64,000 nucleotides of DNA from Ardenticatenales bacterium (lineage in GTDB: Bacteria; Chloroflexota; Anaerolineae; Promineifilales; Promineifilaceae), in NCBI GenBank assembly GCA_020634575.1, contig JACKBM010000012.1:61145-125144 (forward strand). The letters run 5' to 3'. Below are positions 1-64,000 of the stretch, one piece after another. The notes under the pieces are model-generated. The model had not been told where the DNA came from. It was given only the letters and a program-made list of their open reading frames with translations, and did not search any database. The stretch's first letter is position 1. Each line of letters begins with the position of its first letter. Position numbers and translations under genes: made by a program.

Positions 1-123
1 CGGCGTTACAGCTTCACGCCCGGCCCATTACATCTCACCGTCGACTGGATCAGTGCCCTGACCCGGCAATGGGACCAGCGTCTGCAAGCGCTGCGCCAAT
101 TCCTGGATCAGGACAACACCTGA
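1..123 (+). CDS. ArsR-family transcriptional regulator, C-terminal end (partial)
   Basis: The first 40 codons of the window are open in frame 1 and stop at TGA 121-123; the start lies outside the window. The visible tail (RRYSFTPGPLHLTVDWIS, then a helix ending LRQFLDQDNT) resembles the last part of ArsR/SdpR-type winged-helix repressors, where a short strand is followed by a long C-terminal helix rich in Trp, Arg and Leu. ArsR genes of this type are often followed directly by an SRPBCC/AHSA1 gene, as here. No DNA-binding helix or metal site can be seen in this fragment, so the call rests on tail similarity plus context. Confidence 0.6.
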   Translation, partial: RRYSFTPGPLHLTVDWISALTRQWDQRLQALRQFLDQDNT

Positions 124-260
124 AACCCTTCCGAGCAGTAGCACAGCCGCTATCAAACTAAGCGTTCCGCCCAATCTTATTCATCTGACCAGGCAGCATG
201 CAGCAACCAGCCAGGCCGCTGTGTTGTCGCTGCCGGCTGCCTGGTCCAAGGAGCATAAAC

Positions 261-788
261 ATGTCAGAGACAACCTATGATTGGACTCGTTTCCGCCGCC
301 AGGTCTTTATTGCGGCTCCCGCTGAAACCGTCTTCCATGCCTGGCTTACCGCCGACCAGATTACGCGCTGGTTTATCGCAGCGGCGACCTACACAGCGCC
401 CAATGGCACCGTTCGCCAGCCAGACGAGCCAGTTCAAGCAGGCGACCAGTACCATTGGCGCTGGCATCAGGATTACGAAGAAACCGGCCGGATCCTCCAA
501 GTTGGTCCCGGCCTGATGCTGCAATTCACCTTTGGCGCAACCTACGATGCCAGCGACAGCCCTATCGTCGTAACCGTCCGCTGCCACGAGGAAGATGGCC
601 TGACCCGGCTGGAGTTGGCGCAAGCCAATATGGCCGACCGGCCCGACGTCCATTACGGCTGGCACATGGGCTGCAATCTGGGCTGGTCCTTTTTCTTGAC
701 GAACCTCAAGGCATTACTGGAACATGGCGTTGATTTACGGGAAACGGATCCGGAACGGGCCTATCTGTCACGCGCCCTGACTACCTGA
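261..788 (+). CDS. SRPBCC (AHSA1-like) domain protein
   Basis: 175 residues. The N-terminal pattern (VFIAAPAETVFHAWLTADQI, then TRWF) is the typical opening strand and helix of the AHSA1/START-like SRPBCC fold, a hydrophobic-cavity domain. The C-terminal long helix contains the usual GWSFFLTNLKALLEHG. I chose ATG 261 because AAGGAG lies 7 bases upstream; an in-frame ATG at 198 would add 21 residues without family resemblance. It follows a probable ArsR gene, a pairing common in bacteria in which the SRPBCC protein is regulated by, or acts with, the repressor. Ligand and function are unknown. Confidence 0.85.
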   Translation: MSETTYDWTRFRRQVFIAAPAETVFHAWLTADQITRWFIAAATYTAPNGTVRQPDEPVQAGDQYHWRWHQDYEETGRILQVGPGLMLQFTFGATYDASDSPIVVTVRCHEEDGLTRLELAQANMADRPDVHYGWHMGCNLGWSFFLTNLKALLEHGVDLRETDPERAYLSRALTT

Positions 789-792
789 TTGA

Positions 793-1455
793 TTACAGGA
801 AAGTAGCCACACCAGCCGCGCCCAGGACAATACCGAGGAGAAGCATCACACTGCCGATGATCAGAGCAAAGGCGCCACTACTGCGGTAATCTTGGCGGAA
901 ATCGGCGAAGCTCTGGCCAGTCAGATCGCGGGCCAGGAGCAGCCGACCGGCCTTGTCAGCCACGATTTCGCCCACCGCTGTGACGCTGTCACCAGGCCGA
1001 AAGCCATCGAACCGCTCGGTTTTGTCCTTACGCAGCTCATCCATGTTGCTGAGCCGGCTGGACTCGTAGGTGATGTGGTAATCGCCGCGCAGGCGAACGG
1101 TGTGCGGGCCGACCTGGAGGAGGAGTTCCGGCCGGTGCGGTGTCAGCTCGCGCCAGAGTGGCCGCCGCTCAATCCGGTGCCCAGAAACCGACGTGGGGTC
1201 AGAGACGCGCTTTTTGTGCTCACCCGCATATAGGTAATGCCGATAAGCAACCAGGCCATGAGCCGCCACCGGATTATTGTCATGCAGCACGCCCTCGACG
1301 TAGCCCTGCTGACCCATGGGCGGTTGGGGCAGTGTGATGGCGCTATAACGAGCAAACGCCGCCGCCTGACGGCGTGAGCCCAGCCCAACCCAAATCATGA
1401 AGGGGCCAATGAGCAGGAATGCGGCAGCAAAGATGAGCAAAATCAGGCCAGGCAT
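793..1455 (-). CDS. Membrane protein with N- and C-terminal TM segments (GIDE-like?)
   Basis: 220 residues from ATG 1455. One TM helix lies at residues 4-24 (LILLIFAAAFLLIGPFMIWV), followed by a soluble middle region of about 150 residues rich in beta strands (VEGVLHDNN, RHYLYAGEH, VRLRGDYHITYE) and a second TM helix at the C-terminus (FALIIGSVMLLLGIVLGAAG). The TM-soluble-TM layout and the strand pattern recall bacterial proteins annotated as GIDE/E3-ligase-like, but no RING is present and I do not recognise the family with certainty. An upstream start at 1533 would run into the palindromic element at 1501-1575, so it is unlikely. It is convergent with the SRPBCC gene (4 bases between stops). 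Confidence 0.6.
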   Translation of the reverse strand: MPGLILLIFAAAFLLIGPFMIWVGLGSRRQAAAFARYSAITLPQPPMGQQGYVEGVLHDNNPVAAHGLVAYRHYLYAGEHKKRVSDPTSVSGHRIERRPLWRELTPHRPELLLQVGPHTVRLRGDYHITYESSRLSNMDELRKDKTERFDGFRPGDSVTAVGEIVADKAGRLLLARDLTGQSFADFRQDYRSSGAFALIIGSVMLLLGIVLGAAGVATFL

Positions 1456-1500
1456 GGCCCGATTGTCTTGGCAAACGGCCTCAGACGCAAACCGGCCGGC

Positions 1501-1575
1501 CTGAGGGGTTAACCGACCCGACGGGTCAACCAACCCGACGGGTCCGTCAACCTTTCGGGTTGGCCATCCCCTCAG
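1501..1575. repeat. Intergenic palindromic element (ACCCGWCGGGT family)
   Basis: The outer arms CTGAGGGG (1501-1508) and CCCCTCAG (1568-1575) enclose two copies of the palindrome ACCCGACGGGT and a degenerate third (TTTCGGGTTGG). The same architecture, GAGGGG outer arm, ACCCGWCGGGT core and CCCCTC outer arm, recurs at 24015-24059 and 39984-40037. It lies upstream of the minus-strand membrane gene, between divergent genes. Confidence 0.75.
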
Positions 1576-1583
1576 CCAAAATT

Positions 1584-1613
1584 TTCGACAACGGGCCGAA
1601 CTTTGCCTATAAT
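1584..1613 (+). promoter_or_regulatory. Putative sigma-70-type promoter
   Basis: TTCGAC (1584-1589) and TATAAT (1608-1613) are separated by 18 bases, 33 bases before ATG 1647, in a locally AT-richer stretch. It fits a housekeeping promoter for the small membrane protein gene. Confidence 0.55.
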
Positions 1614-1646
1614 CGGGCTCATATCTAAACGGGAGAATTTACGCTC

Positions 1647-1943
1647 ATGCGTCTGGCAAAATCACTTCGCTTTTTACTAATCCCAGCATTGTTGCTGGCT
1701 ATTTTGTCCCCCCTGGTTGCAGCAGCCAGCCCGGCACCGGCCGGTGCTAACCACACACTTCAGGCCGGCGACGACAGCCTCGCCCAGGACGAACCTGAAG
1801 CCGCCAGTGAAGGCGTCGGTGCGGCTGTCGCCCTGAGCCTGATTGCCTTCATTCTGCTGCTTGTGGCCGTGGTGGCCGTGATTGGCGCCACCGGTCTGGG
1901 TATCATTGGGCTGGGTTACTGGCAATCCTCCGGTAGCGACTAG
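1647..1943 (+). CDS. Small secreted/membrane hypothetical protein
   Basis: 98 residues. An N-terminal signal peptide (RFLLIPALLLAILSPLVAAA, cleavage probably after the AAA/ASP region near residue 28) is followed by an acidic linker (residues 38-55) and one long TM helix (about 58-90: VALSLIAFILLLVAVVAVIG, continuing with Gly). GGGAG lies upstream of ATG 1647, and a promoter (1584-1613) and a strong terminator (1972-1999) make it a monocistronic unit. Such a short type I membrane protein has no recognisable domain; function unknown. Confidence 0.7.
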   Translation: MRLAKSLRFLLIPALLLAILSPLVAAASPAPAGANHTLQAGDDSLAQDEPEAASEGVGAAVALSLIAFILLLVAVVAVIGATGLGIIGLGYWQSSGSD

Positions 1944-1971
1944 TCCCTTTTTCCTGCTCGCATTAAACGTC

Positions 1972-1999
1972 AGGCCGCCCTACTCGGGCGGCCTTTTTT
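1972..1999 (+). terminator. Intrinsic terminator
   Basis: The stem AGGCCGCCC / GGGCGGCCT (9 bp, 5-base loop TACTC) is followed by TTTTTT, 28 bases after the stop of the small membrane gene. It is a textbook rho-independent terminator. Confidence 0.9.
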
Positions 2000-2050
2000 G
2001 GTACTCCTCTCCCCTTACAATCTCCGGGCCGATTGTTTACCATAAAGCCC

Positions 2051-2983
2051 ATGAGCATCATTGTCCTGGGCAGCATTAATACCGTTCTCCTCAGCCAGGT
2101 CGAGCAATTGCCCGGCCCGGGTGAGACGTTTACCAGTCATAGCTTCAGCCATTTCCCCGGCGGCAAAGGCGCCAACCAGGCCGTGGCCGCCGCGCGCCTG
2201 GGCCTGGCCAGCCATCTCATCAGCCGGGTGGGGAATGACAACTTCGGCCCGCACCTGACCAAACTGCTACACAAACAGTCAATTGATGTCAGCAATGTTG
2301 GCCGGGATGACAAGACGCCCACCGGGGTTGCCCAACGTTTTGTGGCGGCTGACGGCGAGACGATCACCGTGATCACGCCAGGCGCCAACCATCGCATCGG
2401 CCGGGCGGAGCTGGCCGCGCTGGACAAGCTCGCCCCGGTAGCCCGCATCCTGGTGCTCTCCCTGGACATCCCCATTGAAACCATTCTGATGGCAGCGCGC
2501 TTTGGCGCCCAGTACGGCCTGACAGTCATTCTGGATCCCAATCCAGTCGGTGAGATACCCGATGAGCTATGGGATCTGGTCGATGTCCTGACGCCGGATG
2601 GGGCAGCCGCCAGCCGTCTGGTTGGTTTCCCCGTCGAGTCAGCCGAGGCCGCCCAACATGCGGCAGAGTTGCTCTACGGCCACGGCCCTCGCCAGATTGT
2701 CCTGAACCGCTGGGGGCTGGGAACCCACGTAGTCAACGCTACGGACAGCAGGGCGCTTTTGCCCTACCCTAACATGCCCCTGGACAGCTCCATCGCCAGC
2801 GACGCCTTTACGGGCGCTCTCGCCGCCGGCTTTTCCTCGGGTCTTTCCTTCATCGAGGCCGTCCATTGGGGCATTACCGCCAGCAGCATTGCGATGACCC
2901 GCCCCCACGGACTCAACACCCTGCCGACCCGGGCCGAACTGGAGATGCTGCTCGCCACCTATCAGCCTGATCCTTTCCAGTAA
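2051..2983 (+). CDS. PfkB-family carbohydrate kinase (ribokinase-like)
   Basis: 310 residues. The N-terminus has GSINTVLLSQVEQLPGPGET and the substrate-site signature FPGGKGANQAVAAARLG of ribokinase-type PfkB sugar kinases; later come GNDNFG, TGVAQRFV and ILDPNP. The catalytic Asp is expected in a GAGD motif near the C-terminus; here the segment reads SSIASDAFTGAL, with Asp251 kept but both glycines of the anion hole replaced (IASD). The substrate is probably a pentose or nucleoside by family, but that is inference. ATG 2051 is preferred over 2033 because the family starts directly with the beta strand MSIIVLGS. The gene stands alone. Confidence 0.85.
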   Translation: MSIIVLGSINTVLLSQVEQLPGPGETFTSHSFSHFPGGKGANQAVAAARLGLASHLISRVGNDNFGPHLTKLLHKQSIDVSNVGRDDKTPTGVAQRFVAADGETITVITPGANHRIGRAELAALDKLAPVARILVLSLDIPIETILMAARFGAQYGLTVILDPNPVGEIPDELWDLVDVLTPDGAAASRLVGFPVESAEAAQHAAELLYGHGPRQIVLNRWGLGTHVVNATDSRALLPYPNMPLDSSIASDAFTGALAAGFSSGLSFIEAVHWGITASSIAMTRPHGLNTLPTRAELEMLLATYQPDPFQ

Positions 2984-3101
2984 TTTACAGAAAGTTCTGA
3001 CACGCAAATAGACACAAAGAGTCCGGGGCAGCCAGTATGTGCCCCATTTTTGTGACCCTGGGTACTGGCCCGATGCGCCATTTCGTGGCACCATTAGGAG
3101 A

Positions 3102-4316
3102 ATGCCGTTTAGCCCCACCCCTCCCCAAAACCTGCCAGCCGATTTTCGCGGCCAGGAGCCCGGCTCCTGGGCCGCCCACACGATGCAGGATCGGCTGCCG
3201 CGTATCATCGAAACCGTCCTCCGCGATGGTGAGTTCGATGAAACCGCCCGCGCCCGCCTCCTTGCCCTGCAAAACAGCCTGCCTCAAGGCCAGATCCGCG
3301 GCTTCAATGACCCGGCCGCACCAGACAATGCAGCCTGGGCCGGCTATGTGCAGCCGTGGCTCGATAGCAGCTGGCTAACCGCCAACTGGTTCTTCGCCGA
3401 ATGTTACTTCTACCGGCGCTTACTGGCCGCCACCGGCTACTACGCGCCCGGACCGGGCGAGCACATCGACCCATTTGCCCCACAAAAAGAAGCCGGCTTG
3501 CGGCAGGCGCCAGCCTGGTTAGCCCGCCTGGCAGCCGCTCTAAACAGGGTAGTGCCTGGCCGCTTTGACCAACAGCAATTCGACTTCTGGCTCCAGACCG
3601 CGCTCTGGGGCAACCAGGCCGATCTCAGCATCTGGCAAGCCGGCGATCAGAACCAGCCACTTCATGCCGCCAGCAGTTCCGCCAGCCATTTGCTGGCCGA
3701 TGACCGGTCCCCGCTGGCCAACCTATTCAAACGGCTGCCCTTAAAGCGGATTGACATCATTCTGGACAATGCCGGTATTGAGTTGACCGGCGATCTGCTA
3801 CTGGCAGACTATCTGTTAACCACCGGCGCCGCCGACGAAATCGTCCTGCATGCCAAAGCCCACCCCACCTTTGTCTCGGATGCGCTCACAAGCGACATCC
3901 TCAAAACCATCCGCTTCCTGACCCGGCAACAAAGTGCGGCAGTCAGCGCAGCCGGCGAGCGGTTGGGCAACTGGGTTTCGGCCGGTCAGATGCTGTTGCG
4001 GAGCCATTTTTACTGGAACGCCCCCCTCTGGTTCTGGCAGCTCGATCGTGCGCTGGCGGCAGAGCTGAGCCAGAGTCAGCTCATCATCAGCAAAGGTGAC
4101 GCCAATTACCGCCGTATTGCCGGCGATTTTCACTGGCCGGCCGGCAAACCCTTCGCTGACATTGCTGCCTACAGCCCGGCCCCACTGCTGGCTCTGCGTA
4201 CCCTCAAATCCGAACTCGTCCTCGGCGTTGATCCGGCGCCGCTGGCCCGCCTCGACCAGCAAGACCCCACCTGGCGCACCAACGGCCACTACGGCCTCAT
4301 CCAGCTCGCCGCCTGA
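3102..4316 (+). CDS. DUF89/ARMT1-like damage-control phosphatase family protein
   Basis: 404 residues. Motifs seen are DNAGIELTGDLLLADYLL in the middle and SKGDANYRRIAGD near the C-terminus, the metal and phosphate-binding signatures of the DUF89 family (metal-dependent phosphatases acting on damaged phospho-metabolites, including human ARMT1). The N-terminal helical region (RLPRIIETVLRDGEFDE, WLDSSWLTANWFFAECYFYR) fits the ARMT1 subgroup. An AGGAG lies immediately before ATG 3102 (unusually close), and an upstream in-frame ATG at 3039 is less likely because homologues start near PP..DFRG..PGSWA. Phosphatase activity is inferred from the family. Confidence 0.8.
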   Translation: MPFSPTPPQNLPADFRGQEPGSWAAHTMQDRLPRIIETVLRDGEFDETARARLLALQNSLPQGQIRGFNDPAAPDNAAWAGYVQPWLDSSWLTANWFFAECYFYRRLLAATGYYAPGPGEHIDPFAPQKEAGLRQAPAWLARLAAALNRVVPGRFDQQQFDFWLQTALWGNQADLSIWQAGDQNQPLHAASSSASHLLADDRSPLANLFKRLPLKRIDIILDNAGIELTGDLLLADYLLTTGAADEIVLHAKAHPTFVSDALTSDILKTIRFLTRQQSAAVSAAGERLGNWVSAGQMLLRSHFYWNAPLWFWQLDRALAAELSQSQLIISKGDANYRRIAGDFHWPAGKPFADIAAYSPAPLLALRTLKSELVLGVDPAPLARLDQQDPTWRTNGHYGLIQLAA

Positions 4317-4342
4317 CCAACCCGCGACGTCAGCAACGGCCG

Positions 4343-4482
4343 GACCTGTCGGGTGGTCAGGACCTTCGGCCTCGGGTGATCCCAGTGCACCCCGTCCGGT
4401 GGTGGACCTAACGGCCAGGTGGACCCATCGGGTGGCAACAAAGCAGCCCAGATCGGGTGGTTTCAGGACCCGTCGGGTTGGC
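4343..4482. repeat. Degenerate cluster of ACCCGTCGGGT-type repeats
   Basis: About five imperfect copies occur in the 250-base gap between the DUF89 gene and the WD40 lipoprotein gene: GACCTGTCGGGTGG, TCGGGTG, GACCCATCGGGTGG, CAGATCGGGTGG and an exact GACCCGTCGGGTTGG at the end. No ORF of note lies here. Confidence 0.65.
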
Positions 4483-4566
4483 GGCGGGTATGAGTGGGGC
4501 ATGGCGGAGCCGAATGGGCTAGACTTAGGGCATTGATCGTGTTCTCCAGTCAAAAAGGGCATCACC

Positions 4567-6861
4567 ATGCCACGCAAATACCAGTTTTGGTCACTGTTAT
4601 TGGTAATTTGGGTAGCCAGTTGCACTACAACTTACGAGCCAATCCCCACGTTGGCAGTGGCAACCGTTACTGAGCCAGGCAGCCCCGAGCCGCCCCATAC
4701 CCCAACAACAACGCCAACCAGTTCCACCCCACCAACGGCACCTTTGCCAACCGGCACGCGCACACCCGCTGCCGCGGCGACACCGGCCGGTCCCACTAAC
4801 AACATCGCCCTCCTGTCCGGCACCATCGTGCCCACTCCCACCGTTCTGCCGCGCATCACCCCATCACCCACCACCCAGCCACCGCTTAGCTGGACGTTGC
4901 AAGGAGAGATGTTGCCACCGGCCGGTGCCCCCATCACCCCCGCCAACCTGGCCGGCCTCACTCTGCTGGCCCGCTGGGGGCGCGGCGTCATAAACGATGT
5001 CGCCTACTCTCCGGACGGATCGCTGCTGGCCGTCGCCACCACCAGCGGCATCTACCTCCACGACGCCCACGACCTGGCCGCACCACCACGCTGGTTGCGC
5101 ACAGGCCTGGCCGTTGACCAGGTCGTTTTCTCACCCGATGGCACCGAACTCGCTACCATCCTGCACCGGGACAGCATCCAGATCTGGTCGCTGGCCGAGG
5201 CAAAGGTAACGACAACTCTGCCCGGACAGACTAAGGCGATTGAATTTTCTGCGGACGGTCAATTTCTGTTTAGCTACGTTTTCCAGGAGCTGTCTGTCTG
5301 GTCGCTACAGGAAAACCGGAAGCTTACCACCATCCAGAAGTTGTCAGCTTTTGCAGTCAGTCCCGTTGAGCCAGTTTATGCCGTGGTCAACCGCGCCAAT
5401 GCCCAGACAACAGTGAGCCTTTTTGAGACACCTGGCAGAAAACTACTTCGGACAATCGACCTGGGCTGGGATGGTGGCACGTATGATGAAGATGTCGACT
5501 ATCTGGCCTTCTCCCCTGATGGCACCCTTCTGCTCGTCGGTCGTACGGCCCCACTTCACTCGATTGGTGGGCAGGTCGAAGTAGTGCGTGTGGCTGATGG
5601 CGCCTTGCTGTACACCATAGATCCCGTCTGGCCGGAAGCACCAGCCCCGCCCCTCTGCGATTCTGACATGGTAAACATCGAACCCATCCCATTCCCGATC
5701 ATCACGAACATTACCTTCGCGCCGGATGGCCAAACGGCGGCCATTCGCTACGACGATGCCTTTGTGGGTCGCACGGTCACCCACCTGCATCGCGTCGCCG
5801 ACGGCGCTCTTATCCAGGCGTTTCCCGAAGAAACCATGGGGTTGGCCTTTAATCCCACCGGCAGCGTCCTCAGTTTTACTGACACGGGCAAGCTGCAACA
5901 ATGGGCAGGTCAACCGTTCAGCTTGAACAAGACCGTAGGCGGCTACAACCCGGCTTACAGGGGTCTGAAGATGTTTCCGGACGGCGCCATCCTGGCTGCT
6001 GAAGCTGGTCGGGTCGTCCAGCTGTTTAGCACCTTGGACGGCAGCGTGGTCGGTGAATACCCGGACGCCAACCAGATCACCATCGCTGCTGATGGCTCCC
6101 GATTTGCCCTGGCCCATCGCGATGGCCATGTCGAGATGCGTGAGCAGGCCAGTGGGGCTTTGCTGTATCAACTGTCGGCCACCGGAGCTACTGTCAGCAC
6201 AATGGCGCTCAGCCCTGACGGGCGCTACTTCGTGTTGAACAGAGCAGATTGCCAGCATCTGATCCTTGAAGCGGCGACCGGCATGGTCCTGGCCGAGTTG
6301 GAGGCCGTCAGTTTTGATTTCGAAGCTGAGTACGGCGCCAGTCGCCTACAGATCGACAGCCTGATCTTCTCACCAGATAGCCAGCGCGTTGCCGGCACCA
6401 TGAGTTGGCGAGGACATATGGCCATCTGGACTGTGCCAGACGGCGCCATCGAGTATCTGTTCAGCCCGGAGGAAAATGCCGGGGTGAATCTCATCGTCAA
6501 TGTGCCCTCAGCGGACTCGTTTGTGGGGCTGGGGAGCCTGCGCTACTATCGCGACCTTTCCGTTTGGGATTTTGTCAGCGGCAGCCAGCTATCAATGTTT
6601 GATGTTCCTGATTCGCCTTCCTACCATGTGGGGCTTGCAGTCACTAATCAATCTCAGCTCATCGCCGTTTCTACTAACATGGGGCAAATCGATTTCTGGC
6701 ATGAATCTGCCAGCGCCCCCCTCTTCAACCTCATGATCCCTGATTATGCTTTTCGTCCGTTTGCAGCACCTTACGTTTGCGCCATGACCTTCAGGCCTGA
6801 CGATCAATACATGTTTGGCGCCACCAGCGAGGGCATGGTTCTGGTCTGGGGTGTTCCGTGA
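4567..6861 (+). CDS. WD40/PD40-type beta-propeller lipoprotein
   Basis: 764 residues. The signal peptide ends in lipobox VASC with Cys19, so it should be an envelope-anchored lipoprotein. Residues 25-110 are a Thr/Pro-rich linker. The rest is made of WD40-like repeats, each with a strand around FSPDG (YSPDGSLLAVAT, FSPDGTELATI, FSADGQFLFSY, FSPDGTLLLVG, FAPDGQTAAIRY, LSPDGRYFVLN, FSPDSQRVAGT, FRPDDQYMFGA), enough for at least one and perhaps two propellers. Such domains bind proteins or ligands; no enzymatic residue is seen. It is followed 73 bases later by a second propeller lipoprotein, so the two may work as a pair. Confidence 0.8.
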   Translation: MPRKYQFWSLLLVIWVASCTTTYEPIPTLAVATVTEPGSPEPPHTPTTTPTSSTPPTAPLPTGTRTPAAAATPAGPTNNIALLSGTIVPTPTVLPRITPSPTTQPPLSWTLQGEMLPPAGAPITPANLAGLTLLARWGRGVINDVAYSPDGSLLAVATTSGIYLHDAHDLAAPPRWLRTGLAVDQVVFSPDGTELATILHRDSIQIWSLAEAKVTTTLPGQTKAIEFSADGQFLFSYVFQELSVWSLQENRKLTTIQKLSAFAVSPVEPVYAVVNRANAQTTVSLFETPGRKLLRTIDLGWDGGTYDEDVDYLAFSPDGTLLLVGRTAPLHSIGGQVEVVRVADGALLYTIDPVWPEAPAPPLCDSDMVNIEPIPFPIITNITFAPDGQTAAIRYDDAFVGRTVTHLHRVADGALIQAFPEETMGLAFNPTGSVLSFTDTGKLQQWAGQPFSLNKTVGGYNPAYRGLKMFPDGAILAAEAGRVVQLFSTLDGSVVGEYPDANQITIAADGSRFALAHRDGHVEMREQASGALLYQLSATGATVSTMALSPDGRYFVLNRADCQHLILEAATGMVLAELEAVSFDFEAEYGASRLQIDSLIFSPDSQRVAGTMSWRGHMAIWTVPDGAIEYLFSPEENAGVNLIVNVPSADSFVGLGSLRYYRDLSVWDFVSGSQLSMFDVPDSPSYHVGLAVTNQSQLIAVSTNMGQIDFWHESASAPLFNLMIPDYAFRPFAAPYVCAMTFRPDDQYMFGATSEGMVLVWGVP

Positions 6862-6934
6862 CAAGAGTAGGGGGCGAAAAAGCGACAGTCATCTACCTGT
6901 CTTGGAATTTACCTTGCCTGGGTAGCGAATTGCT

Positions 6935-8329
6935 ATGATTAGAGCTACCCAGAAGAGCGTACTTGCTGCCATTCTGTTCCTCATTGGTTGCAGCCCATCT
7001 GTCCCTGCAAATTCGCCCACACCCACATCAGCGGCCCCTGCATATTCGGAGTTGGTCGAACAAACAGAGGAACCGGTCCCGGTACCGACTGCTACCGACA
7101 GAGCAACAGTTGGTCCCGCAGCAACAGCCTCACCCACCTACGAACTGGCTACCCCATTGCCAACTGCAACAAACACCAGCAATGCTCATCCCACCGGGAC
7201 AACAGCGCCAACCGATGAAGCTTTGCCGAGCATCGATTATTTTCTTGATACGCAGCTGCTCGGTGCCTATCAAAGTTTGGCTAGCTTTCTGGCAGTGCTC
7301 AACTGGATATGGCATCCACTTCTAGCTGAACCTATCGAGTTGGTGAGTCAAGTAAGCTATCACTGGAGCGGCTATGGACATCGGCTCATCGCGATAACTG
7401 GCAACGGAGCGAACACAACACGATTCTTGCTTGACCTGAATAGGCACGAGCTTACCGAGCTGACGATTGATGAGAAGTGGGCCATCCCTTTAAGCTGGCG
7501 GCCCTGGGATGTTTCTGCCGATGGACGCATCCTTGTTGGCGAGTATGACGTTTCACCCACCATCCGGCACGTTATTGTCTACGACCGTGAAAACGATGAG
7601 CTTCTACTGGATGTCGAAGCCGGTTTAGTCTGGCAGTTTGTTGGCTGGGCTCATGACGGTAAGCGCTTCGCCTACCTGGCCTCAGCAACACTCAGTTACG
7701 AAGAGGCCGACCCGCAATCGGTGACACGCATCGACATAGTGGATATCAACACCCTTGAAATCAGTAGCATAAGTCGGGCTGCCGATGATGACACATTCTG
7801 GACCCGAGCAAGCTGGTCACCTGTCGACAATAGCCTGGTCGTCATGCGTGAATGGCTGGCAACCTGCAACAGCTATCCGCACTATGGCATGCCCAGCTAT
7901 CGTGTTGCCAGTTTACTTTTGGTTGACCTGGATTCTTCAGAGCGCGAGGTGTTGTTACATCAGGTTGATGGCTGTGAATATGCCGACCAATACTCCATAA
8001 ACAGCCACCCCTGGTCGGCTGATGGACAAAAGATAATCTTCGCATCAGAGGGCCAACTGTGTTGGCTTGACGTTGAAGACAGGCTGACACAATGCCCTGT
8101 CCAACTCAATGAGGCCATCCGGGCTTATCCAGGTATTGATTTAAATGATCCGATTGCAGAGCCGAGCTTTTCACCGGATAACAACTGGATTGCTTTTCTC
8201 ATCAATATCCATCATGAGACTCAAGGCGATCCAATGGCGGCACTGAATTTGGCCAACCTGGAGATCCATGTTGCTGACGAGGTCCTGGCCGTGAGAGGGC
8301 CCACCTGGGCTCCGGCAAATCCGCCCTAG
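6935..8329 (+). CDS. Lipoprotein with TolB/WD40-like repeats
   Basis: 464 residues. The signal peptide has lipobox LIGC (Cys19) and is followed by a Thr/Ala/Pro-rich linker to about residue 95. Repeats with WSADGQKIIFAS, FSPDNNWIAFLI, WAHDGKRFAYLA and WSPVDNSLVVMR are typical PD40/TolB-like propeller strands. The start region is unusual: TATGAT overlaps the ATG itself and could be a -10 hexamer, so translation might begin at a later codon, but only this ATG gives a full signal peptide. It sits directly downstream of the larger propeller lipoprotein. The function is unknown beyond likely surface binding. Confidence 0.75.
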   Translation: MIRATQKSVLAAILFLIGCSPSVPANSPTPTSAAPAYSELVEQTEEPVPVPTATDRATVGPAATASPTYELATPLPTATNTSNAHPTGTTAPTDEALPSIDYFLDTQLLGAYQSLASFLAVLNWIWHPLLAEPIELVSQVSYHWSGYGHRLIAITGNGANTTRFLLDLNRHELTELTIDEKWAIPLSWRPWDVSADGRILVGEYDVSPTIRHVIVYDRENDELLLDVEAGLVWQFVGWAHDGKRFAYLASATLSYEEADPQSVTRIDIVDINTLEISSISRAADDDTFWTRASWSPVDNSLVVMREWLATCNSYPHYGMPSYRVASLLLVDLDSSEREVLLHQVDGCEYADQYSINSHPWSADGQKIIFASEGQLCWLDVEDRLTQCPVQLNEAIRAYPGIDLNDPIAEPSFSPDNNWIAFLINIHHETQGDPMAALNLANLEIHVADEVLAVRGPTWAPANPP

Positions 8330-8377
8330 AGTGTTTAAATCGTATGTCTGGCCGCGTTTGATGGCAGCCTGCGAAGT

Positions 8378-8511
8378 GGACCCGTCGGGTTGGTAGGGAC
8401 CCGTCGGGTTGGTAGGGACCCGTCGGGTTGGTAGGCACCCGTCGGGTTGGTGGGGTTGGTGGACCCGTCGGGTTGAACCTATCGGGTGAGGTGGCACCCG
8501 TCGGGTTGCCA
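8378..8511. repeat. Tandem array of 19-bp palindromic repeats
   Basis: Units starting at 8378, 8397, 8416 and 8435 follow a 19-base period (GGACCCGTCGGGTTGGTAG, the fourth with one change), then three looser copies to 8511. Each unit carries the palindrome ACCCGTCGGGT. The array fills most of the 213-base gap before the esterase gene. Confidence 0.9.
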
Positions 8512-8542
8512 GCGGGCACCGTTTCGCTTACAGTCTGTAACT

Positions 8543-9418
8543 ATGGCAGATAACGAACACGATTCCTCTCCCAGTCAGATGCCCAGCAAGGATGCCTCCG
8601 CCTTTGTGGCGCCAACAGAGCCTTACCAGCTCGGTCCGGACTCAAAGCGCCAGCCGGGTGTGCCGCAAGGCGAGGTGAAGCCGTATCATTGGGCCAAATC
8701 GGCGATTTATCCAGAGACGGACCGGGATTACTGGGTTTATGTGCCCGCTCAGTACGATGGCTCGCTGCCGGCCTGCCTGATGGTCTTCCAGGATGGCGCC
8801 TTTTACCTGAGCGAGGATGTGCAGGCGCCGGTCGTCTTCGATAATCTGATCCACCGGGGCGAAATGCCGCTGACCATCGGCCTGTTTGTGATGCCGGGGC
8901 ACCGGGGGCCGGGGCTACCGGTGTATGGCGGCCAGGATAATCGCAGCGTGGAGTATGATTCGCTGGGTGACACCTACGCCCGTTTTTTGCTGGAGGAGTT
9001 GATCCCGGAAGTGGCCCGGGAATACAGGTTGGTGGACGATCCGGCCGGTCGCGCCATCTGCGGCCTCAGCTCGGGCGGCATCTGCGCCTTCACCGTCGCC
9101 TGGGAACGGCCCGACGCCTTCAGCAAAGTTGTCAGCCATTGCGGCAGCTTCGCCGACATCCGCGGCGGCCACAATTACCCGCCGCTCATCCGCAAAACCG
9201 AGCGCAAACCGCTACGCATCTTCCTGCAATCCGGCAGCCGCGACCTGGACGTCATCTTCGGCAACTGGCCCCTGGCCAACCAGCAAATGGCCGCCGCCCT
9301 CGCCTACCGGGAGTACGATTACCAGTTTGTCTTCGGTGAGGGCGGCCATACTCTGAAGCATGGCGGCGCCATCTTCCCGGACACGTTACGCTGGCTTTGG
9401 CGTGATTATCAGGGCTAG
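8543..9418 (+). CDS. Putative esterase (enterochelin esterase/IroE-like alpha/beta hydrolase)
   Basis: 291 residues. The nucleophile elbow GLSSGG puts the catalytic Ser at residue 176; an acid follows in SGSRDLDV, and the His lies in [10 protein letters not shown] near the C-terminus, completing a Ser-Asp-His triad. The N-terminal half ([22 protein letters not shown]) is typical of the esterase D/enterochelin esterase family, which hydrolyses ester bonds of small or siderophore-like substrates; the true substrate is unknown. No signal peptide, so it is probably cytoplasmic. ATG 8543 fits the family; an earlier ATG (8486) would be encoded by the repeat array. Confidence 0.85.
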
Positions 9419-9449
9419 CGGCCTACCCGCCCCCTGATCTGCCCACCTC

Positions 9450-10703
9450 ATGTCACGACAGGCTCCTCTACAAAGCTTCTTAATCCTGCGCCAGCCGCAA
9501 CTGCTGCGCCTCTGGCTGAGCCGGCTGCTCTCCGCTTTTGGCGACCGTTTTTTTGATATCGCCGTTGTCTGGCTATCGGTGCAGATCGTGGGCAGCGAGG
9601 TGGGCTTTGTGCTGGCGGCTGGCTCAGTCACCCGGCTGCTGGGCGGCCTGCTCGGCGGCGTCTATGCGGACCGCTGGGACCGGCAGAAGATCCTCATCAG
9701 CGCCGATGTGCTGCGCGCGCTCAGCATCTTTTCCCTGCCGGTGGCCGCTCTGCTGGGTGAGATCACCCTCTTGCACCTGGCCATCGTCGCCGCCATTGAA
9801 GGTGGGCTGAGCAGCCTGTTTGACCCGGCCCTCCAGGCCAGCCTGCCCGTCCTGACGGACAAGATCCAGGACCTTCAAGCACTCAACGCCCTGCTCGACG
9901 TCACCCACCGGATGGCCCGCATTTTTGCGCCAGGGCTGGCCGGTCTGCTCATTGCGGTCATGCCGTTGCCCCAGTTTTTCACCCTGGATGCCGTCACCTT
10001 CCTTGTCTCGGCGCTGGCGATCTTCACGCTGGGTCGAGGTTATCGCTGGCAGCCTGAACAGGGCGACCACGCCCGCGGTTTCCGCGGCTTTGTTGGCGAC
10101 ATTAGCGGAGCGTTCCAGCTGGTTAACCAGCGTAAGCCGGTGCTCTGGTCGCTGCTGAGCTACATCCCGGGCAACATCGTTTGGGCGGGCGTCGTCATGG
10201 TTGGGCTGGCGCTGTATGCGGATAATATCGGCGCGGGGGTGCGCGGCTACAGCTTTCTCATCACCGCATACGGCACCGGCAGCGTGCTGAGCAATCTGAT
10301 CGTGGGCAGTCGCCTCGTTGAGAACCGGGCTCGCTTTCTGTTTGCCGGCGTCGTGCTGCTGGGTCTGGGCTTCCTGGTGGTCGGCAGCAGCAGTTCATTT
10401 GTGGTGGCGCTGCTGGGCATGTTCATCGCCTCGACCGGCACGCCGATGAGCGATCTGATGATGCTGTTGATGATTCAGCAGGAATTCCCGGCCAACCAGG
10501 TTGGCAAGGTGTACAGTTTGCGCCTTGTCATCTCCAGCTTTGGCTATTCGCTGGGGCTGCTGCTGGCAGCGCCGCTATTTCGCTGGTTCCCGGTGCAGCC
10601 CACCATCCTGGTTTACGCCGGCCTGCTGACAATGGTGGGGCTGGCTGGCTGGGCGACATTTCGCCGGCCACCGGCCGGTCTACCCACCCCGGAGCTACCC
10701 TGA
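9450..10703 (+). CDS. MFS transporter (MFS_3 type, EntS/MefA-like exporter)
   Basis: 417 residues with about 12 hydrophobic segments. The loop after TM2 reads GGVYADRWDRQKI, the MFS motif A variant of drug and siderophore exporters. The opening FLILRQPQLLRLWLSRLLSA is typical of the EntS/macrolide-efflux subgroup. It lies 31 bases after an enterochelin-esterase-like gene and its stop codon touches the ATG of the next gene, so these three are probably cotranscribed. A siderophore link is suggested by this pairing but not proven; a general small-molecule exporter is equally possible. Confidence 0.85.
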   Translation: MSRQAPLQSFLILRQPQLLRLWLSRLLSAFGDRFFDIAVVWLSVQIVGSEVGFVLAAGSVTRLLGGLLGGVYADRWDRQKILISADVLRALSIFSLPVAALLGEITLLHLAIVAAIEGGLSSLFDPALQASLPVLTDKIQDLQALNALLDVTHRMARIFAPGLAGLLIAVMPLPQFFTLDAVTFLVSALAIFTLGRGYRWQPEQGDHARGFRGFVGDISGAFQLVNQRKPVLWSLLSYIPGNIVWAGVVMVGLALYADNIGAGVRGYSFLITAYGTGSVLSNLIVGSRLVENRARFLFAGVVLLGLGFLVVGSSSSFVVALLGMFIASTGTPMSDLMMLLMIQQEFPANQVGKVYSLRLVISSFGYSLGLLLAAPLFRWFPVQPTILVYAGLLTMVGLAGWATFRRPPAGLPTPELP

Positions 10704-11018
10704 ATGAGACCTACCCTGGCCATCCTCTTCCAGCCCGGCCCCGGCCAATGGGGGCTGCGCGGCGATCCCCATCTCTGGCAGGAACTGGCTGACCTGGCCG
10801 CCGAGCGCCCGCTGCCCTACAGCGAAATCGAGCTCAGCGATTGGCTGCACGCCCAGTTTGCGGACCTCACCGGCCAGCCGCTCAGCAGCGAAAAACCAAT
10901 CGCCGTGGAGCGCTTTCCCCGCCGCGGCATGTCGGGCGGCCTTGTCAGCCCTGAATTCTGGCGGGAAAGAATTGTGCCGCTTCTACTACAGCGGCTGGAC
11001 GAACAATTAAAGGCTTGA
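10704..11018 (+). CDS. Conserved-looking hypothetical protein
   Basis: 104 residues starting immediately after the MFS stop codon and ending 5 bases before the next ATG, so it is part of the same operon. It is Pro/Leu-rich with several Trp and Arg residues and the segment ERFPRRGMSGGLVSPEFW; no TM helix or signal peptide. I do not recognise a family. The tight packing between two well-defined genes is the main reason to believe it is real. Confidence 0.65.
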   Translation: MRPTLAILFQPGPGQWGLRGDPHLWQELADLAAERPLPYSEIELSDWLHAQFADLTGQPLSSEKPIAVERFPRRGMSGGLVSPEFWRERIVPLLLQRLDEQLKA

Positions 11019-11023
11019 TATCT

Positions 11024-11779
11024 ATGCGAATCGCAGCGTTGTATGACATTCATGGCAATTTAGCCGCCCTGGAGGCCATTCACCAGGAATTGGCAGCTGA
11101 CCCGGTTGACCTGGTCATCGTCGGCGGTGATGTTGTGGCCGGTCCCTTCCCGCGGGAATGCCTCGCGCTTCTGCAAAACCTCTCTATTCCGTGCCGTTAC
11201 CTGCATGGCAATGCCGAATCCGATTGGCGGGCGCTGTACGAAGGCCGGCCGGTCCAGGGGCTGATGCCCAACGCCGCCAGCATGGCCGCCTGGGTTGACA
11301 GCCAGCTCACAGCAGAGCAGAAGGCATTTGTTGCCGACTGGCCTTTGACCGTGACTGTGCCGTGGGCGGACAGCCAACTCCTTTTCTGCCATGCCATACC
11401 GGCCAACGACACCTGGATCTTCACCAGCGAAACGCCGGCTAATGAGGTTGAGTCTCATTTGGCTGGTAGCTATGCGGCCGCGATTATCTGCGGCCATACC
11501 CACATGCAGTTTGACCGGCAGATTGGCACACAACGCGTCATCAATGCCGGCAGCGCCGGCGCGCCATTTGGCCGCACAGGGGCTGACTGGCTCCTGATCG
11601 ATGACGACCAGTTCATATTGAAACATACGACCTATGATTTGGCGGCCGCCGCGGCCACAGTGCGCCAGTCGGATTTCCCGGGTGCCGAACAGTTCGCGGC
11701 GGTCAACATCCTGCAACCGCCCACAAGGGAGCAGGCCTTGGCTTTCCTGGCCGAGCTGGCGGCGGGCCAGGCAGGGTAA
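11024..11779 (+). CDS. Metallophosphoesterase (YfcE/calcineurin-like)
   Basis: 251 residues. The metal-binding motifs of the calcineurin-like fold are present in order: ALYDIHGNLAAL (D-x-H variant with the first Asp replaced by Tyr-Asp spacing typical of DIHGN forms), VIVGGDVVAGP (GD), HGNAE (GNH-like), and CGHTHMQF with the final GHTH. The family hydrolyses phosphodiesters such as small nucleotides. ATG 11024 was chosen; a TTG at 11015 is less likely. Operon position between the hypothetical protein and the GH114-like lipoprotein (5 bases apart). Confidence 0.88.
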   Translation: MRIAALYDIHGNLAALEAIHQELAADPVDLVIVGGDVVAGPFPRECLALLQNLSIPCRYLHGNAESDWRALYEGRPVQGLMPNAASMAAWVDSQLTAEQKAFVADWPLTVTVPWADSQLLFCHAIPANDTWIFTSETPANEVESHLAGSYAAAIICGHTHMQFDRQIGTQRVINAGSAGAPFGRTGADWLLIDDDQFILKHTTYDLAAAAATVRQSDFPGAEQFAAVNILQPPTREQALAFLAELAAGQAG

Positions 11780-11783
11780 GCCA

Positions 11784-12668
11784 ATGAAAAGGGCCATATC
11801 TGCTATCTGGCTATGTCTCGCTCTCCTTGGCCTCCTGCTGCTGCCCGGCTGCCTGGGCGATGATGAGGATGACGAGGAATTCGAGTCCAGACCTACTCTG
11901 CCGAGCCCGGCGACAACGGCCGCATCCGGATCAGGCGTTGCCGGCGGCACTGATTGGTACCGGCCGGTCCCCGGCACCAGCTGGCAATGGCAGCTCAGCG
12001 GCGCGATCAACACCGGCTACGATGTGACCGTCTACGACATCGACCTGTTCGACACGGACGCCGCCCTGATCGCCGAACTTCAGGCAGCGGGCCGCAAAGT
12101 GATCTGCTACTTCTCAGCCGGCTCTTACGAAGAATGGCGCGACGACGCGGCGCGATTCCCGGCTGAAGCGGTTGGTGAAACACTCGACGGCTGGCCCGAC
12201 GAGCGCTGGCTGGATATCCGCGACGCCATGGTGTGGCAACTCATGCGCCAGCGGCTGGATCTGGCCCAGGCCAAAGGCTGTGACGGCGTTGAACCGGACA
12301 ATATCACCGGCTACAACAACGATACTGGCTTCGACCTGACTGCGGCTGACCAGCTCAACTTCAACCGCTTCCTGGCCGCCGAGGCCCATGCCCGCGGCCT
12401 GGCCATCGGCCTGAAAAACGACCTTGAACAGATACCGGCGCTAGTTGGCGATTTTGACTTCGCCGTTAACGAGGAATGTTTTGCCTACGACGAATGTGAG
12501 GCGATGCTGCCGTTCATCGAGCAGGGCAAGGCAGTCTTCAGCGCCGAATACGAGGATGAATTCCGCCGCAACCCGGAGCCGATTTGCACCCGGGCTCGTG
12601 AACTGGGTTTCAGCACCCTCATCCTACCGCTGGATTTGGACGATTCGTTTCGGATTGCCTGTTCCTGA
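11784..12668 (+). CDS. Endo-alpha-1,4-polygalactosaminidase-like lipoprotein (GH114)
   Basis: 294 residues. The signal peptide ends in lipobox LPGC (Cys23); an acidic stretch follows. From about residue 55 the sequence matches the TIM-barrel glycosidase group containing TM1410 and GH114: WQWQLSGAINT, YDIDLFDTD, VICYFSAGSYEEWR, WLDIRD, CDGVEPDNI (with acidic catalytic candidates) and FDFAVNEECF. GH114 enzymes cleave galactosamine-rich polysaccharides; the exact substrate here is inferred. Lipid anchoring suggests action at the cell surface, on exopolysaccharide or biofilm matrix. Its stop directly abuts the stop of the convergent YfhO gene. Confidence 0.85.
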   Translation: MKRAISAIWLCLALLGLLLLPGCLGDDEDDEEFESRPTLPSPATTAASGSGVAGGTDWYRPVPGTSWQWQLSGAINTGYDVTVYDIDLFDTDAALIAELQAAGRKVICYFSAGSYEEWRDDAARFPAEAVGETLDGWPDERWLDIRDAMVWQLMRQRLDLAQAKGCDGVEPDNITGYNNDTGFDLTAADQLNFNRFLAAEAHARGLAIGLKNDLEQIPALVGDFDFAVNEECFAYDECEAMLPFIEQGKAVFSAEYEDEFRRNPEPICTRARELGFSTLILPLDLDDSFRIACS

Positions 12669-15600
12669 TCAGTTCGCTGCCCCACTTTCCGCTTCTGTGT
12701 CTACACTTTGCCGCTCCCGGCCGTAATACCAGGCAATTAGCGCCATCACGAGGGCCAGCAACAGCACCATCACGGTGATGGTCATGCCGGCGCGCACACT
12801 GGCCGGCGCGTAAATGAAGGTGACCTCATGCGGCTGGCCCGTGGGCGACGGCGGCAGCACTACGGAACGGAAGATGCCATGTGTCAGGAAGATCGGCGCG
12901 GCGACGCCATCGACGTAAGCCTGCCAGCCGGGGAACATCGTCTCGCTGATGGTTAACAACCCGGTCGCGTTGTTTTCAACCAGCAGCGTGATCCGGTCTT
13001 GCTCATACCGGATCACCTGGCTGCTAAAAGCGGCCGGCGGCGCAGTTGCCGCCCCGATACCCACATCCAGCACCTGCGCTTCCGGCGCCAGCCGCTCCAA
13101 TGCGCTGCCCGGTTCAGCCCCTTTGACCCCAACAAGCGCATAAGCCTGACCGAATTTGTCGATGAGCGTTTCCGCGGCGCCAATGGAAGCAAGCGCGTTT
13201 CGCGCGGCTGTGGTCAGTTGCGCTGTTCCTTCGTCGTAGGTGGCAACAGCCACAATGTGACCGGCCGGTACATTGGCCAGCAAACTGGCAAAGCGGTCAC
13301 TTTCGCGGTTGCTCAGATAGGTGTCAAATGCCGCCGCGTCCAACACTGCCCCCGAAGCCGGATCAATCACCGCCACAATCAGGCCGCGCTCCTCAGGCGT
13401 CACGGTCACACCATCAACGACAATGGCGCTGTAGCCGCCCGGCCCGCCGGCCAGAACCGTGATATCCACCGGGCTGAAAACAGCCGTTTCACCTATACGA
13501 TAATTCTCCCGCGCAACCAGCTCAGGCCACAAGTCGCCGATCTGGTCGGCCACTGAACCGTCGTCGCTCATCAACGCCGGTTGGACAAAAGGGGCCACGC
13601 CGGCCTGGGTCAGCAAGCCATTGAACGTGATTGAGGTGGAGGATGGACGAATCTGAGTGCTGAAATGGGCATAAGCGGGTAACGTAGCCCGTTGCCAGAC
13701 GTTACCCTGACTGTTGCCCAGGATTAACTGCGCCCCTTCTTCTGGCGGGTCGGGATTTTCTGCGCCCGTCACAACCAGCTGGACGCTCATGAGATCACGC
13801 CGCAGGCTGTCACTCAGGTTGGGCCACTGGGTCTGGATTTCAAACCGGGTTTGCAGGTCCAGGACGTTGTAACCCGTCGCAAAAGCGGCCGGCCAGATCT
13901 GGCTGTAATTGTCCGGCAAAACAGCAGCACCGTTATCAATCCGGGCTGTGGCCGGCAGGGCAGCGAGCTCTTCGATCAACAGGTCACGTTCCTGACCCTG
14001 CCACTTCTCCAGATTGACGATCTCAAAACCATCCAGGCCCACGAGGTCCAGATTGGGCGCCGCCGCGGCATCGTGCTGGGGAGCAAAAGTGGTGATGTCG
14101 ACCGCGATGATGAGAACAGCGCTAACCATCAGCAGATTCAATGAAACCCGTTCATGTAACCTCAGCCACAGCCAGAGCATGGCAGCGCCGAGAAAGACCA
14201 GGAAGAGCATGAAGCCATTCATCTGGTGGGTCAGGGTGAGATAGCGATCATCGGCCGGTGGCTGGAAAAACAGCGATTCGTAGAAATAAAACTCATCGCC
14301 AACCGGCCGGACATGCCAGGCCAGCAGCAGATACAGCGCCGCCGCGATCACCCCCAGCAAGGCAAACAGACCCTTGCTACCACGGATGAGCTGGCCAAGC
14401 CGTTGCTTCTCAGCCGCCGCCAACGGGCGCAGCAGGCCGTCAAGCCCCAGCGCAGCCAGGACAGCCAGCGAGATATTGGCGAAGTAAAAAAGGCGGGCCG
14501 TCACACGCACAGAATTGAAGCCGGGCACATAGCGATAAAAGAAGCCCTGCAGGGACGTGAAGCCTCCCATCGACATGACCACCGCTACAGCCAGCGCTGC
14601 GGTAAAGAACCAGCGTTCCCGATGGGCTCGCTCCGGCACCAGCCAGGCCACAACGGCCAGCACCAACGTAAAGATGCCGGCATAGATGCGGAATTCAGTG
14701 CCGCTCCAGTTGAGAAACTCGGGAATGAGAAGGCTGATGAAGTTACGCGGCATCAGCGGGTATTGCACCGAAAAGGCATAGGTCGGCTCATTGCGCAGTG
14801 AGCGCCCCAATAGCTCCACCATCGGTAGGAGCGAGACCATGGCCAGCCCCAGCGCCAACACCCCGGCGACGCCAAACTGGAACGGCGCCTGAACGAGCAT
14901 GTGTTGCCACTTGGCCGGCCAGGGAGCGCGCCACCAGGCTTGCAGCTCACGACCGGCCGGTAACCATTGGAACAAAAAATAGGCAAACAGAAACAGGCTG
15001 CTGTAAAACGCCAATTGGGGATGGCCACCCATGAACACCTGGCTCAACAGGAGCCCCGCCCCCACGCTCCAAAATAGCGCCCGCCAGCGATTAGCCGTCG
15101 ACCAGGCCGCTCCCAAAAACCAGAGCACCCCCGGCACCCAAACGACGACCGACAACATGCTGTAATGGCCGCGGTGGCCAATAAAGAAACCATTAAACTC
15201 AAAGGCAATGGCCCCGACCAGCGCCGCAGCCGGTTGCAGTCTCAGGTGGCGCAGGTAGCCGTACATCAACAGCGCCCCGATAGCATAGTGAGCCACGATC
15301 AGTGCCTCAAACGCCTCATAGGGGATGTCCCGGCTCCAATAAATGGAGTCCAGAAGCAGATTGGGCAAATAGTAGACGGCCACCTGGGCATCCGCCAACA
15401 GGGGCATACCGCCCAACTGATAGGGATTCCACAGCGGTATCTGGCCGCTGGTCAGTAGCCGGTGTACATAAACCCGCGTGGGAAAGGCGCCGACGAGGAC
15501 GTCACCAGTGAAGATGACCCGGTCGTCCGGATTGACCGCCCAAAGTGCCCAGAAGGTTACGATAGGCAGCAAAATGAGGATGGTAACGGCCGCCAGATCC

Positions 15601-15686
15601 CGGGCCAAGACGGCCCAATTGACATTGGCAAGCGAATAACGGCGGGTAGCCAGCGCTGTGCGAGCCTGGGCGACGGTGGTGATCAT
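12669..15686 (-). CDS. YfhO-family large membrane protein
   Basis: 1005 residues. The N-terminal half (to about 560) holds roughly a dozen TM helices with the YfhO signatures FTGDVLVGAFPTRVYVHRLL, QIPLWNPYQLGGMPLLAD and AFEFNGFFIGHRGH; then a large extracytoplasmic domain (about 565-960) and a final TM helix (MTITVMVLLLALVMALIAWY). YfhO proteins belong to the GT-C-like membrane glycosyltransferase group and are linked to modification of cell-surface polymers. The start codon overlaps the stop of the upstream LamG-like gene (ATGA), so the two are translationally coupled. Specific sugar and acceptor are unknown. Confidence 0.88.
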   Translation of the reverse strand: MITTVAQARTALATRRYSLANVNWAVLARDLAAVTILILLPIVTFWALWAVNPDDRVIFTGDVLVGAFPTRVYVHRLLTSGQIPLWNPYQLGGMPLLADAQVAVYYLPNLLLDSIYWSRDIPYEAFEALIVAHYAIGALLMYGYLRHLRLQPAAALVGAIAFEFNGFFIGHRGHYSMLSVVVWVPGVLWFLGAAWSTANRWRALFWSVGAGLLLSQVFMGGHPQLAFYSSLFLFAYFLFQWLPAGRELQAWWRAPWPAKWQHMLVQAPFQFGVAGVLALGLAMVSLLPMVELLGRSLRNEPTYAFSVQYPLMPRNFISLLIPEFLNWSGTEFRIYAGIFTLVLAVVAWLVPERAHRERWFFTAALAVAVVMSMGGFTSLQGFFYRYVPGFNSVRVTARLFYFANISLAVLAALGLDGLLRPLAAAEKQRLGQLIRGSKGLFALLGVIAAALYLLLAWHVRPVGDEFYFYESLFFQPPADDRYLTLTHQMNGFMLFLVFLGAAMLWLWLRLHERVSLNLLMVSAVLIIAVDITTFAPQHDAAAAPNLDLVGLDGFEIVNLEKWQGQERDLLIEELAALPATARIDNGAAVLPDNYSQIWPAAFATGYNVLDLQTRFEIQTQWPNLSDSLRRDLMSVQLVVTGAENPDPPEEGAQLILGNSQGNVWQRATLPAYAHFSTQIRPSSTSITFNGLLTQAGVAPFVQPALMSDDGSVADQIGDLWPELVARENYRIGETAVFSPVDITVLAGGPGGYSAIVVDGVTVTPEERGLIVAVIDPASGAVLDAAAFDTYLSNRESDRFASLLANVPAGHIVAVATYDEGTAQLTTAARNALASIGAAETLIDKFGQAYALVGVKGAEPGSALERLAPEAQVLDVGIGAATAPPAAFSSQVIRYEQDRITLLVENNATGLLTISETMFPGWQAYVDGVAAPIFLTHGIFRSVVLPPSPTGQPHEVTFIYAPASVRAGMTITVMVLLLALVMALIAWYYGRERQSVDTEAESGAAN

Positions 15687-17593
15687 GGCTGGCCACCTCC
15701 CGCGTCGCCGCCATCAGCGTCTGGTGGCGGCGTGGCCTCGGGTGGCACAGCGCCATCTCCTTCCGGCTCGGGTGTTGTTTCACCTTCGGGTTCGGGTGTC
15801 GCGTCGCCTTCGGGAGCTGGTGTTGTTGCACCTTCACCGGCCGGTGCGGCTTCAGCGCCAATGGCCGTTGATTGGGCCAGCCCGCTCAGCCGGACATTGT
15901 CATAGGCAACCCAACTCTGGCCGTCAAACAGCCCCACGAAGCCATCGTTATAAACCAGCGGGATGTCAGTGGCGACCAGCACGCCATCCAGCAAAATGTT
16001 GTAGGTCGTCTCATACACTTCAACGGCGAGTTCATGCCAGTTGCCATCGCTGACATTGGGAATGTTGGCCCCGGCCTGGTAGACAAAAACCCCAGACGCA
16101 TCAAAGCTGCCCCATTGGAGGAAAGTGCCCCGGCCGGTAAAAGAGATCATGTGCGACAGTGCCTTATCGTCCCGCTGCTGCATATTGAACATGAGGCCGC
16201 CGCCCATGTCGCCTTCTATAAAAAGCATCTCTGTGCTAAACCGGTAGGTGCCAACCATACGCGTATTCAGCGCGGCAATACGATCCCACTCTGTCTGCTG
16301 CCGCTGCTCATATCGGCCATCAACTGCCGTCCATTCACCAGCGAAGGCTAGCCAGTCGGCCACGTTGCCATCCGCAAAATCGTAGACCCGCTCCAGGGCC
16401 ACCGCCTCGCTGCTGTTCAGACCTGAATGTTGCGAAATCAAGACATCATCAAAGGCGACATGACTTTGGCTGGCCAAAAGACCCACGTAGCCGTAGTCAT
16501 ACGTCAGGGCCAGATTCTCAGCGACAATCTCGCCGTCCAGGACGATGGTTGATTGGCCATTCTGAACATTTAACTGGAGCGTATGCCATTCGCCATCGGC
16601 CACCGAGGGAACCGGCGTCGCATCCTCAAAGACAAATTCGCCGGCTTCATTGAAGTGACCCCACTGGATGGCAGTCCCGCCCTGGGTAAAATTGAACATC
16701 TGGCTGGCGGCCTTGCTATCCGGGTACGTCATGTTGTAGTAAAAGCCGGCGCCCATTTCGCCACCCAGATACTGCACCCGGGCGCTCAGACTGTAATCGC
16801 CACCCTGGAAATTGAATACGGTGCCAAAATCGTAACCTTGCTCTTCAGTCTGATGATAGGCGCCATCGATGATTTCCCAGCTGCCGCCGAACGCCGTCCA
16901 ATCTGGTGAAAAGCCATCATCAAAGTTGTTGACAAACTGGGTATTGTCCGCCAGAACATCCCCACCGGCCTGCGGCGCAAAGCTCAGTTCTTCGACGGGG
17001 CCCTGGTCGACAGGTGCGGTATCAGGTAGCACAGACTCTGACCCTGTCGAGACAGAGTCGACAGGCGTTTCTACGAGTTCAACAGCCGCCGCGGACTCAG
17101 GCGCACCAGCGGTCTCGGGCTGAACATTTCTGGTCACCGAGGTGTATTCATAGGTGGCCGGATCAGCGACCTTACCCAACGGGATCCTGACCGTTTCTTG
17201 ATTCGCCCCATAATCAATGAGCCAGATGAGGGATTCGCCTTCAGGGAAAGTGGCAAATTCGTCGTCATAAAATAGGAGTTGGCTGCTGGCCCAGGAGCGG
17301 ACTGCGAATGCCTCGTCAGCTGGCAGCTGAGTGTAGAGGAAAATCCCGGCACCGGAGACATAGCCGCCTGAAGCATTCAGGACAAGTTCGTCGAGGGCGA
17401 TGTTCTCGGCCATGGTCTGGGCTAATTGTTGACCAGGCAGAAATGGGGCCGGCTCACTGGATTGCATCATTTTCCAGGTGATGCCACCACCGAGGAGATC
17501 AAAAAAGATGGCAATGGACGCAAAAAAGACCAGCTTCGCCCATCGCCGGCTCATGAGTTGAGCCAACGTTTCTTTAGCTTTTATACCCACCAT
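15683..17593 (-). CDS. Membrane-anchored protein with two LamG/DUF1080-like domains
   Basis: 636 residues. One TM helix near residues 20-44 (LVFFASIAIFFDLLGGGITW) and no lipobox. Two related beta-sandwich domains at about 220-380 and 400-570 start with FDDGFSPDWTAFGGSWEI and YDFADGNVADWLAFAGEWTA and share DGxWHxL and LLDGxxVAxxLxLxYxxGxVGL patterns, as in concanavalin-like sugar-binding domains. The last 60 residues are a Pro/Glu/Thr-rich tail with imperfect repeats (TPEPEGE). Coupled by an ATGA overlap to the YfhO gene. Inferred role: extracellular carbohydrate-binding partner of the YfhO enzyme. Confidence 0.75.
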   Translation of the reverse strand: MVGIKAKETLAQLMSRRWAKLVFFASIAIFFDLLGGGITWKMMQSSEPAPFLPGQQLAQTMAENIALDELVLNASGGYVSGAGIFLYTQLPADEAFAVRSWASSQLLFYDDEFATFPEGESLIWLIDYGANQETVRIPLGKVADPATYEYTSVTRNVQPETAGAPESAAAVELVETPVDSVSTGSESVLPDTAPVDQGPVEELSFAPQAGGDVLADNTQFVNNFDDGFSPDWTAFGGSWEIIDGAYHQTEEQGYDFGTVFNFQGGDYSLSARVQYLGGEMGAGFYYNMTYPDSKAASQMFNFTQGGTAIQWGHFNEAGEFVFEDATPVPSVADGEWHTLQLNVQNGQSTIVLDGEIVAENLALTYDYGYVGLLASQSHVAFDDVLISQHSGLNSSEAVALERVYDFADGNVADWLAFAGEWTAVDGRYEQRQQTEWDRIAALNTRMVGTYRFSTEMLFIEGDMGGGLMFNMQQRDDKALSHMISFTGRGTFLQWGSFDASGVFVYQAGANIPNVSDGNWHELAVEVYETTYNILLDGVLVATDIPLVYNDGFVGLFDGQSWVAYDNVRLSGLAQSTAIGAEAAPAGEGATTPAPEGDATPEPEGETTPEPEGDGAVPPEATPPPDADGGDAGGGQP

Positions 17594-17609
17594 TTTTTCA
17601 CCAATACAT

Positions 17610-17624
17610 TTACCGTTACGGTAA
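17610..17624. promoter_or_regulatory. Possible operator (perfect dyad)
   Basis: TTACCGT-T-ACGGTAA, a perfect 7-1-7 inverted repeat, lies 17 bases upstream of the LamG-like gene start at 17593. Position and symmetry suit a repressor site for the two-gene operon. The regulator is unknown. The rest of the 237-base divergent gap shows nothing else clear. Confidence 0.4.
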
Positions 17625-17830
17625 GCTCCGACGGTAGCGTAGCGATCCGGGCCGCCTGGCCCAATGAGAACGAAGTCATACGGGCCAGTAGTTCGGTACT
17701 ATCGGCCAAATCTGCTGAGCCGGGTTGCAGCCGTTCACTCAGATTATTCACGCGCTCTTCACGAAAAAAAATCGGGCCGTTTTTAGCCATTCGGGCGCCT
17801 CGAAGCCGATTTACGGGCTAGAATAGATTG

Positions 17831-19078
17831 ATGACAACAGTTGACGATTATTTCCCAGCGCCGGAACCGGCCGGTGGCTGGCGCCGGGCCGATCCGGCCG
17901 GTCTGGGCATCAACCCCGAGCGCCTGGCTAACGCCCTCACCTATCATGACGAGCATCCCACGGCCACCCGGGCCAACGGCGGCGCCCTGGCCATCATCTA
18001 CCGGGGCCACCTCGTGGCCGAAAGCTACGTCACCGGCATCAGCGCCGGCCCCCGTCCCTGGAACGCCTTCACCTGCAACGACATCAAATCTTCAACCAAA
18101 TCCGTTTTCGGCACGGCTGTGGGCCTGTTCCTCGAGGAGTTTGCGGCTGAAGTCAGTCTGGAGAGCTTATTAGTCGGCAACTCACCGGCTGGCTCCCTCA
18201 TCCCCCAGATCTGGTCCCAACCGCTGACAGACCCACGCAAGCGCCAGATAAAGCTCAAACATGCGCTAGCCATGACCGCCGGTCATACCGCGCCGGAACC
18301 TTGGCTGGCGCCATCCAGCCGCCACCATTTGCCTGGCTATCGCGGCGCCTTCCAACTCTACGAATATTGCTTTGGCTGGTGGAAGTTCGCCGGCATCCCG
18401 GACCAACATCAGCTGCTTTTTGCGCCGGGAACCGATTTCAACTACAGCAATTACGGCCTGGAACTGGTGGCTCTGGCCATGCGCAACATCAGCGGCGAGG
18501 AAGTGGGCCCGTACCTGTATGATCGGGTCCTGAAACCGATGGGGTTGCCCCTTGAGCTGCGCCGCAACGCTTATCAACTGATGCCCTATCAGGATGAGAA
18601 TGAGTGGAATTTTGGCGTTGAGCCAGGCTGGGGTCGCGGTGGCAGTCTGGGCTGTAATGCGTATGGCGCGGACGGGAGCGCCAGCCCGTACGGCTATAAC
18701 AGCATCGTCGGCAGTACCTTCCGCTGCACGGCCCGGGATTTTGCCCGGCTGGGTTACCTCTGGCTTCGCGGTGGCCGTTGGGGAAACAGGCAGCTGGTAC
18801 CGGCCGGTTGGCTACGCCAGGCGACCCGCCGTTTTGTTCGGGATGATGGCAGCAGTCCCGCCAACTATGGCTACACCTTCTGGGTCCAGGATCAGTGGGA
18901 GGATGTGCCGGCCGATACATTTATGTCGCGCGGGCATAATTTGAACGACTGTTATATCATCCCCAGTTTGGATCTCGTCGTCGCCCGGCAGGGGAACTCG
19001 AACCCGAACCGGCCGGAGCGTGACCGTTTTAGCCACCAGCTCATACGCCAAATCATCGCCGCCCTCCCGGCAGGCTGA
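17831..19078 (+). CDS. Beta-lactamase-fold serine hydrolase (class C family)
   Basis: 415 residues. The SxxK nucleophile motif is SSTK (Ser87, Lys90), the second motif is YSN (Tyr205-Asn207), and RGH near the C-terminus takes the place of KTG. These are the marks of the class C beta-lactamase/penicillin-binding/esterase superfamily, which includes DD-peptidases and 6-aminohexanoate dimer hydrolases. No signal peptide is visible, so a cytoplasmic esterase or amidase is more likely than a beta-lactamase. TAGAAT lies exactly 6 bases before ATG 17831 with no ribosome-binding site, suggesting a leaderless transcript. Followed 4 bases later by an EamA transporter. Confidence 0.85.
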   Translation: MTTVDDYFPAPEPAGGWRRADPAGLGINPERLANALTYHDEHPTATRANGGALAIIYRGHLVAESYVTGISAGPRPWNAFTCNDIKSSTKSVFGTAVGLFLEEFAAEVSLESLLVGNSPAGSLIPQIWSQPLTDPRKRQIKLKHALAMTAGHTAPEPWLAPSSRHHLPGYRGAFQLYEYCFGWWKFAGIPDQHQLLFAPGTDFNYSNYGLELVALAMRNISGEEVGPYLYDRVLKPMGLPLELRRNAYQLMPYQDENEWNFGVEPGWGRGGSLGCNAYGADGSASPYGYNSIVGSTFRCTARDFARLGYLWLRGGRWGNRQLVPAGWLRQATRRFVRDDGSSPANYGYTFWVQDQWEDVPADTFMSRGHNLNDCYIIPSLDLVVARQGNSNPNRPERDRFSHQLIRQIIAALPAG

Positions 19079-19082
19079 CTTC

Positions 19083-19979
19083 ATGCAATCAACCGTCCGC
19101 AACACCTTCGACAATCTATCCGACAACGGCCGCAGCGCGATCTACATGTTGATCGCCATGTTTACGTTTGTCCTGAACGACACGATGACCAAACTGGCCT
19201 CTTCCGAAGCCAGCGTCTTCCAGGTCATCTTCATTCGCGGCTCGCTGCTCACCGTCGTTCTGGCCTTGCTGGCCCTGCGGCGGGGCATCACCATCAACCC
19301 CCTGGCCTATCGCGACCGCTTCCTCTGGCTGCGGGTCATGGCCGAGGTGATCGGCTCCGTCATTTTCCTGACCGCCCTGTTTAACATGCCGCTGGCAAAT
19401 ATCACCGCCATTGCCCAGGTCACCCCATTGGCGCTCACCCTGGTCCTGGCCCTATTTTTCGGCGAGAAAGTGGGCTGGCGCCGCTACACGGCCATTTTGC
19501 TGGGCTTTGTGGGTGTCCTCATCATTGTGAGACCAGGCACGGCCGGCTTTAACCAATATTCACTGCTGGCCCTGGTGGCCATGTTCGGCATCATCACCCG
19601 CGATCTGGCCACCCAACGGGTTGCTCGGGAGATCCCCTCGTTTTACGTAGTCTATCTCACCGCCTTTTGCGCTACCCTGTTTAACGGCGCCATCACCCTA
19701 TTCACCGGCTGGACAGCCCTGCCCACACAAACGTACCTGTATCTTTTTGCTGCGGCTGCCTTTGTCAGCGTTGGCTATCTGTTTAGCGTGATGACAATGC
19801 GGCTGGGCGAAGCCAGCTACACCGCCGTCTTCCGCTACTCCGTCCTCATCTGGGCCATGATCCTCAGCGTCGTGGTTTTTGGTGAAGTGCCGGATGGCCC
19901 GACGATCATCGGGGCCATCATCATCGCCGGGGCCGGCATCTACGCCCTACGCCGCGGCCGGGTGCGGCGGGTGGCGTAG
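19083..19979 (+). CDS. EamA-family (DMT) transporter
   Basis: 298 residues with about ten TM helices in two EamA halves: MLIAMFTFVLNDTMTKLA opens the first and LLALVAMFGIITRDLATQRV the second. The end of each half has the usual LLGFVGVLIIVRPG and GAIIIAGAGIYALRR. The superfamily moves metabolites such as amino acids, nucleobases or drugs; substrate unknown. Chosen start ATG 19083 follows the hydrolase stop by 4 bases, so the two are probably one operon and the transporter could move the hydrolase substrate or product (inference). Confidence 0.85.
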   Translation: MQSTVRNTFDNLSDNGRSAIYMLIAMFTFVLNDTMTKLASSEASVFQVIFIRGSLLTVVLALLALRRGITINPLAYRDRFLWLRVMAEVIGSVIFLTALFNMPLANITAIAQVTPLALTLVLALFFGEKVGWRRYTAILLGFVGVLIIVRPGTAGFNQYSLLALVAMFGIITRDLATQRVAREIPSFYVVYLTAFCATLFNGAITLFTGWTALPTQTYLYLFAAAAFVSVGYLFSVMTMRLGEASYTAVFRYSVLIWAMILSVVVFGEVPDGPTIIGAIIIAGAGIYALRRGRVRRVA

Positions 19980-20072
19980 GCTGTGGTGGCTGGCGTGGCC
20001 GGCTGATGGTAGCTGACGAGGCCGATAGCGTGGGGCTGGCGTGGCCAAGATCGTGCTGTGCTGACGCCGTAA

Positions 20073-20093
20073 AGACGTGCCGGCGGCACGTCT
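20073..20093. terminator. GC-rich hairpin between convergent genes
   Basis: AGACGTGCC-GGC-GGCACGTCT, 9-bp perfect arms with a 3-base loop, lies in the 135-base gap between the EamA gene (+) and the acyl-CoA dehydrogenase gene (-). There is no T-run, so it is either a bidirectional transcription stop or a dispersed GTAGAGACGTGCC-type repeat. Confidence 0.5.
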
Positions 20094-20114
20094 CTACGTT
20101 GGCCGTCTACGGCC

Positions 20115-21290
20115 TCAAAACGACCGCGGCATCCCCAACACATGCTGCCCCACATACGACAACACCAGGTTGGTCGATATGGGTGCAACCTGATACAGGC
20201 GTGTCTCCCGGAACTTGCGCTCGATATCATACTCGCGGGCGAAGCCAAAGCCACCGTAAGTCTGCAAAGCCGCATTGGCTGCTTCCCATGACGCTTCAGC
20301 CGCCAGGTATTTGGCCATGTTGGCCTCCGCGCCACAGGGCTGCCCCGCGTCAAACAGCCGCGCCGCCTCGTAGCGCATCAGGTCGGCTGCCCGCACGTTG
20401 ATATACGCTTTGGCGATGGGGAACTGAACACCCTGGTTCTGGCCAATCGGCCGGCCGAACACCTCTCGCTCCCCAGCGTAACGGGTGGCCCGATCGACAA
20501 ACCAGTAACCATCACCAATGCACTCAGCCGCGATAAGCACCCGCTCGGCATTCATCCCATCCAAAATGTAGCGGAATCCCTTGCCCTCTTCACCAATCAA
20601 CGCCGTGGCGGGAATACGCAAATCGTCGAAGAAAACCTGGGTTGTCTGGTGATTCAGCATCACCTCAACCGGTTCGATGGTCAGGCCCCGGCCCAGTGCC
20701 TGCCGCAAATCGACCAGAAACACGGATAAGCCCTCCGTGCGCTTCGGCGCCAGCTCTTTCGCAGTTGTACGCGCCAGCAATAGCATCAGGTCGGAATGCA
20801 AGGCGCGCGAGGTCCAGATTTTCTGGCCGCGGATGATAAATTCGTTCCCCTCACGGGTAGCCGTTGTCCGAATACTGGTCGTGTCGGTGCCGGCGTCGGG
20901 TTCGGTGACGCCAAATGCCTGCAAGCGCAGTTCACCACTGGCGATTCGGGGCAGATATTCCTGCTTCTGCGCTTCCGAGCCGTGGCGGAGGAGTGTACCC
21001 ATGATGTACATCTGCGCATGGCAGGCCGCCGCATTGCCCCCAGAACGATGAATCTCCTCCAAAATGATTGACGCTTCGACAAGTCCCACGCCAATCCCGC
21101 CATACGCTTCGGGAATGAGCGCCGCCAGATAGCCGGCTGCCGTCATCGCCTGGACAAAATCAGTGGGGTACGCCTCCTCACGGTCCAGCCGGCGCCAATA
21201 TTCGTCCGGAAAACGAGCACAAAGCTGGCGGACCGCCTGGCGCAATTCAGCATGCCAGGCTTGCGGATCATCTGTCACAATATCACTCAT
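20115..21290 (-). CDS. Acyl-CoA dehydrogenase family protein
   Basis: 391 residues. Motifs seen: IPEAYGGIGVGLVEASIIL, QAFGVTEPDAGTDTTSIRT (FAD/substrate site), GQKIWTSRALHSDLM and TYGGFGFAREYDIERKFRET. AGGAGGAAAGG precedes ATG 21290. The C-terminal segment where medium-chain enzymes carry the catalytic Glu (YEGT) reads RLYQVAPISTNLVLSYVG, with Gln, so either the base sits elsewhere as in isovaleryl-type enzymes or this is a specialised subfamily. It oxidises an acyl-CoA with electrons to ETF; chain type unknown. No beta-oxidation gene adjoins it. Confidence 0.88.
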   Translation of the reverse strand: MSDIVTDDPQAWHAELRQAVRQLCARFPDEYWRRLDREEAYPTDFVQAMTAAGYLAALIPEAYGGIGVGLVEASIILEEIHRSGGNAAACHAQMYIMGTLLRHGSEAQKQEYLPRIASGELRLQAFGVTEPDAGTDTTSIRTTATREGNEFIIRGQKIWTSRALHSDLMLLLARTTAKELAPKRTEGLSVFLVDLRQALGRGLTIEPVEVMLNHQTTQVFFDDLRIPATALIGEEGKGFRYILDGMNAERVLIAAECIGDGYWFVDRATRYAGEREVFGRPIGQNQGVQFPIAKAYINVRAADLMRYEAARLFDAGQPCGAEANMAKYLAAEASWEAANAALQTYGGFGFAREYDIERKFRETRLYQVAPISTNLVLSYVGQHVLGMPRSF

Positions 21291-21422
21291 CCTTTCCTCC
21301 TGCTCACGGCGTTGCCCAAGATTAGCAGACCTGAGCCGATTGCCCCATAGACGCCCGGTCACCGGTCAAACTGCCCTTGACAGCCCCTCTGTAAGAGGTG
21401 TAAAGTTCACCCTGGTGCCTAG

Positions 21423-21438
21423 TTAGATATTAATCTAA
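21423..21438. promoter_or_regulatory. AT-rich dyad in divergent promoter region
   Basis: TTAGAT-ATTA-ATCTAA, a perfect 6-4-6 inverted repeat, stands out in the 256-base gap between the divergent acyl-CoA dehydrogenase and EamA genes. Its size and composition resemble MarR/TetR-type operators. No regulator gene is adjacent. Confidence 0.4.
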
Positions 21439-21546
21439 TGGCCCGTTTAATGACCAGTTGCCGTCGCCGGGTGACAGCGGGCGACGGCCCAGCCTCTGCG
21501 AGATCGAGCAGCGGAATTTTTGCTGACATGAGGCGCCCCATAGCAT

Positions 21547-22500
21547 ATGACCACGATTGAATTGAAAGAAAGAATTGCTACACTCTCCACCACCGGCCTG
21601 CCGCATGTCATGATCCTCAGCTTTCTTTTCGGCACCTCTACCATCGCCTCCCGCTTTATTCTGGCGGAGATGAACTCCATCAGCTTCATCGGGCTGCGCA
21701 TGGCGATTTCAGTGCTCTGTTTTGTCGCCCTTTTTGCCTTCAGCAAGAATCACAGCCTGCCACGTGATCCCAAAGTATGGAAACATGGCATGGTCCTGGG
21801 CATCATCGGCACCACGCTGCCGATGACCGGCTTCATCACCTCACTGAACTACCTCTCAGCCGGGCTGACCTCCATCATCAGCACCGTTGGCCCGGCCTTG
21901 ACGGTCACCATGGCCCATTTTCTGCTCAAAGATGACAAGCTGGACCGTAAACAGGCTTTGGGCGTTATCCTGGCGCTCGGTGGCGCCCTGATGCTCATCA
22001 TGAAGGGCGAATCTGGGCTGGGCGAAGGCGTCAAAGCGGACCCGATCGGCTATTTTTTCATCCTTGGCTCAACTGTAAGCTCATCCATCAGCGTCATCTA
22101 CACCCGCCGCTTTGTGCGGGAGATGAAGGCCACAGAAGTGACCAGCGTGCGTGCCCTGACCGCCATGATGATCACGCTGCCGCTGGGCATTTTTGTCTTT
22201 GGCTACGACTTTGCCCAGGTTTCGCCGGCCACCTGGGGTCTCATCCTGTACGGTTCCATTGCCAGCACCTTCTTCGGCTTTATTCTTTCCCTGCTTGTCA
22301 TCAACGAGTTTGGTGTTACCACGTCCATCATCACCAACTACCTGGTCCCGATCGTGGCCACGATAACCGGCGCGCTTCTGCTCCACGAAATCGTGACCGG
22401 TGGGATGATTTTTGGCATGTTGGTTATCCTGAGCGGCATCTACATCATCAACGCCAAACCGCGCAAAAGCCGGCAGATACCGGCCGAACCCAAATATTGA
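21547..22500 (+). CDS. EamA-family (DMT) transporter
   Basis: 317 residues with ten predicted TM helices in two EamA repeats (HVMILSFLFGTSTIASRFIL in the first; IGYFFILGSTVSSSISVIYT in the second). GVILALGGALMLIMK and GMIFGMLVILSGIYIINAK end the repeats. It is only distantly similar to the EamA gene at 19083. The next gene, an M20 peptidase, starts 23 bases downstream behind a strong ribosome-binding site, so the two are probably an operon: import or export of a peptide or amino acid derivative plus its hydrolysis (inference). Confidence 0.85.
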   Translation: MTTIELKERIATLSTTGLPHVMILSFLFGTSTIASRFILAEMNSISFIGLRMAISVLCFVALFAFSKNHSLPRDPKVWKHGMVLGIIGTTLPMTGFITSLNYLSAGLTSIISTVGPALTVTMAHFLLKDDKLDRKQALGVILALGGALMLIMKGESGLGEGVKADPIGYFFILGSTVSSSISVIYTRRFVREMKATEVTSVRALTAMMITLPLGIFVFGYDFAQVSPATWGLILYGSIASTFFGFILSLLVINEFGVTTSIITNYLVPIVATITGALLLHEIVTGGMIFGMLVILSGIYIINAKPRKSRQIPAEPKY

Positions 22501-22523
22501 CCTGACCGAGGAGGAAATCCGCT

Positions 22524-24008
22524 ATGTCGTCGCCAGCGGAAACATTACCCGCCGTCCAGGCCAGCCGCCAATGGACGCAGGCTCACGGTGCCGCGATCCT
22601 GGCTGAATATGGGCGCATGTTGGCCATCCCCAATCATGCCTCAGACCTGCCCAATATCACCCGCAACGCTGAGCTGCTCGCAGAACTGTTTGCCCAACGA
22701 GGGCTGACCACCCGCCTGCTCACTCAGACCGACGCCCCGCCCATCGTCTTTGGCGAGCGGCGCGTCGCTAGTGCGGAGCGGACCCTTTGCTTTTATGCTC
22801 ACTACGATGGCCAGCCAGTTGAGCCGGCGCTCTGGGCCCAGGATCCGTTTCAGGCAACTTTGTATGATGGACCGCTGGAGTCAGGGGGGCGGCCGATTGC
22901 AATGCCACCGGCCGGTCAACCCCTCGACGACAACTGGCGCCTCTACGCCCGCTCCTCAGCGGACGACAAGGCCCCCATCATCGCCTTGCTAACCGCCCTG
23001 GATGCCCTGGAAGCCTCCGGCCTGGCCCTCACGTCCAACATCAAGATCTTCCTGGATGGCGAAGAAGAGTCCAGCTCACCTCACGTGGCCGGCTATCTGG
23101 ACACGTACAGCGATCTGCTCGAAGACATCACCCTATGGTTACTCTGCGATGGCGCGGTCTATGCCACGGGCGGCCCTGTCTTTAACTTCGGCTCCCGCGG
23201 GGTAACCGGCATGCAGCTGACCGTTTACGGTGCCATTCGCTCCCTGCATAGCGGCCATTATGGCAACTGGGCGCCCGTGCCCGGCATGATGCTGGCCCAC
23301 CTGCTCGCCTCCATGAAGGCGGAAGATGGCACCGTGCTCATCCCCGGCTTCTACGAGAGCAGCGTCCCGCTATCTGATTTTGAGAAAGAGCAGTTGGCCG
23401 CTGCGCCCAACATCGACGATCAGTTGAAGGCAGAGCTGGGGCTGGCCTTTACGGAAGGCAATGGTGCCAGCCGCAATGAACGGGTGCTCAGCCCGTCGCT
23501 GACCATCCGCGGCCTGCTCAGTGGCTCCGTCGGCGAAAAAACGCGCAACGTCATCCCCAATACGGCCATCGCCGAACTCGGCTTCCGCCTGGTCAAGGGC
23601 AACGAACCGGAGAAAATGCTGGACCTGGTCGAGGCGCATATCCGCCAGCAAGGCTGGCACATCGTCTACGACGATCCAACTCACGAGACCCGGCTGAAAT
23701 ACCCCAAAATCGTCAAAGTGAAGCGCGACAAGGAAGGGTTCCCCGCCGCCAAAGTAGCGATGGATCAGCCCGCCATCCAGGCGGTGATTGCCGGCCTGAA
23801 GGCGTTCACCGGCGACAGCGGCGTCTTTCTGCCCGCCACGGGCGCCTCCAACCGCATTTACGGCATGATCTTCGAGGGGCTGCAAAAGCCCGGCCTGAGC
23901 ATCACCATGGTCAACCGGGACAACAACCAGCACGCCCCCAACGAAAACCTGCGCCTGGGCAACCTCTGGTACGGCGTCGACATGATGGCCGTCCTCCTGA
24001 CCCTTTAG
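22524..24008 (+). CDS. M20 family metallopeptidase/dipeptidase
   Basis: 494 residues. The zinc ligands of M20 enzymes are visible: YAHYDGQPVEPALW (His and following Asp), RSSADDKAP (bridging Asp), DGEEESSSPH (catalytic Glu and ligand Glu) and a late His in DNNQHAPNENLR. The dimerisation domain lies at about 210-370 (GAIRSLHSGHYGNW). Close relatives hydrolyse dipeptides, acylated amino acids or carnosine-like substrates. GAGGAGG precedes ATG 22524. A second M20 enzyme of a different subfamily follows at 24149. Confidence 0.9.
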   Translation: MSSPAETLPAVQASRQWTQAHGAAILAEYGRMLAIPNHASDLPNITRNAELLAELFAQRGLTTRLLTQTDAPPIVFGERRVASAERTLCFYAHYDGQPVEPALWAQDPFQATLYDGPLESGGRPIAMPPAGQPLDDNWRLYARSSADDKAPIIALLTALDALEASGLALTSNIKIFLDGEEESSSPHVAGYLDTYSDLLEDITLWLLCDGAVYATGGPVFNFGSRGVTGMQLTVYGAIRSLHSGHYGNWAPVPGMMLAHLLASMKAEDGTVLIPGFYESSVPLSDFEKEQLAAAPNIDDQLKAELGLAFTEGNGASRNERVLSPSLTIRGLLSGSVGEKTRNVIPNTAIAELGFRLVKGNEPEKMLDLVEAHIRQQGWHIVYDDPTHETRLKYPKIVKVKRDKEGFPAAKVAMDQPAIQAVIAGLKAFTGDSGVFLPATGASNRIYGMIFEGLQKPGLSITMVNRDNNQHAPNENLRLGNLWYGVDMMAVLLTL

Positions 24009-24014
24009 GTGCTG

Positions 24015-24059
24015 GCGAGGGGTCCCCTACAACCCGACGGGTTGGTGGGAACCCCTCGC
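24015..24059. repeat. Intergenic palindromic element (ACCCGWCGGGT family)
   Basis: The outer arms GCGAGGGGT (24015-24023) and ACCCCTCGC (24051-24059) enclose AACCCGACGGGTT. The element begins 6 bases after the stop codon of the M20 gene and could form a stable hairpin that ends or protects the transcript. Confidence 0.8.
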
Positions 24060-24148
24060 TTTCGTTTGCCCACCGCTCAGGGCGCTATAGAATTACCCCT
24101 ATCAACCACTGCCCCATTCGCCGGGCCACCAATCAGAGTGAGGAAATT

Positions 24149-25567
24149 ATGGATGCCAAGGAAATCATTCTCAACGACATCAACGAGCAGGATGAGAAAC
24201 TGACCTATATCGCCAAAGAGATTTGGGACCATCCCCAGGTGGCCCTGACGGAAACGTTTGCCTCGAAAATGCTGGCCAAAGAGCTGGAAGCCGAGGGGTT
24301 TGACATCGAATGGGGTGCCGGCGGTATGGAGACCGCCTTTGTGGCCACCTTTGGTGAAGGCGCGCCCATTATCGGTTTCCTGGGCGAATATGACGCCCTG
24401 CCCGGCCTCTCGCAAACGGTCAGCACCAATAAGAACCCCATCGAGCAGGGCGGCCCGGGGCATGGTTGCGGCCATAACCTGTTTGGCACCGCTTGCATGG
24501 GCTCGGTCGTCGCCCTCAAAAAGGCGATGCAGGCGCACAATATCCCTGGCACCATTCGTTTTTATGGCTGCCCGGCTGAAGAGACATTGGTCGGCAAGAC
24601 CTTTATGGCCCGCGATGGCATTTTTGACGATCTGGATGCGGCCATCAGCTGGCACCCGGGCAGCACCAACATCGTCTGGAACGGCTCCTCGCTGGCGATG
24701 AACTCCTTCAGAGTGAACTTCCACGGCGTCGCTTCCCACGCCGGCGGCGCCCCCCACCTGGGCCGCAGCGCCCTGGACGGCATCATGCTGATGGATGTGG
24801 GCGTCAACTACCTCCGCGAGCATATCATGCAGGAAGCGCGCATCCATTGCGTGGTGACCAGCGGCGGCCAGGCGCCTAACGTCGTGCCGGCCTACGCCCA
24901 GGTCTGGTATTTTGTGCGCGCCCCGCACCGCGATCAGGTCGAGGAAATCTATCAGCGGGTGCTGGACATCGCTCAGGGCGCCGCCCTCATGAGTGGGACT
25001 ACCCACGACATCGACTTCATCACTGGCTGTTACGACGTTCTGCCTAATTCGGTGATGTCAGATTTGCTCCTGGCCAAAATGCAGGAAGCCGGCGGCATCA
25101 GTTTTACGGAACAGGAGCGGCAATTCGCCAAAGAACTACAGGACACATTCCCATCCGGCGCCGTCAAACGTGCCTTTGAATGGCAGAGCCGCTCGGCCAC
25201 ATCTGGTATCTCCCCCGAGGATGTCCACAATCCGCTCTGGGAACAGGTCCTACCCCATTCCAGCACGCCGCCGCTCATGGGCGGCTCCACCGAGGTCGGT
25301 GATGTGAGCTGGATTACGCCAACGGGTCAGATCACCACCACCTGCTGGCCCCTCGGCACGCCGGGTCATAGCTGGCAGACCGTGGTCTCCTCCGGCTCCA
25401 GCATCGGCGCCAAGGGTATGCTCTTTGCCGCCAAAGCAATGGCCCTGGCCGGCCTGGATCTGCTGACAGACGCCGAGCTACGTGCGGCAGCCCGAGCCGA
25501 GTTTGATAAAGCTCGCAATGGCCAGAGTTACATCACACCAATCCCTGAAGGTGTGAAGCCAAGCTAA
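24149..25567 (+). CDS. M20 amidohydrolase, AbgB-like (aminobenzoyl-glutamate utilisation type)
   Basis: 472 residues. Zinc-site motifs: FLGEYDALPGLSQT, GHGCGHNLFGTACMG, GCPAEETLVGK and, at the C-terminus, GTPGHSWQ. The order and the GHGCGHN segment place it in the M20D/AbgB group, which cleaves p-aminobenzoyl-glutamate or N-acyl amino acids. In Escherichia coli AbgB works with AbgA; no AbgA partner or AbgT transporter is next to it, so the substrate stays open. GAGGAAATT precedes ATG 24149. A terminator-like hairpin follows at 25579. Confidence 0.88.
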   Translation: MDAKEIILNDINEQDEKLTYIAKEIWDHPQVALTETFASKMLAKELEAEGFDIEWGAGGMETAFVATFGEGAPIIGFLGEYDALPGLSQTVSTNKNPIEQGGPGHGCGHNLFGTACMGSVVALKKAMQAHNIPGTIRFYGCPAEETLVGKTFMARDGIFDDLDAAISWHPGSTNIVWNGSSLAMNSFRVNFHGVASHAGGAPHLGRSALDGIMLMDVGVNYLREHIMQEARIHCVVTSGGQAPNVVPAYAQVWYFVRAPHRDQVEEIYQRVLDIAQGAALMSGTTHDIDFITGCYDVLPNSVMSDLLLAKMQEAGGISFTEQERQFAKELQDTFPSGAVKRAFEWQSRSATSGISPEDVHNPLWEQVLPHSSTPPLMGGSTEVGDVSWITPTGQITTTCWPLGTPGHSWQTVVSSGSSIGAKGMLFAAKAMALAGLDLLTDAELRAAARAEFDKARNGQSYITPIPEGVKPS

Positions 25568-25578
25568 TCGTGATCCGA

Positions 25579-25619
25579 ACCGGTGTGGTGCTGTGGCCGG
25601 CGCCACACCGGTCGTTTCT
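25579..25619 (+). terminator. Probable terminator
   Basis: The arms ACCGGTGTGG (25579-25588) and CCACACCGGT (25603-25612) form a perfect 10-bp stem with a 14-base loop, followed by CGTTTCT. It sits 11 bases after the AbgB-like stop codon. Confidence 0.7.
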
Positions 25620-25753
25620 ATTGCCGCGTTGACCATCCCTCCCCATCCATGATGGTCATTTAGTCCCACCACAAGACCAAAACATCGCAATACTGATATG
25701 ATGTACAGGCAAGTTGTTCTGTCAATTACGCCTGGCAGAAGCGAACATCCATT

Positions 25754-27370
25754 ATGAGCCAGAATTTATTAGTCATGGGCGCGTATAGCCTTGGGGTTGG
25801 GACATACGTCGCCCTGGCTCTCTTGTTCATCCTGCTGGCCCCTCGCCAACGCACACACCAGCTACTGGCGTTCGCCTCCCTGATGCTGGCGCTCAACTAT
25901 GGCCTGCTACAACTGGTTGCCGACGCTTACCAATCCCAGGCACCCGCCAGGCAAATCCTGAATCTGGAGCGACTCATCGCCTATTTCTTCCTACTTGAAG
26001 GGTATTGCCGCCTGGCCGGCACTATCAGCTTTCTGGGGCTGAGCCAGGAACGGATCTATCGCCGCCTGCAGCAAGCTGTTGGCGCCGGTGTCAGCCTCAA
26101 TCTGGTTTTGCTGCTGCCCATATTTGACCGATTTGGTGCCGGCCACATCCTGCAGGCCAGCGCGCCGAGCAACGTCTACCCCGTCAATATTCTCAATTAC
26201 CTGTTGAGCGACTACCCTTTTATGACCCTGACTGCCGTTATTGGTCTCGGAACGCTGCTGGTGGTCAATTTCCTTAATAGTTACATTTTTTTCCTCCACA
26301 GGGTTCCCAAACGGGCTACGATTGGTTCTGTGCTTTACATCGTGGCGCTGGTAGCAGCCGTCATTCCGGCAGCGGTCTGGCTCGTTCCCTGGGTGATGAT
26401 GGGCGGTGGCCTTTTCATTGCCCATGCTGTCCTCCAGGGCACTCTGTTTGATCCCTTACGTAGTGCCAACGGCAAGCTGGCGCTCTCCATCGATCGAGCC
26501 AAAGCGTTGGCCCACCAGTTGGAGCAGACAGTCGCTTCAGCGGAGGAAGCGGTCATTGACCGGACCAGCGCCTTGACAAATGCCCTGCAAAGGGAACGAC
26601 GGTTGGCGGGCGAGCTGGAAGCTTCACTGCAGCTGGAAAGCGAACTCAACAATCTTAAGTCCAAGATTATCACCCATGTTTCCCATGAGTTTCGCACCCC
26701 GTTGACCATCATTAAAAGCTCCGCCAAACTCCTATCCGAATATCAGGACAATTTGAGCCACGAGAAGCAGACTCAATATCGCCACCAGGTCAATGGCCAG
26801 ATCGCCTATCTGGATGAAATGCTTAAGGATGTCCTTTTCATCAGTGACACGGGCAGACATGGGGTTGAACCAGACTGGAAAAACTATTTGTTTGGCGAAC
26901 TCATTGTGCGCCTGTCCCAGGCCTGGCGTGCTGCGTGTGGGCCTGAGGCGGAAATGCGAATCGCTGTTTTCGGCGACGAGGCAACGATTGTGGAGACTGA
27001 TGCCGATCTCCTCATAGCAATTGGCAACTACCTGGTGCGCAATGCCAGCAAATTCACCGTACTTGCGCCACAGATTTACATCTCGCTGCGTCTGGAGAGC
27101 CAGCAACTTCGCATCGCCTTCAACGACAACGGCATTGGGGTACCGGCCGGTGAAGAAGAGCTCATCTTCAACATCTTCTATCGCGGCAGCAATGTCGATC
27201 AACAACGCGGTATGGGCCTCGGCCTCTTCTCCGCCCGCAAAATTAGCCAGGCCCTCCAGGGCAACCTGGTATTGGCGGAAAGTTCCGTCGCCGGCAGCTC
27301 CTTCGTCCTTACTGTTCCTATCTCTGCCCACCACAATCTAGCCCACCCCGTGGAGATGATGGCAGCATGA
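25754..27370 (+). CDS. Membrane sensor histidine kinase (first of tandem pair)
   Basis: 538 residues. About seven TM helices in the first 235 residues, then a coiled-coil (about 245-300), a HisKA domain with phospho-acceptor His311 in VSHEFRTPLTIIK, and a HATPase domain with N-box NYLVRNASKF, G1 DNGIGVP and G2 GMGLGLF. The 7-TM input region has no recognised ligand pocket. Its last codon overlaps the start of the next kinase gene (ATGA), and the two proteins share length, layout and many motifs (for example GGG/GGI.I.HAVL..LFDPLRSAN). No response regulator gene is in the window. Confidence 0.9.
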   Translation: MSQNLLVMGAYSLGVGTYVALALLFILLAPRQRTHQLLAFASLMLALNYGLLQLVADAYQSQAPARQILNLERLIAYFFLLEGYCRLAGTISFLGLSQERIYRRLQQAVGAGVSLNLVLLLPIFDRFGAGHILQASAPSNVYPVNILNYLLSDYPFMTLTAVIGLGTLLVVNFLNSYIFFLHRVPKRATIGSVLYIVALVAAVIPAAVWLVPWVMMGGGLFIAHAVLQGTLFDPLRSANGKLALSIDRAKALAHQLEQTVASAEEAVIDRTSALTNALQRERRLAGELEASLQLESELNNLKSKIITHVSHEFRTPLTIIKSSAKLLSEYQDNLSHEKQTQYRHQVNGQIAYLDEMLKDVLFISDTGRHGVEPDWKNYLFGELIVRLSQAWRAACGPEAEMRIAVFGDEATIVETDADLLIAIGNYLVRNASKFTVLAPQIYISLRLESQQLRIAFNDNGIGVPAGEEELIFNIFYRGSNVDQQRGMGLGLFSARKISQALQGNLVLAESSVAGSSFVLTVPISAHHNLAHPVEMMAA

Positions 27371-28968
27371 GCGATCTACTGCTGACTTTGGGCTCAACCA
27401 GTCTGGGTATCGGTGTCTTTTTGGCCCTGGGCATGATCCTGCTTCTATTGGCACCGGAAAAAAAGGCGCACCGGCTGCTGGCCACCTGGGTCATTCTGAT
27501 AGCTTTCAGTTATGTCATACAGCAGATTGGTCTGCGGCTGGATAACTCCAGTGACAATGCCTTGACCCTACTCCGCCTCTCACAGCTTTTCGGCGTCATT
27601 GTTCTGGTCGAAAGCGCCTTTAGCGCTTATGGCGTCGTCTATTTCCTTAACCTGGAAAATGAGCGGCCGGCCCGCTGGCTACTGGCCATCACAACTGTCT
27701 GGAGTTTGGCGAATCTGGCGCTCCTGACGATCTTTTTCGAAGCCGATGTCTGGCTGCAGGCAGGCACCTTCACAACCGGCCAGTTTAATCCCTTTGATTT
27801 CATCGGTTACACCTACAGCGACATACCGATCATCCGCATAACGATGTACTCCACCCTGGCCCTGCTGACATTGATTAACTGGATCAATGTCTACCTCTTC
27901 TGGCGTTATGAGGTTCCAGTAACAGCACGCATCGGCTCATTTATGTATGTGCTGGCGACGCTCACCGCTGTTATCCCAGGGCTGACCCCGTATTTACCTT
28001 TCCTGACCATGGCGGGTGGTATCCTGATCACCCATGCAGTATTAACCAGCAACCTGTTTGATCCCCTACGCAGCGCCAATGAATACCTCGCCCAGGCGCT
28101 AGATAATGAGCAACAGATCGCCTTGCAGCTAGAAAAAACGCTCACAGAAATCGAGGCTGAGGTGAATGAGAGGAGCCTGGAGTTGCATAAAGCTCTCGTG
28201 CGCGAAAAACAACTCTCACTCGAGCTGGAACAATCCCTCCAGCAGGAGAGCGAGCTCAACGAGCTGAAAACGCAAATCATCAGTAATGTCTCGCATGAGT
28301 TTCGTACGCCGCTGACAATCATCAAGAGCTCCTCTGATATGCTCAACCGCTACCGCGCCCGCCTTGATGAAGGCCAAAAGGAGCGTTACAAACAGGAAAT
28401 TCATGTACAGATCCATTACCTGGACGAACTGCTACAAGATCTGCTCTTCATCAACCGGTCCAATGCCAGCGGGATCGTCTTGCAGCCAGGCGAATATGAT
28501 GGTCGATCCCTATATCGGCAGCTATGCTCACACTGGGAGCGTGCCTTTGCCGGCGATGCCTGGCTGAGCTTTTCACTTGAAGGTGACCTGGAACAGCATG
28601 TACAGACCGACATCAATTTGCTGCAAAAGATTGGTTACAACTTGATCAGCAACGCCATCAAATTCAGCAATTCTGATCCAAAAATCAGCGTCCGCTTCTG
28701 TTTTGCAGACCAGCTCATCCTTAGTTTCAGTGACAATGGGATCGGCATCGTTCCCGGCGAAGAAGGGGCGATTTTTGCGATTTTCCAGCGGGGCAGCAAT
28801 GTGCAGTCGCGCCGGGGGCTGGGCCTGGGGCTGTATACGGTCGAGCAGATGGTGCACGTTCTGGGCGGCCGGATTTCGGCACAAAATCAGCCATCCGGGG
28901 GTAGTCTGTTCCGGATAAGTCTGCCCTATCATCTCACTCATGAACTGCGCCAGGCAGAGGCGGCCTGA
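27367..28968 (+). CDS. Membrane sensor histidine kinase (second of tandem pair)
   Basis: 533 residues with the same plan as the preceding kinase: seven TM helices, coiled-coil (about 240-300), His310 in VSHEFRTPLTIIK, N-box NLISNAIKFS, G1 DNGIGIVPGEEG and G2 GLGLGLYTVEQM. Both keep all catalytic boxes, so both are likely active. The ATGA overlap implies equal, coupled expression and possible heterodimerisation. An upstream tandem duplication is the simplest origin. The target regulator must be encoded elsewhere. Confidence 0.9.
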   Translation: MSDLLLTLGSTSLGIGVFLALGMILLLLAPEKKAHRLLATWVILIAFSYVIQQIGLRLDNSSDNALTLLRLSQLFGVIVLVESAFSAYGVVYFLNLENERPARWLLAITTVWSLANLALLTIFFEADVWLQAGTFTTGQFNPFDFIGYTYSDIPIIRITMYSTLALLTLINWINVYLFWRYEVPVTARIGSFMYVLATLTAVIPGLTPYLPFLTMAGGILITHAVLTSNLFDPLRSANEYLAQALDNEQQIALQLEKTLTEIEAEVNERSLELHKALVREKQLSLELEQSLQQESELNELKTQIISNVSHEFRTPLTIIKSSSDMLNRYRARLDEGQKERYKQEIHVQIHYLDELLQDLLFINRSNASGIVLQPGEYDGRSLYRQLCSHWERAFAGDAWLSFSLEGDLEQHVQTDINLLQKIGYNLISNAIKFSNSDPKISVRFCFADQLILSFSDNGIGIVPGEEGAIFAIFQRGSNVQSRRGLGLGLYTVEQMVHVLGGRISAQNQPSGGSLFRISLPYHLTHELRQAEAA

Positions 28969-29141
28969 TTCCAGTCAATCTGGGTGATCAAAATCACTTG
29001 CACACTCCGGTTAAGGTTGGTATCTTCAGCATTGTCATTCGGCCCTGGGCAGCTCCACATGGAAGAGCCAGCAGCGCCAACCCTTTGCCTATCCGATTTT
29101 GCGGGATGGCTGACATGCCGAAAAGGCATTGAGGAGAGACA

Positions 29142-29465
29142 ATGAAACTCGATTACCCTTATCACACACCAGTCTACAGCACTGATAACGAACAAGTTGG
29201 TCTGGCCGTCCGCTGGTATCAGCGCAAACCAGGCTCCGAATCCCTCGATCCCAATTCAGAAGCGCTTTATCTGAAAGTGATCGATTACCGCCTGGGTGAT
29301 GACATTTACCTGCCGGCCTCGATTATTGATGAACGCCAAAGCGCCCCAGGCAAAATCCAGTTAACTGAAAAGCTGAAGCGGATCTATAAACTAACACTTT
29401 CCCGGATTCCCCGCTTTATAGCTTATGGTGCCTATGAAGATGTCGGTCTGGCCGAGCCGGCCTGA
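29142..29465 (+). CDS. Small hypothetical protein (PRC-barrel-like?)
   Basis: 107 residues, GAGGAGAG before ATG 29142. The sequence starts YHTPVYSTDNEQVGLAV and continues to LGDDIYLPASIIDE and KLKRIYKL, which is reminiscent of PRC-barrel proteins (a short beta-barrel with VYD.dGe.vG and a later D.iylP.s.I), but this is a weak resemblance. The upstream 173-base gap has TGATCAAAATCA and no other clear signal. Its last 75 bases overlap the 3' end of the convergent TIGR01777 gene. Confidence 0.65.
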   Translation: MKLDYPYHTPVYSTDNEQVGLAVRWYQRKPGSESLDPNSEALYLKVIDYRLGDDIYLPASIIDERQSAPGKIQLTEKLKRIYKLTLSRIPRFIAYGAYEDVGLAEPA

Positions 29466-30428
29466 GCGATAGCGCCAGGCGTGTACCAGATCTGAGGCCG
29501 CCGCGGGCCAGGTTGGGTAGTTGAAGCTGAAACCGGCTTCCAGCAAGCGACCAGGAATGACGCGGCGGCTTTTTAGTATCAATTCTGTTTCGGTACGCAG
29601 GAAAAACGCGCCCAATTCCAGCAGCCGTCGACCGGCCGGTAGCCCAAACCAGGCCCCCCAGGCCCGCCGCAACGCTCCCATAAACTCAACCTGCGGCAAT
29701 GGATTGGGCGCCGCCAGGTTGACCACCCCACTAAACGCCCGCTTCTCCAGCAACCAAATCACCGCTCGCACAAAATCCTCTTCGTGAATCCAGGAAACAT
29801 ATTGGCGGCCGTCGCCGGCGCGCCCACCCAACCCGGACCGGGCCAGCCCTGACAACGTCGCAAACACACCACCAGAGTCCGGGCTCATGATCATGGCCGA
29901 GCGCAGGGCGACCTTGCGCGTCTGCGGCGTATCCGCCTCGTCGAGCGCTTTCTCCCAGGCCTGGGCCACATCCACCGAAAAACGCCAGCTAGCGGGGCCG
30001 TCCGCCATATCTCCGCCCACGATCCCATTCATCTCATCATTGGGGGCATCATAACGATGGGCGTAAATGGTCGCCGTACTCGCCTGCAGCCAGGTGTGCG
30101 GCGGCCGGGGCACATGCTGGATCGCCTGGCCAATCAACCGGGTCGACTGCACCCGCGACTCCAGGATCTCACGCCGATTGGCGGCGTTGTAGCGACAGTT
30201 AACGCTGCGACCTACCAGGTTTATCACGGCATCAGCCCCGTCCAGCACTTCAACCCAGGGGCCAAGCGTCAGCCCATCCCAATACAGGGTGCGCCAGGGC
30301 GCGCGTACCGGCCGGCGCGTCAACACTACCACCTGGTGGCCCTGCCGATGTAATGCCCGCGCCAACATTGTCCCAACCTGTCCAGAACCACCCGGGATAA
30401 TGATCTTCATCTTGTTCACCTCAATCAT
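29391..30428 (-). CDS. TIGR01777 family NAD-dependent epimerase-like oxidoreductase
   Basis: 345 residues. Rossmann motif IIIPGGSGQVGTMLARAL, then GADAVINLVG, QASTATIYAHR (active-site-like Tyr) and WIHEEDFVRAVIWLLEK are characteristic of the SDR-like TIGR01777/YfcH family, whose biochemical role is not settled. GGAGAG 7 bases before ATG 30428 supports that start over the more upstream one. It begins right after the stop of the membrane gene at 30430, so they are an operon. The C-terminus runs about 25 residues past the family's usual end (after NYPTWPAAASDLV), into the region overlapping the convergent gene. Confidence 0.85.
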   Translation of the reverse strand: MIEVNKMKIIIPGGSGQVGTMLARALHRQGHQVVVLTRRPVRAPWRTLYWDGLTLGPWVEVLDGADAVINLVGRSVNCRYNAANRREILESRVQSTRLIGQAIQHVPRPPHTWLQASTATIYAHRYDAPNDEMNGIVGGDMADGPASWRFSVDVAQAWEKALDEADTPQTRKVALRSAMIMSPDSGGVFATLSGLARSGLGGRAGDGRQYVSWIHEEDFVRAVIWLLEKRAFSGVVNLAAPNPLPQVEFMGALRRAWGAWFGLPAGRRLLELGAFFLRTETELILKSRRVIPGRLLEAGFSFNYPTWPAAASDLVHAWRYRSGRLGQTDIFIGTISYKAGNPGKC

Positions 30429-30429
30429 C

Positions 30430-30867
30430 TTAATACTCTCCTTCAATGACCAGCCAGCGCCAGGCGGCCCTATCCGGCAATGCTGCCTTGAGATAAAGCG
30501 CAAAAGGCAGCCACCAGATCAGGTCATTGGTCAGAATTGTCCAGCCAAATGCCCAGGGGAGCTGGCCGTGCCGGGCGGACCAGAGGAAACCGGCCGGTCC
30601 CAGCAGCTTGCCCAGCAAGCCAATCAAAATCAGCGCCTGGCCCCGTTCCGGCCGCCGTCCAGCCCAATAATAGGCCGGCGCATAGACCAACACGAACATG
30701 CCAACCACCTGCCAAAACGCCAACGGCTGCGGCGCCGGCAGCCCCAACCAGGCAAAAAGCTGGCCGGGAAACAAAACTGTCCAGCTCCCCCACAGAAGGT
30801 TATATAGCGCGGCCGCATAGAACCAGGGCCGGTATTTTCTGAGCTGTGAATGGGCTTTTGGCTTCAT
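30430..30867 (-). CDS. Four-TM hypothetical membrane protein
   Basis: 145 residues with four hydrophobic segments (YAAALYNLLWGSWTVLF, FWQVVGMFVLVYAPAYYWAG, ALILIGLLGKLLGPAGFLW, LIWWLPFALYLKAAL). Small, Trp-rich four-helix proteins of this kind are found next to TIGR01777-type genes, but I know no function. The next gene on the minus strand starts one base after its stop codon, implying cotranscription. Confidence 0.7.
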   Translation of the reverse strand: MKPKAHSQLRKYRPWFYAAALYNLLWGSWTVLFPGQLFAWLGLPAPQPLAFWQVVGMFVLVYAPAYYWAGRRPERGQALILIGLLGKLLGPAGFLWSARHGQLPWAFGWTILTNDLIWWLPFALYLKAALPDRAAWRWLVIEGEY

Positions 30868-30978
30868 GTCTACCGTTGCAGACGGCAGCGACTCATCCGG
30901 CTGCCGTTACAGGAGACATTAAAGCAAATGAGGTTTAACAGGGGCAGTCGCCCCGGTCATGAGGGCGAATGACCCCGG

Positions 30979-31221
30979 TCACTCCGGGCAGGTGACGACC
31001 AGATCAGTTGTCGTATCCCGGCAGATATAGGTCCAGCGGCGGCAGCCATAGCTGTGAAACCAGGCTTCACGCTGCACTCCTTCGGTGTTTTTGATCATAT
31101 AGGCGCGATCCAGATCGCGGGCGTTCGCGTCGAGACCGGCCGGTACCTCCGGCACCTCCCCATACGCAAACTCCCCCACCGGCCGCGCCCCACAATGCTC
31201 ACAAGGTATCATCAAACTCAT
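30979..31221 (-). CDS. soxD: Sarcosine oxidase delta subunit-like protein
   Basis: 80 residues. MIPCEHCGARPVGEFAYGE carries the Cys-x2-Cys zinc knuckle of heterotetrameric sarcosine oxidase delta subunits, and EAWFHSYGCRRWTYICRDT matches the family's second half (WxHxxGCxRWxxxxRDT). The delta subunit binds zinc and helps assemble the complex. ATG 31221 is preceded by AGAGGA. It is the last gene of a minus-strand soxA-soxG-soxB-soxD operon, separated from soxB by 116 bases containing an inverted repeat. Confidence 0.85.
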   Translation of the reverse strand: MSLMIPCEHCGARPVGEFAYGEVPEVPAGLDANARDLDRAYMIKNTEGVQREAWFHSYGCRRWTYICRDTTTDLVVTCPE

Positions 31222-31237
31222 CGTTAGATCCTCTTTT

Positions 31238-31311
31238 GCCACGGATTAACACGGATTTTCACTGATTCTTTCTTTCCCAAAATCCGTGCCAAATCCGTGT
31301 TAATCCGTGGC
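31238..31311. repeat. Inverted repeat of CCACGGATTAACACGGATTT type
   Basis: A perfect 21-bp inverted repeat: left arm 31238-31258 (GCCACGGATTAACACGGATTT), right arm 31291-31311, with an additional AAATCCGTGCC half copy between. The motif is a dispersed repeat known from many environmental bacterial genomes. It separates soxB from soxD and could act as an attenuating hairpin that lowers soxD expression. Confidence 0.85.
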
Positions 31312-31337
31312 CTCTTCCGAAATCTGCGGCAAAACTC

Positions 31338-32546
31338 TTAATGGGTGCCGGCAGAGCCGCGGTCGGCCATGGGGCGGTCTTTGGCGAAGCGGTCCAGGGA
31401 AAAGGGCGCGATCAGCTCTGGCGTTTCGCCCGTTGCGATCAGCTCCGCCATCTGCTCGCCGCTGGCCGGGATCGCTTTGAACCCCCACGTCCCCCAGCCC
31501 GTCGTGAGATAAAACCCCTCCACATCCGTCTTGCCCATGATGGGCGAATAATCCACCGACATATCGCAAACCCCGGTCCACTGACGCAAAATGCGCAGGT
31601 TGCGCAGGAAGGGCAGCAAGGTGATGGCTCGGTGCGAACAGCTCTGGATCAGGGTATGGCCGGAACGGTAGCTGTAGCTGGGCTGGGGATCGATGTTGGC
31701 CCCAATCAGCAGTTCGCCCCGCGCCGTCTGCGAGACGTAAATACCCAGCCCAACCGACGAAACTATGACATCAAGGTGCTGAGCAAAGTGATTGGTCACA
31801 TACGCCTGCAGCGGATGCGTCCGGATAGGCAGGCGCAGCCCGGCCATGCTGGCCAGCGAGGTAACATGACCACCCACCGCACTGACGACAATTTTGGCGC
31901 TGATGTCACCCTTGTCGGTCTTGACGCCGACGACCCGGTCACCCTGCTTGAGCAGCCCCACCACCGCCGTGCGCTGCAACACATGGACGCCGCGCTTCAT
32001 CGCTCCTTCAGCCAGGGCCCAGTTCACCCGGTCATGCCGTGCCGTCGACGATTCCCAATGCAGCGACGCCCCCAGGACCGGCCAGACGCCGGCGCCGGTA
32101 ATGTCGATGAGGGGACATAGCTCCTTTATTTGTTGTGGTGTCACGAACTCGGTATGAGCACCAAACGCTTTATTGACCTCAGTCCGGGCCTGTTCCGCCT
32201 TGAGCGACGCTTCGGTATGAGCCATCCAGAGGATCGGCATCTTTTTCTGCATGATCCACCGGCCGGTCTCTTCCTCCAGTCGGTTATACAGATCCACACT
32301 ACGCTGGTAAAAGCGGACCGCCTCGGGAATGCCGTAATTCGAGCGAATAATCGTTGTGTTCCGCCCGGAATTGCCGCCGCCGATATATTTGCGCTCGATC
32401 ACAGCCACATTGGTGATGTTGTGACGTGTCGCCAGATGATAGGCACAGGAAAGGCCATGACCACCGCCGCCCACGATTACGACGTCGTAGCTCTTTTTCG
32501 GCTCGGCCCAGGTCAGATTGACTTGATGTTCCTGAAACTCATTCAT
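31338..32546 (-). CDS. soxB: Sarcosine oxidase beta subunit-like FAD-dependent oxidoreductase
   Basis: 402 residues. The FAD-binding motif DVVIVGGGGHGLSCAYHL starts at about residue 21, followed by RKYIGGGNSGRNTTIIRSNY, where the beta subunit of heterotetrameric sarcosine oxidases carries its covalent-flavin region. The C-terminus has DYSPIMGKTDVEGFYLTTGW and GTWGFKAIPASGEQMAELI. The beta subunit oxidises the N-methyl amine. ATG 32546 lies behind GGAG and overlaps the stop of the gamma subunit by 8 bases. Exact substrate (sarcosine or another secondary amine) is inferred. Confidence 0.9.
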   Translation of the reverse strand: MNEFQEHQVNLTWAEPKKSYDVVIVGGGGHGLSCAYHLATRHNITNVAVIERKYIGGGNSGRNTTIIRSNYGIPEAVRFYQRSVDLYNRLEEETGRWIMQKKMPILWMAHTEASLKAEQARTEVNKAFGAHTEFVTPQQIKELCPLIDITGAGVWPVLGASLHWESSTARHDRVNWALAEGAMKRGVHVLQRTAVVGLLKQGDRVVGVKTDKGDISAKIVVSAVGGHVTSLASMAGLRLPIRTHPLQAYVTNHFAQHLDVIVSSVGLGIYVSQTARGELLIGANIDPQPSYSYRSGHTLIQSCSHRAITLLPFLRNLRILRQWTGVCDMSVDYSPIMGKTDVEGFYLTTGWGTWGFKAIPASGEQMAELIATGETPELIAPFSLDRFAKDRPMADRGSAGTH

Positions 32547-32925
32547 GCCAGCACTCCAGAAAATCCGCCGCAAAGGCCGCTTCTACGATGAACAAGATCC
32601 GGCCATCGGTCAGCCAGAGTTTGATAGGCAGACCGGCGGCCGCCCCCTGGGCAAAGGCCGGCCGCTTCCGGGGCATTTCCCACTCACAATGGCTGGCCAG
32701 AAAGCGCAAGCCTTCGCTCTCATCCACCCAACCACCCAGATAGCTGCCGTCGTCAATGATGATGGCATGAGGATCGCTCAGCGTCACATCATGCTGCTGC
32801 GGGAAAACCAGCAGCTCATCGCTCGCCGTCCGCAAGGCCAAAGCATCAACCGGCCAAACGGCCTCAGCCAGTGCCGCCGGCGTGGCCACAATGCGGGTCC
32901 CGGAAAAATGATTAAGCACGAGCAC
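32539..32925 (-). CDS. soxG: Sarcosine oxidase gamma subunit-like protein
   Basis: 128 residues if translation starts at GTG 32925, which has AAGGAGG six bases upstream; the Shine-Dalgarno and the start lie inside the last codons of soxA. The sequence (GTRIVATPAALAEAVWPVDA, IIIDDGSYLGGWVDESEG) fits a short gamma subunit, the least conserved member of the complex, and shorter than the usual 170-200 residues. The assignment depends on its position between soxA and soxB and should be seen as probable. Confidence 0.65.
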   Translation of the reverse strand: MLVLNHFSGTRIVATPAALAEAVWPVDALALRTASDELLVFPQQHDVTLSDPHAIIIDDGSYLGGWVDESEGLRFLASHCEWEMPRKRPAFAQGAAAGLPIKLWLTDGRILFIVEAAFAADFLECWHE

Positions 32926-35101
32926 GGCGCCCCTCCTTATCGTAAAACGGCAGCTCGGCCAATTGGGCCGGCCGGCCAGCCACTTGCAGATCAGCTGGCA
33001 GCGTCCCCTCATGCAGATAAAGCCAGCCCAACATGATCGCTTTGTCCAGCAGCGGCGAATCCGCACTGGACGTCACATAGCCGGCATAGTCGCCACCCGA
33101 CCAGATGATCGCCCCTTCCGGCGGCGCCGGGCTGGCCATCTCCAGGCCGACCAGTTGCTTATCGAGCGGGATCTCATTGGTGCGCAGCAGCGCCTGCCGG
33201 CCGATAAACTCCGGTTTTTCCAGATTGACCATCCACTCATGCTGCAGGCGGCGCGGCGTGGCATCAAAATCAGAATCCTGGCCTACAATGATGTGGCCTT
33301 TCTCCAAACGCAAGCGCAGCAGCGTTTCCAACCCATGCGGCCGGATACCAAGATCAGCTCCCAGCGTCATGAGCGCCCGCCACAATTTCAGCGACTGTTC
33401 GACTGGATGGTGCAGCTCGTACGACAGCTCGCCGGTGAAACTCAGGCGGAAAACCTGGCAGGGCACACCGGCCACATCTGCCCGCATATGGCCCATGAAC
33501 GGCGGTGGCTCGACCAACCCGGCCCGCTCCAGCAACTCGTTGGCCAGCGGGCCGGTTACGTTGATGGCGCCTAACGTCCGCGTCTGGTTGAGGATGCGTA
33601 CGTCGTAGCCCCAGCCGGCCGCCCAGTCGCGCAGCCACATCTCGGCATTGCCCGAGCCGCCGCTGGTAAAAGTCAGCGTGTAGCGCGTGTCCGACTCCTT
33701 GCAGACCAGTCCATCATCAAAAACGTAGCCACGCTCGTTGAGGAGGAGGACGTAGCGGGACCGGCCGGTCCCAATCGTACGGATATTTGATGGGTAGATT
33801 CGCTCCAGAAACGGCAACGCATCCCGGCCCGAAACAATCATCTTGCCCAGCGTACTCACATCCATCAGTGAGACCGCTTCACGCACCGCCCAATATTCGG
33901 CGTCCAGGTCGCCATAGTTCCAGGGGCGCCACCAGCCACCCGACCGATCCATCAGCGCCCCCAGGCGGCGATGTTCCTCATCCAGCCCGGTGCGGGCATA
34001 AGCATGGAAATGAGCGCCGGCGGCAATTTCACCTAATGTGAGCTGCCGCGTCACCGGCCGGGCCGTGAACGGCGGCTGCAACGTTTCCCCTTTGGCCTGC
34101 AAAAAAGCCCGCAGGTAGGGAATACAGACTGAACCCTGACAGGTGCCGGTACCGGCCAGGGTTGCCCGCTTGACCAGCTCCATCTCGTGGAAACCCTGAT
34201 CCCAGATGCGCTCCAGGTCAGCCACACTGACGCCCGAACAGGGGCAGATGAGCCCCTCGCCCGGACAGGTCGGAATGTCTGAGGCCAGGGCTGCTTCGCC
34301 AACGGCTCGTACGGGTAGGTCATGTCCCATCCGCCGCAGCGCGTCGCGCGGATGCAGCCCTAATTGGACCGCCACCGTGTCACACGGATGGCGCTGCTCC
34401 TGCCCGGCGCCATCGCGCACAACAACCGCCTCAACCCGATCAACGCCCTCAAAGCGAACCAGCTCGCCCGAAACGACCGTCGCCTGCACCCCCGGCACCG
34501 GCTCCCCGACCACTACCACGTGGCCCAGCCAGATACCGGCCCCGGCAACAAGCCCCAGCGCTCGCGGCGTCAGGATGCCGCGCAGCCGGGAGCCAGGCAC
34601 CACCGGCTGAATCTCGGCGGCTCCGGTCGCCACGATCACTTCTTCACGCGCGTGAACATGCAACATGCCTGTCTCGGTCCGGGCGACGACCAGCGGCCCG
34701 GCATAGATGCCGACAGCCTCACTGCCCTGATTCGTCTCCAGGATGACGACCTCCTTACCAGCTGCAGCGGCTGTCTCCACAGCCGCCTGCCCCGCTTCGC
34801 CCAGGCCAATGACCACAACATCGCAAAAGATATTCTCGGCGCCGGCAAGTGGGCCGTGCCGCTCAGTCAGCGGCAGCTCCGGGTAAGAATCAACGGGCTG
34901 GCTTTCGACGACCATGCCGGGCCGGGCCGTTGTCTGGCAGGCCCGTACGTAGGCGACGCCGTCGATGGTCGCCAGGCAATTGGGGCAGTCGCCACCGCAG
35001 CAGAGGGGACCGGCCGGTACCTTCCCCGCACGCAGCAGCGCCAGCAGGACACTGTCGCCAGGCGTAAACGGGACAGGCTCGCCATCAACTATCAAGCGCA
35101 T
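32912..35101 (-). CDS. soxA: Sarcosine oxidase alpha subunit-like protein (compact)
   Basis: 729 residues, versus about 950-1000 usual. Domains: a 2Fe-2S ferredoxin-like region with Cys34, 39, 42 and 55 (C-x4-C-x2-C-x12-C); a reduced Rossmann segment starting CDVVVIGLGEAGQAAVETAA at about 93; a BFD-like segment with CPGEGLICPCSGVSV and TCQGSVC; and a GCV_T-type aminomethyltransferase domain from about 380 that binds folate and accepts the methylene group (HGLETLLRLRLEKGHIIVGQ). About 200 residues of the pyridine-nucleotide domain seem missing. ATG 35101 follows AGGAG. First gene of the operon. Confidence 0.85.
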   Translation of the reverse strand: MRLIVDGEPVPFTPGDSVLLALLRAGKVPAGPLCCGGDCPNCLATIDGVAYVRACQTTARPGMVVESQPVDSYPELPLTERHGPLAGAENIFCDVVVIGLGEAGQAAVETAAAAGKEVVILETNQGSEAVGIYAGPLVVARTETGMLHVHAREEVIVATGAAEIQPVVPGSRLRGILTPRALGLVAGAGIWLGHVVVVGEPVPGVQATVVSGELVRFEGVDRVEAVVVRDGAGQEQRHPCDTVAVQLGLHPRDALRRMGHDLPVRAVGEAALASDIPTCPGEGLICPCSGVSVADLERIWDQGFHEMELVKRATLAGTGTCQGSVCIPYLRAFLQAKGETLQPPFTARPVTRQLTLGEIAAGAHFHAYARTGLDEEHRRLGALMDRSGGWWRPWNYGDLDAEYWAVREAVSLMDVSTLGKMIVSGRDALPFLERIYPSNIRTIGTGRSRYVLLLNERGYVFDDGLVCKESDTRYTLTFTSGGSGNAEMWLRDWAAGWGYDVRILNQTRTLGAINVTGPLANELLERAGLVEPPPFMGHMRADVAGVPCQVFRLSFTGELSYELHHPVEQSLKLWRALMTLGADLGIRPHGLETLLRLRLEKGHIIVGQDSDFDATPRRLQHEWMVNLEKPEFIGRQALLRTNEIPLDKQLVGLEMASPAPPEGAIIWSGGDYAGYVTSSADSPLLDKAIMLGWLYLHEGTLPADLQVAGRPAQLAELPFYDKEGRRARA

Positions 35102-35330
35102 AAATCCACTCCTGGAATAAATAGGGTTACCGCAACCATGGTCTATTATCCACAACGCGCCGCGCCCGTCACCATGCTGCCCGTTTTACATGATTCAGCC
35201 CGACCGGCATATTCAAGTTGCCGCGGGCCAAATTCAACCGGCGCCTGATTCCCCTGAGCGCTGCTCCCTGTCAGACTGGCTCCAACGTTGAACGTTGCCG
35301 CAAATACAAACTATTCAGTTGGGGGAACTC

Positions 35331-35828
35331 ATGTCACGGGATAATCGACTCTCGCATTCGTTCTTTATCGGGGCTTTCTGGGGCATTTTGGCCGCCCTGG
35401 CCCCAATTCTGGTGATGGCGCTCTTGCGCGCCGCCGCCTGTTCTGGCCGCGAAATGAGCAGTGGGATGCTCAACAGCCTCCTTTGGGTTATCAGCAGCAC
35501 CGGCCTCATCACCGGCAGCCTGGTCTCGCTGACCGTTCGCCTGATCGGGCCGCACAAGCAGCGGCGCAGCGGCTCCATCAGCCTGCGCCTGGCGCTCCTG
35601 GCCACCATTCCCATCAGCGGCCTGAGTTGCTGGCTCTCCTTCCTCGCCCTCTTCCCCCCTTGCACTGCAACTGTCAGGGGGCTGGCGAAGGTCAGGCCCT
35701 GTCAGGTTCGCCGACCCGTCAGGTCGTGGCTTCGCAGGCTACCTGTCGGGTCGTGGCAACCTGTCAGGTCGTGGCAACCTGTCAGGTCGTGGCAACCTGT
35801 CACCGCCGGCGCTTCAGGCAGCCCTTAA
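35331..35828 (+). CDS. Small membrane protein with repeat-derived C-terminal tail
   Basis: 165 residues from ATG 35331 behind GGGGGAA. Three hydrophobic helices (FFIGAFWGILAALAPILVMA, LLWVISSTGLITGSLVSLTV, LALLATIPISGLSCWLSFLA) are followed by a basic tail with the six-residue repeat SWQPVR, which is simply the translation of an intergenic-type palindromic repeat array (35705-35806). The original stop codon was probably lost or bypassed when the repeat arrived. No known family. Confidence 0.6.
   Translation: MSRDNRLSHSFFIGAFWGILAALAPILVMALLRAAACSGREMSSGMLNSLLWVISSTGLITGSLVSLTVRLIGPHKQRRSGSISLRLALLATIPISGLSCWLSFLALFPPCTATVRGLAKVRPCQVRRPVRSWLRRLPVGSWQPVRSWQPVRSWQPVTAGASGSP
35705..35806. repeat. 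18-bp palindromic repeat array (ACCTGTCAGGT variant)
   Basis: Three adjacent copies of an 18-base unit CAACCTGTCAGGTCGTGG, preceded by mixed variants (GACCCGTCAGGTCGTGG, ACCTGTCGGGTCGTGG). The core ACCTGTCAGGT is the same 11-bp palindrome as ACCCGTCGGGT elsewhere with matched C-to-T and G-to-A changes on both arms. It lies inside the reading frame of the membrane protein at 35331. Confidence 0.85.
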
Positions 35829-35928
35829 GGTTACTCCCGTACTATCGGGATCAGGCTCCCTTGTCTGGAGACACCAACAGCTGATCAACAACGTACCCTG
35901 TCCCGCCCATAGTGGCTGGAGATTCGTC

Positions 35929-37917
35929 ATGCCCACCTCTGTATCTGGCCGCCTCCTGTCCGGAGCTCTGCTTTGCCTGCTGCTACTCGTCACTGCCCTG
36001 CCCGCACGCGCTCAGGAAGAATCAGCTCCCGGCCCCATCGCCGCCCCGGCTAATCTGCAACTCAGCCCGAATTCCGCCGCCACGCCCTTCCAGACCGCCG
36101 CCGCCTGGCAGAGTTTTGACGCAGGCGCCGCCGGCCTCGGTCAGGAGCTCGCCGGCTATTACAGCAGCACTTTTGATGGCCGCTATATCTACTTCGCCCC
36201 TTACTACAATGGTGCCTACCACGGCAACGTCCTACGCTATGACACCGCAGCGCCGCTCACCAGCCTGAACAGTTGGGCCAGCTTCGACCCCGGCGCTCAT
36301 GGTATCGGCGTTGACCCGGATGGCTTCACCGGCGTGATCCTGGCCGGACAATATCTCTACTTCGTCCCCCTCTTTAACGGCAGCGAGTATGACGGCGAAG
36401 TGCTCCGCTTTGACCGGGAACAACCGTTCGACAGCCCGGCCGCCTGGACAACCTTTGACCCCGGCGCTCACGGCGTGGGCACCGATCCCGACGGCTATGT
36501 GGGGGGCGTGTTCGATGGTCGCTATCTCTACCTGGCGCCGTACCACAACGGCACGCATTATCACGGCGAAGTGCTCCGCTTTGATACTTCCGCACCCTTC
36601 GCCGACGCCGGCAGTTGGGCCGCCTTCGACCCGGGTGCGCATGGTGTGGGCGTGCAACCGGCCGGTTTCTACGGCGCCAGCTTCGATGGCCGCTATGTCT
36701 ACTTCACCCCATACGAAAACGACAGCGGCAAACATGGTGAACTCCTCCGCTACGATAGCCAGCAGCCGTTCAACATCGCCAGCAGTTGGACCAGCTTTGA
36801 CCCGGGCGCCCACGGCGTCGGCACAGACCCGGATGGCTACACGGGCCAGATCATCGCCGGCGGCTACCTCTATCTCATCCCCAGCCACAACGGCACCGCT
36901 TTCCACGGCGAATTCCTGCGCTATGACCTGCAGGCCAACTTCACCAGCCCCGCCGCCTGGACCAGCTTTGATCCTGGCTCCCACGGCGTCGGCACAGATC
37001 CGGACGGGTACTACGGCGCCGCTTTCGATGGCCGCTTCATCTATTTCACGCCGTTCTATAACGGCGGCAGCTATCACGGCGAATTCCTCCGCCTGGACAC
37101 CCGAGCACCGTTCGCCAACTCAGCGGCCTGGTCGGCCTTTTACCCCGGCCACAACGGCGTCGGCAGCGACCCGGATGGCTATCTGAGCGCCGTCCTCGCC
37201 GGTGAAGCGATCTACTTCACCCCGTTTTACGATGGCACGGATTACCACGGCGAGGTACTCCGCCTGGACCTGGATCGTGCTGTAGACCTCTCGTGGACAA
37301 GCGCCCCCGGCGCCAGCAGCTACCGGCTATTCCGCGACGGCAACCTGATCGGCGAAACAAGCGCGACAAGCTGGACCGATGGGGACGCCCAGCCTGGCGC
37401 CATCTACACCGTCCAATCTGTGACGGCGAGCGGCCTCATCTCACCACACGCCGGTTATCTGCGCGCTCCCCTGCCAGGTGCGCCACTGGCTACTACTGAC
37501 GAGACAGCGCCGGACCTGCAACTATTGAATGAGGCCACGCTGGTCTCTGGTCTGGTGCAATTGCAGCTACTGGCTACCGATGGGCTGGATCCGGCCGGTT
37601 CCCTGTCAGTCGAAATCCAGATCGACGGTGCCTGGCAGCCGGCTGCCTGGAATGATGCCGTCGGCGGCTATGTCGCCTACTGGAACAGCGCGATGGAACC
37701 GGCCGGTCCCGTTTCCCTCGGGGTTCGAGCCAGCGACCAGGCCGGAAACCGCCAGCAGGCGACGTTGGCATTTGACGTCGTCCCGGTCACGCCGACGGCC
37801 ATCAGCCTGTCCACGCTGCAAAGCGTCCACGAGGCGCCGGTGCCCTTGCTGCCCTTCTTCGGACTGCTCCTGGTCTTGGCCGGCGGCAGCCTGTCTCTGC
37901 TGCGGCGGCGCCCATAG
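35929..37917 (+). CDS. Secreted seven-repeat beta-propeller protein with C-terminal anchor
   Basis: 662 residues. Signal peptide to about residue 28 (cleavage near ARA-Q). Residues 75-450 hold seven tandem repeats of about 57 residues, each with FDGRYIYFTPYxNG, YHGEVLRYD and SWTSFDPGAHGVGTDPDG. The seventh lacks its final strand, and a matching AWQSFDAGAAGLG occurs before the first, as in a closed seven-bladed propeller. Then a fibronectin-III-like segment (VDLSWTSAPGASSYRLFRDG) and a second beta domain, ending in a hydrophobic helix and RRRP, like a sorting or membrane anchor. Likely a surface binding protein. Confidence 0.75.
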   Translation: MPTSVSGRLLSGALLCLLLLVTALPARAQEESAPGPIAAPANLQLSPNSAATPFQTAAAWQSFDAGAAGLGQELAGYYSSTFDGRYIYFAPYYNGAYHGNVLRYDTAAPLTSLNSWASFDPGAHGIGVDPDGFTGVILAGQYLYFVPLFNGSEYDGEVLRFDREQPFDSPAAWTTFDPGAHGVGTDPDGYVGGVFDGRYLYLAPYHNGTHYHGEVLRFDTSAPFADAGSWAAFDPGAHGVGVQPAGFYGASFDGRYVYFTPYENDSGKHGELLRYDSQQPFNIASSWTSFDPGAHGVGTDPDGYTGQIIAGGYLYLIPSHNGTAFHGEFLRYDLQANFTSPAAWTSFDPGSHGVGTDPDGYYGAAFDGRFIYFTPFYNGGSYHGEFLRLDTRAPFANSAAWSAFYPGHNGVGSDPDGYLSAVLAGEAIYFTPFYDGTDYHGEVLRLDLDRAVDLSWTSAPGASSYRLFRDGNLIGETSATSWTDGDAQPGAIYTVQSVTASGLISPHAGYLRAPLPGAPLATTDETAPDLQLLNEATLVSGLVQLQLLATDGLDPAGSLSVEIQIDGAWQPAAWNDAVGGYVAYWNSAMEPAGPVSLGVRASDQAGNRQQATLAFDVVPVTPTAISLSTLQSVHEAPVPLLPFFGLLLVLAGGSLSLLRRRP

Positions 37918-38020
37918 CGTTTTCTGCGCCAAATCGCGCTCCCCCGCGCTTGGCCATTCCCGGAAATTACGCTAAAACTCACCCTGCGGCGGCGCAATTT
38001 GGCCGCCCGGGAGCAGGACA

Positions 38021-39985
38021 ATGCAGGCAGGTGACCTCCTCTGGACCCCGTCCCCGGCGACAATCGACCGGGCCAATCTGACCCATTATCGTCGCTGGCT
38101 GGCCGGCCGCGGCGTCGAACTTGCAGACTACCCGGCGCTCTGGCGTTGGTCCGTAGAGAATATCGAGGCTTTCTGGGAATCGCTCTGGGATTATTTCGAC
38201 CTGCGCTACAGCCAAAAGTGGACAACGCCGCTGGCCTCACACCAGATGCCCGGGGCCGCCTGGTTTCCCGGGGTCCGCCTCAACTACGCCGAGAACATCT
38301 TCGCCCGCCGTGATGACAGTCGACCGATGTTGCTCTACAAGGCGGAAAACAGTGAGCTGATCAGCTACAGTTGGGCCGACATCGCCGAACAAACGCGGCG
38401 ACTGGCGGCTGTCCTGCACAGCCTGGGCGTCACGGCCGGCGACCGGGTTGTGGCCTACCTGCCGAACATCCCCGAAGCGGTCGTTGCCCTGCTGGCCACC
38501 GCCAGTCTGGGCGCCATCTGGTCCAGCTGCCCGCCCGATTTTGGCGAGAACAGCGTGCTGGATCGCTTCAGCCAGATCGAGCCAAAGCTACTCATCGCCG
38601 TGGACAGCTACCAATACAACGGCCGCCAGCATGACCGGACGAGTGTCCTGGCCCGTTTGCGTACTGCGTTGCCCACAGTGCAGAAAACAATTCTCGTTGG
38701 CTCGCCGAGCGCTGCTTCAGTTGCTCAACCTGGCACCCTGCTTTGGGCCGAGGCGCTGGCCAGCGCGCCGGACATACCGCTCAGCTTCGCCCAACTCCCC
38801 TTCGACCACCCACTCTGGGTGCTTTACTCCTCCGGCACAACCGGCCTGCCCAAGCCGATTGTCCACGGTCATGGCGGCATCCTGTTGGAACAGATTAAGT
38901 CGGTCACCTTCCACAACGACATCAAGCCAGGGGAGCGCTTTTACTGGTATTCCAGCACCGGCTGGATGATGTGGAACTACCTGGTCGGCACCCTCCTGGC
39001 CGGGGCGACGCCAGTGCTTTACAACGGCGCGCCCGGCTTCCCGGACATGAACGGGCAATTTGCCCTGGCTGAAGCGGCCGGGGTCAACTATTTTGGCACC
39101 TCGGCCGCCTTTGTCAGCGCCTGCATCAAGGCCGGCATCCAGCCCAACCAGCAATACGACCTCAGCGGCATCCGCGGCGTGGGTTCCACCGGCTCACCGC
39201 TCTCAACCGATGGTTTCCTCTGGATCTACGACAACATCAACCGGGATCTGGCCCTGGAATCGCTCAGCGGCGGCACCGACCTGTGCACTGCCTTCGTGGG
39301 CGGCGCTCGCAACCAGCCCATTTACCTGGGCGAGATTCAGGGGGCGTCATTGGGAGCAAAAGTGCAGGCGTTTAACGAGGCGGGTGAACCGGTCATCGAC
39401 GAAGTCGGCGAACTGGTCATCACCGAGCCGATGCCCTCCATGCCGATTTATTTCTGGAACGATCCGGGGATGGCGCGCTACCGCGAGAGCTACTTTGAGA
39501 TGTACCCCGGCATCTGGCGGCACGGCGACTGGATCTCCTTCAATGAGCGCGGCGGCTGCGTGATTTACGGCCGCTCTGATGCCACCATTAACCGCCAGGG
39601 CGTGCGCATGGGTACGAGCGAAATTTACCGGGTTGTGGAATCATTCGACGAGGTTTTGGACAGCCTGATCATCGACCTGGAGTTCCATGGCCGGGCCTCG
39701 TTTATGCCGCTGTTCCTGGTCCTGCGCGACGGGGCCGCGCTGGATGAAGAGCTGGAGCAACGTATCCGCCAGAAACTACGGGCCGATGTTTCCCCGCGCC
39801 ACGTGCCGGACGTGATGATCGCCATCGACCAGGTTCCCTACACCCTGAGCGGCAAAAAGATGGAGGTACCGGTGCGCAAAATCCTGCTGGGCCTGGATCC
39901 CCACCGCGCCGCCAATCTCGGCGCCATGCGCAACCCGGAGGCAATTGACTTCTTCCGCGACTATGCACACAGATTGAGTGAGTGA
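38021..39985 (+). CDS. Acetoacetate-CoA ligase (acetoacetyl-CoA synthetase)
   Basis: 654 residues, the family's normal length. ATP/AMP-binding motif YSSGTTGLPKPIVHGHGG, then WYSSTGWMMWNYLVG and GGTDLCTAFVGG, which are typical of acetoacetyl-CoA synthetases rather than acetate-CoA ligases. C-terminal AMP-binding motif YGRSDATINRQGVRMGTSEI and the acetylation Lys region LSGKKMEVPVRKIL. It activates acetoacetate for ketone-body or polyhydroxyalkanoate metabolism. GGGAGCAGG precedes ATG 38021. Its stop codon is part of the long hairpin 39984-40037. Confidence 0.92.
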   Translation: MQAGDLLWTPSPATIDRANLTHYRRWLAGRGVELADYPALWRWSVENIEAFWESLWDYFDLRYSQKWTTPLASHQMPGAAWFPGVRLNYAENIFARRDDSRPMLLYKAENSELISYSWADIAEQTRRLAAVLHSLGVTAGDRVVAYLPNIPEAVVALLATASLGAIWSSCPPDFGENSVLDRFSQIEPKLLIAVDSYQYNGRQHDRTSVLARLRTALPTVQKTILVGSPSAASVAQPGTLLWAEALASAPDIPLSFAQLPFDHPLWVLYSSGTTGLPKPIVHGHGGILLEQIKSVTFHNDIKPGERFYWYSSTGWMMWNYLVGTLLAGATPVLYNGAPGFPDMNGQFALAEAAGVNYFGTSAAFVSACIKAGIQPNQQYDLSGIRGVGSTGSPLSTDGFLWIYDNINRDLALESLSGGTDLCTAFVGGARNQPIYLGEIQGASLGAKVQAFNEAGEPVIDEVGELVITEPMPSMPIYFWNDPGMARYRESYFEMYPGIWRHGDWISFNERGGCVIYGRSDATINRQGVRMGTSEIYRVVESFDEVLDSLIIDLEFHGRASFMPLFLVLRDGAALDEELEQRIRQKLRADVSPRHVPDVMIAIDQVPYTLSGKKMEVPVRKILLGLDPHRAANLGAMRNPEAIDFFRDYAHRLSE

Positions 39986-40037
39986 GGGGTTGGCTAACCC
40001 GTCGGGTTGGGCAACCCGACGGGTTAGCCAACCCCTC
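39984..40037. terminator. Perfect 26-bp hairpin, bidirectional terminator-like repeat
   Basis: A perfect inverted repeat with 26-base arms (GAGGGGTTGGCTAACCCGTC then GGGTTG) and a 2-base loop. It starts within the TGA of the acetoacetate-CoA ligase gene and ends 13 bases before the stop of the convergent aroQ gene. It is the most symmetrical member of the ACCCGWCGGGT element family. Confidence 0.85.
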
Positions 40038-40049
40038 AGCCAGCATCCT

Positions 40050-40487
40050 TTAGCGGTGCGTCCCCAACAGGGCATCCAGCGCCAGGAAATAACCCTGGCG
40101 GCCGAACCCGGCCATCACCCCCATACAAACCGCGCTCAAAACTGAATGGTGGCGGAATTCTTCGCGGGCGTGGACGTTGGAGATGTGCACCTCGACCACC
40201 GGCAGGCTGATGGCGCTAATTGCATCGCGGATGGCGATGCTGTAATGGGTGTAGGCACCCGGGTTGATGATGATGCCTGCCGCCCAATGGCGCGCTTCCT
40301 GGATCGCCGTCACAATTTCCCCTTCGATGTTGGACTGGAAATCGCGCAGCTCGACCCCTTTCTCAGCCGCGTACGCCTTGACCGAAGCCACCAGCTCCGG
40401 CAGCGTCTCCGCGCCGTAAATCTCCGGTTCGCGCGTCCCCAGCATATTCAAATTTGGTCCGTTGATGAGCAGAATTTTCTGAGCCAT
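40050..40487 (-). CDS. aroQ: 3-dehydroquinate dehydratase, type II
   Basis: 145 residues, the type II length. Motifs: [20 protein letters not shown] (catalytic Tyr at the end of this run), [34 protein letters not shown] and [17 protein letters not shown], including the catalytic His and the substrate-binding Asn. It dehydrates 3-dehydroquinate to 3-dehydroshikimate in the shikimate pathway. ATG 40487 was chosen because the family starts at KILLINGPN. It is divergent from aroK (95 bases apart), so the two shikimate genes share a promoter region. Confidence 0.95.
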
Positions 40488-40570
40488 GAGCGTATTGTGA
40501 CATGGTTCAGCCATATTGCACATATCATCACCAAACAGTCGGCTGCGCTAGCAATGGGCCAACTGGAAGG

Positions 40571-40576
40571 TACAAT
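40571..40576 (+). promoter_or_regulatory. Putative -10 element of a leaderless aroK transcript
   Basis: TACAAT ends exactly 6 bases before ATG 40583 (TACAAT-GGATTG-ATG), and no normally spaced ribosome-binding site is present. The same geometry (TAGAAT-AGATTG-ATG) occurs at 17819-17833. This fits transcription starting at or next to the A of the start codon. Confidence 0.45.
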
Positions 40577-40582
40577 GGATTG

Positions 40583-41110
40583 ATGGTACCGAACGAGAAA
40601 AACATCATCCTCACCGGCTTCATGGGCACCGGCAAGACGACGGTCGGGCAGATTCTGGCCGCCCGCCTGGGCTATGAATTTGTCGACACCGATGTGTTGA
40701 TTGAGGTGCGCACCGGCCGGTCCATCCCGGCCATCTTCGCCGAGGATGGCGAGGCCGCTTTCCGCCAGCTAGAGCGCGACATCGCCGCTGAATTAGCTGT
40801 CCAGCAAGGGCTGGTCATCGCCACCGGTGGCCGGCTGATGCTGGATCCGGCCAATGCGGCGGCACTGGGCGGGACCGGCCGGATCTTCTGCCTCACCGCC
40901 ACCCCCGAACTCATCCTCGCTCGCGTCCTGGCCGACGAAAAAGCGATCGAACGCCCCTTGCTACAGGGTCCCGACCCCGCCACTCGTATCCGCCAACTCC
41001 TGGCTGAACGCGCCCCGCTCTACGCTCAGTTTGATCAGGTGGACACAACTGGTCTGACGGCAGCCGAAGTAGCTGAAGAAATTCTCCGGCTAATCAATCT
41101 AAACCAGTAA
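40583..41110 (+). CDS. aroK: Shikimate kinase
   Basis: 175 residues. Walker A ILTGFMGTGKTTVGQIL, then the shikimate-binding FVDTDVLIEVRTGRSI with its DTD motif and EAAFRQLERD, VIATGGRLMLDPAN (GG of the shikimate site) and the lid ERPLLQGPDPATRIRQLL with the conserved Arg. It phosphorylates shikimate at O3. ATG 40583 keeps the family's N-terminus; see the -10 element entry for the leaderless reading. Its last 12 bases overlap the end of the convergent aminotransferase gene. Confidence 0.95.
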   Translation: MVPNEKNIILTGFMGTGKTTVGQILAARLGYEFVDTDVLIEVRTGRSIPAIFAEDGEAAFRQLERDIAAELAVQQGLVIATGGRLMLDPANAAALGGTGRIFCLTATPELILARVLADEKAIERPLLQGPDPATRIRQLLAERAPLYAQFDQVDTTGLTAAEVAEEILRLINLNQ

Positions 41111-42217
41111 CTGCTTATGTTTGCGCAGTCCCGCAAACAGCCGCTCAATATCGTCCAGTGTGTTGTAAAAATGGGGCGAAATGCGCAGGTTGCCATCCCG
41201 GCTGGAGACGATGACATCATCAGCCGCCAGCAGGCCAACCAGCTTTTCTACCTCATGGGCACGGATGGCAATCATGGAGCCGTGCCGGGCCGGCGTGGCC
41301 ACGGTGAAGCCATGCAGTTTGGCCAGGCTCTTGATCGCCTCAGTTAGCTCCCGCCGCTGCTGGTCAATGGCATGGATGCCGACCTGCTCGATCAGCTTCA
41401 GGCCAGCTTCAGCCGCATAAGTGTTTACCACTGGCGGTGTGCCGGACTCAAAGCGGCGCGCCGTGGGCGAAGGCTCATTGCCGTAAATATCCATGGCGAA
41501 GATGTCAGCCTGGGCAAACCAACCACTGTCCGTTGGCGTCAGCCGGTTGATGTGGCTCTGGCTGGCGTACAACCAGGCGATCCCGGCGGAAGCGCACAGA
41601 TATTTCAGCGCCCCACTGACCAGGAAGTCGACGCCCAACGCCTTCACATCAATTGGCATTGTGCCCGCGGCCTGGAAGCTGTCCAGCAAAACCAGCGCCC
41701 CTTTGCGATGGGCAATCTCCACAATTGCGGCCACATCAGGCACACCGCCATGGCGATAACAAACGTGGGTCAGGTTCACCAGCAAAGTCTGTTCGTCGAT
41801 AGCCGCTTCCCAGGCGGCCGTCGGAATAAAGCTGCCTTGCTCCCGCAGATGGACCACTTCGGCGCCCCGTTTGGCCTGGGCATGCCAGATTTGAGCCGTG
41901 GTCGGGAAGGCGTAATCATCCACAATCACCTTATTGCGCTCGCCGGAAAAGTCCAGCGCCGAGGCCAGCGCGTTCACCCCGGCCGAGGCCGACGTCACCA
42001 CCGCCACTTCATCCGACGCAGCGTTAATCAGCGCCGCGAACTGCGCCCGCACCCCTTCGCTTTTGGTCACCCACAGCTCCCAGGGCGAGCCCAGCTCCTG
42101 CCAATCGTTTAAAAATTGCCGGTACGCATTCTTGACCTGGTAGGAAATCGCCCCCTGTGAGCAGCTATTGATATACGCTTTCTTCTCAAAAATCGGGAAA
42201 TAGTGTCGCATAAACAT
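41099..42217 (-). CDS. Class V aminotransferase (PLP enzyme, SufS/NifS-like fold)
   Basis: 372 residues. PLP signatures in order: VAVVTSASAGVNALASAL (phosphate-binding), VNLTHVCYRHGGVPDVAAIV, VLLDSFQAAGTMPIDVKAL (Asp for the pyridine N) and VSGALKYLCASAGIAWLY with the Schiff-base Lys near residue 202. There is no obvious catalytic Cys loop, so a desulfurase role is not supported; relatives act as aminotransferases or lyases such as isopenicillin-epimerase-like proteins. The start is ATG 42217, nine bases after AGGAG; TTG 42226 is possible but poorer. Confidence 0.88.
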   Translation of the reverse strand: MFMRHYFPIFEKKAYINSCSQGAISYQVKNAYRQFLNDWQELGSPWELWVTKSEGVRAQFAALINAASDEVAVVTSASAGVNALASALDFSGERNKVIVDDYAFPTTAQIWHAQAKRGAEVVHLREQGSFIPTAAWEAAIDEQTLLVNLTHVCYRHGGVPDVAAIVEIAHRKGALVLLDSFQAAGTMPIDVKALGVDFLVSGALKYLCASAGIAWLYASQSHINRLTPTDSGWFAQADIFAMDIYGNEPSPTARRFESGTPPVVNTYAAEAGLKLIEQVGIHAIDQQRRELTEAIKSLAKLHGFTVATPARHGSMIAIRAHEVEKLVGLLAADDVIVSSRDGNLRISPHFYNTLDDIERLFAGLRKHKQLLV

Positions 42218-42353
42218 CTTCGTCAACTCCTGCCGTTTCCTTTCAGGGAACAGGCTAATCTACGATGCAAACCGTTAGCATTCAAACCAAAATCCCGGCT
42301 CGACGGGTCGCGCATGAGCAAAACACACCATTGCCTGGGTTACGCCTTAATCC

Positions 42354-42765
42354 CAGGTTCGTAGTAAACGCTTTAAGGATTGTCTGCAGGTCGTTTTTCA
42401 TAATTTACCGACGTCACCCTGAGCTTCGTTCATGGGGCATTGCCTACATCAAGAGAGAGCGAAGGGCCCCTCTCCATGGTTTTGGCCTTGACGGCTGGTG
42501 GCTGGTGTGGCAGCTCGCCTTTCATTGCGCCAGCTACCGGCCGGTCCTTTCAGCGCCGCAGGGAGGGATCCCTCGCGCTCTCTTAATGAGCGCTTTTCAC
42601 GACAGACAAAGCTCGGGATGACGTCAAGAAGGTTAACGCAGTCCCCAAATTGCCTACGGACAAGCCTTTTAACGTTCAGCGCATCTGCCTTCTTGCATGG
42701 GCTAAGCGACAATCTACATCTGGCAAGGTGACTGCCAAAGGCTAAAGCCCTTTACTACGAACCTG
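42354..42765. repeat. Nested inverted-repeat (MITE-like) element
   Basis: This 596-base gap without genes (42218-42813) holds two nested imperfect inverted repeats. Outer arms: 42354-42378 (CAGGTTCGTAGTAAACGCTT then TAAGG) against 42740-42765 read in reverse. Inner element 42410-42625: the left end GACGTCACCCTGAGCTTCGT and the right end, read in reverse, GACGTCATCCCGAGCTTTGT, with further matching AAGAGAGAGCGAAGGG / AAGAGAGCGCGAGGGA. It encodes no transposase. Looks like a non-autonomous mobile or REP-like element that inserted into another repeat. Confidence 0.7.
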
Positions 42766-42813
42766 AATCAGCCCACGTTCCCGGCTAACTTCCAGGCAAA
42801 TGGCGCAGCCACT

Positions 42814-44115
42814 TTAGCCCGCTACACCACCCAGCTCTACCAGCAACGTCGTCGGGCCGCGGTGGGAAGTATTGGGCGAATATTGATAGCGCTGGCCCTC
42901 GACCAGCCGCATATGCGGCAGCCGCCTGGTCAGCTCTTCCAGGAAGATCTTCAGCTCCAGGCGGGCCAACGGCGCCCCCAGGCAATAATGGATGCCATGG
43001 CCAAAAGAAACATGCTGCCGCGCGTCTTTGCGGTAAATGTCAAACCTTTCGGCGTCAGCAAACTGGCTTTCGTCCCGGTTGGCCGCGCCCAGCAACACCA
43101 GGATCTGCGCGCCTTCAGGGATGGTAATGCCCTCAATGGTCACCGGCCGTTTGGCCACCCGCCGCCAGGCAACCACGCTGGATTCGTGGCGGATGATCTC
43201 CTCCACGGCGTTGGGTATCAGGCCAGGGTCCTGGCAAAGCGCCTCCCAGGCATCGCGGTGCTGCAGCAATGTGCGCAGCCCATTGCCCGACTGATTGGTG
43301 GTGGTCTCGTGCCCCGCCATCAGCAGCCCGAAGATGGTGATGGCAATGCGGTCCTTGTCCATCCCCTCGGGTTGCTCAGCCTTCAGCTTGTGCAGTAGCT
43401 CGCTGGTGTAATCATCGCCCGGCTCTCGATCCAGCCTATCGACCAGGTCATAGCAATATTTGATGTAAGCGATAAAGGTCGGCATCTGCGCCAAAATCTC
43501 AGCATCGCTCAACTTACCCCAGGTCAACAGCGCCCGACCCGCCGACCACGCCTTTACCCTTTCGATATCCGACTCGGGTATTCCCAGAAACGTAAACAGA
43601 ACCCGGGCCGGCGTCTCATAGAATAGCTCTTTGATAAGGTCCACCTGGGGCTTATGGCTGAAGGCGTCGATCGCCTCGTTGACAATGCGGCGGACATGTG
43701 GTTCCAGCCATTTGATGCGTTTGGGCGTAAACGCATCGTTGAGAAAGCGACGCACCTGGGTGTGGGATGGCGGATCGTTGTTGCTGAGGTTCGGCATTAA
43801 CCGGAACTCCTGAGCGGTCAGGAGCTTGACAGCCTCCGGGGGCCACGGCTTAATGGGGGTCTGGGCGTTGCGCGAGGAGTATTGTTCCGTGTCCTGCAAC
43901 ATAGCCTTCACATGCTCATAGCGTGATACAACCCAATGATCAATCTCTGGGCTATAAAAAACCGGCTCTTCGGCACGGGCCCGGGCGTAGAAGGCGTAGG
44001 GGTCGCTGATGTAGGGATCGGTAAACGGGTTAAACGCCTCGCCGAGGGCGGTTACCGGACAGGCACCATCGGCCCGGTCCGCTGTCAGCCGTTGCGTGTA
44101 CACATTCTCCACCAC
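42814..44115 (-). CDS. Cytochrome P450
   Basis: 433 residues from GTG 44115 behind CGGAGG. I-helix AGHETTTNQSGNG (the acid-Thr oxygen-activation motif), K-helix ExxR in VEEIIRHESS, and the haem loop FGHGIHYCLGAPLARLE with the axial Cys378. It is a soluble bacterial class I-type P450 (no TM anchor) that needs a ferredoxin and a reductase; none is adjacent. The family resemblance (many Chloroflexi and actinobacterial P450s) does not define the substrate. It is followed by the intact-to-broken liv region. Confidence 0.92.
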   Translation of the reverse strand: MVENVYTQRLTADRADGACPVTALGEAFNPFTDPYISDPYAFYARARAEEPVFYSPEIDHWVVSRYEHVKAMLQDTEQYSSRNAQTPIKPWPPEAVKLLTAQEFRLMPNLSNNDPPSHTQVRRFLNDAFTPKRIKWLEPHVRRIVNEAIDAFSHKPQVDLIKELFYETPARVLFTFLGIPESDIERVKAWSAGRALLTWGKLSDAEILAQMPTFIAYIKYCYDLVDRLDREPGDDYTSELLHKLKAEQPEGMDKDRIAITIFGLLMAGHETTTNQSGNGLRTLLQHRDAWEALCQDPGLIPNAVEEIIRHESSVVAWRRVAKRPVTIEGITIPEGAQILVLLGAANRDESQFADAERFDIYRKDARQHVSFGHGIHYCLGAPLARLELKIFLEELTRRLPHMRLVEGQRYQYSPNTSHRGPTTLLVELGGVAG

Positions 44116-44137
44116 AAGAACCTCCGTTTGTTAAGGC

Positions 44138-44184
44138 GAGGGGTTGTTGGGGACCCGTCGGGTTGGGGGTAACCCGACGGGTCC
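44138..44184. repeat. Intergenic palindromic element (ACCCGWCGGGT family)
   Basis: The arms GGACCCGTCGGGTT (44151-44164) and AACCCGACGGGTCC (44171-44184) form a perfect 14-bp hairpin; the left side also has the GAGGGGTTG outer-arm sequence. The element marks the border between the P450 gene and the degraded liv operon, 19 bases from the end of livF. Confidence 0.85.
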
Positions 44185-44202
44185 TAACAATCCCAACGAC
44201 TC

Positions 44203-44932
44203 TCATCGTCCCCACGCCTTCTTCAATTGCTCGTTGGCCGGGAGGGCGCTGGCGTTGTCGGCCAGGACGATCCGGCAAGTCTGGACAGCCACATAACTGA
44301 TCGGCAATCGGGCAACGCCATGTTGGCGTTCTGCTCGGCTCCATAAAATCGCCAATACCCTACTCATTGATTTTTAGCCAGTCAATTCAAAGTTCTGCTC
44401 GACCAGGATCGGTGCCAACCCATCGAAGCAGCTCGTCCATCAGCAACAACCCGGCCGGGACATCAGTCACGGTATCGCCAGCATCTACTGCTCACCGCCA
44501 GACAGGGTACTGCCAACTGGCTATAACGTTCACGCAGGCGCGGAAACAGCGTCAACATGCGCTCCAGATCTGCCTCAACGCCGTCTCGATCATTGCGCGA
44601 ATGGCGCACATGAGCAAGATTTTCCGGATCGACATGTCGCCAAAATGCGCCGGTTCTCCAACGACAGCCATGCCCAGCCGATTCGGTAGCTGGTCGGCTG
44701 TTTGCGAAATATCCTCACCATTGGGCAGACTCGTCGCGGTGAAGCTTGACAGTGCCCAGCGCCGTCTTTCAACGTCGTCGACTTACCCGACGCATTCCCC
44801 CAGCTTTGAACCAAACCAGCTCACCCGGATAAATCTCCAGGTTCATCCTGCAGATGTGGAATGATGCCGTAGTAGGTGTTGACGTTCTCTCAAATTTCAG
44901 GAGCAGCTGCCCTTTGTCAGATTGCCTGCCAT
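44203..44932 (-). pseudogene. livF: Branched-chain amino acid ABC transporter ATPase LivF, frameshifted
   Basis: Read across frames on the minus strand the LivF protein can be followed almost end to end: LKFENVNTYYG, a Walker A remnant NASGKSTTLKT, LERMLTLFPRLRERYSQLA, MDELL...PILVEQNFE and the normal end VLADNASALPANEQLKKAW. At least eight frame changes are needed, and the signature and Walker B segments are damaged. Total length (about 730 bases) is close to the intact gene's. ATG 44932 overlaps the livG stop (TGATG), the usual operon junction. As sequenced it cannot make a functional ATPase; see livG-livH for the same pattern. Confidence 0.8.
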
Positions 44933-45706
44933 CAGCCCAACTCCTTGTGCCGCCGGCCCAGATACGCCTCGATCACCCGCTTTCGTCGCTGGTCTCACCG
45001 CTGAAATCCTTCGGCAATCTTTTTCGCCATGGTCAGTACCACCGCGATCAGAGATCTTGCCCACCCGCCTCATGTCATGTTCGATGAGAGGATCGTATAC
45101 CCCTCATCACGTAAAACCAGCCGATCAGCTCCAGCGTTTTCTGCGGTTTCGTTGGGAGTTCATCCCCTGCCGCCAGCTCGTCAAAAACAATAGCAGGGTC
45201 GCGTCGGTCATCATCGCCCGAGCGATCTCTGGCAGCGCCGGTTGGCGTGGGACAGACTGTAGGCAGGTTGATCAAAGCGATATCCACCGCTGGCTCCGAA
45301 GTGCTGCCAAAAACCAGCTTTTTCCTCCGCCTGGGCGCGAATGCGGGCTTCGCACTCCTACTGGCGCCAGGTCGGTAAGCGCAGCACCGTTGGCCGGTTG
45401 CTGGCCCGTGTATCGCCCAGTCATCACATTCTCGATAGCCGACATATTTAAAATGCGCGCAATGTTTGGAAGGTACGGGCGATACCCAGGCGGGTAATTT
45501 CGTGCGACGCCTTGCCAGAATCGACTGCCCTTAAGCAGATATCGCCGCTGTCTGGCTGGTAAATACCAGTGATGGCAAGTTCAAGGCGGGTAGTTGCACC
45601 CATTCGGCCCGATCCGCTAACAATTTCCCGTTCGCCAGCGAAGAGATATCAATAAGTTGATAACCTGCAGACCGCCAAACGCTTTGTTGAGTTTGATCTC
45701 CGGCAT
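44932..45706 (-). pseudogene. livG: Branched-chain amino acid ABC transporter ATPase LivG, frameshifted
   Basis: Recognisable pieces in order and in changing frames: MPEIKLNKAFGGLQVIN, GPNGA..TTRLELAITGIYQ (Walker A without its Gly-Lys), ITRLGIARTFQTLRAF, NMSAIENVMTG, SYSLSHANRR (signature region), ARAMMTDATLLLF.E (Walker B), LELIGWF and a final VIEAYLGRRHKELG. About ten small indels separate them; overall length fits an intact 255-residue LivG. The start ATG 45706 is normal and 13 bases from the livM stop. Confidence 0.85.
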
Positions 45707-45719
45707 CCTCAAATCACCT

Positions 45720-47244
45720 TCACTTCGTCTTGCCCAACAACCCCTGCGGCCTGGCCACCATCAGCACCACCAGCGTCACACCCGACCCAGGATGCGCGTG
45801 GCCGCCTGATCCACCGCAGCCGGGTTTTACGGGCAAAGCGAAGAGAGATAAATAGCCAGCCCAACATTTGAATGGAGTTTGTCACGATGGCGCATCAGGA
45901 TAGCGAGCAGCAAGGTGAACACCACCAGCGCCACCACCATTGCCCACCAGCTGGTGGTTTTCCGGAATCACCAGCCCGGCCCTGCACGACCTGGTTCAGG
46001 AGCGAACCGGCTTCAGGGAAGCCCAACCATTGTCCCCAACTAACTGGCGCCAGCAAACGTACCCAGAGACGAGGGACAACACCGCCGGCGATGGCGCCGC
46101 CCAGGACGGCGGCAAATCGTTTTCGGGGCCGCATGGCGCAAACTGAGGCCCAAGCGATGGCGCCCACATAAAAGAGACGCCGGCAGCCGCCCGCGGCGCA
46201 CAGGATTTCCGGTAGCACGGTAAAGATCAGGGGCGCAATGATCGCGCCCGGCAAACTGCCCGTCACTAACACCATCATCGCAGCCACAGATTGATGGGGT
46301 GGCGGCCTTTATAGCGCGGATTAAGGCACCACGCTGCCTGGAGGCGGCGTCCGTCGCCAGCCGGCGATGCCAGCGCGCCGATGGCGAAGGCCAGCAGCTT
46401 CAGCGGCGTGTTGGCGTGCTGCCCATCACCTCGGCCGCCAGTTCGTCCTCGCGGATCGCCCGCCAGGCCCGGCCGATTCGGGAATGATTCAGGTTGCGCA
46501 CAAAAACATAGACCAGCACCAACAGCGCCAGGAAAGAAATAATGTTGGGTGCTGGTGGTGGTGAATTCGTAACAAAGAGGTTGATATTGTCCAGATTGTT
46601 TATGCCGTTGGGGCCGCGGGTGAGGTCAACCGGCCGGTTCGACCACGGCACCGGCACCCGGGTCAACGTCAAAGCCAGACTCAAAAAGACCTGACCAAAA
46701 CCCAGCGTCACAATAGCCAGGTAATCTCCCGCCAGGCGGATCGAATTGACCAATCAAATAGCCGATCCCGCCACAGCCAGCATGATCAGCGGAATACTGA
46801 AGATCGACGGCAACGCCAGCCCATTCGGGATGACGATAAAGCGCTCGGAGACCACAAACGTGCTCGATAAATAAGCATAAAAGTAGCCGGCCAGCCCCAT
46901 AAAGGCGATGTAGCCCAGATCCAGCAGGCCAGCGCAGCCGACCACCACGTTTGGCCCAATCGCCATGATGGCAAATGTCAGAAAACGAACGGCAATCCAC
47001 AAGATAAACGAATTGCATCGGTAATGTCAAAAGCATTCAGGATAAATTCGGTGCCCATGAAGAAGGGAAAAATCAGGGCAATCAGCAAGGATACCGGCGT
47101 GGCGGTAACGCTCGGGATCTGCTCCCAGCAGCGCGGCGCGGCAGGTTGCCGCCCGCGCTGACGGCTGGCTACCTGGGCCACCCATTCTCGTCAATGCCAA
47201 TGCGCCTGATCGTTGTCGTTTGTTGGCGGTGTCCTGTTCCTCAT
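45720..47244 (-). pseudogene. livM: Branched-chain amino acid ABC transporter permease LivM, frameshifted
   Basis: Pieces of the permease follow one another in several frames: ALIFPFFMGTEFILNAFDIT, RFLTFAIMAIGPNVVVGCAG, LLDLGYIAFMGLAGYFYAYL, VNSIRLAGDYLAIVTLGFGQ, VYVFVRNLNHSRIGRAWRAI, REDELAAEVMGSTPTR and, at the end, VTLVVLMVARPQGLLGKTK. Long stretches remain open (for example 46400-46753) but the frame breaks at least ten times. The ATG at 47244 and the stop at 45720-45722 are intact. It forms the membrane channel with LivH in functional systems. Confidence 0.85.
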
Positions 47245-47259
47245 ACGCGCTACACCTTC

Positions 47260-48162
47260 TTAATGGGTGCTTATCAGACCCGTGGGTCGCACCAGCAAGA
47301 TAATCGGGAGGATGAGGAAGGCCCAGGCGTCTGTAAAAATTGATGGGGCAATAAACTGTCGGAAAAGATTCCATCAGGCCAAGCAACAATCCATGAGGCC
47401 ACTTTTTGATATGCTGCCAATACCATAATGACAGCAGCCACAAACCCTTTTAGCCCGGCCTGGAAACCCATCGTGTGGCGGATGCTGAAAAAGACGATGC
47501 CAAACAGCACCCCACCCGCGCCGGCCAGAACCGCGCCAATGAAAAACGTGGCCAGAATGACGGTGTTGACATCACACCCATCATTTGGGCGCGTCGATAT
47601 CCATGGAGACCGCCCGCATCGCCCGGCCCAACTTCGTCCGGCTGACAAAGTACGATAAGCCAAACATCAAGATCATGGTCACCACGACCACGAGGATGCG
47701 GCTGTAATGGATGGCGAATGTTTCGGTGATCTGCCAGCGGGCATCAGTCGCAATCAGGGGCACGCGCAATCTTTGAGCAGCCGCGCCCCAACTGTGATCT
47801 GGGTCAAATTTTGCAGGATAAAGGAGACGCCCAGCGCACTGATCAGCGGCGCAATCCGCGGCGCGTAACGAAGCGGCCGGTAGGCAAACCGTTCCACCGC
47901 CGCTAACCAGCCCCGCCCCAACATGGCAAACACCAACATCAGCACGATGATGGCCACCGGGATAAGGGCCCCCTCTTCGGTGAGGGGCGTGGTGTAAAAC
48001 AACGCCACCCCACGTAGGCGCAATCATGTAAATATCGCCATGGGCGGTTTAACAACTTAAGGAATGCCGTAGACCATCGGTAACAACGCGATAAGCGCGT
48101 AGACACTACCAGGGGTCAGCCATTCACAAGCGTCTGGGGAAGCAGGTCGAGAAATTCTCCAT
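47260..48162 (-). pseudogene. livH: Branched-chain amino acid ABC transporter permease LivH, frameshifted
   Basis: Traced segments: a start at ATG 48162, then LLPQTLVNG, LTPGSVYALIAL, MVYGI, GVALFYTTPLTEEGALIPVA, RFAYRPLRYAPRIAPLISAL, GVSFILQNLTQITVGARLL, FGLSYFVSRTKLGRAMRAVS and the end LILPIILLVRPTGL. Around eight indels break the frame. Length (903 bases) equals that of an intact 300-residue LivH. It is separated from the degraded livK copy by a terminator-like hairpin. Confidence 0.85.
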
Positions 48163-48248
48163 ACGAGTTTCAGCAGTACAGGTCGAAATCAGTTTGTCAT
48201 TGCAGGCACGCTGACAAGGAAAAAGCCGCCAATTGTCGCTGATGATTC

Positions 48249-48286
48249 AAAAAGGTAGGCCAGGGGGTTACCCTGACCTGCCTTTA
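48249..48286 (-). terminator. Terminator-like hairpin between livK' and livH
   Basis: On the minus strand AAAGGCAGGTCAGGG, TAACC and CCCTGGCCTACCTTTTTG form an imperfect 13-bp stem followed by a T-run. This placement, after the binding-protein gene and before the permease genes, is common in liv operons, where it sets a high ratio of binding protein to transporter. Confidence 0.65.
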
Positions 48287-48314
48287 TTTCAACACGCAAA
48301 CCGCAAGTTCGTTT

Positions 48315-49327
48315 TACTCTTCCGGCAGAACAAACGCGCCGTCCGATCTGGAACAGCGAGAAAGAACCACCATTAACCTGGTTATTCTCGTCAAGCTGAT
48401 GGCCAGCCCCAACGGCGTTTCCAGGTCCATGTTGGTCGGCTCAAAATCACGATGAAGTGCGGCTGACGTCGCCGGCATTAACGCAGGTTTTCCGCGCAAG
48501 ACAGCCACATAGGTGCCAGGCTGGCGGCTCGCCGAAGGCGCCAAAATCTCCGAGTACTGCGCTGCTGTTACATTTCGTTTGTGCAGCGCCATCGTCTGAG
48601 ACAGGTTCGGGTCGGCGAGAAGAAGGTGACGTAAGCACCATTGATGGCGTCACCGGCCGAATCAATCAGCCAGCAGCACCGTAACCGGCATATAATAAAT
48701 GCGTCAATAGTTCTGCTCTGCGGCTGCAATAAGTGCTCAACTGACCTTCGATCTGGCCGGCAGAAGAAGACCACATCCGCGCCAGAGGCGATTGCCGCGG
48801 CGATGGACTGGCGTCCGTCTCTTCCTGGGTCACCGGGGCACGCTCCAGCCGAAGCACCACCATCCAGCAGCAGTTCTTCCAGCTGATCGACCGGGCCACC
48901 GCGTGGGAGGATTGATCTTCAGCCAGATACGCCGACGTGATCCCAGCGAATTGAGCATATGATTGGCAGGTGTCTGGCTCTGGTCATCGTCGGTCAGGAA
49001 TTGGCAGGAAAGTGGCCGATGCCGGAACGGTCAGATCAGTGCGCGTACAGGAAGTGGTCACATGGGCCATACCCGCTTCTTCGCAAGGAACCACACGCTG
49101 CGTCGAGGCACAAACCTGCGAACCAGCCGGTCCCACCGCCACCAGGATTTCGGCGTCAGCAGCAAACTGCTCGGCGACGATCCGGCGGTGTCAGGTTGAT
49201 CTCGGTGTAGCTGGCACAATCTCGATGTTGATGCCGGTCTCTGCCGTGAAGATGGCGCAGTCCTTCGGCGAAGCCTAACTGCTCTTCACCAATAAAAAGC
49301 CGCGCCGCGGGCAGCCCCAGGGGGCTC
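48315..49327 (-). pseudogene. Second LivK-type substrate-binding protein, degraded copy
   Basis: The stretch aligns along its whole length with the intact livK at 49286-50638 (for example LFIGEEQLGFAEGL against FIGQEQLGFAQVF; AGQIEGQLST against AGQIEGQLGT; VTQEETDASPS against VTQEETDFSS) but is broken by about fifteen single-base or short indels plus substitutions. The signal peptide and the acidic linker are missing: its 5' end is fused to the 3' end of livK. It is a diverged tandem paralogue rather than an exact duplicate. Confidence 0.8.
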
Positions 49328-50638
49328 GATTTTGATGGTGCCTTCGAAGGCCGGCGCATCACTCATCGCTTCGTCGCCGGCAATCAGGGCAAAGGCGCCA
49401 TCCTGAATCTGGAACAGGGAGAAGGAGCCGCCATTGATCTGGTTGCCCTCACCAAAGCTGACAGCCAGCCCCAGCGGGGTCGTATCCAGGTCAATATTGG
49501 CCAGCGCATCGACCACACAGGCTCGGCTCATGTTATCGGCACATGCTTCAATCGCCTGCAGGGCGATATAGGTCGCGTAACCGGAAGCACCACCAAACGC
49601 ACCAAACTCTTCGCTGTATGCCGAGGCATACGCCTGATTGTAGGGCGCCATCGTCGGGACCAGGTTCGGATCTGGCGCGAAGAAGGTCACATACGTGCCT
49701 TCAGCCGCGTCACCGGCAGTCTCAACCCAACCCAGGGAGAAACCGCCATCTGGCAGGTAGTAGATGCCATCGTAGCTCTGCTCGCGCAGTTGCACCGCCA
49801 GCGTCCCCAGCTGACCTTCAATCTGGCCAGCAAAGAAGACGACGTCGGCACCCGAGGCGATTGCGGCGGTGGCGATGGAGGAAAAGTCTGTCTCTTCCTG
49901 GGTCACCGAAGCACGCTCAACCGAAGCGCCGCCGTCCAGCAGCAACTCTTCCAGTTGATCGACCAGGCCAACCGCATAGGAGGATTGGTCTTCAACCAGG
50001 AAGGCTGAGGTGACACCCAGGGTGTCCAGCATATGGGCCGCTACAGTACGACTCTGATCATCATCGGTCGGGATCGGCCGGAAGAAGGTGGCCGTGCCCG
50101 GATCGGTCAGACCAGTGGCCGTGCAGGATGGGGTGATGTGAGCCAGCCCGGCGTCGGCGAACGTGGGTTGGGTGGCTTCACAGACCTGGGAACCGGCCGG
50201 ACCCACCACAACATAAATGTCCTGGTCAGCCGCAAATTGCTCGGCGACGATCTTGCCCGTATCCGGGTTGATCTCGGTATCCCCTTCGACAATTTCCACA
50301 TTCAAACCGGTGCGCGCGTTAAACTCGTCCACAAACACCTGGGCAAAACCCAGCTGCTCCTGACCGATAAACGCCGCGCCGCCAGTCAACGGACCCATAA
50401 AGCCCAGCTTAATGGGGCCCATCTCTTCAGAAGGCTCCTCAACAGCCTCCTCCGTCGGCTCTTCTGCCGCTGGCTCCTCGGTTGGCTCAGCCATCTCCTC
50501 CTCGTCGGTTGTCTCTTCGGCCGAGACAGCCTCCGTCGGTTCCGGCTCCGCCGTTTCCTCTGCCGGCGCCTCACGACAGGCAGCCATGAAGAGGCTGAGG
50601 AGCAGCATCAGAATAATAAATCGACTCACTTTCGACAT
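49286..50638 (-). CDS. livK: Branched-chain amino acid-type ABC transporter substrate-binding lipoprotein
   Basis: 450 residues. Lipobox MAAC (Cys21), then a Glu/Pro/Thr-rich linker to about residue 73, then a type I periplasmic-binding fold: IKLGFMGPLTGGAAFIGQEQ, VVVGPAGSQVCEATQPTFAD, FFRPIPTDDDQSRTVAAHML, FFAGQIEGQLGTLAVQLREQ. Such proteins capture branched-chain amino acids or other amides and hand them to LivHM. The last residues (PPGAARGAAFYW) are not the natural end but read into the degraded livK copy downstream. AAGGAG-type signal before ATG 50638. Cotranscription with the cupin and AhpD-like genes upstream is plausible (89-base gap). Confidence 0.9.
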   Translation of the reverse strand: MSKVSRFIILMLLLSLFMAACREAPAEETAEPEPTEAVSAEETTDEEEMAEPTEEPAAEEPTEEAVEEPSEEMGPIKLGFMGPLTGGAAFIGQEQLGFAQVFVDEFNARTGLNVEIVEGDTEINPDTGKIVAEQFAADQDIYVVVGPAGSQVCEATQPTFADAGLAHITPSCTATGLTDPGTATFFRPIPTDDDQSRTVAAHMLDTLGVTSAFLVEDQSSYAVGLVDQLEELLLDGGASVERASVTQEETDFSSIATAAIASGADVVFFAGQIEGQLGTLAVQLREQSYDGIYYLPDGGFSLGWVETAGDAAEGTYVTFFAPDPNLVPTMAPYNQAYASAYSEEFGAFGGASGYATYIALQAIEACADNMSRACVVDALANIDLDTTPLGLAVSFGEGNQINGGSFSLFQIQDGAFALIAGDEAMSDAPAFEGTIKIEPPGAARGAAFYW

Positions 50639-50727
50639 ATTCTTCTCCTTAACAGGTTTTCACTCATGCCCGCGCCCCGTTGGCGCGGAAACGATCTATG
50701 CTAATCCGATTTTTCAGATATGCCAGT

Positions 50728-51180
50728 TCACTCGTCCTTGGGCCGATATTCTGAGGGATAATTAATGATCTTGTCCCACTCGTCGGCCGCGGAGCGAGCC
50801 ACAAAAGCGATAACCTCGTCATCGCCAATGTTAAATACCTCATGCGGCACACCAGACTTGATGTAGATGAAGTCTCCGGCGTGGTTGATGATCTCCTTCG
50901 TCAGACCCTCGCCGTACATGTGCTTCACCGTCCCCTGGAGGATAAACAGCATCACCTCAAAACCATCGTGAATGTGCGCATAAGCGATGGCGCCCGGCGG
51001 CACCCGCGCCACGTTGATGGACAATGCTTCCGAACCCACATTCTTGCCGGACATCCCCTGCTGATACTGGATGCCGTTCCAACCCCGGCCCGGGCCGCCG
51101 CCACGAATCGTGAGGATGCCATCCCCATCTTCAACAACGCTTTGGTCGATAGCGCCTGTACCCTTGGTCTGTTCTTTCAT
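50728..51180 (-). CDS. Cupin-domain protein
   Basis: 150 residues behind AGGAG. The cupin motif 1 region reads VPPGAIAYAHIHDGFEVMLF with the metal-binding His-x-His and a Glu, and motif 2 reads AGDFIYIKSGVPHEVFNIGD with the last His. This is a single-domain, probably metal-binding beta-barrel. Family members range from isomerases and dioxygenases to non-enzymatic binders, so no reaction can be named. It starts 14 bases after the AhpD-like gene, so the two belong to one transcript. Confidence 0.88.
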   Translation of the reverse strand: MKEQTKGTGAIDQSVVEDGDGILTIRGGGPGRGWNGIQYQQGMSGKNVGSEALSINVARVPPGAIAYAHIHDGFEVMLFILQGTVKHMYGEGLTKEIINHAGDFIYIKSGVPHEVFNIGDDEVIAFVARSAADEWDKIINYPSEYRPKDE

Positions 51181-51194
51181 GGTTCAACTCCTGT

Positions 51195-51758
51195 CTAGAT
51201 ATTGCTCATCCCTTCGATTTCCCAAAAATCTTCCAGCTCAACGCCGAGACCATCGACGGTCCGGTTACACCAGGCGAAAAAGCCGGCGATCTGATTAATT
51301 TCCAGAATCGCCTTATCGCCAAAACCGACTTCGCGCAGGCGGACAATCTCCGCTTCAGAGGATTGGGCCGGGGTGAGCGTCACCGTCCGAACGTAATCGA
51401 GCATCGCCCGATCCGCTTCGGATAACGTCGCTTGCCGGTAATCCACTTTCATCTGGTCGACCCACGCCTGATCCGCCACTTCCCTGAGGAGACCCTCCCC
51501 ATGATGCCGTATTCAGTAATGGCATTCGTTCAGCACCGAGACGGTGACGGCAATCATCTCTCGCTGGGCCAGCGTCAGATCACAATCCCCATGCATCAGC
51601 CCATTGTAAAATGTCATCAAGGCTCGCAGAGCCGCCACGTTCAGACTGTGCGCTTTGATGATGTTATCAACGCCGCCCCAGGAACGCTGCGTCCCTTTGT
51701 AGATTTTGCCGACGATGCCGGTTGCTTCGTCTTCTTGAATGGTCTTGATCCAGGCCAT
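51195..51758 (-). CDS. AhpD-like peroxidase-related protein with in-frame TGA (candidate selenoprotein)
   Basis: 187 residues if TGA 51513-51515 is read through. ATG 51758 follows AGGAGG. The frame stays the same on both sides of the TGA: ...LTLAQREMIAVTVSVLNECHY-TGA-IRHHGEGLLREV..., and both halves match the carboxymuconolactone decarboxylase/AhpD-type 'peroxidase-related enzyme' family. The TGA replaces the second Cys of the CxxC redox motif (Cys79-x-x-82), with the catalytic His86 four residues later. A GGU-loop hairpin begins 11 bases after it. In AhpD the second Cys is the reactive thiol, so selenocysteine is attractive; a nonsense mutation or sequencing error is the alternative. Selenoproteins of AhpD-like type are known in bacteria. 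Confidence 0.8.
51485..51501 (-). promoter_or_regulatory. Candidate bacterial SECIS hairpin
   Basis: On the minus strand TGGGGAG-GGT-CTCCTCA folds into a 7-bp stem (one G-U pair) with a three-base loop GGU. The loop starts 18 bases after the TGA, which matches my recollection of the distance and GGU loop of the Escherichia coli fdhF SECIS. It lies in the coding sequence directly after the UGA, as bacterial SECIS elements must. Confidence 0.55.
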
Positions 51759-51793
51759 AAATCGCCTCCTGCCATGAAGGGGCAACTATACCC

Positions 51794-51808
51794 AAGTTGG
51801 CCTAACTT
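51794..51808. promoter_or_regulatory. Possible operator in divergent promoter region
   Basis: AAGTT-GGCCT-AACTT, a 5-5-5 dyad, is centred in the 73-base gap between the AhpD-like gene (-) and the CoA ligase gene (+). The gap is too short for two independent promoters, so a shared site is plausible; the regulator is unknown. Confidence 0.35.
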
Positions 51809-51831
51809 ACAACTGATGTACCATTGGCTTC

Positions 51832-53388
51832 ATGACCCTGCGTGCCCACGATTTGCCCCTTCATTACAATGCCGTCGAAATCCTGGAACGGAATCTGACG
51901 GACCGGCCGGATAAGCCCGCCCTCTTCAGTCGCAGCCGCACCCTGACCTTTCGCCAGATAGCCGCCGAAGCCAACCGGGTGGGCAACGCCTTGCTCAGCC
52001 TGGCGGTGCGGCCGGGCGAAACTGTCGCCCTGCTCTGCCTGGACCTGCCGGAATGGGTCACCGTCTTCTTCGGCACACTCAAAATCGGCGCCATTAGCGC
52101 CGGCCTCAACACCCAACTCACAACGGCTGACTACGACTATATCCTGCGTGACTGCCGCGCTCGGGTGCTTGTTCTGCATCACAGCCTGCTGCCGCTGATC
52201 CGGCCCTTGCTCGCTGATCAACCCTTCCTGGAGCATATCGTGATTGTGGGGGGCGCGGATCCGGCCGGTATCAGTTACCAAAACTGGCTGGCAACCGCCA
52301 GCACCGACCTCGCCCCATCCCGCACCCATCGCGAAGATTTCTGCACCCTCAACTATTCCAGCGGCACCACCGGCCAACCCAAAGGCATCCTCCACGCCCA
52401 CAAAGATCTGCCGCTCATCTGCGACTACTGGGGCAAACAAACGCTGGGCTTGCGCGAAAGCGACCGCACCTTCGCCGGCGCCAAGCTGTTTTTCACCTAC
52501 GGCACCGGCGGCAATCTGCTTTTCCCCTTTTATGTGGGCGCTTCAATCGTCCTTTTTGACGGTTCACCGCGAAAAGCAAGTAACCTGCTGGAGATGGTTG
52601 CGGAGTTTCAGCCGACTATCTTTTACAATGCCCCGACCGGTTACGCCATCGCCCTGGCCGACCCTGATTTTGAACAGCGCCACGATCTCAGCTCGGTGCG
52701 TCTCTGCGTCTCCGGCGGGGAGAATTTGCCGGCGCCCATCTGGCAGGCCTGGCTGGAGCGCACCGGCATCCCCATTGTCAATGGTGTTGGCTGTACGGAG
52801 GCGTATCACAACTTTATCTCTAACCGGCCGGATGACATCCGCCCCGGCGCCAGCGGCAAACCCGTACCCGGCTTTGAGCACCGTCTCGTCGATCCCGAGG
52901 GGAATGCAGTGGCCGATGGTGTCCAGGGCACGCTCCACATCAAAAGCGACACCCTCGCCCTGGGCTATCTGCACCAGTACGCGCGCAGCCGCCAGGTTTT
53001 CCTCGGTGAATGGTTTAATACCGGCGACCAGTTTGTGCGCGACGCCGACGGTTATTACTGGCATGCCGGCCGCAGCGACGACCTGCTCAAAGTTGGCGGC
53101 ATCTGGGTCTCGCCGATGGAGGTGGAAAGCACGCTCATCAGCCACCCGGCCGTCGTTGAATGCGCCGTCATCGGCTGGCACAGTGGTGATGGCCTGATCA
53201 AGCCCAAAGCCTTCGTCGTCCTTGCAGCCGGTCAGGCGCCATCGGACACCCTCGCGGCCCAGCTCATCGACCACTGTCGCCAGCAGCTCGCGGCCTACAA
53301 ACGCCCCCGCGCCATCGAATTCGTCGCCGAACTCCCCAAAACCGCCACCGGCAAAATCCAGCGCTTCAAACTGCGGCAATCAGCGTGA
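51832..53388 (+). CDS. Benzoate-CoA ligase family AMP-binding enzyme (possibly anthranilate-CoA ligase)
   Basis: 518 residues. Core motif LNYSSGTTGQPKGILHAHKD, then FFTYGTGGNLLFPFYVGASI and the C-terminal KVGGIWVSPMEVESTLISHP and KTATGKIQRFKLR with the acyl-adenylate Lys. The FFTYGLGN-like segment and the lengths are typical of benzoate-CoA ligases. Because tryptophan 2,3-dioxygenase is the next gene, 2-aminobenzoate (anthranilate), the product of the kynurenine route, is the most attractive substrate; that is inference. No ribosome-binding site is obvious at ATG 51832. Confidence 0.85.
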   Translation: MTLRAHDLPLHYNAVEILERNLTDRPDKPALFSRSRTLTFRQIAAEANRVGNALLSLAVRPGETVALLCLDLPEWVTVFFGTLKIGAISAGLNTQLTTADYDYILRDCRARVLVLHHSLLPLIRPLLADQPFLEHIVIVGGADPAGISYQNWLATASTDLAPSRTHREDFCTLNYSSGTTGQPKGILHAHKDLPLICDYWGKQTLGLRESDRTFAGAKLFFTYGTGGNLLFPFYVGASIVLFDGSPRKASNLLEMVAEFQPTIFYNAPTGYAIALADPDFEQRHDLSSVRLCVSGGENLPAPIWQAWLERTGIPIVNGVGCTEAYHNFISNRPDDIRPGASGKPVPGFEHRLVDPEGNAVADGVQGTLHIKSDTLALGYLHQYARSRQVFLGEWFNTGDQFVRDADGYYWHAGRSDDLLKVGGIWVSPMEVESTLISHPAVVECAVIGWHSGDGLIKPKAFVVLAAGQAPSDTLAAQLIDHCRQQLAAYKRPRAIEFVAELPKTATGKIQRFKLRQSA

Positions 53389-53488
53389 GAACGGCCAGAC
53401 AATCTGCATCGCGACCTTGGCAGGCATACTCCCACCAACTGTGGCAAAATAGTCAAATCTTCCCGCCGGCTCTATACAGGAGTGCATC

Positions 53489-54250
53489 ATGTCCGTCTTT
53501 TCCCTTGACCAGTTCAACTACATCGAACACCTGCAACTCGACAACCTGCTCAACGCCCAAAAGCTCATCTCCCCGCACCCAGAGGAAATGCTCTTCGTCA
53601 TCATCCATCAAACCTACGAGCTCTGGTTCAAACAACTCCTGCACGACGGCCGGCGTGTCATCGATCATCTTGAAGCAGACGAGTTGCCTCAGGCCACCTG
53701 GCTGCTGCAGCGTGCCGGCCGAATCCTCCAGGTAGCCGACACCCAGCTAACCGTCCTGGAAATGCTCAGTTGTGCCGATTTTCAGGAGTTTCGCCCCCAT
53801 CTGAAGCAGTCCAGCGGCCTCCAATCACGCCAGTTCCGCGAGTTTGAGATCCTCGGCGGGTTATGCGAAACAGCGGGTGAGAAATATGCCAACTGGGCCG
53901 AACAGCTCTGGCCCGGTATTACGGCGAATGTCGGCCAAACGCTGCACGGCGCCTTCCACGGCGCCATCCAGCGCAGCACCCTCAGCCTGAGTGAGATCTA
54001 CCTGAATCGCTGGCAACATTTCCAACTCTTCGCGCTGTGCGAAGCCTGTCTGGAAATTGACCGCTGGCTGGTCACCTGGCGCCAGAATCACATCAAGATG
54101 GTCATGCGCATGATTGGCGGTTCAGCCCAGGGAACTGGCGGTACCTTTGTGGAAAAATACCTGGAACCCACCACCAAATATCGCTTCTTCCCAGAACTGT
54201 GGGATCTGCGTAATGAGATGACCGTCGCCGGCGGCGGCAAGGTAGCCTGA
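53489..54250 (+). CDS. kynA: Tryptophan 2,3-dioxygenase
   Basis: 253 residues, short end of the family. Motifs: FVIIHQTYELWFKQLLHD (substrate-pocket His and Arg-facing helix), SSGLQSRQFREFEILGG with the carboxylate-binding Arg, and the haem-ligand region NHIKMVMRMIGGSAQGTGGT, YRFFPELWDLRNEM. It opens the indole ring of L-tryptophan to N-formylkynurenine using haem and O2. AGGAG lies upstream of ATG 53489. The TGATG overlap with the following OYE gene shows translational coupling. No kynurenine formamidase or kynureninase lies in the window. Confidence 0.93.
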   Translation: MSVFSLDQFNYIEHLQLDNLLNAQKLISPHPEEMLFVIIHQTYELWFKQLLHDGRRVIDHLEADELPQATWLLQRAGRILQVADTQLTVLEMLSCADFQEFRPHLKQSSGLQSRQFREFEILGGLCETAGEKYANWAEQLWPGITANVGQTLHGAFHGAIQRSTLSLSEIYLNRWQHFQLFALCEACLEIDRWLVTWRQNHIKMVMRMIGGSAQGTGGTFVEKYLEPTTKYRFFPELWDLRNEMTVAGGGKVA

Positions 54251-55755
54251 TGACAGAGTTCCCCCTGCTATTTTCACCCATCGACCTCAACGGTCTGACC
54301 CTGGCCAATCGCACCGTGCTGACCGCCATGGTTACACGCCTTTCCGGCACCGATGGCTATGTCAACCAGGATATCGTTGACCGTTATCTCCGCTTTGCCC
54401 GTGGTGAAGTCGGGCTCATCGTGGTCGAGGCCAGTGCCATTCACAGCGCCAAGAGCGGCCAACTGCTCCGTATGAGTGCTGATGAGTTCATCCCCGGCCA
54501 CCGGGCGATGGTCCAGCAAATTCATGAACGCAGTCCGAGCAAAGTTGCTCTGCAGATCATCCATTTCCTCAAGATCGCCCGCAGCGGCTGGCGCCAGACC
54601 GTCGACATGCTCTCGGTGGACGACATTCAGCAGATCATTCAGCAGTATGGCGAGGCCGCTGTGCGCACCCGCGAGGCCGGCTACGACGCCGTCGAGCTCC
54701 ATATGGCCCATGCCTACACTATGTCCTCCTTCCTCTCCAAGCGCAGCAACCGGCGCAAGGACACCTACGGTGGCAGCAGCCTGGAAAACCGGATGCGGTT
54801 GATGACCGAGGTGATCCTGAAAGTCCGGCAAATGGTTGGGGCCGATTATCCTGTCGGCGTCCGCTTTGACGCTGAAGAATGCATTAAGGATGGCTACGGT
54901 CTGTCCGAGTCAAAATATATTGCTTTGCGGATGGCGCAGCTGGGGGTGAATTACATCAGCTTATCGGCCGGTGGCAAGTTTGAGGATGCGGTGGCCAAAA
55001 AGGATGAGGCCCTCTACCCCTACACCGGCTACAGCGGCGACCGCACCATGCCGCCTGCCACTTACCAGGACGGGGCCAATGTCTACCTGGCCGAGGGCAT
55101 CAAGAGCTTCATCAACGCCCATGGCCAACAGACGCCCATCGTCACCACCGGCAAAATCTCGACGCCGGCCCTGGCCGAAAAAATCCTGCAGGAGGGCCAG
55201 GCCGACCTCGTCGGCTTCGCCCGCGCCCTGCTGGCTGACCCCGACTTCCCCCGCAAAGCCCGCGACGGCGAGTCAGAGAAAATTGTGCGCTGCATCTATG
55301 GCAACGTCTGCAAAGCGCTCGACGAAAAGTTTCAGAAAGTCGTATGTACGCTCTGGCTGCGGCATGGGCTAAACGCGCCTGAAGCTTCAGCGGACAAGAC
55401 GACGCTGCCGGTCTGGCCGGCCGATTTCGTCCTTGAAGCCACCTTGCAGCCCAACGGCCGCGTCCGCCTCAGCTGGCATGAGGCCGAGGATGACGAGGGC
55501 ATCTACGGCTACGAAATTTTCCGTGCCGTCAATGATGGGCCTTTTGCCCACCTGACCTCATCCACCACCAACCGGCATAATGATATGGAGGCGCTGGCCG
55601 GCAACGTCTACCGTTACCAGATCCGCGCCTACGATTTTGCCGGCAACCGCTCAGAACCCAGCCCCAACGCCGCAATTGATATCCCGTTACCAGTTTATCT
55701 GCCCGATGGCAGTTTGCGCCTGGATGGGGCGACAGAAGCTGGTCAGAAACTGTAG
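54250..55755 (+). CDS. Old Yellow Enzyme family oxidoreductase fused to a fibronectin-III-like domain
   Basis: 501 residues. Residues 1-370 are an FMN-binding OYE barrel: FSPIDLNGLTLANRTVLTAM, VGLIVVEASAIH, DAVELHMAHAYTMSSFLSKR, SNRRKDTYGGSSLENRMRLM, GVRFDAEECIKDGYGLS, LVGFARALLADPDFPRKA. Here the barrel has the HMAHAY active-site segment and no C-terminal 4Fe-4S/flavodoxin half. Residues about 400-485 (VRLSWHEAEDDEGIYGYEIF, YRYQIRAYDFAGNRSEP) form a fibronectin-III-like fold, which is unusual for a cytosolic flavoenzyme. Coupled to kynA; OYE domains also occur in 2-aminobenzoyl-CoA monooxygenase/reductase, so a role on anthraniloyl-CoA is possible. Confidence 0.85.
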   Translation: MTEFPLLFSPIDLNGLTLANRTVLTAMVTRLSGTDGYVNQDIVDRYLRFARGEVGLIVVEASAIHSAKSGQLLRMSADEFIPGHRAMVQQIHERSPSKVALQIIHFLKIARSGWRQTVDMLSVDDIQQIIQQYGEAAVRTREAGYDAVELHMAHAYTMSSFLSKRSNRRKDTYGGSSLENRMRLMTEVILKVRQMVGADYPVGVRFDAEECIKDGYGLSESKYIALRMAQLGVNYISLSAGGKFEDAVAKKDEALYPYTGYSGDRTMPPATYQDGANVYLAEGIKSFINAHGQQTPIVTTGKISTPALAEKILQEGQADLVGFARALLADPDFPRKARDGESEKIVRCIYGNVCKALDEKFQKVVCTLWLRHGLNAPEASADKTTLPVWPADFVLEATLQPNGRVRLSWHEAEDDEGIYGYEIFRAVNDGPFAHLTSSTTNRHNDMEALAGNVYRYQIRAYDFAGNRSEPSPNAAIDIPLPVYLPDGSLRLDGATEAGQKL

Positions 55756-55842
55756 CTATTTGGGCCAAATCCAGGCTGCGACCCAAATCCGTGTCGGAAA
55801 AAAGGGCTGAACCACGTTGAGTATATAAGAGGCGGTCGCCTA

Positions 55843-55902
55843 ACCTCCGGGAGGGCTTTTAGGAGTCAATCGCGACAAACGCACAAAAGCCCTCCCGGAG
55901 GT
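55843..55902. terminator. Long hairpin between convergent genes
   Basis: The arms ACCTCCGGGAGGGCTTTT (55843-55860) and AAAAGCCCTCCCGGAGGT (55885-55902) are a perfect 18-bp inverted repeat with a 24-base loop. The left arm is itself partly palindromic (CCTCCGGGAGG). It sits between the OYE gene (+) and the S9 peptidase gene (-) and probably terminates both. Confidence 0.75.
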
Positions 55903-55910
55903 AGCCGCGG

Positions 55911-57923
55911 CTACTTCAAATAGCGGTCAAACCAGCGCAAAATGTGCTCTAAACGGACCACGCGCCGGTCGGTCCGGCCCATGCGTGACAGCCCGTGCGG
56001 GCTGTCCGGGAAGCGGACCATCTCCGTCTCCACGCCCAACCGCTTTAAGGCGACATAGATCTGCTCACCCTGCTCGATGGGACAGCGCAAATCCTGCTCA
56101 CTGTGAATGACCAGCGTGGGCGTTTTGGCGTTGGCGATATGCTTTAAAGGCGACTGGCGCCAGTAGTTTTCCAGGTTTTCCCAGGGCGGCTCATCGTCGA
56201 AGGTGATTTCGCGCAGCCAGTTAATGTCGCTGCTGCCGTAGCTGCTCAGCCGGTTGCTGATGCTACGCTGGGTGACGGCGGCCCGGAACTCAGCGGTATG
56301 GCCGATGATCCAGTTCACCATGAAGCCACCGTAGCTCCCGCCAGTGACGCCGCGCCGATCCTCGTCAATGTAGGGCAGCGCCTTGACATAGTTCGCCCAG
56401 GCCATCACATCATCGTAATCAGCTCCACCATGGTCATTCCAGATCGCTTTGGCATGTGCCTCGCCGTAGCCGTAGCCGCCACGCGGGTTGGCGAAGTAGA
56501 CCACGTAGCCATTGGCTGCCAGGAACTCAAATTCATGCATGTAGGCATCAGCGTACTGGCCCAGCGGGCCACCGTGGATCTCCATAATAGAGGGATATTT
56601 CTTGGCTGGGTCGAAACCGGGCGGTTTGAGAATCCAGCCCTGGAGATCGTTTCCGGCCGGTCCCTTAAACCACACCTCCTCCATCTGTCCCAACGTCACC
56701 CGGCGGAAATAGTCACTATTGCTGCGCGACAGCTGGCGTGAGGAGCCATTTGCCACCCCATCCACCAGCTTCTGCGCCTTGATTTCACCCATGCCGGCAA
56801 ATGTTGAATGCCAGTAAACGACACGATCAGCGTCAAGCCCGTAAGCACCCATCATGCCAGGATCACCCAGCACCGTCTGCAAATCATCCCCAGCCAGGCT
56901 GATCGAGTGCAACGTCGTGTTGCCATGTTGGGAGACGGGGAAATAAAGCCGCTGACCGTCTGCCGACCAGAGCGGCGCCGGCGTCACCCCACCGCCTGTG
57001 TCGTTGATGCTGGCGTTGCCCACGTAAAAGTCATGGGCGCCGGTCAGGGAGCGGGCCGGGCCGGAGCCATCAGCCGGGACCACCCAGAGATGATTGTGCT
57101 GCCACCAATCGCCGCGGCCCAGCGAGCCATAGTAGGCAATCATTTGGCCGTCCGGCGAGAATACGGGCTGCGATTTGTTGCCAAAAGGCGCTTCGATCCG
57201 AGTCAACTCGCCACCAGCTGCCGGCATCAAGTAGATGTCATCCCCGCCCGGGTTAAAATCAGGATCCTCGGCCCGATTAGAGACGAAAACAATCTGCTGC
57301 CCGTCTGGCGACCAACGCGGCGAAAATTCATCGAACACGGGGCTCTCGGTCAGTTGCTTCGCCTTGCCCGTCCGGGCATCCACGGTCCAGATGTGCCAGC
57401 GCTCCTCCGGCAAAAAGCCGGCGCCATCATACTTGTAATGAACGCGCTTGATGTGGCGGGCCACAATGCCCAGCTTTTTCTTGCCTTCATCCTTCTCCCG
57501 CTCCAGCACCTCTGCATCCGTCAGACGCACGGAACAGAGCAGGAGGCGACCGTCTGGCGACCAGCTAAACTGGCCAATTGAGCCCTTGATGTCCGTGAGT
57601 GGCCGGGCTTCGCCGCCACCCACAGGGATGAGATAGAGCTGCGCGGGCTTCTCCGCATTGCCCCGGTTGGAAAGAAAGGCCAATGTCCGGCCATCAGGCG
57701 ACCATTCCGGCAGCCCGTCCACCTGGTTGCCGTAGGTAAACTGCCGATTGTGCCGGCCGTTGCTGTCCACCAGCCAGATGTTGGCGAATTTTTTCTCGCT
57801 GGCTTTCTCCACCCAGCCCACCGTATAAGCCGCCTGGCGCCCGTCGGGGGAGAGAGAGGGGCCGGCTACCGGCCGGAGATCATACAGGTCCGCCGCCTGA
57901 GTCACACGTAACCGCTTGCTCAT
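55911..57923 (-). CDS. Prolyl oligopeptidase family (S9) serine peptidase
   Basis: 670 residues. N-terminal PD40/WD40-type propeller with repeated SPDGR motifs (LSPDGRQAAYTV, WSPDGRTLAFLS, WSPDGRLLLCSV, FSPDGQMIAYYG) and a C-terminal alpha/beta hydrolase domain with the nucleophile in VTGGSYGGFMVNW (Ser530), an Asp in HSEQDLRCP, and the His in FPDSPHGLSRMG. This is the acylaminoacyl/dipeptidyl peptidase type, removing short peptides from the N-terminus or cutting small peptides. No signal peptide, so it acts in the cytoplasm. GGAGG is 9 bases before ATG 57923. Confidence 0.92.
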   Translation of the reverse strand: MSKRLRVTQAADLYDLRPVAGPSLSPDGRQAAYTVGWVEKASEKKFANIWLVDSNGRHNRQFTYGNQVDGLPEWSPDGRTLAFLSNRGNAEKPAQLYLIPVGGGEARPLTDIKGSIGQFSWSPDGRLLLCSVRLTDAEVLEREKDEGKKKLGIVARHIKRVHYKYDGAGFLPEERWHIWTVDARTGKAKQLTESPVFDEFSPRWSPDGQQIVFVSNRAEDPDFNPGGDDIYLMPAAGGELTRIEAPFGNKSQPVFSPDGQMIAYYGSLGRGDWWQHNHLWVVPADGSGPARSLTGAHDFYVGNASINDTGGGVTPAPLWSADGQRLYFPVSQHGNTTLHSISLAGDDLQTVLGDPGMMGAYGLDADRVVYWHSTFAGMGEIKAQKLVDGVANGSSRQLSRSNSDYFRRVTLGQMEEVWFKGPAGNDLQGWILKPPGFDPAKKYPSIMEIHGGPLGQYADAYMHEFEFLAANGYVVYFANPRGGYGYGEAHAKAIWNDHGGADYDDVMAWANYVKALPYIDEDRRGVTGGSYGGFMVNWIIGHTAEFRAAVTQRSISNRLSSYGSSDINWLREITFDDEPPWENLENYWRQSPLKHIANAKTPTLVIHSEQDLRCPIEQGEQIYVALKRLGVETEMVRFPDSPHGLSRMGRTDRRVVRLEHILRWFDRYLK

Positions 57924-58034
57924 CGTCATTTTCCTCCAATCTGTAAGGGGCACATTAACAGTTGCCCGATTTTGCTCAACTGTAACCTTTGTGCCTGTTC
58001 CCAGCCAGACTGCTTCTCTATAATGAGCCGGCTT

Positions 58035-58943
58035 ATGAATGTGCGGTTTGCTCCAAAATTCCTGCTGCTCTGCCTACTTGTTCTGCTAGCCGGTTGTGCG
58101 GTTAACGCGCAGAGTTATGTGGAAACGCCACCCGTGGCCACCTTGCCGGGAACACCGGCCGGTCCGCCGCCCACGGCTACCCCTTTCCCAACGCCGGCCC
58201 CTACCATGGCCTTCAGCGACGCCGGCAGCACACGGCTCTTTTTACCGATCGTCGCCTATTCACCCCAGCCCATGCAACCTCCCTTTGACATGGTTGATTT
58301 TATGGTCGGCGACGGCCGCCTCTATGAGGTGCAACACAGCAGCGGCTCCCAGGCGCGCCACCAGACGCAAGAGGCCAATGGCCGCTTCTACCACACCAAG
58401 GGACATGAGGTGCTGGCTGAATGGGAGGAATTGTGGGCAACAAGCAATTTTATCTTCCGCGGCACAGACACAAGCCCGGGCAACGGCCAATATTACACGC
58501 TGCGCGACAATGGCCAGTACGGCTCCGCCTGGAGTCCGCGCCGCTGGCAGGTGGGCGACCTGTTTGCCCGCAATCCGCAAGTCACCTTCTACTGGAAATC
58601 GGATTGTTCAGCCAGTCATTCTGACTTTCAAGCCAGTTGGCTCCGCTTTGACGCCTACCATTTGACCTACACCTTCCCCAGCAATATCACCCTGGCCCAT
58701 GTCATCGAGCTTTCCTGGCTACCTCGCCAAACAGCCAGCCCATTGAGACCTACTTTTATGCCGTCAATTACGGTCTGGTCGGCTGGCGCAGTAACAATGG
58801 CGATTTTAGCTACATCAGCGAGATCCACGAGCCGGGTACCCGGCCAGATAACACCCGCGAGGTTATCCTGCCTCAACAGCGGCAGCTATTGGCCAAAACT
58901 ACTCCTGTTCGTCCCTAACACCATCCGCGGCGACCTTGCCTGA
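58035..58943 (+). CDS. Lipoprotein, probably frameshifted near 58712
   Basis: The signal peptide ends in lipobox LAGC (Cys21), then a Pro/Thr-rich linker to about residue 60 and a domain with FDMVDFMVGDGRLYEVQHSS and SWLRFDAYHLTYTFPSNITL. From about 58711 the current frame becomes low-complexity, while a shifted frame continues sensibly (ELFLATSPNSQPIETYFYAV, then NYGLVGWRSNN) and stops at 58916-58918. One extra T in CTTTCC would join them. TATAAT (58019-58024) ends 10 bases before ATG 58035, so this start is favoured over 58023. Function unknown; the tail overlaps the convergent crtI-type gene. Confidence 0.6.
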   Translation: MNVRFAPKFLLLCLLVLLAGCAVNAQSYVETPPVATLPGTPAGPPPTATPFPTPAPTMAFSDAGSTRLFLPIVAYSPQPMQPPFDMVDFMVGDGRLYEVQHSSGSQARHQTQEANGRFYHTKGHEVLAEWEELWATSNFIFRGTDTSPGNGQYYTLRDNGQYGSAWSPRRWQVGDLFARNPQVTFYWKSDCSASHSDFQASWLRFDAYHLTYTFPSNITLAHVIELSWLPRQTASPLRPTFMPSITVWSAGAVTMAILATSARSTSRVPGQITPARLSCLNSGSYWPKLLLFVPNTIRGDLA

Positions 58944-60362
58944 CAACATCACCATCGGCACCCCGCCACCGGGGTGCGTCGTACCCCCAGCAAAGTAAAG
59001 ACCACGCCAATAGCGGGAGCGGTTGGGGGGCCGGCGCAGGGCGGCCCAGCGATCATTAGCCGAAGCGCCGTACAGGGCGCCTTGCCAGGCGCCGCTGCCA
59101 TTTTTCAATTCCAATGGCGTTAAGATTTTGGTCTCGCGCAGCCGGCCGCTCAGGCTGAAACCCCGCTCCGCCAATCTCTGCAGAACCAGATCGCGATAGC
59201 GATACCGCTCCTTCTCCCAATCAAAGTGGCTATCGAGTGAAGGGGCATTAACCAGGACAAACCAGTTCTCATGACCGGCCGGTGCATCCGTCTCATCCGT
59301 CTTGGCGGTAATCGCCACATAAATAGTTGGGTCTACCGGTGGCTCCCCGCGAGCAAAGATGGCATCAAACTCCGCCTCATAATCTTCGCTAAAGAAGATA
59401 TTGTGATGCGCCAGTCGAGCATCCTGGCCTTCGACACCCAGGAGCATGATAAAGCCGGAACAGGAATTGGCAGCCGGCGGTTGGTAACCAGTTGCCGGCA
59501 ACAACGTCTGCATCGTCGTCGCCACATCGATGTTACTGACCACGACCCCGGCTGAGATCTGCTCCCCATCGGCCAATTCGACCCCCTGCACCGTGCGTCC
59601 TTTCGTCAGAATCCGTTTGACAGCACAGCCACAGCGAATCTCTACCCCCAACTCCGCTGCCAACCGGGCCAAGGCACTGGCAATTGCATAGATGCCACCT
59701 TGCGGATACCAGACGCCGCCGGCCAGCTCCACATGGGCAATCACATTGAGGGTGGCTGGCGCCAGGTACGGGCTGGCGCCGGCATACGTGGCAAAACGAC
59801 CCAGAAGCTGCCGAATTTCTGGCGACTGAACATGGCCGGCAATCGCCTGGCTCATCGTCCGCAACCCATCGGCTTTCAACCAATCCCAGGGCGGCACCTG
59901 CAAGAACTGGCGCCAGCCCGGCGGCGGCCCGTAGATGAAAACAGGTCCGGTCACACGGTGGATGTCGGCTGCATACGCCAGATAGCGAGCGTAGCCCTCG
60001 CTGTCAGCCGGGGCCACGCCAGCGATCTGCGCCTGCATGGTTGCCAGATCCAGGCTGGCATCCAGCGTCCCGCCCTGGGCAAAGAAGTAACGGGTCAATG
60101 GCTCGACCGGCAAAAGCGTGAGGTAATCGCGCAGGTCACGCCCCGCCGCAGCAAATAAATCCTCCAGGACATGGCGCATGGTGATAACAGACGGCCCGGT
60201 ATCCCAGCGAAAGCCACCGGCCCGCCATTCCCCCATCTTGCCGCCCACCGCCTCATTTTTCTCCAGCACAATGACCCGGCGCCCGGCGGCGGCCAGCCGG
60301 ATGGCTGTCGTCAGACCACCTATACCAGCGCCCAATATCAGCGTAACTTTTTCCTGGTTCAT
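58899..60362 (-). CDS. crtI: Phytoene desaturase (CrtI-family carotenoid oxidoreductase)
   Basis: 487 residues. FAD-binding ILGAGIGGLTTAIRLAAAGR, followed by VIVLEKNEAVGGKMGEWRAG and FRWDTGPSVITMRHVLEDLF, the CrtI signature; C-terminal GLYFAGGTTHPGGGVPMVML is the second carotenoid-oxidoreductase motif. It introduces double bases into or oxidises phytoene-derived carotenoids at the membrane. AGGAAA before ATG 60362. Divergent from crtB with a 198-base, AT-rich shared promoter region. CrtI, CrtN and CrtD cannot be told apart from sequence alone. Confidence 0.88.
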   Translation of the reverse strand: MNQEKVTLILGAGIGGLTTAIRLAAAGRRVIVLEKNEAVGGKMGEWRAGGFRWDTGPSVITMRHVLEDLFAAAGRDLRDYLTLLPVEPLTRYFFAQGGTLDASLDLATMQAQIAGVAPADSEGYARYLAYAADIHRVTGPVFIYGPPPGWRQFLQVPPWDWLKADGLRTMSQAIAGHVQSPEIRQLLGRFATYAGASPYLAPATLNVIAHVELAGGVWYPQGGIYAIASALARLAAELGVEIRCGCAVKRILTKGRTVQGVELADGEQISAGVVVSNIDVATTMQTLLPATGYQPPAANSCSGFIMLLGVEGQDARLAHHNIFFSEDYEAEFDAIFARGEPPVDPTIYVAITAKTDETDAPAGHENWFVLVNAPSLDSHFDWEKERYRYRDLVLQRLAERGFSLSGRLRETKILTPLELKNGSGAWQGALYGASANDRWAALRRPPNRSRYWRGLYFAGGTTHPGGGVPMVMLSGKVAADGVRDEQE

Positions 60363-60458
60363 CACATTTCCTGATCTCGACAACGGCACCAGATCGGCCC
60401 GTCGCCCCAACAAAATCCGTGCAAAATCATGACAACTGTTGCTTTTGTCGATGATTTG

Positions 60459-60471
60459 TACAATAATTGTA
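60459..60471. promoter_or_regulatory. Dyad in the divergent crtI-crtB promoter region
   Basis: TACAAT-A-ATTGTA, a perfect 6-1-6 inverted repeat within TTGTACAATAATTGTAACG, lies in the 198-base AT-rich gap between crtI and crtB; TTGACA occurs at 60489-60494. TTGTA-type half sites recall LitR/CarH (B12-dependent light regulators of carotenoid genes), but the similarity is weak and no such regulator is in the window. Confidence 0.35.
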
Positions 60472-60560
60472 ACGTATTTGCACGAAGTTTGACAGATCCA
60501 TGTTCAGCTTTTGTCCGTCATACTGATAGTTTTACCGTTTTCATTGAGAGGAAATACGGC

Positions 60561-61523
60561 ATGTTGGCTTCAACCGAAACCTGGGAAAATCCATTATTGC
60601 GACTGGCGCTGGCGGGAAATCAACCGCTGCCACTGGATCACGCTGCCGAATATGAAGCAGAACATCTCGAACAAGCCTATGCCCATTGTGCCGAGTTGAC
60701 CCGCTTTCACAGCCAATCCTTTTACGTGGCCACCCAGCTGCTCCCCCTACCAAAGCGCCAGGCCACCCGGGCCCTGTACGCCTTTTGTCGCGTGACCGAC
60801 GAGATTGTCGACAATGCCAGCGGCGATGCGGCGGCGGATCTGGCTGCCTGGCGGCAGGAGGCGTTGTCAGGCCGACCGGCCGGTCACGACCAGGTCATTC
60901 TCGCCTGGACCACAACCCGCGCCCAATATGGTATTCCCCGCAAATATGCTGAGCAGCTGATCGATGGCTGTGCCCAGGATCTGACCAAGAATCGCTACGC
61001 CAACTTTAATGAATTGGCTGATTACTGTTACCGGGTCGCCTCGACCGTGGGCCTGATGAGTATGCATATTATTGGCTTTCAGGGTGAAGAGGCAATACGG
61101 TACGCGATTAAGCTGGGCGTCGCCCTCCAGCTAACCAACATCTTGCGCGATATCGACGAAGATTGGGCACGTGGCCGTCTCTATCTGCCCCAGGATGAGC
61201 TGGCCAGCTTTGGCCTCTCTGAAGCTGACATTGCCGCCGGCCGGCACGACGAGCGCTGGCGCGATTTTATGCGTTTCCAGATTGAGCGCACCCGCCGCAT
61301 CTACGACGAGGCCTGGCCGGGCATCGCTCTGCTGGATTCGGACGGCCGCTTCGCCACCGCTGCCGCCGCCACGTTCTACCAGGAAATCCTCAGCGATATC
61401 GAACGGCACGATTACAACATATTCGGCCGGCGTGCCTTTGTACCCAAATGGCAGAAGATCCGTCAGCTGCCCCAACTTTGGTGGCAAACCCGTTCCATGG
61501 AGCCGCAAACTATCAGCGCCTAA
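60561..61523 (+). CDS. crtB: Phytoene synthase
   Basis: 320 residues from ATG 60561 behind GAGAGGAAA. Isoprenyl synthase motifs: AFCRVTDEIVDNAS (first Asp-rich region, DEIVD), YCYRVASTVGLMSMHIIGF, and NILRDIDEDWARGRLYLPQD (second Asp-rich region DIDED). It condenses two geranylgeranyl diphosphates into phytoene. An upstream in-frame start would add 44 residues across the promoter and lacks a ribosome-binding site. Pairs with the divergent crtI; a terminator follows at 61562. Confidence 0.92.
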   Translation: MLASTETWENPLLRLALAGNQPLPLDHAAEYEAEHLEQAYAHCAELTRFHSQSFYVATQLLPLPKRQATRALYAFCRVTDEIVDNASGDAAADLAAWRQEALSGRPAGHDQVILAWTTTRAQYGIPRKYAEQLIDGCAQDLTKNRYANFNELADYCYRVASTVGLMSMHIIGFQGEEAIRYAIKLGVALQLTNILRDIDEDWARGRLYLPQDELASFGLSEADIAAGRHDERWRDFMRFQIERTRRIYDEAWPGIALLDSDGRFATAAAATFYQEILSDIERHDYNIFGRRAFVPKWQKIRQLPQLWWQTRSMEPQTISA

Positions 61524-61561
61524 AGTAATCCGGACTGGCAACGGCTAATTCAACGGGCAAT

Positions 61562-61594
61562 AAAAAAGGCGACCAAAAATGGCCGCCTTTTTTG
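61562..61594. terminator. Bidirectional terminator
   Basis: AAAAAAGGCGACC-AAAAAT-GGCCGCCTTTTTT forms a strong hairpin with A-run and T-run on its two sides, between the convergent crtB and cytochrome c peroxidase genes. It can stop transcription in both directions. Confidence 0.92.
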
Positions 61595-61616
61595 CTTACT
61601 GTGTACGGCCCAATGG

Positions 61617-63014
61617 CTAATCCCGCACAGGCAGCCCGCTGGGCACCGTAGCCGGGACATAATGGTTCAGGTCAAGGGCCCGCGGCGAAGTCAGCGAGTG
61701 GAGGAAGACGACAATCAGATCCACTTCTTCGTCGGTCAACATCCGTTGGGGCGCGGCTTTTGGCGTCACGTTCGCCAGCAGAATGTCAGCTGAAACCAGC
61801 TCGGGCTGATACGTCACGGCATAGAGCGGCGCCAATGTGTTGGCGTCAAATCGGGCCAGAGCACCGGCCGGATCCAGATGATGCTGGATCACTTGCTCCA
61901 GCGTACCGTAAATGCCATTGTGCATGTAGGGCGCCGTCAACGCCACATTGCGCAGCGGCGGCGTCCGGAAGGCAAATTGGTCGGCCGGATCAGCCGTCTC
62001 CAGGAAACGGCCCAGGTCTGTACCCAAAGTATCCTTACCGGGCCCAATCTGCGGTACCGCCAGATTGTAAAATTGCTGATCGGTCAGCAACGGGCCAGAA
62101 TGGCATTGACCGCAGTTGGCCTCGCCAAAGAATAACATCGCCCCCTGCACCGCTTCACTACTCAACGCTGCATCATTACCGGCCAGGAAACGATCCCAGG
62201 GGCTATCGGTGAAGGTAAAGGTAGCGATCTCATACGCCGCAATTGCGTTGGCGGCATGCTCAAAGCCTAATTCGGCCAGCGGCACATCAGGATAAGCCAG
62301 GTTAAACAGGGTGCGATAGGCCGGAATAGCCAGCAAGCGGTCCATGAGCGCAGCCCAGATCCCGGTAAAATCGCTGTTGTCCAGCGCCGCGATCTCGTTG
62401 TCGCTGCCATCGCTGCTCAAATCACCGCTGGCGCCGCGCATCTCATCGCGAGAGGTGACGGGGAACATTGCCTGGGCCGCCAACGGGCTCTCCAGCCCTA
62501 CCGGCAGGAGATCTTCGGCCGGCGTATCCAGGTAAGTTTCATGGAAATTGACCCGGCCATCCCAGAACATTGTCTCCCACTCAGTTGCGCCGCGATTAAA
62601 GATCTCTGGTGCATTGCGCGGGATCAACTCCCGCCCCAGCCCCATCTCACGTGCCGTACCCAATCCCAGGCCACCGGTCCCCAGCGACAATGGCAACCCA
62701 TCACCGCTATGCAACAGCGGATGATGGCAGGTGGCGCAGGAAATGTCCCGATTGCCACTGAGAATCTTGTCAAAGAACAGGGCTTCACCCAACTCCACCT
62801 GGGCTGGATTGCGCTCACTGTTCCACTCCGGCTGATAGACGCCACCATTATTCAGCACCCGGCGCAGCTCGGCCGGGGCGGTAGCAACGCCTGGTTGAAA
62901 GCGAATGGCCAGATAAATGATAGAGGCGAAGAGGACCAGGCCAAAAATGCCTACAATCGTACGGCCATTGTATGGCGGTCCGGGGATCTGTTCATCAGTA
63001 GTTGAGCTAAGCAT
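61617..63014 (-). CDS. Di-haem cytochrome c peroxidase (MauG/CcpA family)
   Basis: 465 residues behind AGGAAG at ATG 63014. One N-terminal TM anchor (RTIVGIFGLVLFASIIYLAI), then two c-type haem sites CATCH (in DISCATCHHPLLH) and CGQCH (in NCGQCHSGPLL), and the characteristic FRTPPLRNVALTAPYMHNG and LGLGTAREMGLG segments. The family reduces peroxide with electrons from cytochrome c in the envelope; MauG-like members oxidise proteins. Its location on the outer face fits a hydrogen-peroxide defence role next to the carotenoid genes. Confidence 0.92.
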   Translation of the reverse strand: MLSSTTDEQIPGPPYNGRTIVGIFGLVLFASIIYLAIRFQPGVATAPAELRRVLNNGGVYQPEWNSERNPAQVELGEALFFDKILSGNRDISCATCHHPLLHSGDGLPLSLGTGGLGLGTAREMGLGRELIPRNAPEIFNRGATEWETMFWDGRVNFHETYLDTPAEDLLPVGLESPLAAQAMFPVTSRDEMRGASGDLSSDGSDNEIAALDNSDFTGIWAALMDRLLAIPAYRTLFNLAYPDVPLAELGFEHAANAIAAYEIATFTFTDSPWDRFLAGNDAALSSEAVQGAMLFFGEANCGQCHSGPLLTDQQFYNLAVPQIGPGKDTLGTDLGRFLETADPADQFAFRTPPLRNVALTAPYMHNGIYGTLEQVIQHHLDPAGALARFDANTLAPLYAVTYQPELVSADILLANVTPKAAPQRMLTDEEVDLIVVFLHSLTSPRALDLNHYVPATVPSGLPVRD

Positions 63015-63176
63015 ATCTTCCTGCCATGACCTACACCCTGCGCAATGATAGCACGTATGTAAGCTTCGTTACATTAATCAGGGATAATAATCAAATATAC
63101 GAGCATACTAATCATTAGCTCAATAGCGATTCGATACTAGCTGCGGCGGAAAGCTGCCTGAAACGGGAGGTAAACA

Positions 63177-64000
63177 TTGATACTCGTAACCGGAGCGGCC
63201 GGAAAAACGGGCGCACATGTAATAACGGCACTGGCCGGCTCAGGCATGGCCAGCCGCGCCCTGGTCCGCAGCGAGCAAGCGGGAGAACACGCTCTGGCTG
63301 CCGGCGCCAGCGAAATCATTGTGGGCGACATGACGGCTGCCGGCATCTGGACCGAGGCGCTGGCAGGGGTCAGCCACATCTATCTGATTTGCCCCAACAT
63401 GCATCCGGCCGAACTGACCATTGCCCGTCATCTCCTGGCGGCCGCAGGACCAGAATTACACATCGTCTATCATTCCGTCCTGCATCCACAGACCGAGGCG
63501 ATGCCGCACCATTGGCAGAAGCTGCGCGTTGAGGAGCTGTTATTTGCCAGCGGCAACCCGTTCACCATCCTGCAGCCAACCGCCTACATGCAAAACCTGC
63601 TGGCCGGCCGCGAACGCCTTCTTTTGGATGGGGTATTGGCCAACCCGTACACGGTTTCAGCGCCAATCAGCCTGATCGATTTGCCGGATCTGGCAGAAGT
63701 AGCAGCCCGGGTCCTGACGGAGCCAGGGCATGAAGGGGCGATTTATGAGCTCGCCGGAACAACGGCGCTGACGCAGACTGAGGTAGCCCGTCAGCTAAGC
63801 GTGGTGCTGGACCGGCCGGTTCAGGCCCAGGAGATACCCCTGACTGATTGGCGGACCAGCGCCGGCCCCAACCTGAACCCGTACGCCCTAGACACCCTTA
63901 GCCGTATGTTCCGCTACTATGCCCGCCACGGCCTCGTTGGCAACCCGAACGTCCTTCGCTTGCTGCTCGGCCGCAAACCAGCCACACTGGCCGACTTCGC
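63177..64000 (+). CDS. NmrA-like/SDR NAD(P)-binding reductase (partial, cut by window end)
   Basis: 274 complete codons are visible and the frame is open to base 64000. Start TTG 63177 is chosen because GGGAGG lies six bases upstream and the sequence then reads ILVTGAAGKTGAHVITALA, the Rossmann motif of NmrA/azoreductase-like SDRs. Further matches: VGDMTAAG, HIYLICPNMHPAEL and FTILQPTAYMQNLL, SLIDLPDLAEVAARVL. Such proteins sense or use NAD(P)H. The 162-base upstream gap (63015-63176) is AT-rich, with GTAAGCTTCGTTAC and AATAATCAAATATA, and is the likely promoter area. Confidence 0.85.
   Translation, partial: MILVTGAAGKTGAHVITALAGSGMASRALVRSEQAGEHALAAGASEIIVGDMTAAGIWTEALAGVSHIYLICPNMHPAELTIARHLLAAAGPELHIVYHSVLHPQTEAMPHHWQKLRVEELLFASGNPFTILQPTAYMQNLLAGRERLLLDGVLANPYTVSAPISLIDLPDLAEVAARVLTEPGHEGAIYELAGTTALTQTEVARQLSVVLDRPVQAQEIPLTDWRTSAGPNLNPYALDTLSRMFRYYARHGLVGNPNVLRLLLGRKPATLADF

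Follow-up and report, generated by a model that had tools for sequence, protein, structure and literature searches.

An AhpD-like gene with a conserved in-frame TGA and a SECIS-like hairpin as a well-supported candidate CxxU selenoprotein

The window examined in this study, a 64-kb stretch of DNA analysed as a whole, carries on its minus strand a reading frame of 564 bases that runs from an ATG at 51758 to a TAG at 51195 and whose sole internal stop is a TGA at 51513..51515, exactly as given in the first-pass annotation. When this TGA, codon 82, is read as selenocysteine (Sec, U), the frame (51195..51758, minus strand) becomes the predicted coding sequence of a Sec-containing TIGR01926/COG2128 protein of 187 residues. 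The read-through product contains C79-H-Y-U82 followed by His85-His86, and the claim that the TGA occupies the position of the second Cys of a CxxC motif, with a His four residues on, was found to be accurate. The codon of Cys79, identified from the sequence as the first residue of CxxU, lies at 51522..51524, that of His86, four residues past U82, at 51501..51503, and that of Glu67, 12 residues ahead of Cys79, at 51558..51560 (all minus strand). Across 63 aligned rows, six of which are C-terminal fragments, Glu67, Tyr81, His85 and His86 show little or no variation; His86 is invariant and Glu67 nearly so. An AGGAGG at 51765..51770 (minus strand), 6 nt upstream of the ATG, is a likely ribosome-binding site. 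A SECIS-like hairpin (51485..51501, minus strand), with a stem of 7 bp and the loop GGT at 51492-51494, starts 11 nt past the TGA, and its loop starts 18 nt past it; the earlier description of a hairpin with a GGU loop in this place was likewise correct. A cupin-domain gene with its own AGGAG (50728..51180, minus strand) begins 14 nt past the TAG, and the two genes are probably co-transcribed.

Other genes surround this pair. A benzoate-CoA ligase family protein (TIGR02262, 551 versus 375 bits) is encoded at 51832-53388 on the plus strand, divergently from the selenoprotein gene, and a 253-residue protein resembling tryptophan 2,3-dioxygenase is encoded at 53489-54250, also on the plus strand; the latter is a divergent relative, since it scores 165 bits against an equivalog cut-off of 390.7. 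An S9 peptidase gene is located at 55911-57953, and ARAGORN detected no tRNA genes across the 64 kb. An intact substrate-binding gene (49286-50638) adjoins branched-chain amino acid permease genes on the minus strand that are broken by frame changes between 46400 and 48100, and perhaps between 44200 and 48500. Within this broken cassette, approximately 3 kb from the selenoprotein gene, BPD_transp_2 was found as four separate pieces. A truncated second copy of the end of the substrate-binding gene (48189-48440) and ATPase-like scraps were recognized by eye beside the permeases, and three such pieces had no match in Pfam. The breaks in the cassette reflect either decay or local sequence error.

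The read-through protein matches TIGR01926 (peroxidase-related enzyme) with 141.8 bits compared to a cut-off of 81.8, residues 2-174 aligning to positions 1-174 of the 178-position profile. The match is continuous across the TGA, in agreement with the first-pass annotation, which had reported homology running through the TGA in a single frame. The CMD domain PF02627 also matches, and the cut-off of TIGR00778 (AhpD core domain) is passed (32.1 versus 27.8 bits). NF041238 (AhpD_rel_CFYUT) and NF053654 (GroundWater_YciW) describe (seleno)proteins with a related domain, some of whose members contain Sec according to the model names; the window protein scores far below both cut-offs (49.4 versus 175 bits and 31.8 versus 310 bits, respectively). 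The AlphaFold model is all-helical, with a mean pLDDT of 96.8 and a helix at 80-94 that spans the TGA. Over nearly its whole length, the model shares its fold with experimentally solved proteins of the TIGR01926 type, namely 6k40 (the Deinococcus radiodurans AhpD), 2pfx, 3c1l, 2oyo and 2prr (TM 0.86-0.90), reaching 0.90 with 6k40, to which the sequence also matches at 104 bits; in the alignments, 6k40 and 2pfx carry Cys where the window protein has Sec. The debrominase Bmp8 (6ohi, 6ohj) has a similar fold (TM 0.76-0.79) but only 18-19% identity, and AhpD of Mycobacterium tuberculosis (1gu9) is a weak structural match (TM 0.52, E 0.12).

Of 351 public homologues, the best 120 were compared at the Sec column, which holds Cys in 36, Trp in 39, and Gly, Arg, Leu or Ser in 7; another 34 records begin right past the column, 3 end right before it, and 1 ends five residues earlier. 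The 36 Cys homologues represent the Cys/Sec exchange that the first-pass annotation had proposed to look for in an alignment. The 34 records that begin past the stop split the gene as would be expected if the TGA were a real stop and the downstream part a separate gene, starting for example from GTG 51479. However, the TIGR01926 match covers both parts unbroken, the predicted helix 80-94 crosses the TGA, the Cys homologues are single chains, and Cys79 would be separated from His86, all of which make an arrangement of two proteins very unlikely. The 39 Trp records, taken at face value, would favor decoding of UGA as Trp, or as another standard residue, through a suppressor or a genetic code altered across the whole genome. 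Against this, TGA is the commonest stop among the main genes of the window, ending 15 of 32 (picked by eye, with the cupin gene included) compared to 11 for TAG and 6 for TAA. In addition, the alternative residue at the column is Cys in the homologues counted above, and selA, selB and tRNA-Sec were found in relatives (see below); decoding as a standard residue is therefore extremely improbable. Because the Trp homologues are known here from protein records alone, we infer, rather than observe, that their Trp is most easily explained as the gene callers' code 4 reading of TGA.

Conservation of the TGA was examined at the nucleotide level. A scan of a genome collection yielded seven related loci with 73-77% protein identity, titled Latescibacterota, Gemmatimonadetes or uncultured bacterium, and in all seven codon 82 is TGA and the frame has no other interruption. 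In 16 genomes belonging to the same phylum as G002, a record titled Latescibacterota, a search gave 34 matches, which include these seven loci, and every one of the 34 contains exactly one internal TGA. The 30 matches whose TGA was read, comprising a close group and three more distant groups, have it at C-x-Y-U without exception, and single genomes of this phylum contain up to four TGA-containing matches. Many of the 16 genomes are close kin, so the 34 matches represent far fewer independent events than their number. That a single phylum has TGA in each of its 34 matches is nonetheless the least ordinary observation made here, and it rests on 16 genomes. Unrelated nonsense mutations, which the first-pass annotation had named as evidence against selenocysteine, were looked for in the seven loci and the 30 read places, and none were seen. 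The recurrence of TGA at the same codon in separate public records also argues against a sequencing or assembly error in which TGC or TGT was misread as TGA, making this explanation exceedingly unlikely. A second, distant TGA paralogue (C-V-Y-U, SHAEFLR) occurs in 14 of the 16 genomes (L046, L047, L050-L061), where a different yet equally regular hairpin is found.

In a quick tree of 109 rows, the window protein falls within a set of 15 rows (support 100) consisting of 14 in which the TGA was seen, the window included, and one with Trp. This set is nested in a set of 50 rows that lacks any Cys form (support 88). When the Trp rows are treated as Sec, no fewer than four changes between Sec and Cys are required to explain the tree. 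The tree is weak, with 48 of its 106 inner branches poorly supported and long branches meeting, and the Sec column was included in its construction.

The sequence past the TGA still looks selected. Compared to locus L032, the window gene has a dN of 0.12 and a dS of 1.52 upstream of the TGA (dN/dS about 0.08), and a dN of 0.20 and a dS of 1.38 downstream of it (dN/dS about 0.15). In four of five comparisons dN is higher past the TGA than before it, and in the four comparisons other than L032 dS past the TGA is saturated. Faster evolution of the downstream part, together with the permease cassette broken by frame changes approximately 3 kb away, is what might be expected of a pseudogene whose TGA arose by a simple nonsense mutation amid decaying sequence. 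However, the downstream dN/dS against L032 remains low, the 564-base frame contains no further stop, and the TGA stands at the same codon in all seven related loci and in the 30 read places. The part past the TGA thus appears to evolve faster yet to remain under selection, unlike a dead gene, and a pseudogene is a most unlikely explanation.

The position and shape of the hairpin agree with a published model of bacterial SECIS elements, which specifies a loop of 3-9 nt, a stem of 4-16 bp, a spacing of 16-37 nt, a G within the first two loop positions and a minimum free energy (MFE) of at most -7.5 kcal/mol (PMC13188914). Comparison with a SECIS model had been suggested in the first-pass annotation, and by these rules the hairpin qualifies throughout, with a loop of 3 nt (GGT, G first), a stem of 7 bp, a spacing of 18 nt and an MFE of -8.4 kcal/mol when 22 nt are folded (-13.6 kcal/mol for 45 nt). 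By our own scoring, an equal or better hairpin with G in place follows 126 of the 2144 TGA triplets on both strands of the window. The hairpin alone is therefore near chance and not significant, and its weight rests on its conservation.

Several lines of evidence bear on that conservation. A core of four pairs (columns 16-19/25-28) is paired in all 31 aligned sequences, or 22 of 22 distinct ones; one of these pairs is G-C in 14 and C-G in 8 distinct sequences, and another is G-U or A-U. The outer pairs follow two registers one base apart, which differ by group. Some measures of covariation exceed all 500 shuffles and two of five do not, the shuffles ignoring kinship; pairs changed on both sides and further pair types showed no excess in either register (498, 498, 490 and 500 of 500 shuffles were as high). 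A scan of 176 eleven-codon stretches in 14 genes (the window gene and 13 close ones) placed the minimum of synonymous change at codons 81-91, with 0.15 compared to 0.30 upstream and 0.35 downstream, and when the window gene alone was compared with the others, the minimum lay at codons 72-82, outside the hairpin. A covariance model built on 17 of 30 relatives, with the window omitted, located the hairpin site in the 64 kb with 47.5 bits (E 2.5e-10) compared to 10.7 bits for the next best site, a score to which sequence kinship contributes. Rfam gave nothing at gathering thresholds for the whole window and nothing up to E 5 for 51421-51560.

As a control, Cys-encoding genes were taken from eight plasmid loci among 387 matching records, and L063 was left out because it lacks the second Cys. 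The best stem in the remaining seven genes has 3-5 bp compared to 6-7 bp in the 31 Sec rows, and the mean 22-nt energy is -3.0 compared to -8.6 kcal/mol, with two control genes, L064 (-7.1) and L068 (-6.5), coming near the Sec value. The 45-nt energy does not separate the two groups (-2.6 to -17.4 for Cys rows and -8.1 to -20.2 for Sec rows). This control is rough because the Cys genes are only 24-39% identical.

Genes for Sec synthesis and insertion were found in the genomes of the relatives. All seven genomes containing the related loci have selB, tRNA-Sec and selA over the cut-off, with tRNA-Sec scores of 69.6-70.6 bits, whereas the same searches in 14 control genomes gave selB in 2, tRNA-Sec in 5 and selA in 1. 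Within the set of 16 genomes from the G002 phylum, 14 have selB over the cut-off, the exceptions being G010 and G015, both of which have selA. Four further genomes yielded selA in three (none in G014, at E <= 1e-20) and tRNA-Sec in one (at E <= 1e-8). In addition, selD was over the cut-off in 10 of 11 genomes, missing in G005, and two of the selD genes have a TGA of their own. From these relatives, we infer that the host of the window gene itself would have selABCD. Over 99% of its length, the S9 peptidase encoded in the window shares 100% identity with one from a MAG named 'Anaerolineales bacterium'; the host is thus probably a member of Anaerolineales, an assignment based on one gene. The Sec trait exists in Anaerolineales, since one study describes Sec formate dehydrogenases and Sec-specific translation (elongation) factors in some Anaerolineales single-cell genomes (PMC4959059). 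Among the 120 matches listed for the SelB of a relative, most of which are without a name, none was named Anaerolineales.

Taken together, the conserved TGA, the Cys homologues at the same column, the conserved SECIS-like hairpin, the Sec machinery of the relatives and the selection downstream of the TGA support Sec at the second Cys position of CxxC, as the first-pass annotation had suggested, and codon 82 is almost certainly translated as selenocysteine. The more inclusive explanation, a Sec-decoded AhpD-like redox protein with a SECIS element, also draws on the confident predicted fold and is highly probable. Selenoproteins of this kind are already known, and the earlier remark that AhpD-like and CMD-domain selenoproteins had been described from marine metagenomes is right (PMC2398784, PMC1088965). 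A 2005 study of the Sargasso Sea reports 27 AhpD-like selenoproteins under COG2128 with CXXU (PMC1088965), and the 2008 GOS study reports 299 sequences of AhpD-like 1, also under COG2128 with CxxU (PMC2398784). Reviews from 2022 and 2026 list the family under COG2128 (YciW) and TIGR01926 with CxxU (PMC9312934, PMC13188914). The window protein shares with this family the domain model, the CxxU motif, the Cys homologues and a SECIS element with a G in the apical loop, and no difference of kind was found in the published descriptions by which the two were compared. The window gene is thus a well-supported new copy of an AhpD-like CxxU selenoprotein and not a new family.

These findings have consequences for annotation. 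Standard annotation splits or misreads the gene, the best 120 of 351 relatives including 37 fragments at the Sec codon and 39 records with Trp. A model of this subgroup could mend many records, since the cut-offs of the two matching NCBIfam selenoprotein models are missed. Additionally, with a host that is probably of the order Anaerolineales, the gene places a likely redox selenoprotein beside the Sec formate dehydrogenases and the Sec-specific elongation factors described for this order (PMC4959059).

The proposed product is a small redox protein of AhpD-like type (COG2128/TIGR01926) with an all-helical fold. In its synthesis, the hairpin 11 nt past the TGA would serve as a bacterial SECIS element bound by SelB with Sec-tRNA-Sec. 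In AhpD of M. tuberculosis, a CxxC motif is preceded by a Glu at a distance of 12 residues and followed by a His four residues on. The Glu-Cys-Sec-His spacing of the window protein is one that we take to be the same as that of AhpD Glu118, Cys130, Cys133 and His137. On account of this likeness in spacing, it is proposed that U82 would be the residue attacking a peroxide or disulfide and that Cys79 would resolve it as a selenenylsulfide, which would then be reduced by a thiol donor; Glu67 and His86 may relay protons. The working role would be that of a thiol/selenol peroxidase or disulfide oxidoreductase, and peroxidase or disulfide-reductase chemistry is likely by this analogy. All matches found in the 16 genomes of the G002 phylum use TGA, and it is also conceivable, if improbable, that this expanded Sec group has turned from peroxide chemistry to a different selenol reaction, such as reductive dehalogenation as in the similarly folded Bmp8. 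No literature joining AhpD with a debrominase was found.

The genomic surroundings of the gene vary among relatives. Seven neighbor proteins from the window were compared by tblastn with 37 loci (L001-L007 with flanks of 6 kb, L032-L061 with approximately 1.5 kb), and none of them gave a hit at E <= 1e-6. A scan found no relative of the protein on viral contigs, and therefore nothing points to carriage by phages. The window has a cupin gene beside the selenoprotein gene, whereas in L003 the selenoprotein gene lies between PhyH and TauD dioxygenase genes (5132-5980 and 6627-7433). Frames resembling these L003 flanks were seen by eye beside the selenoprotein gene in L002 and L007.
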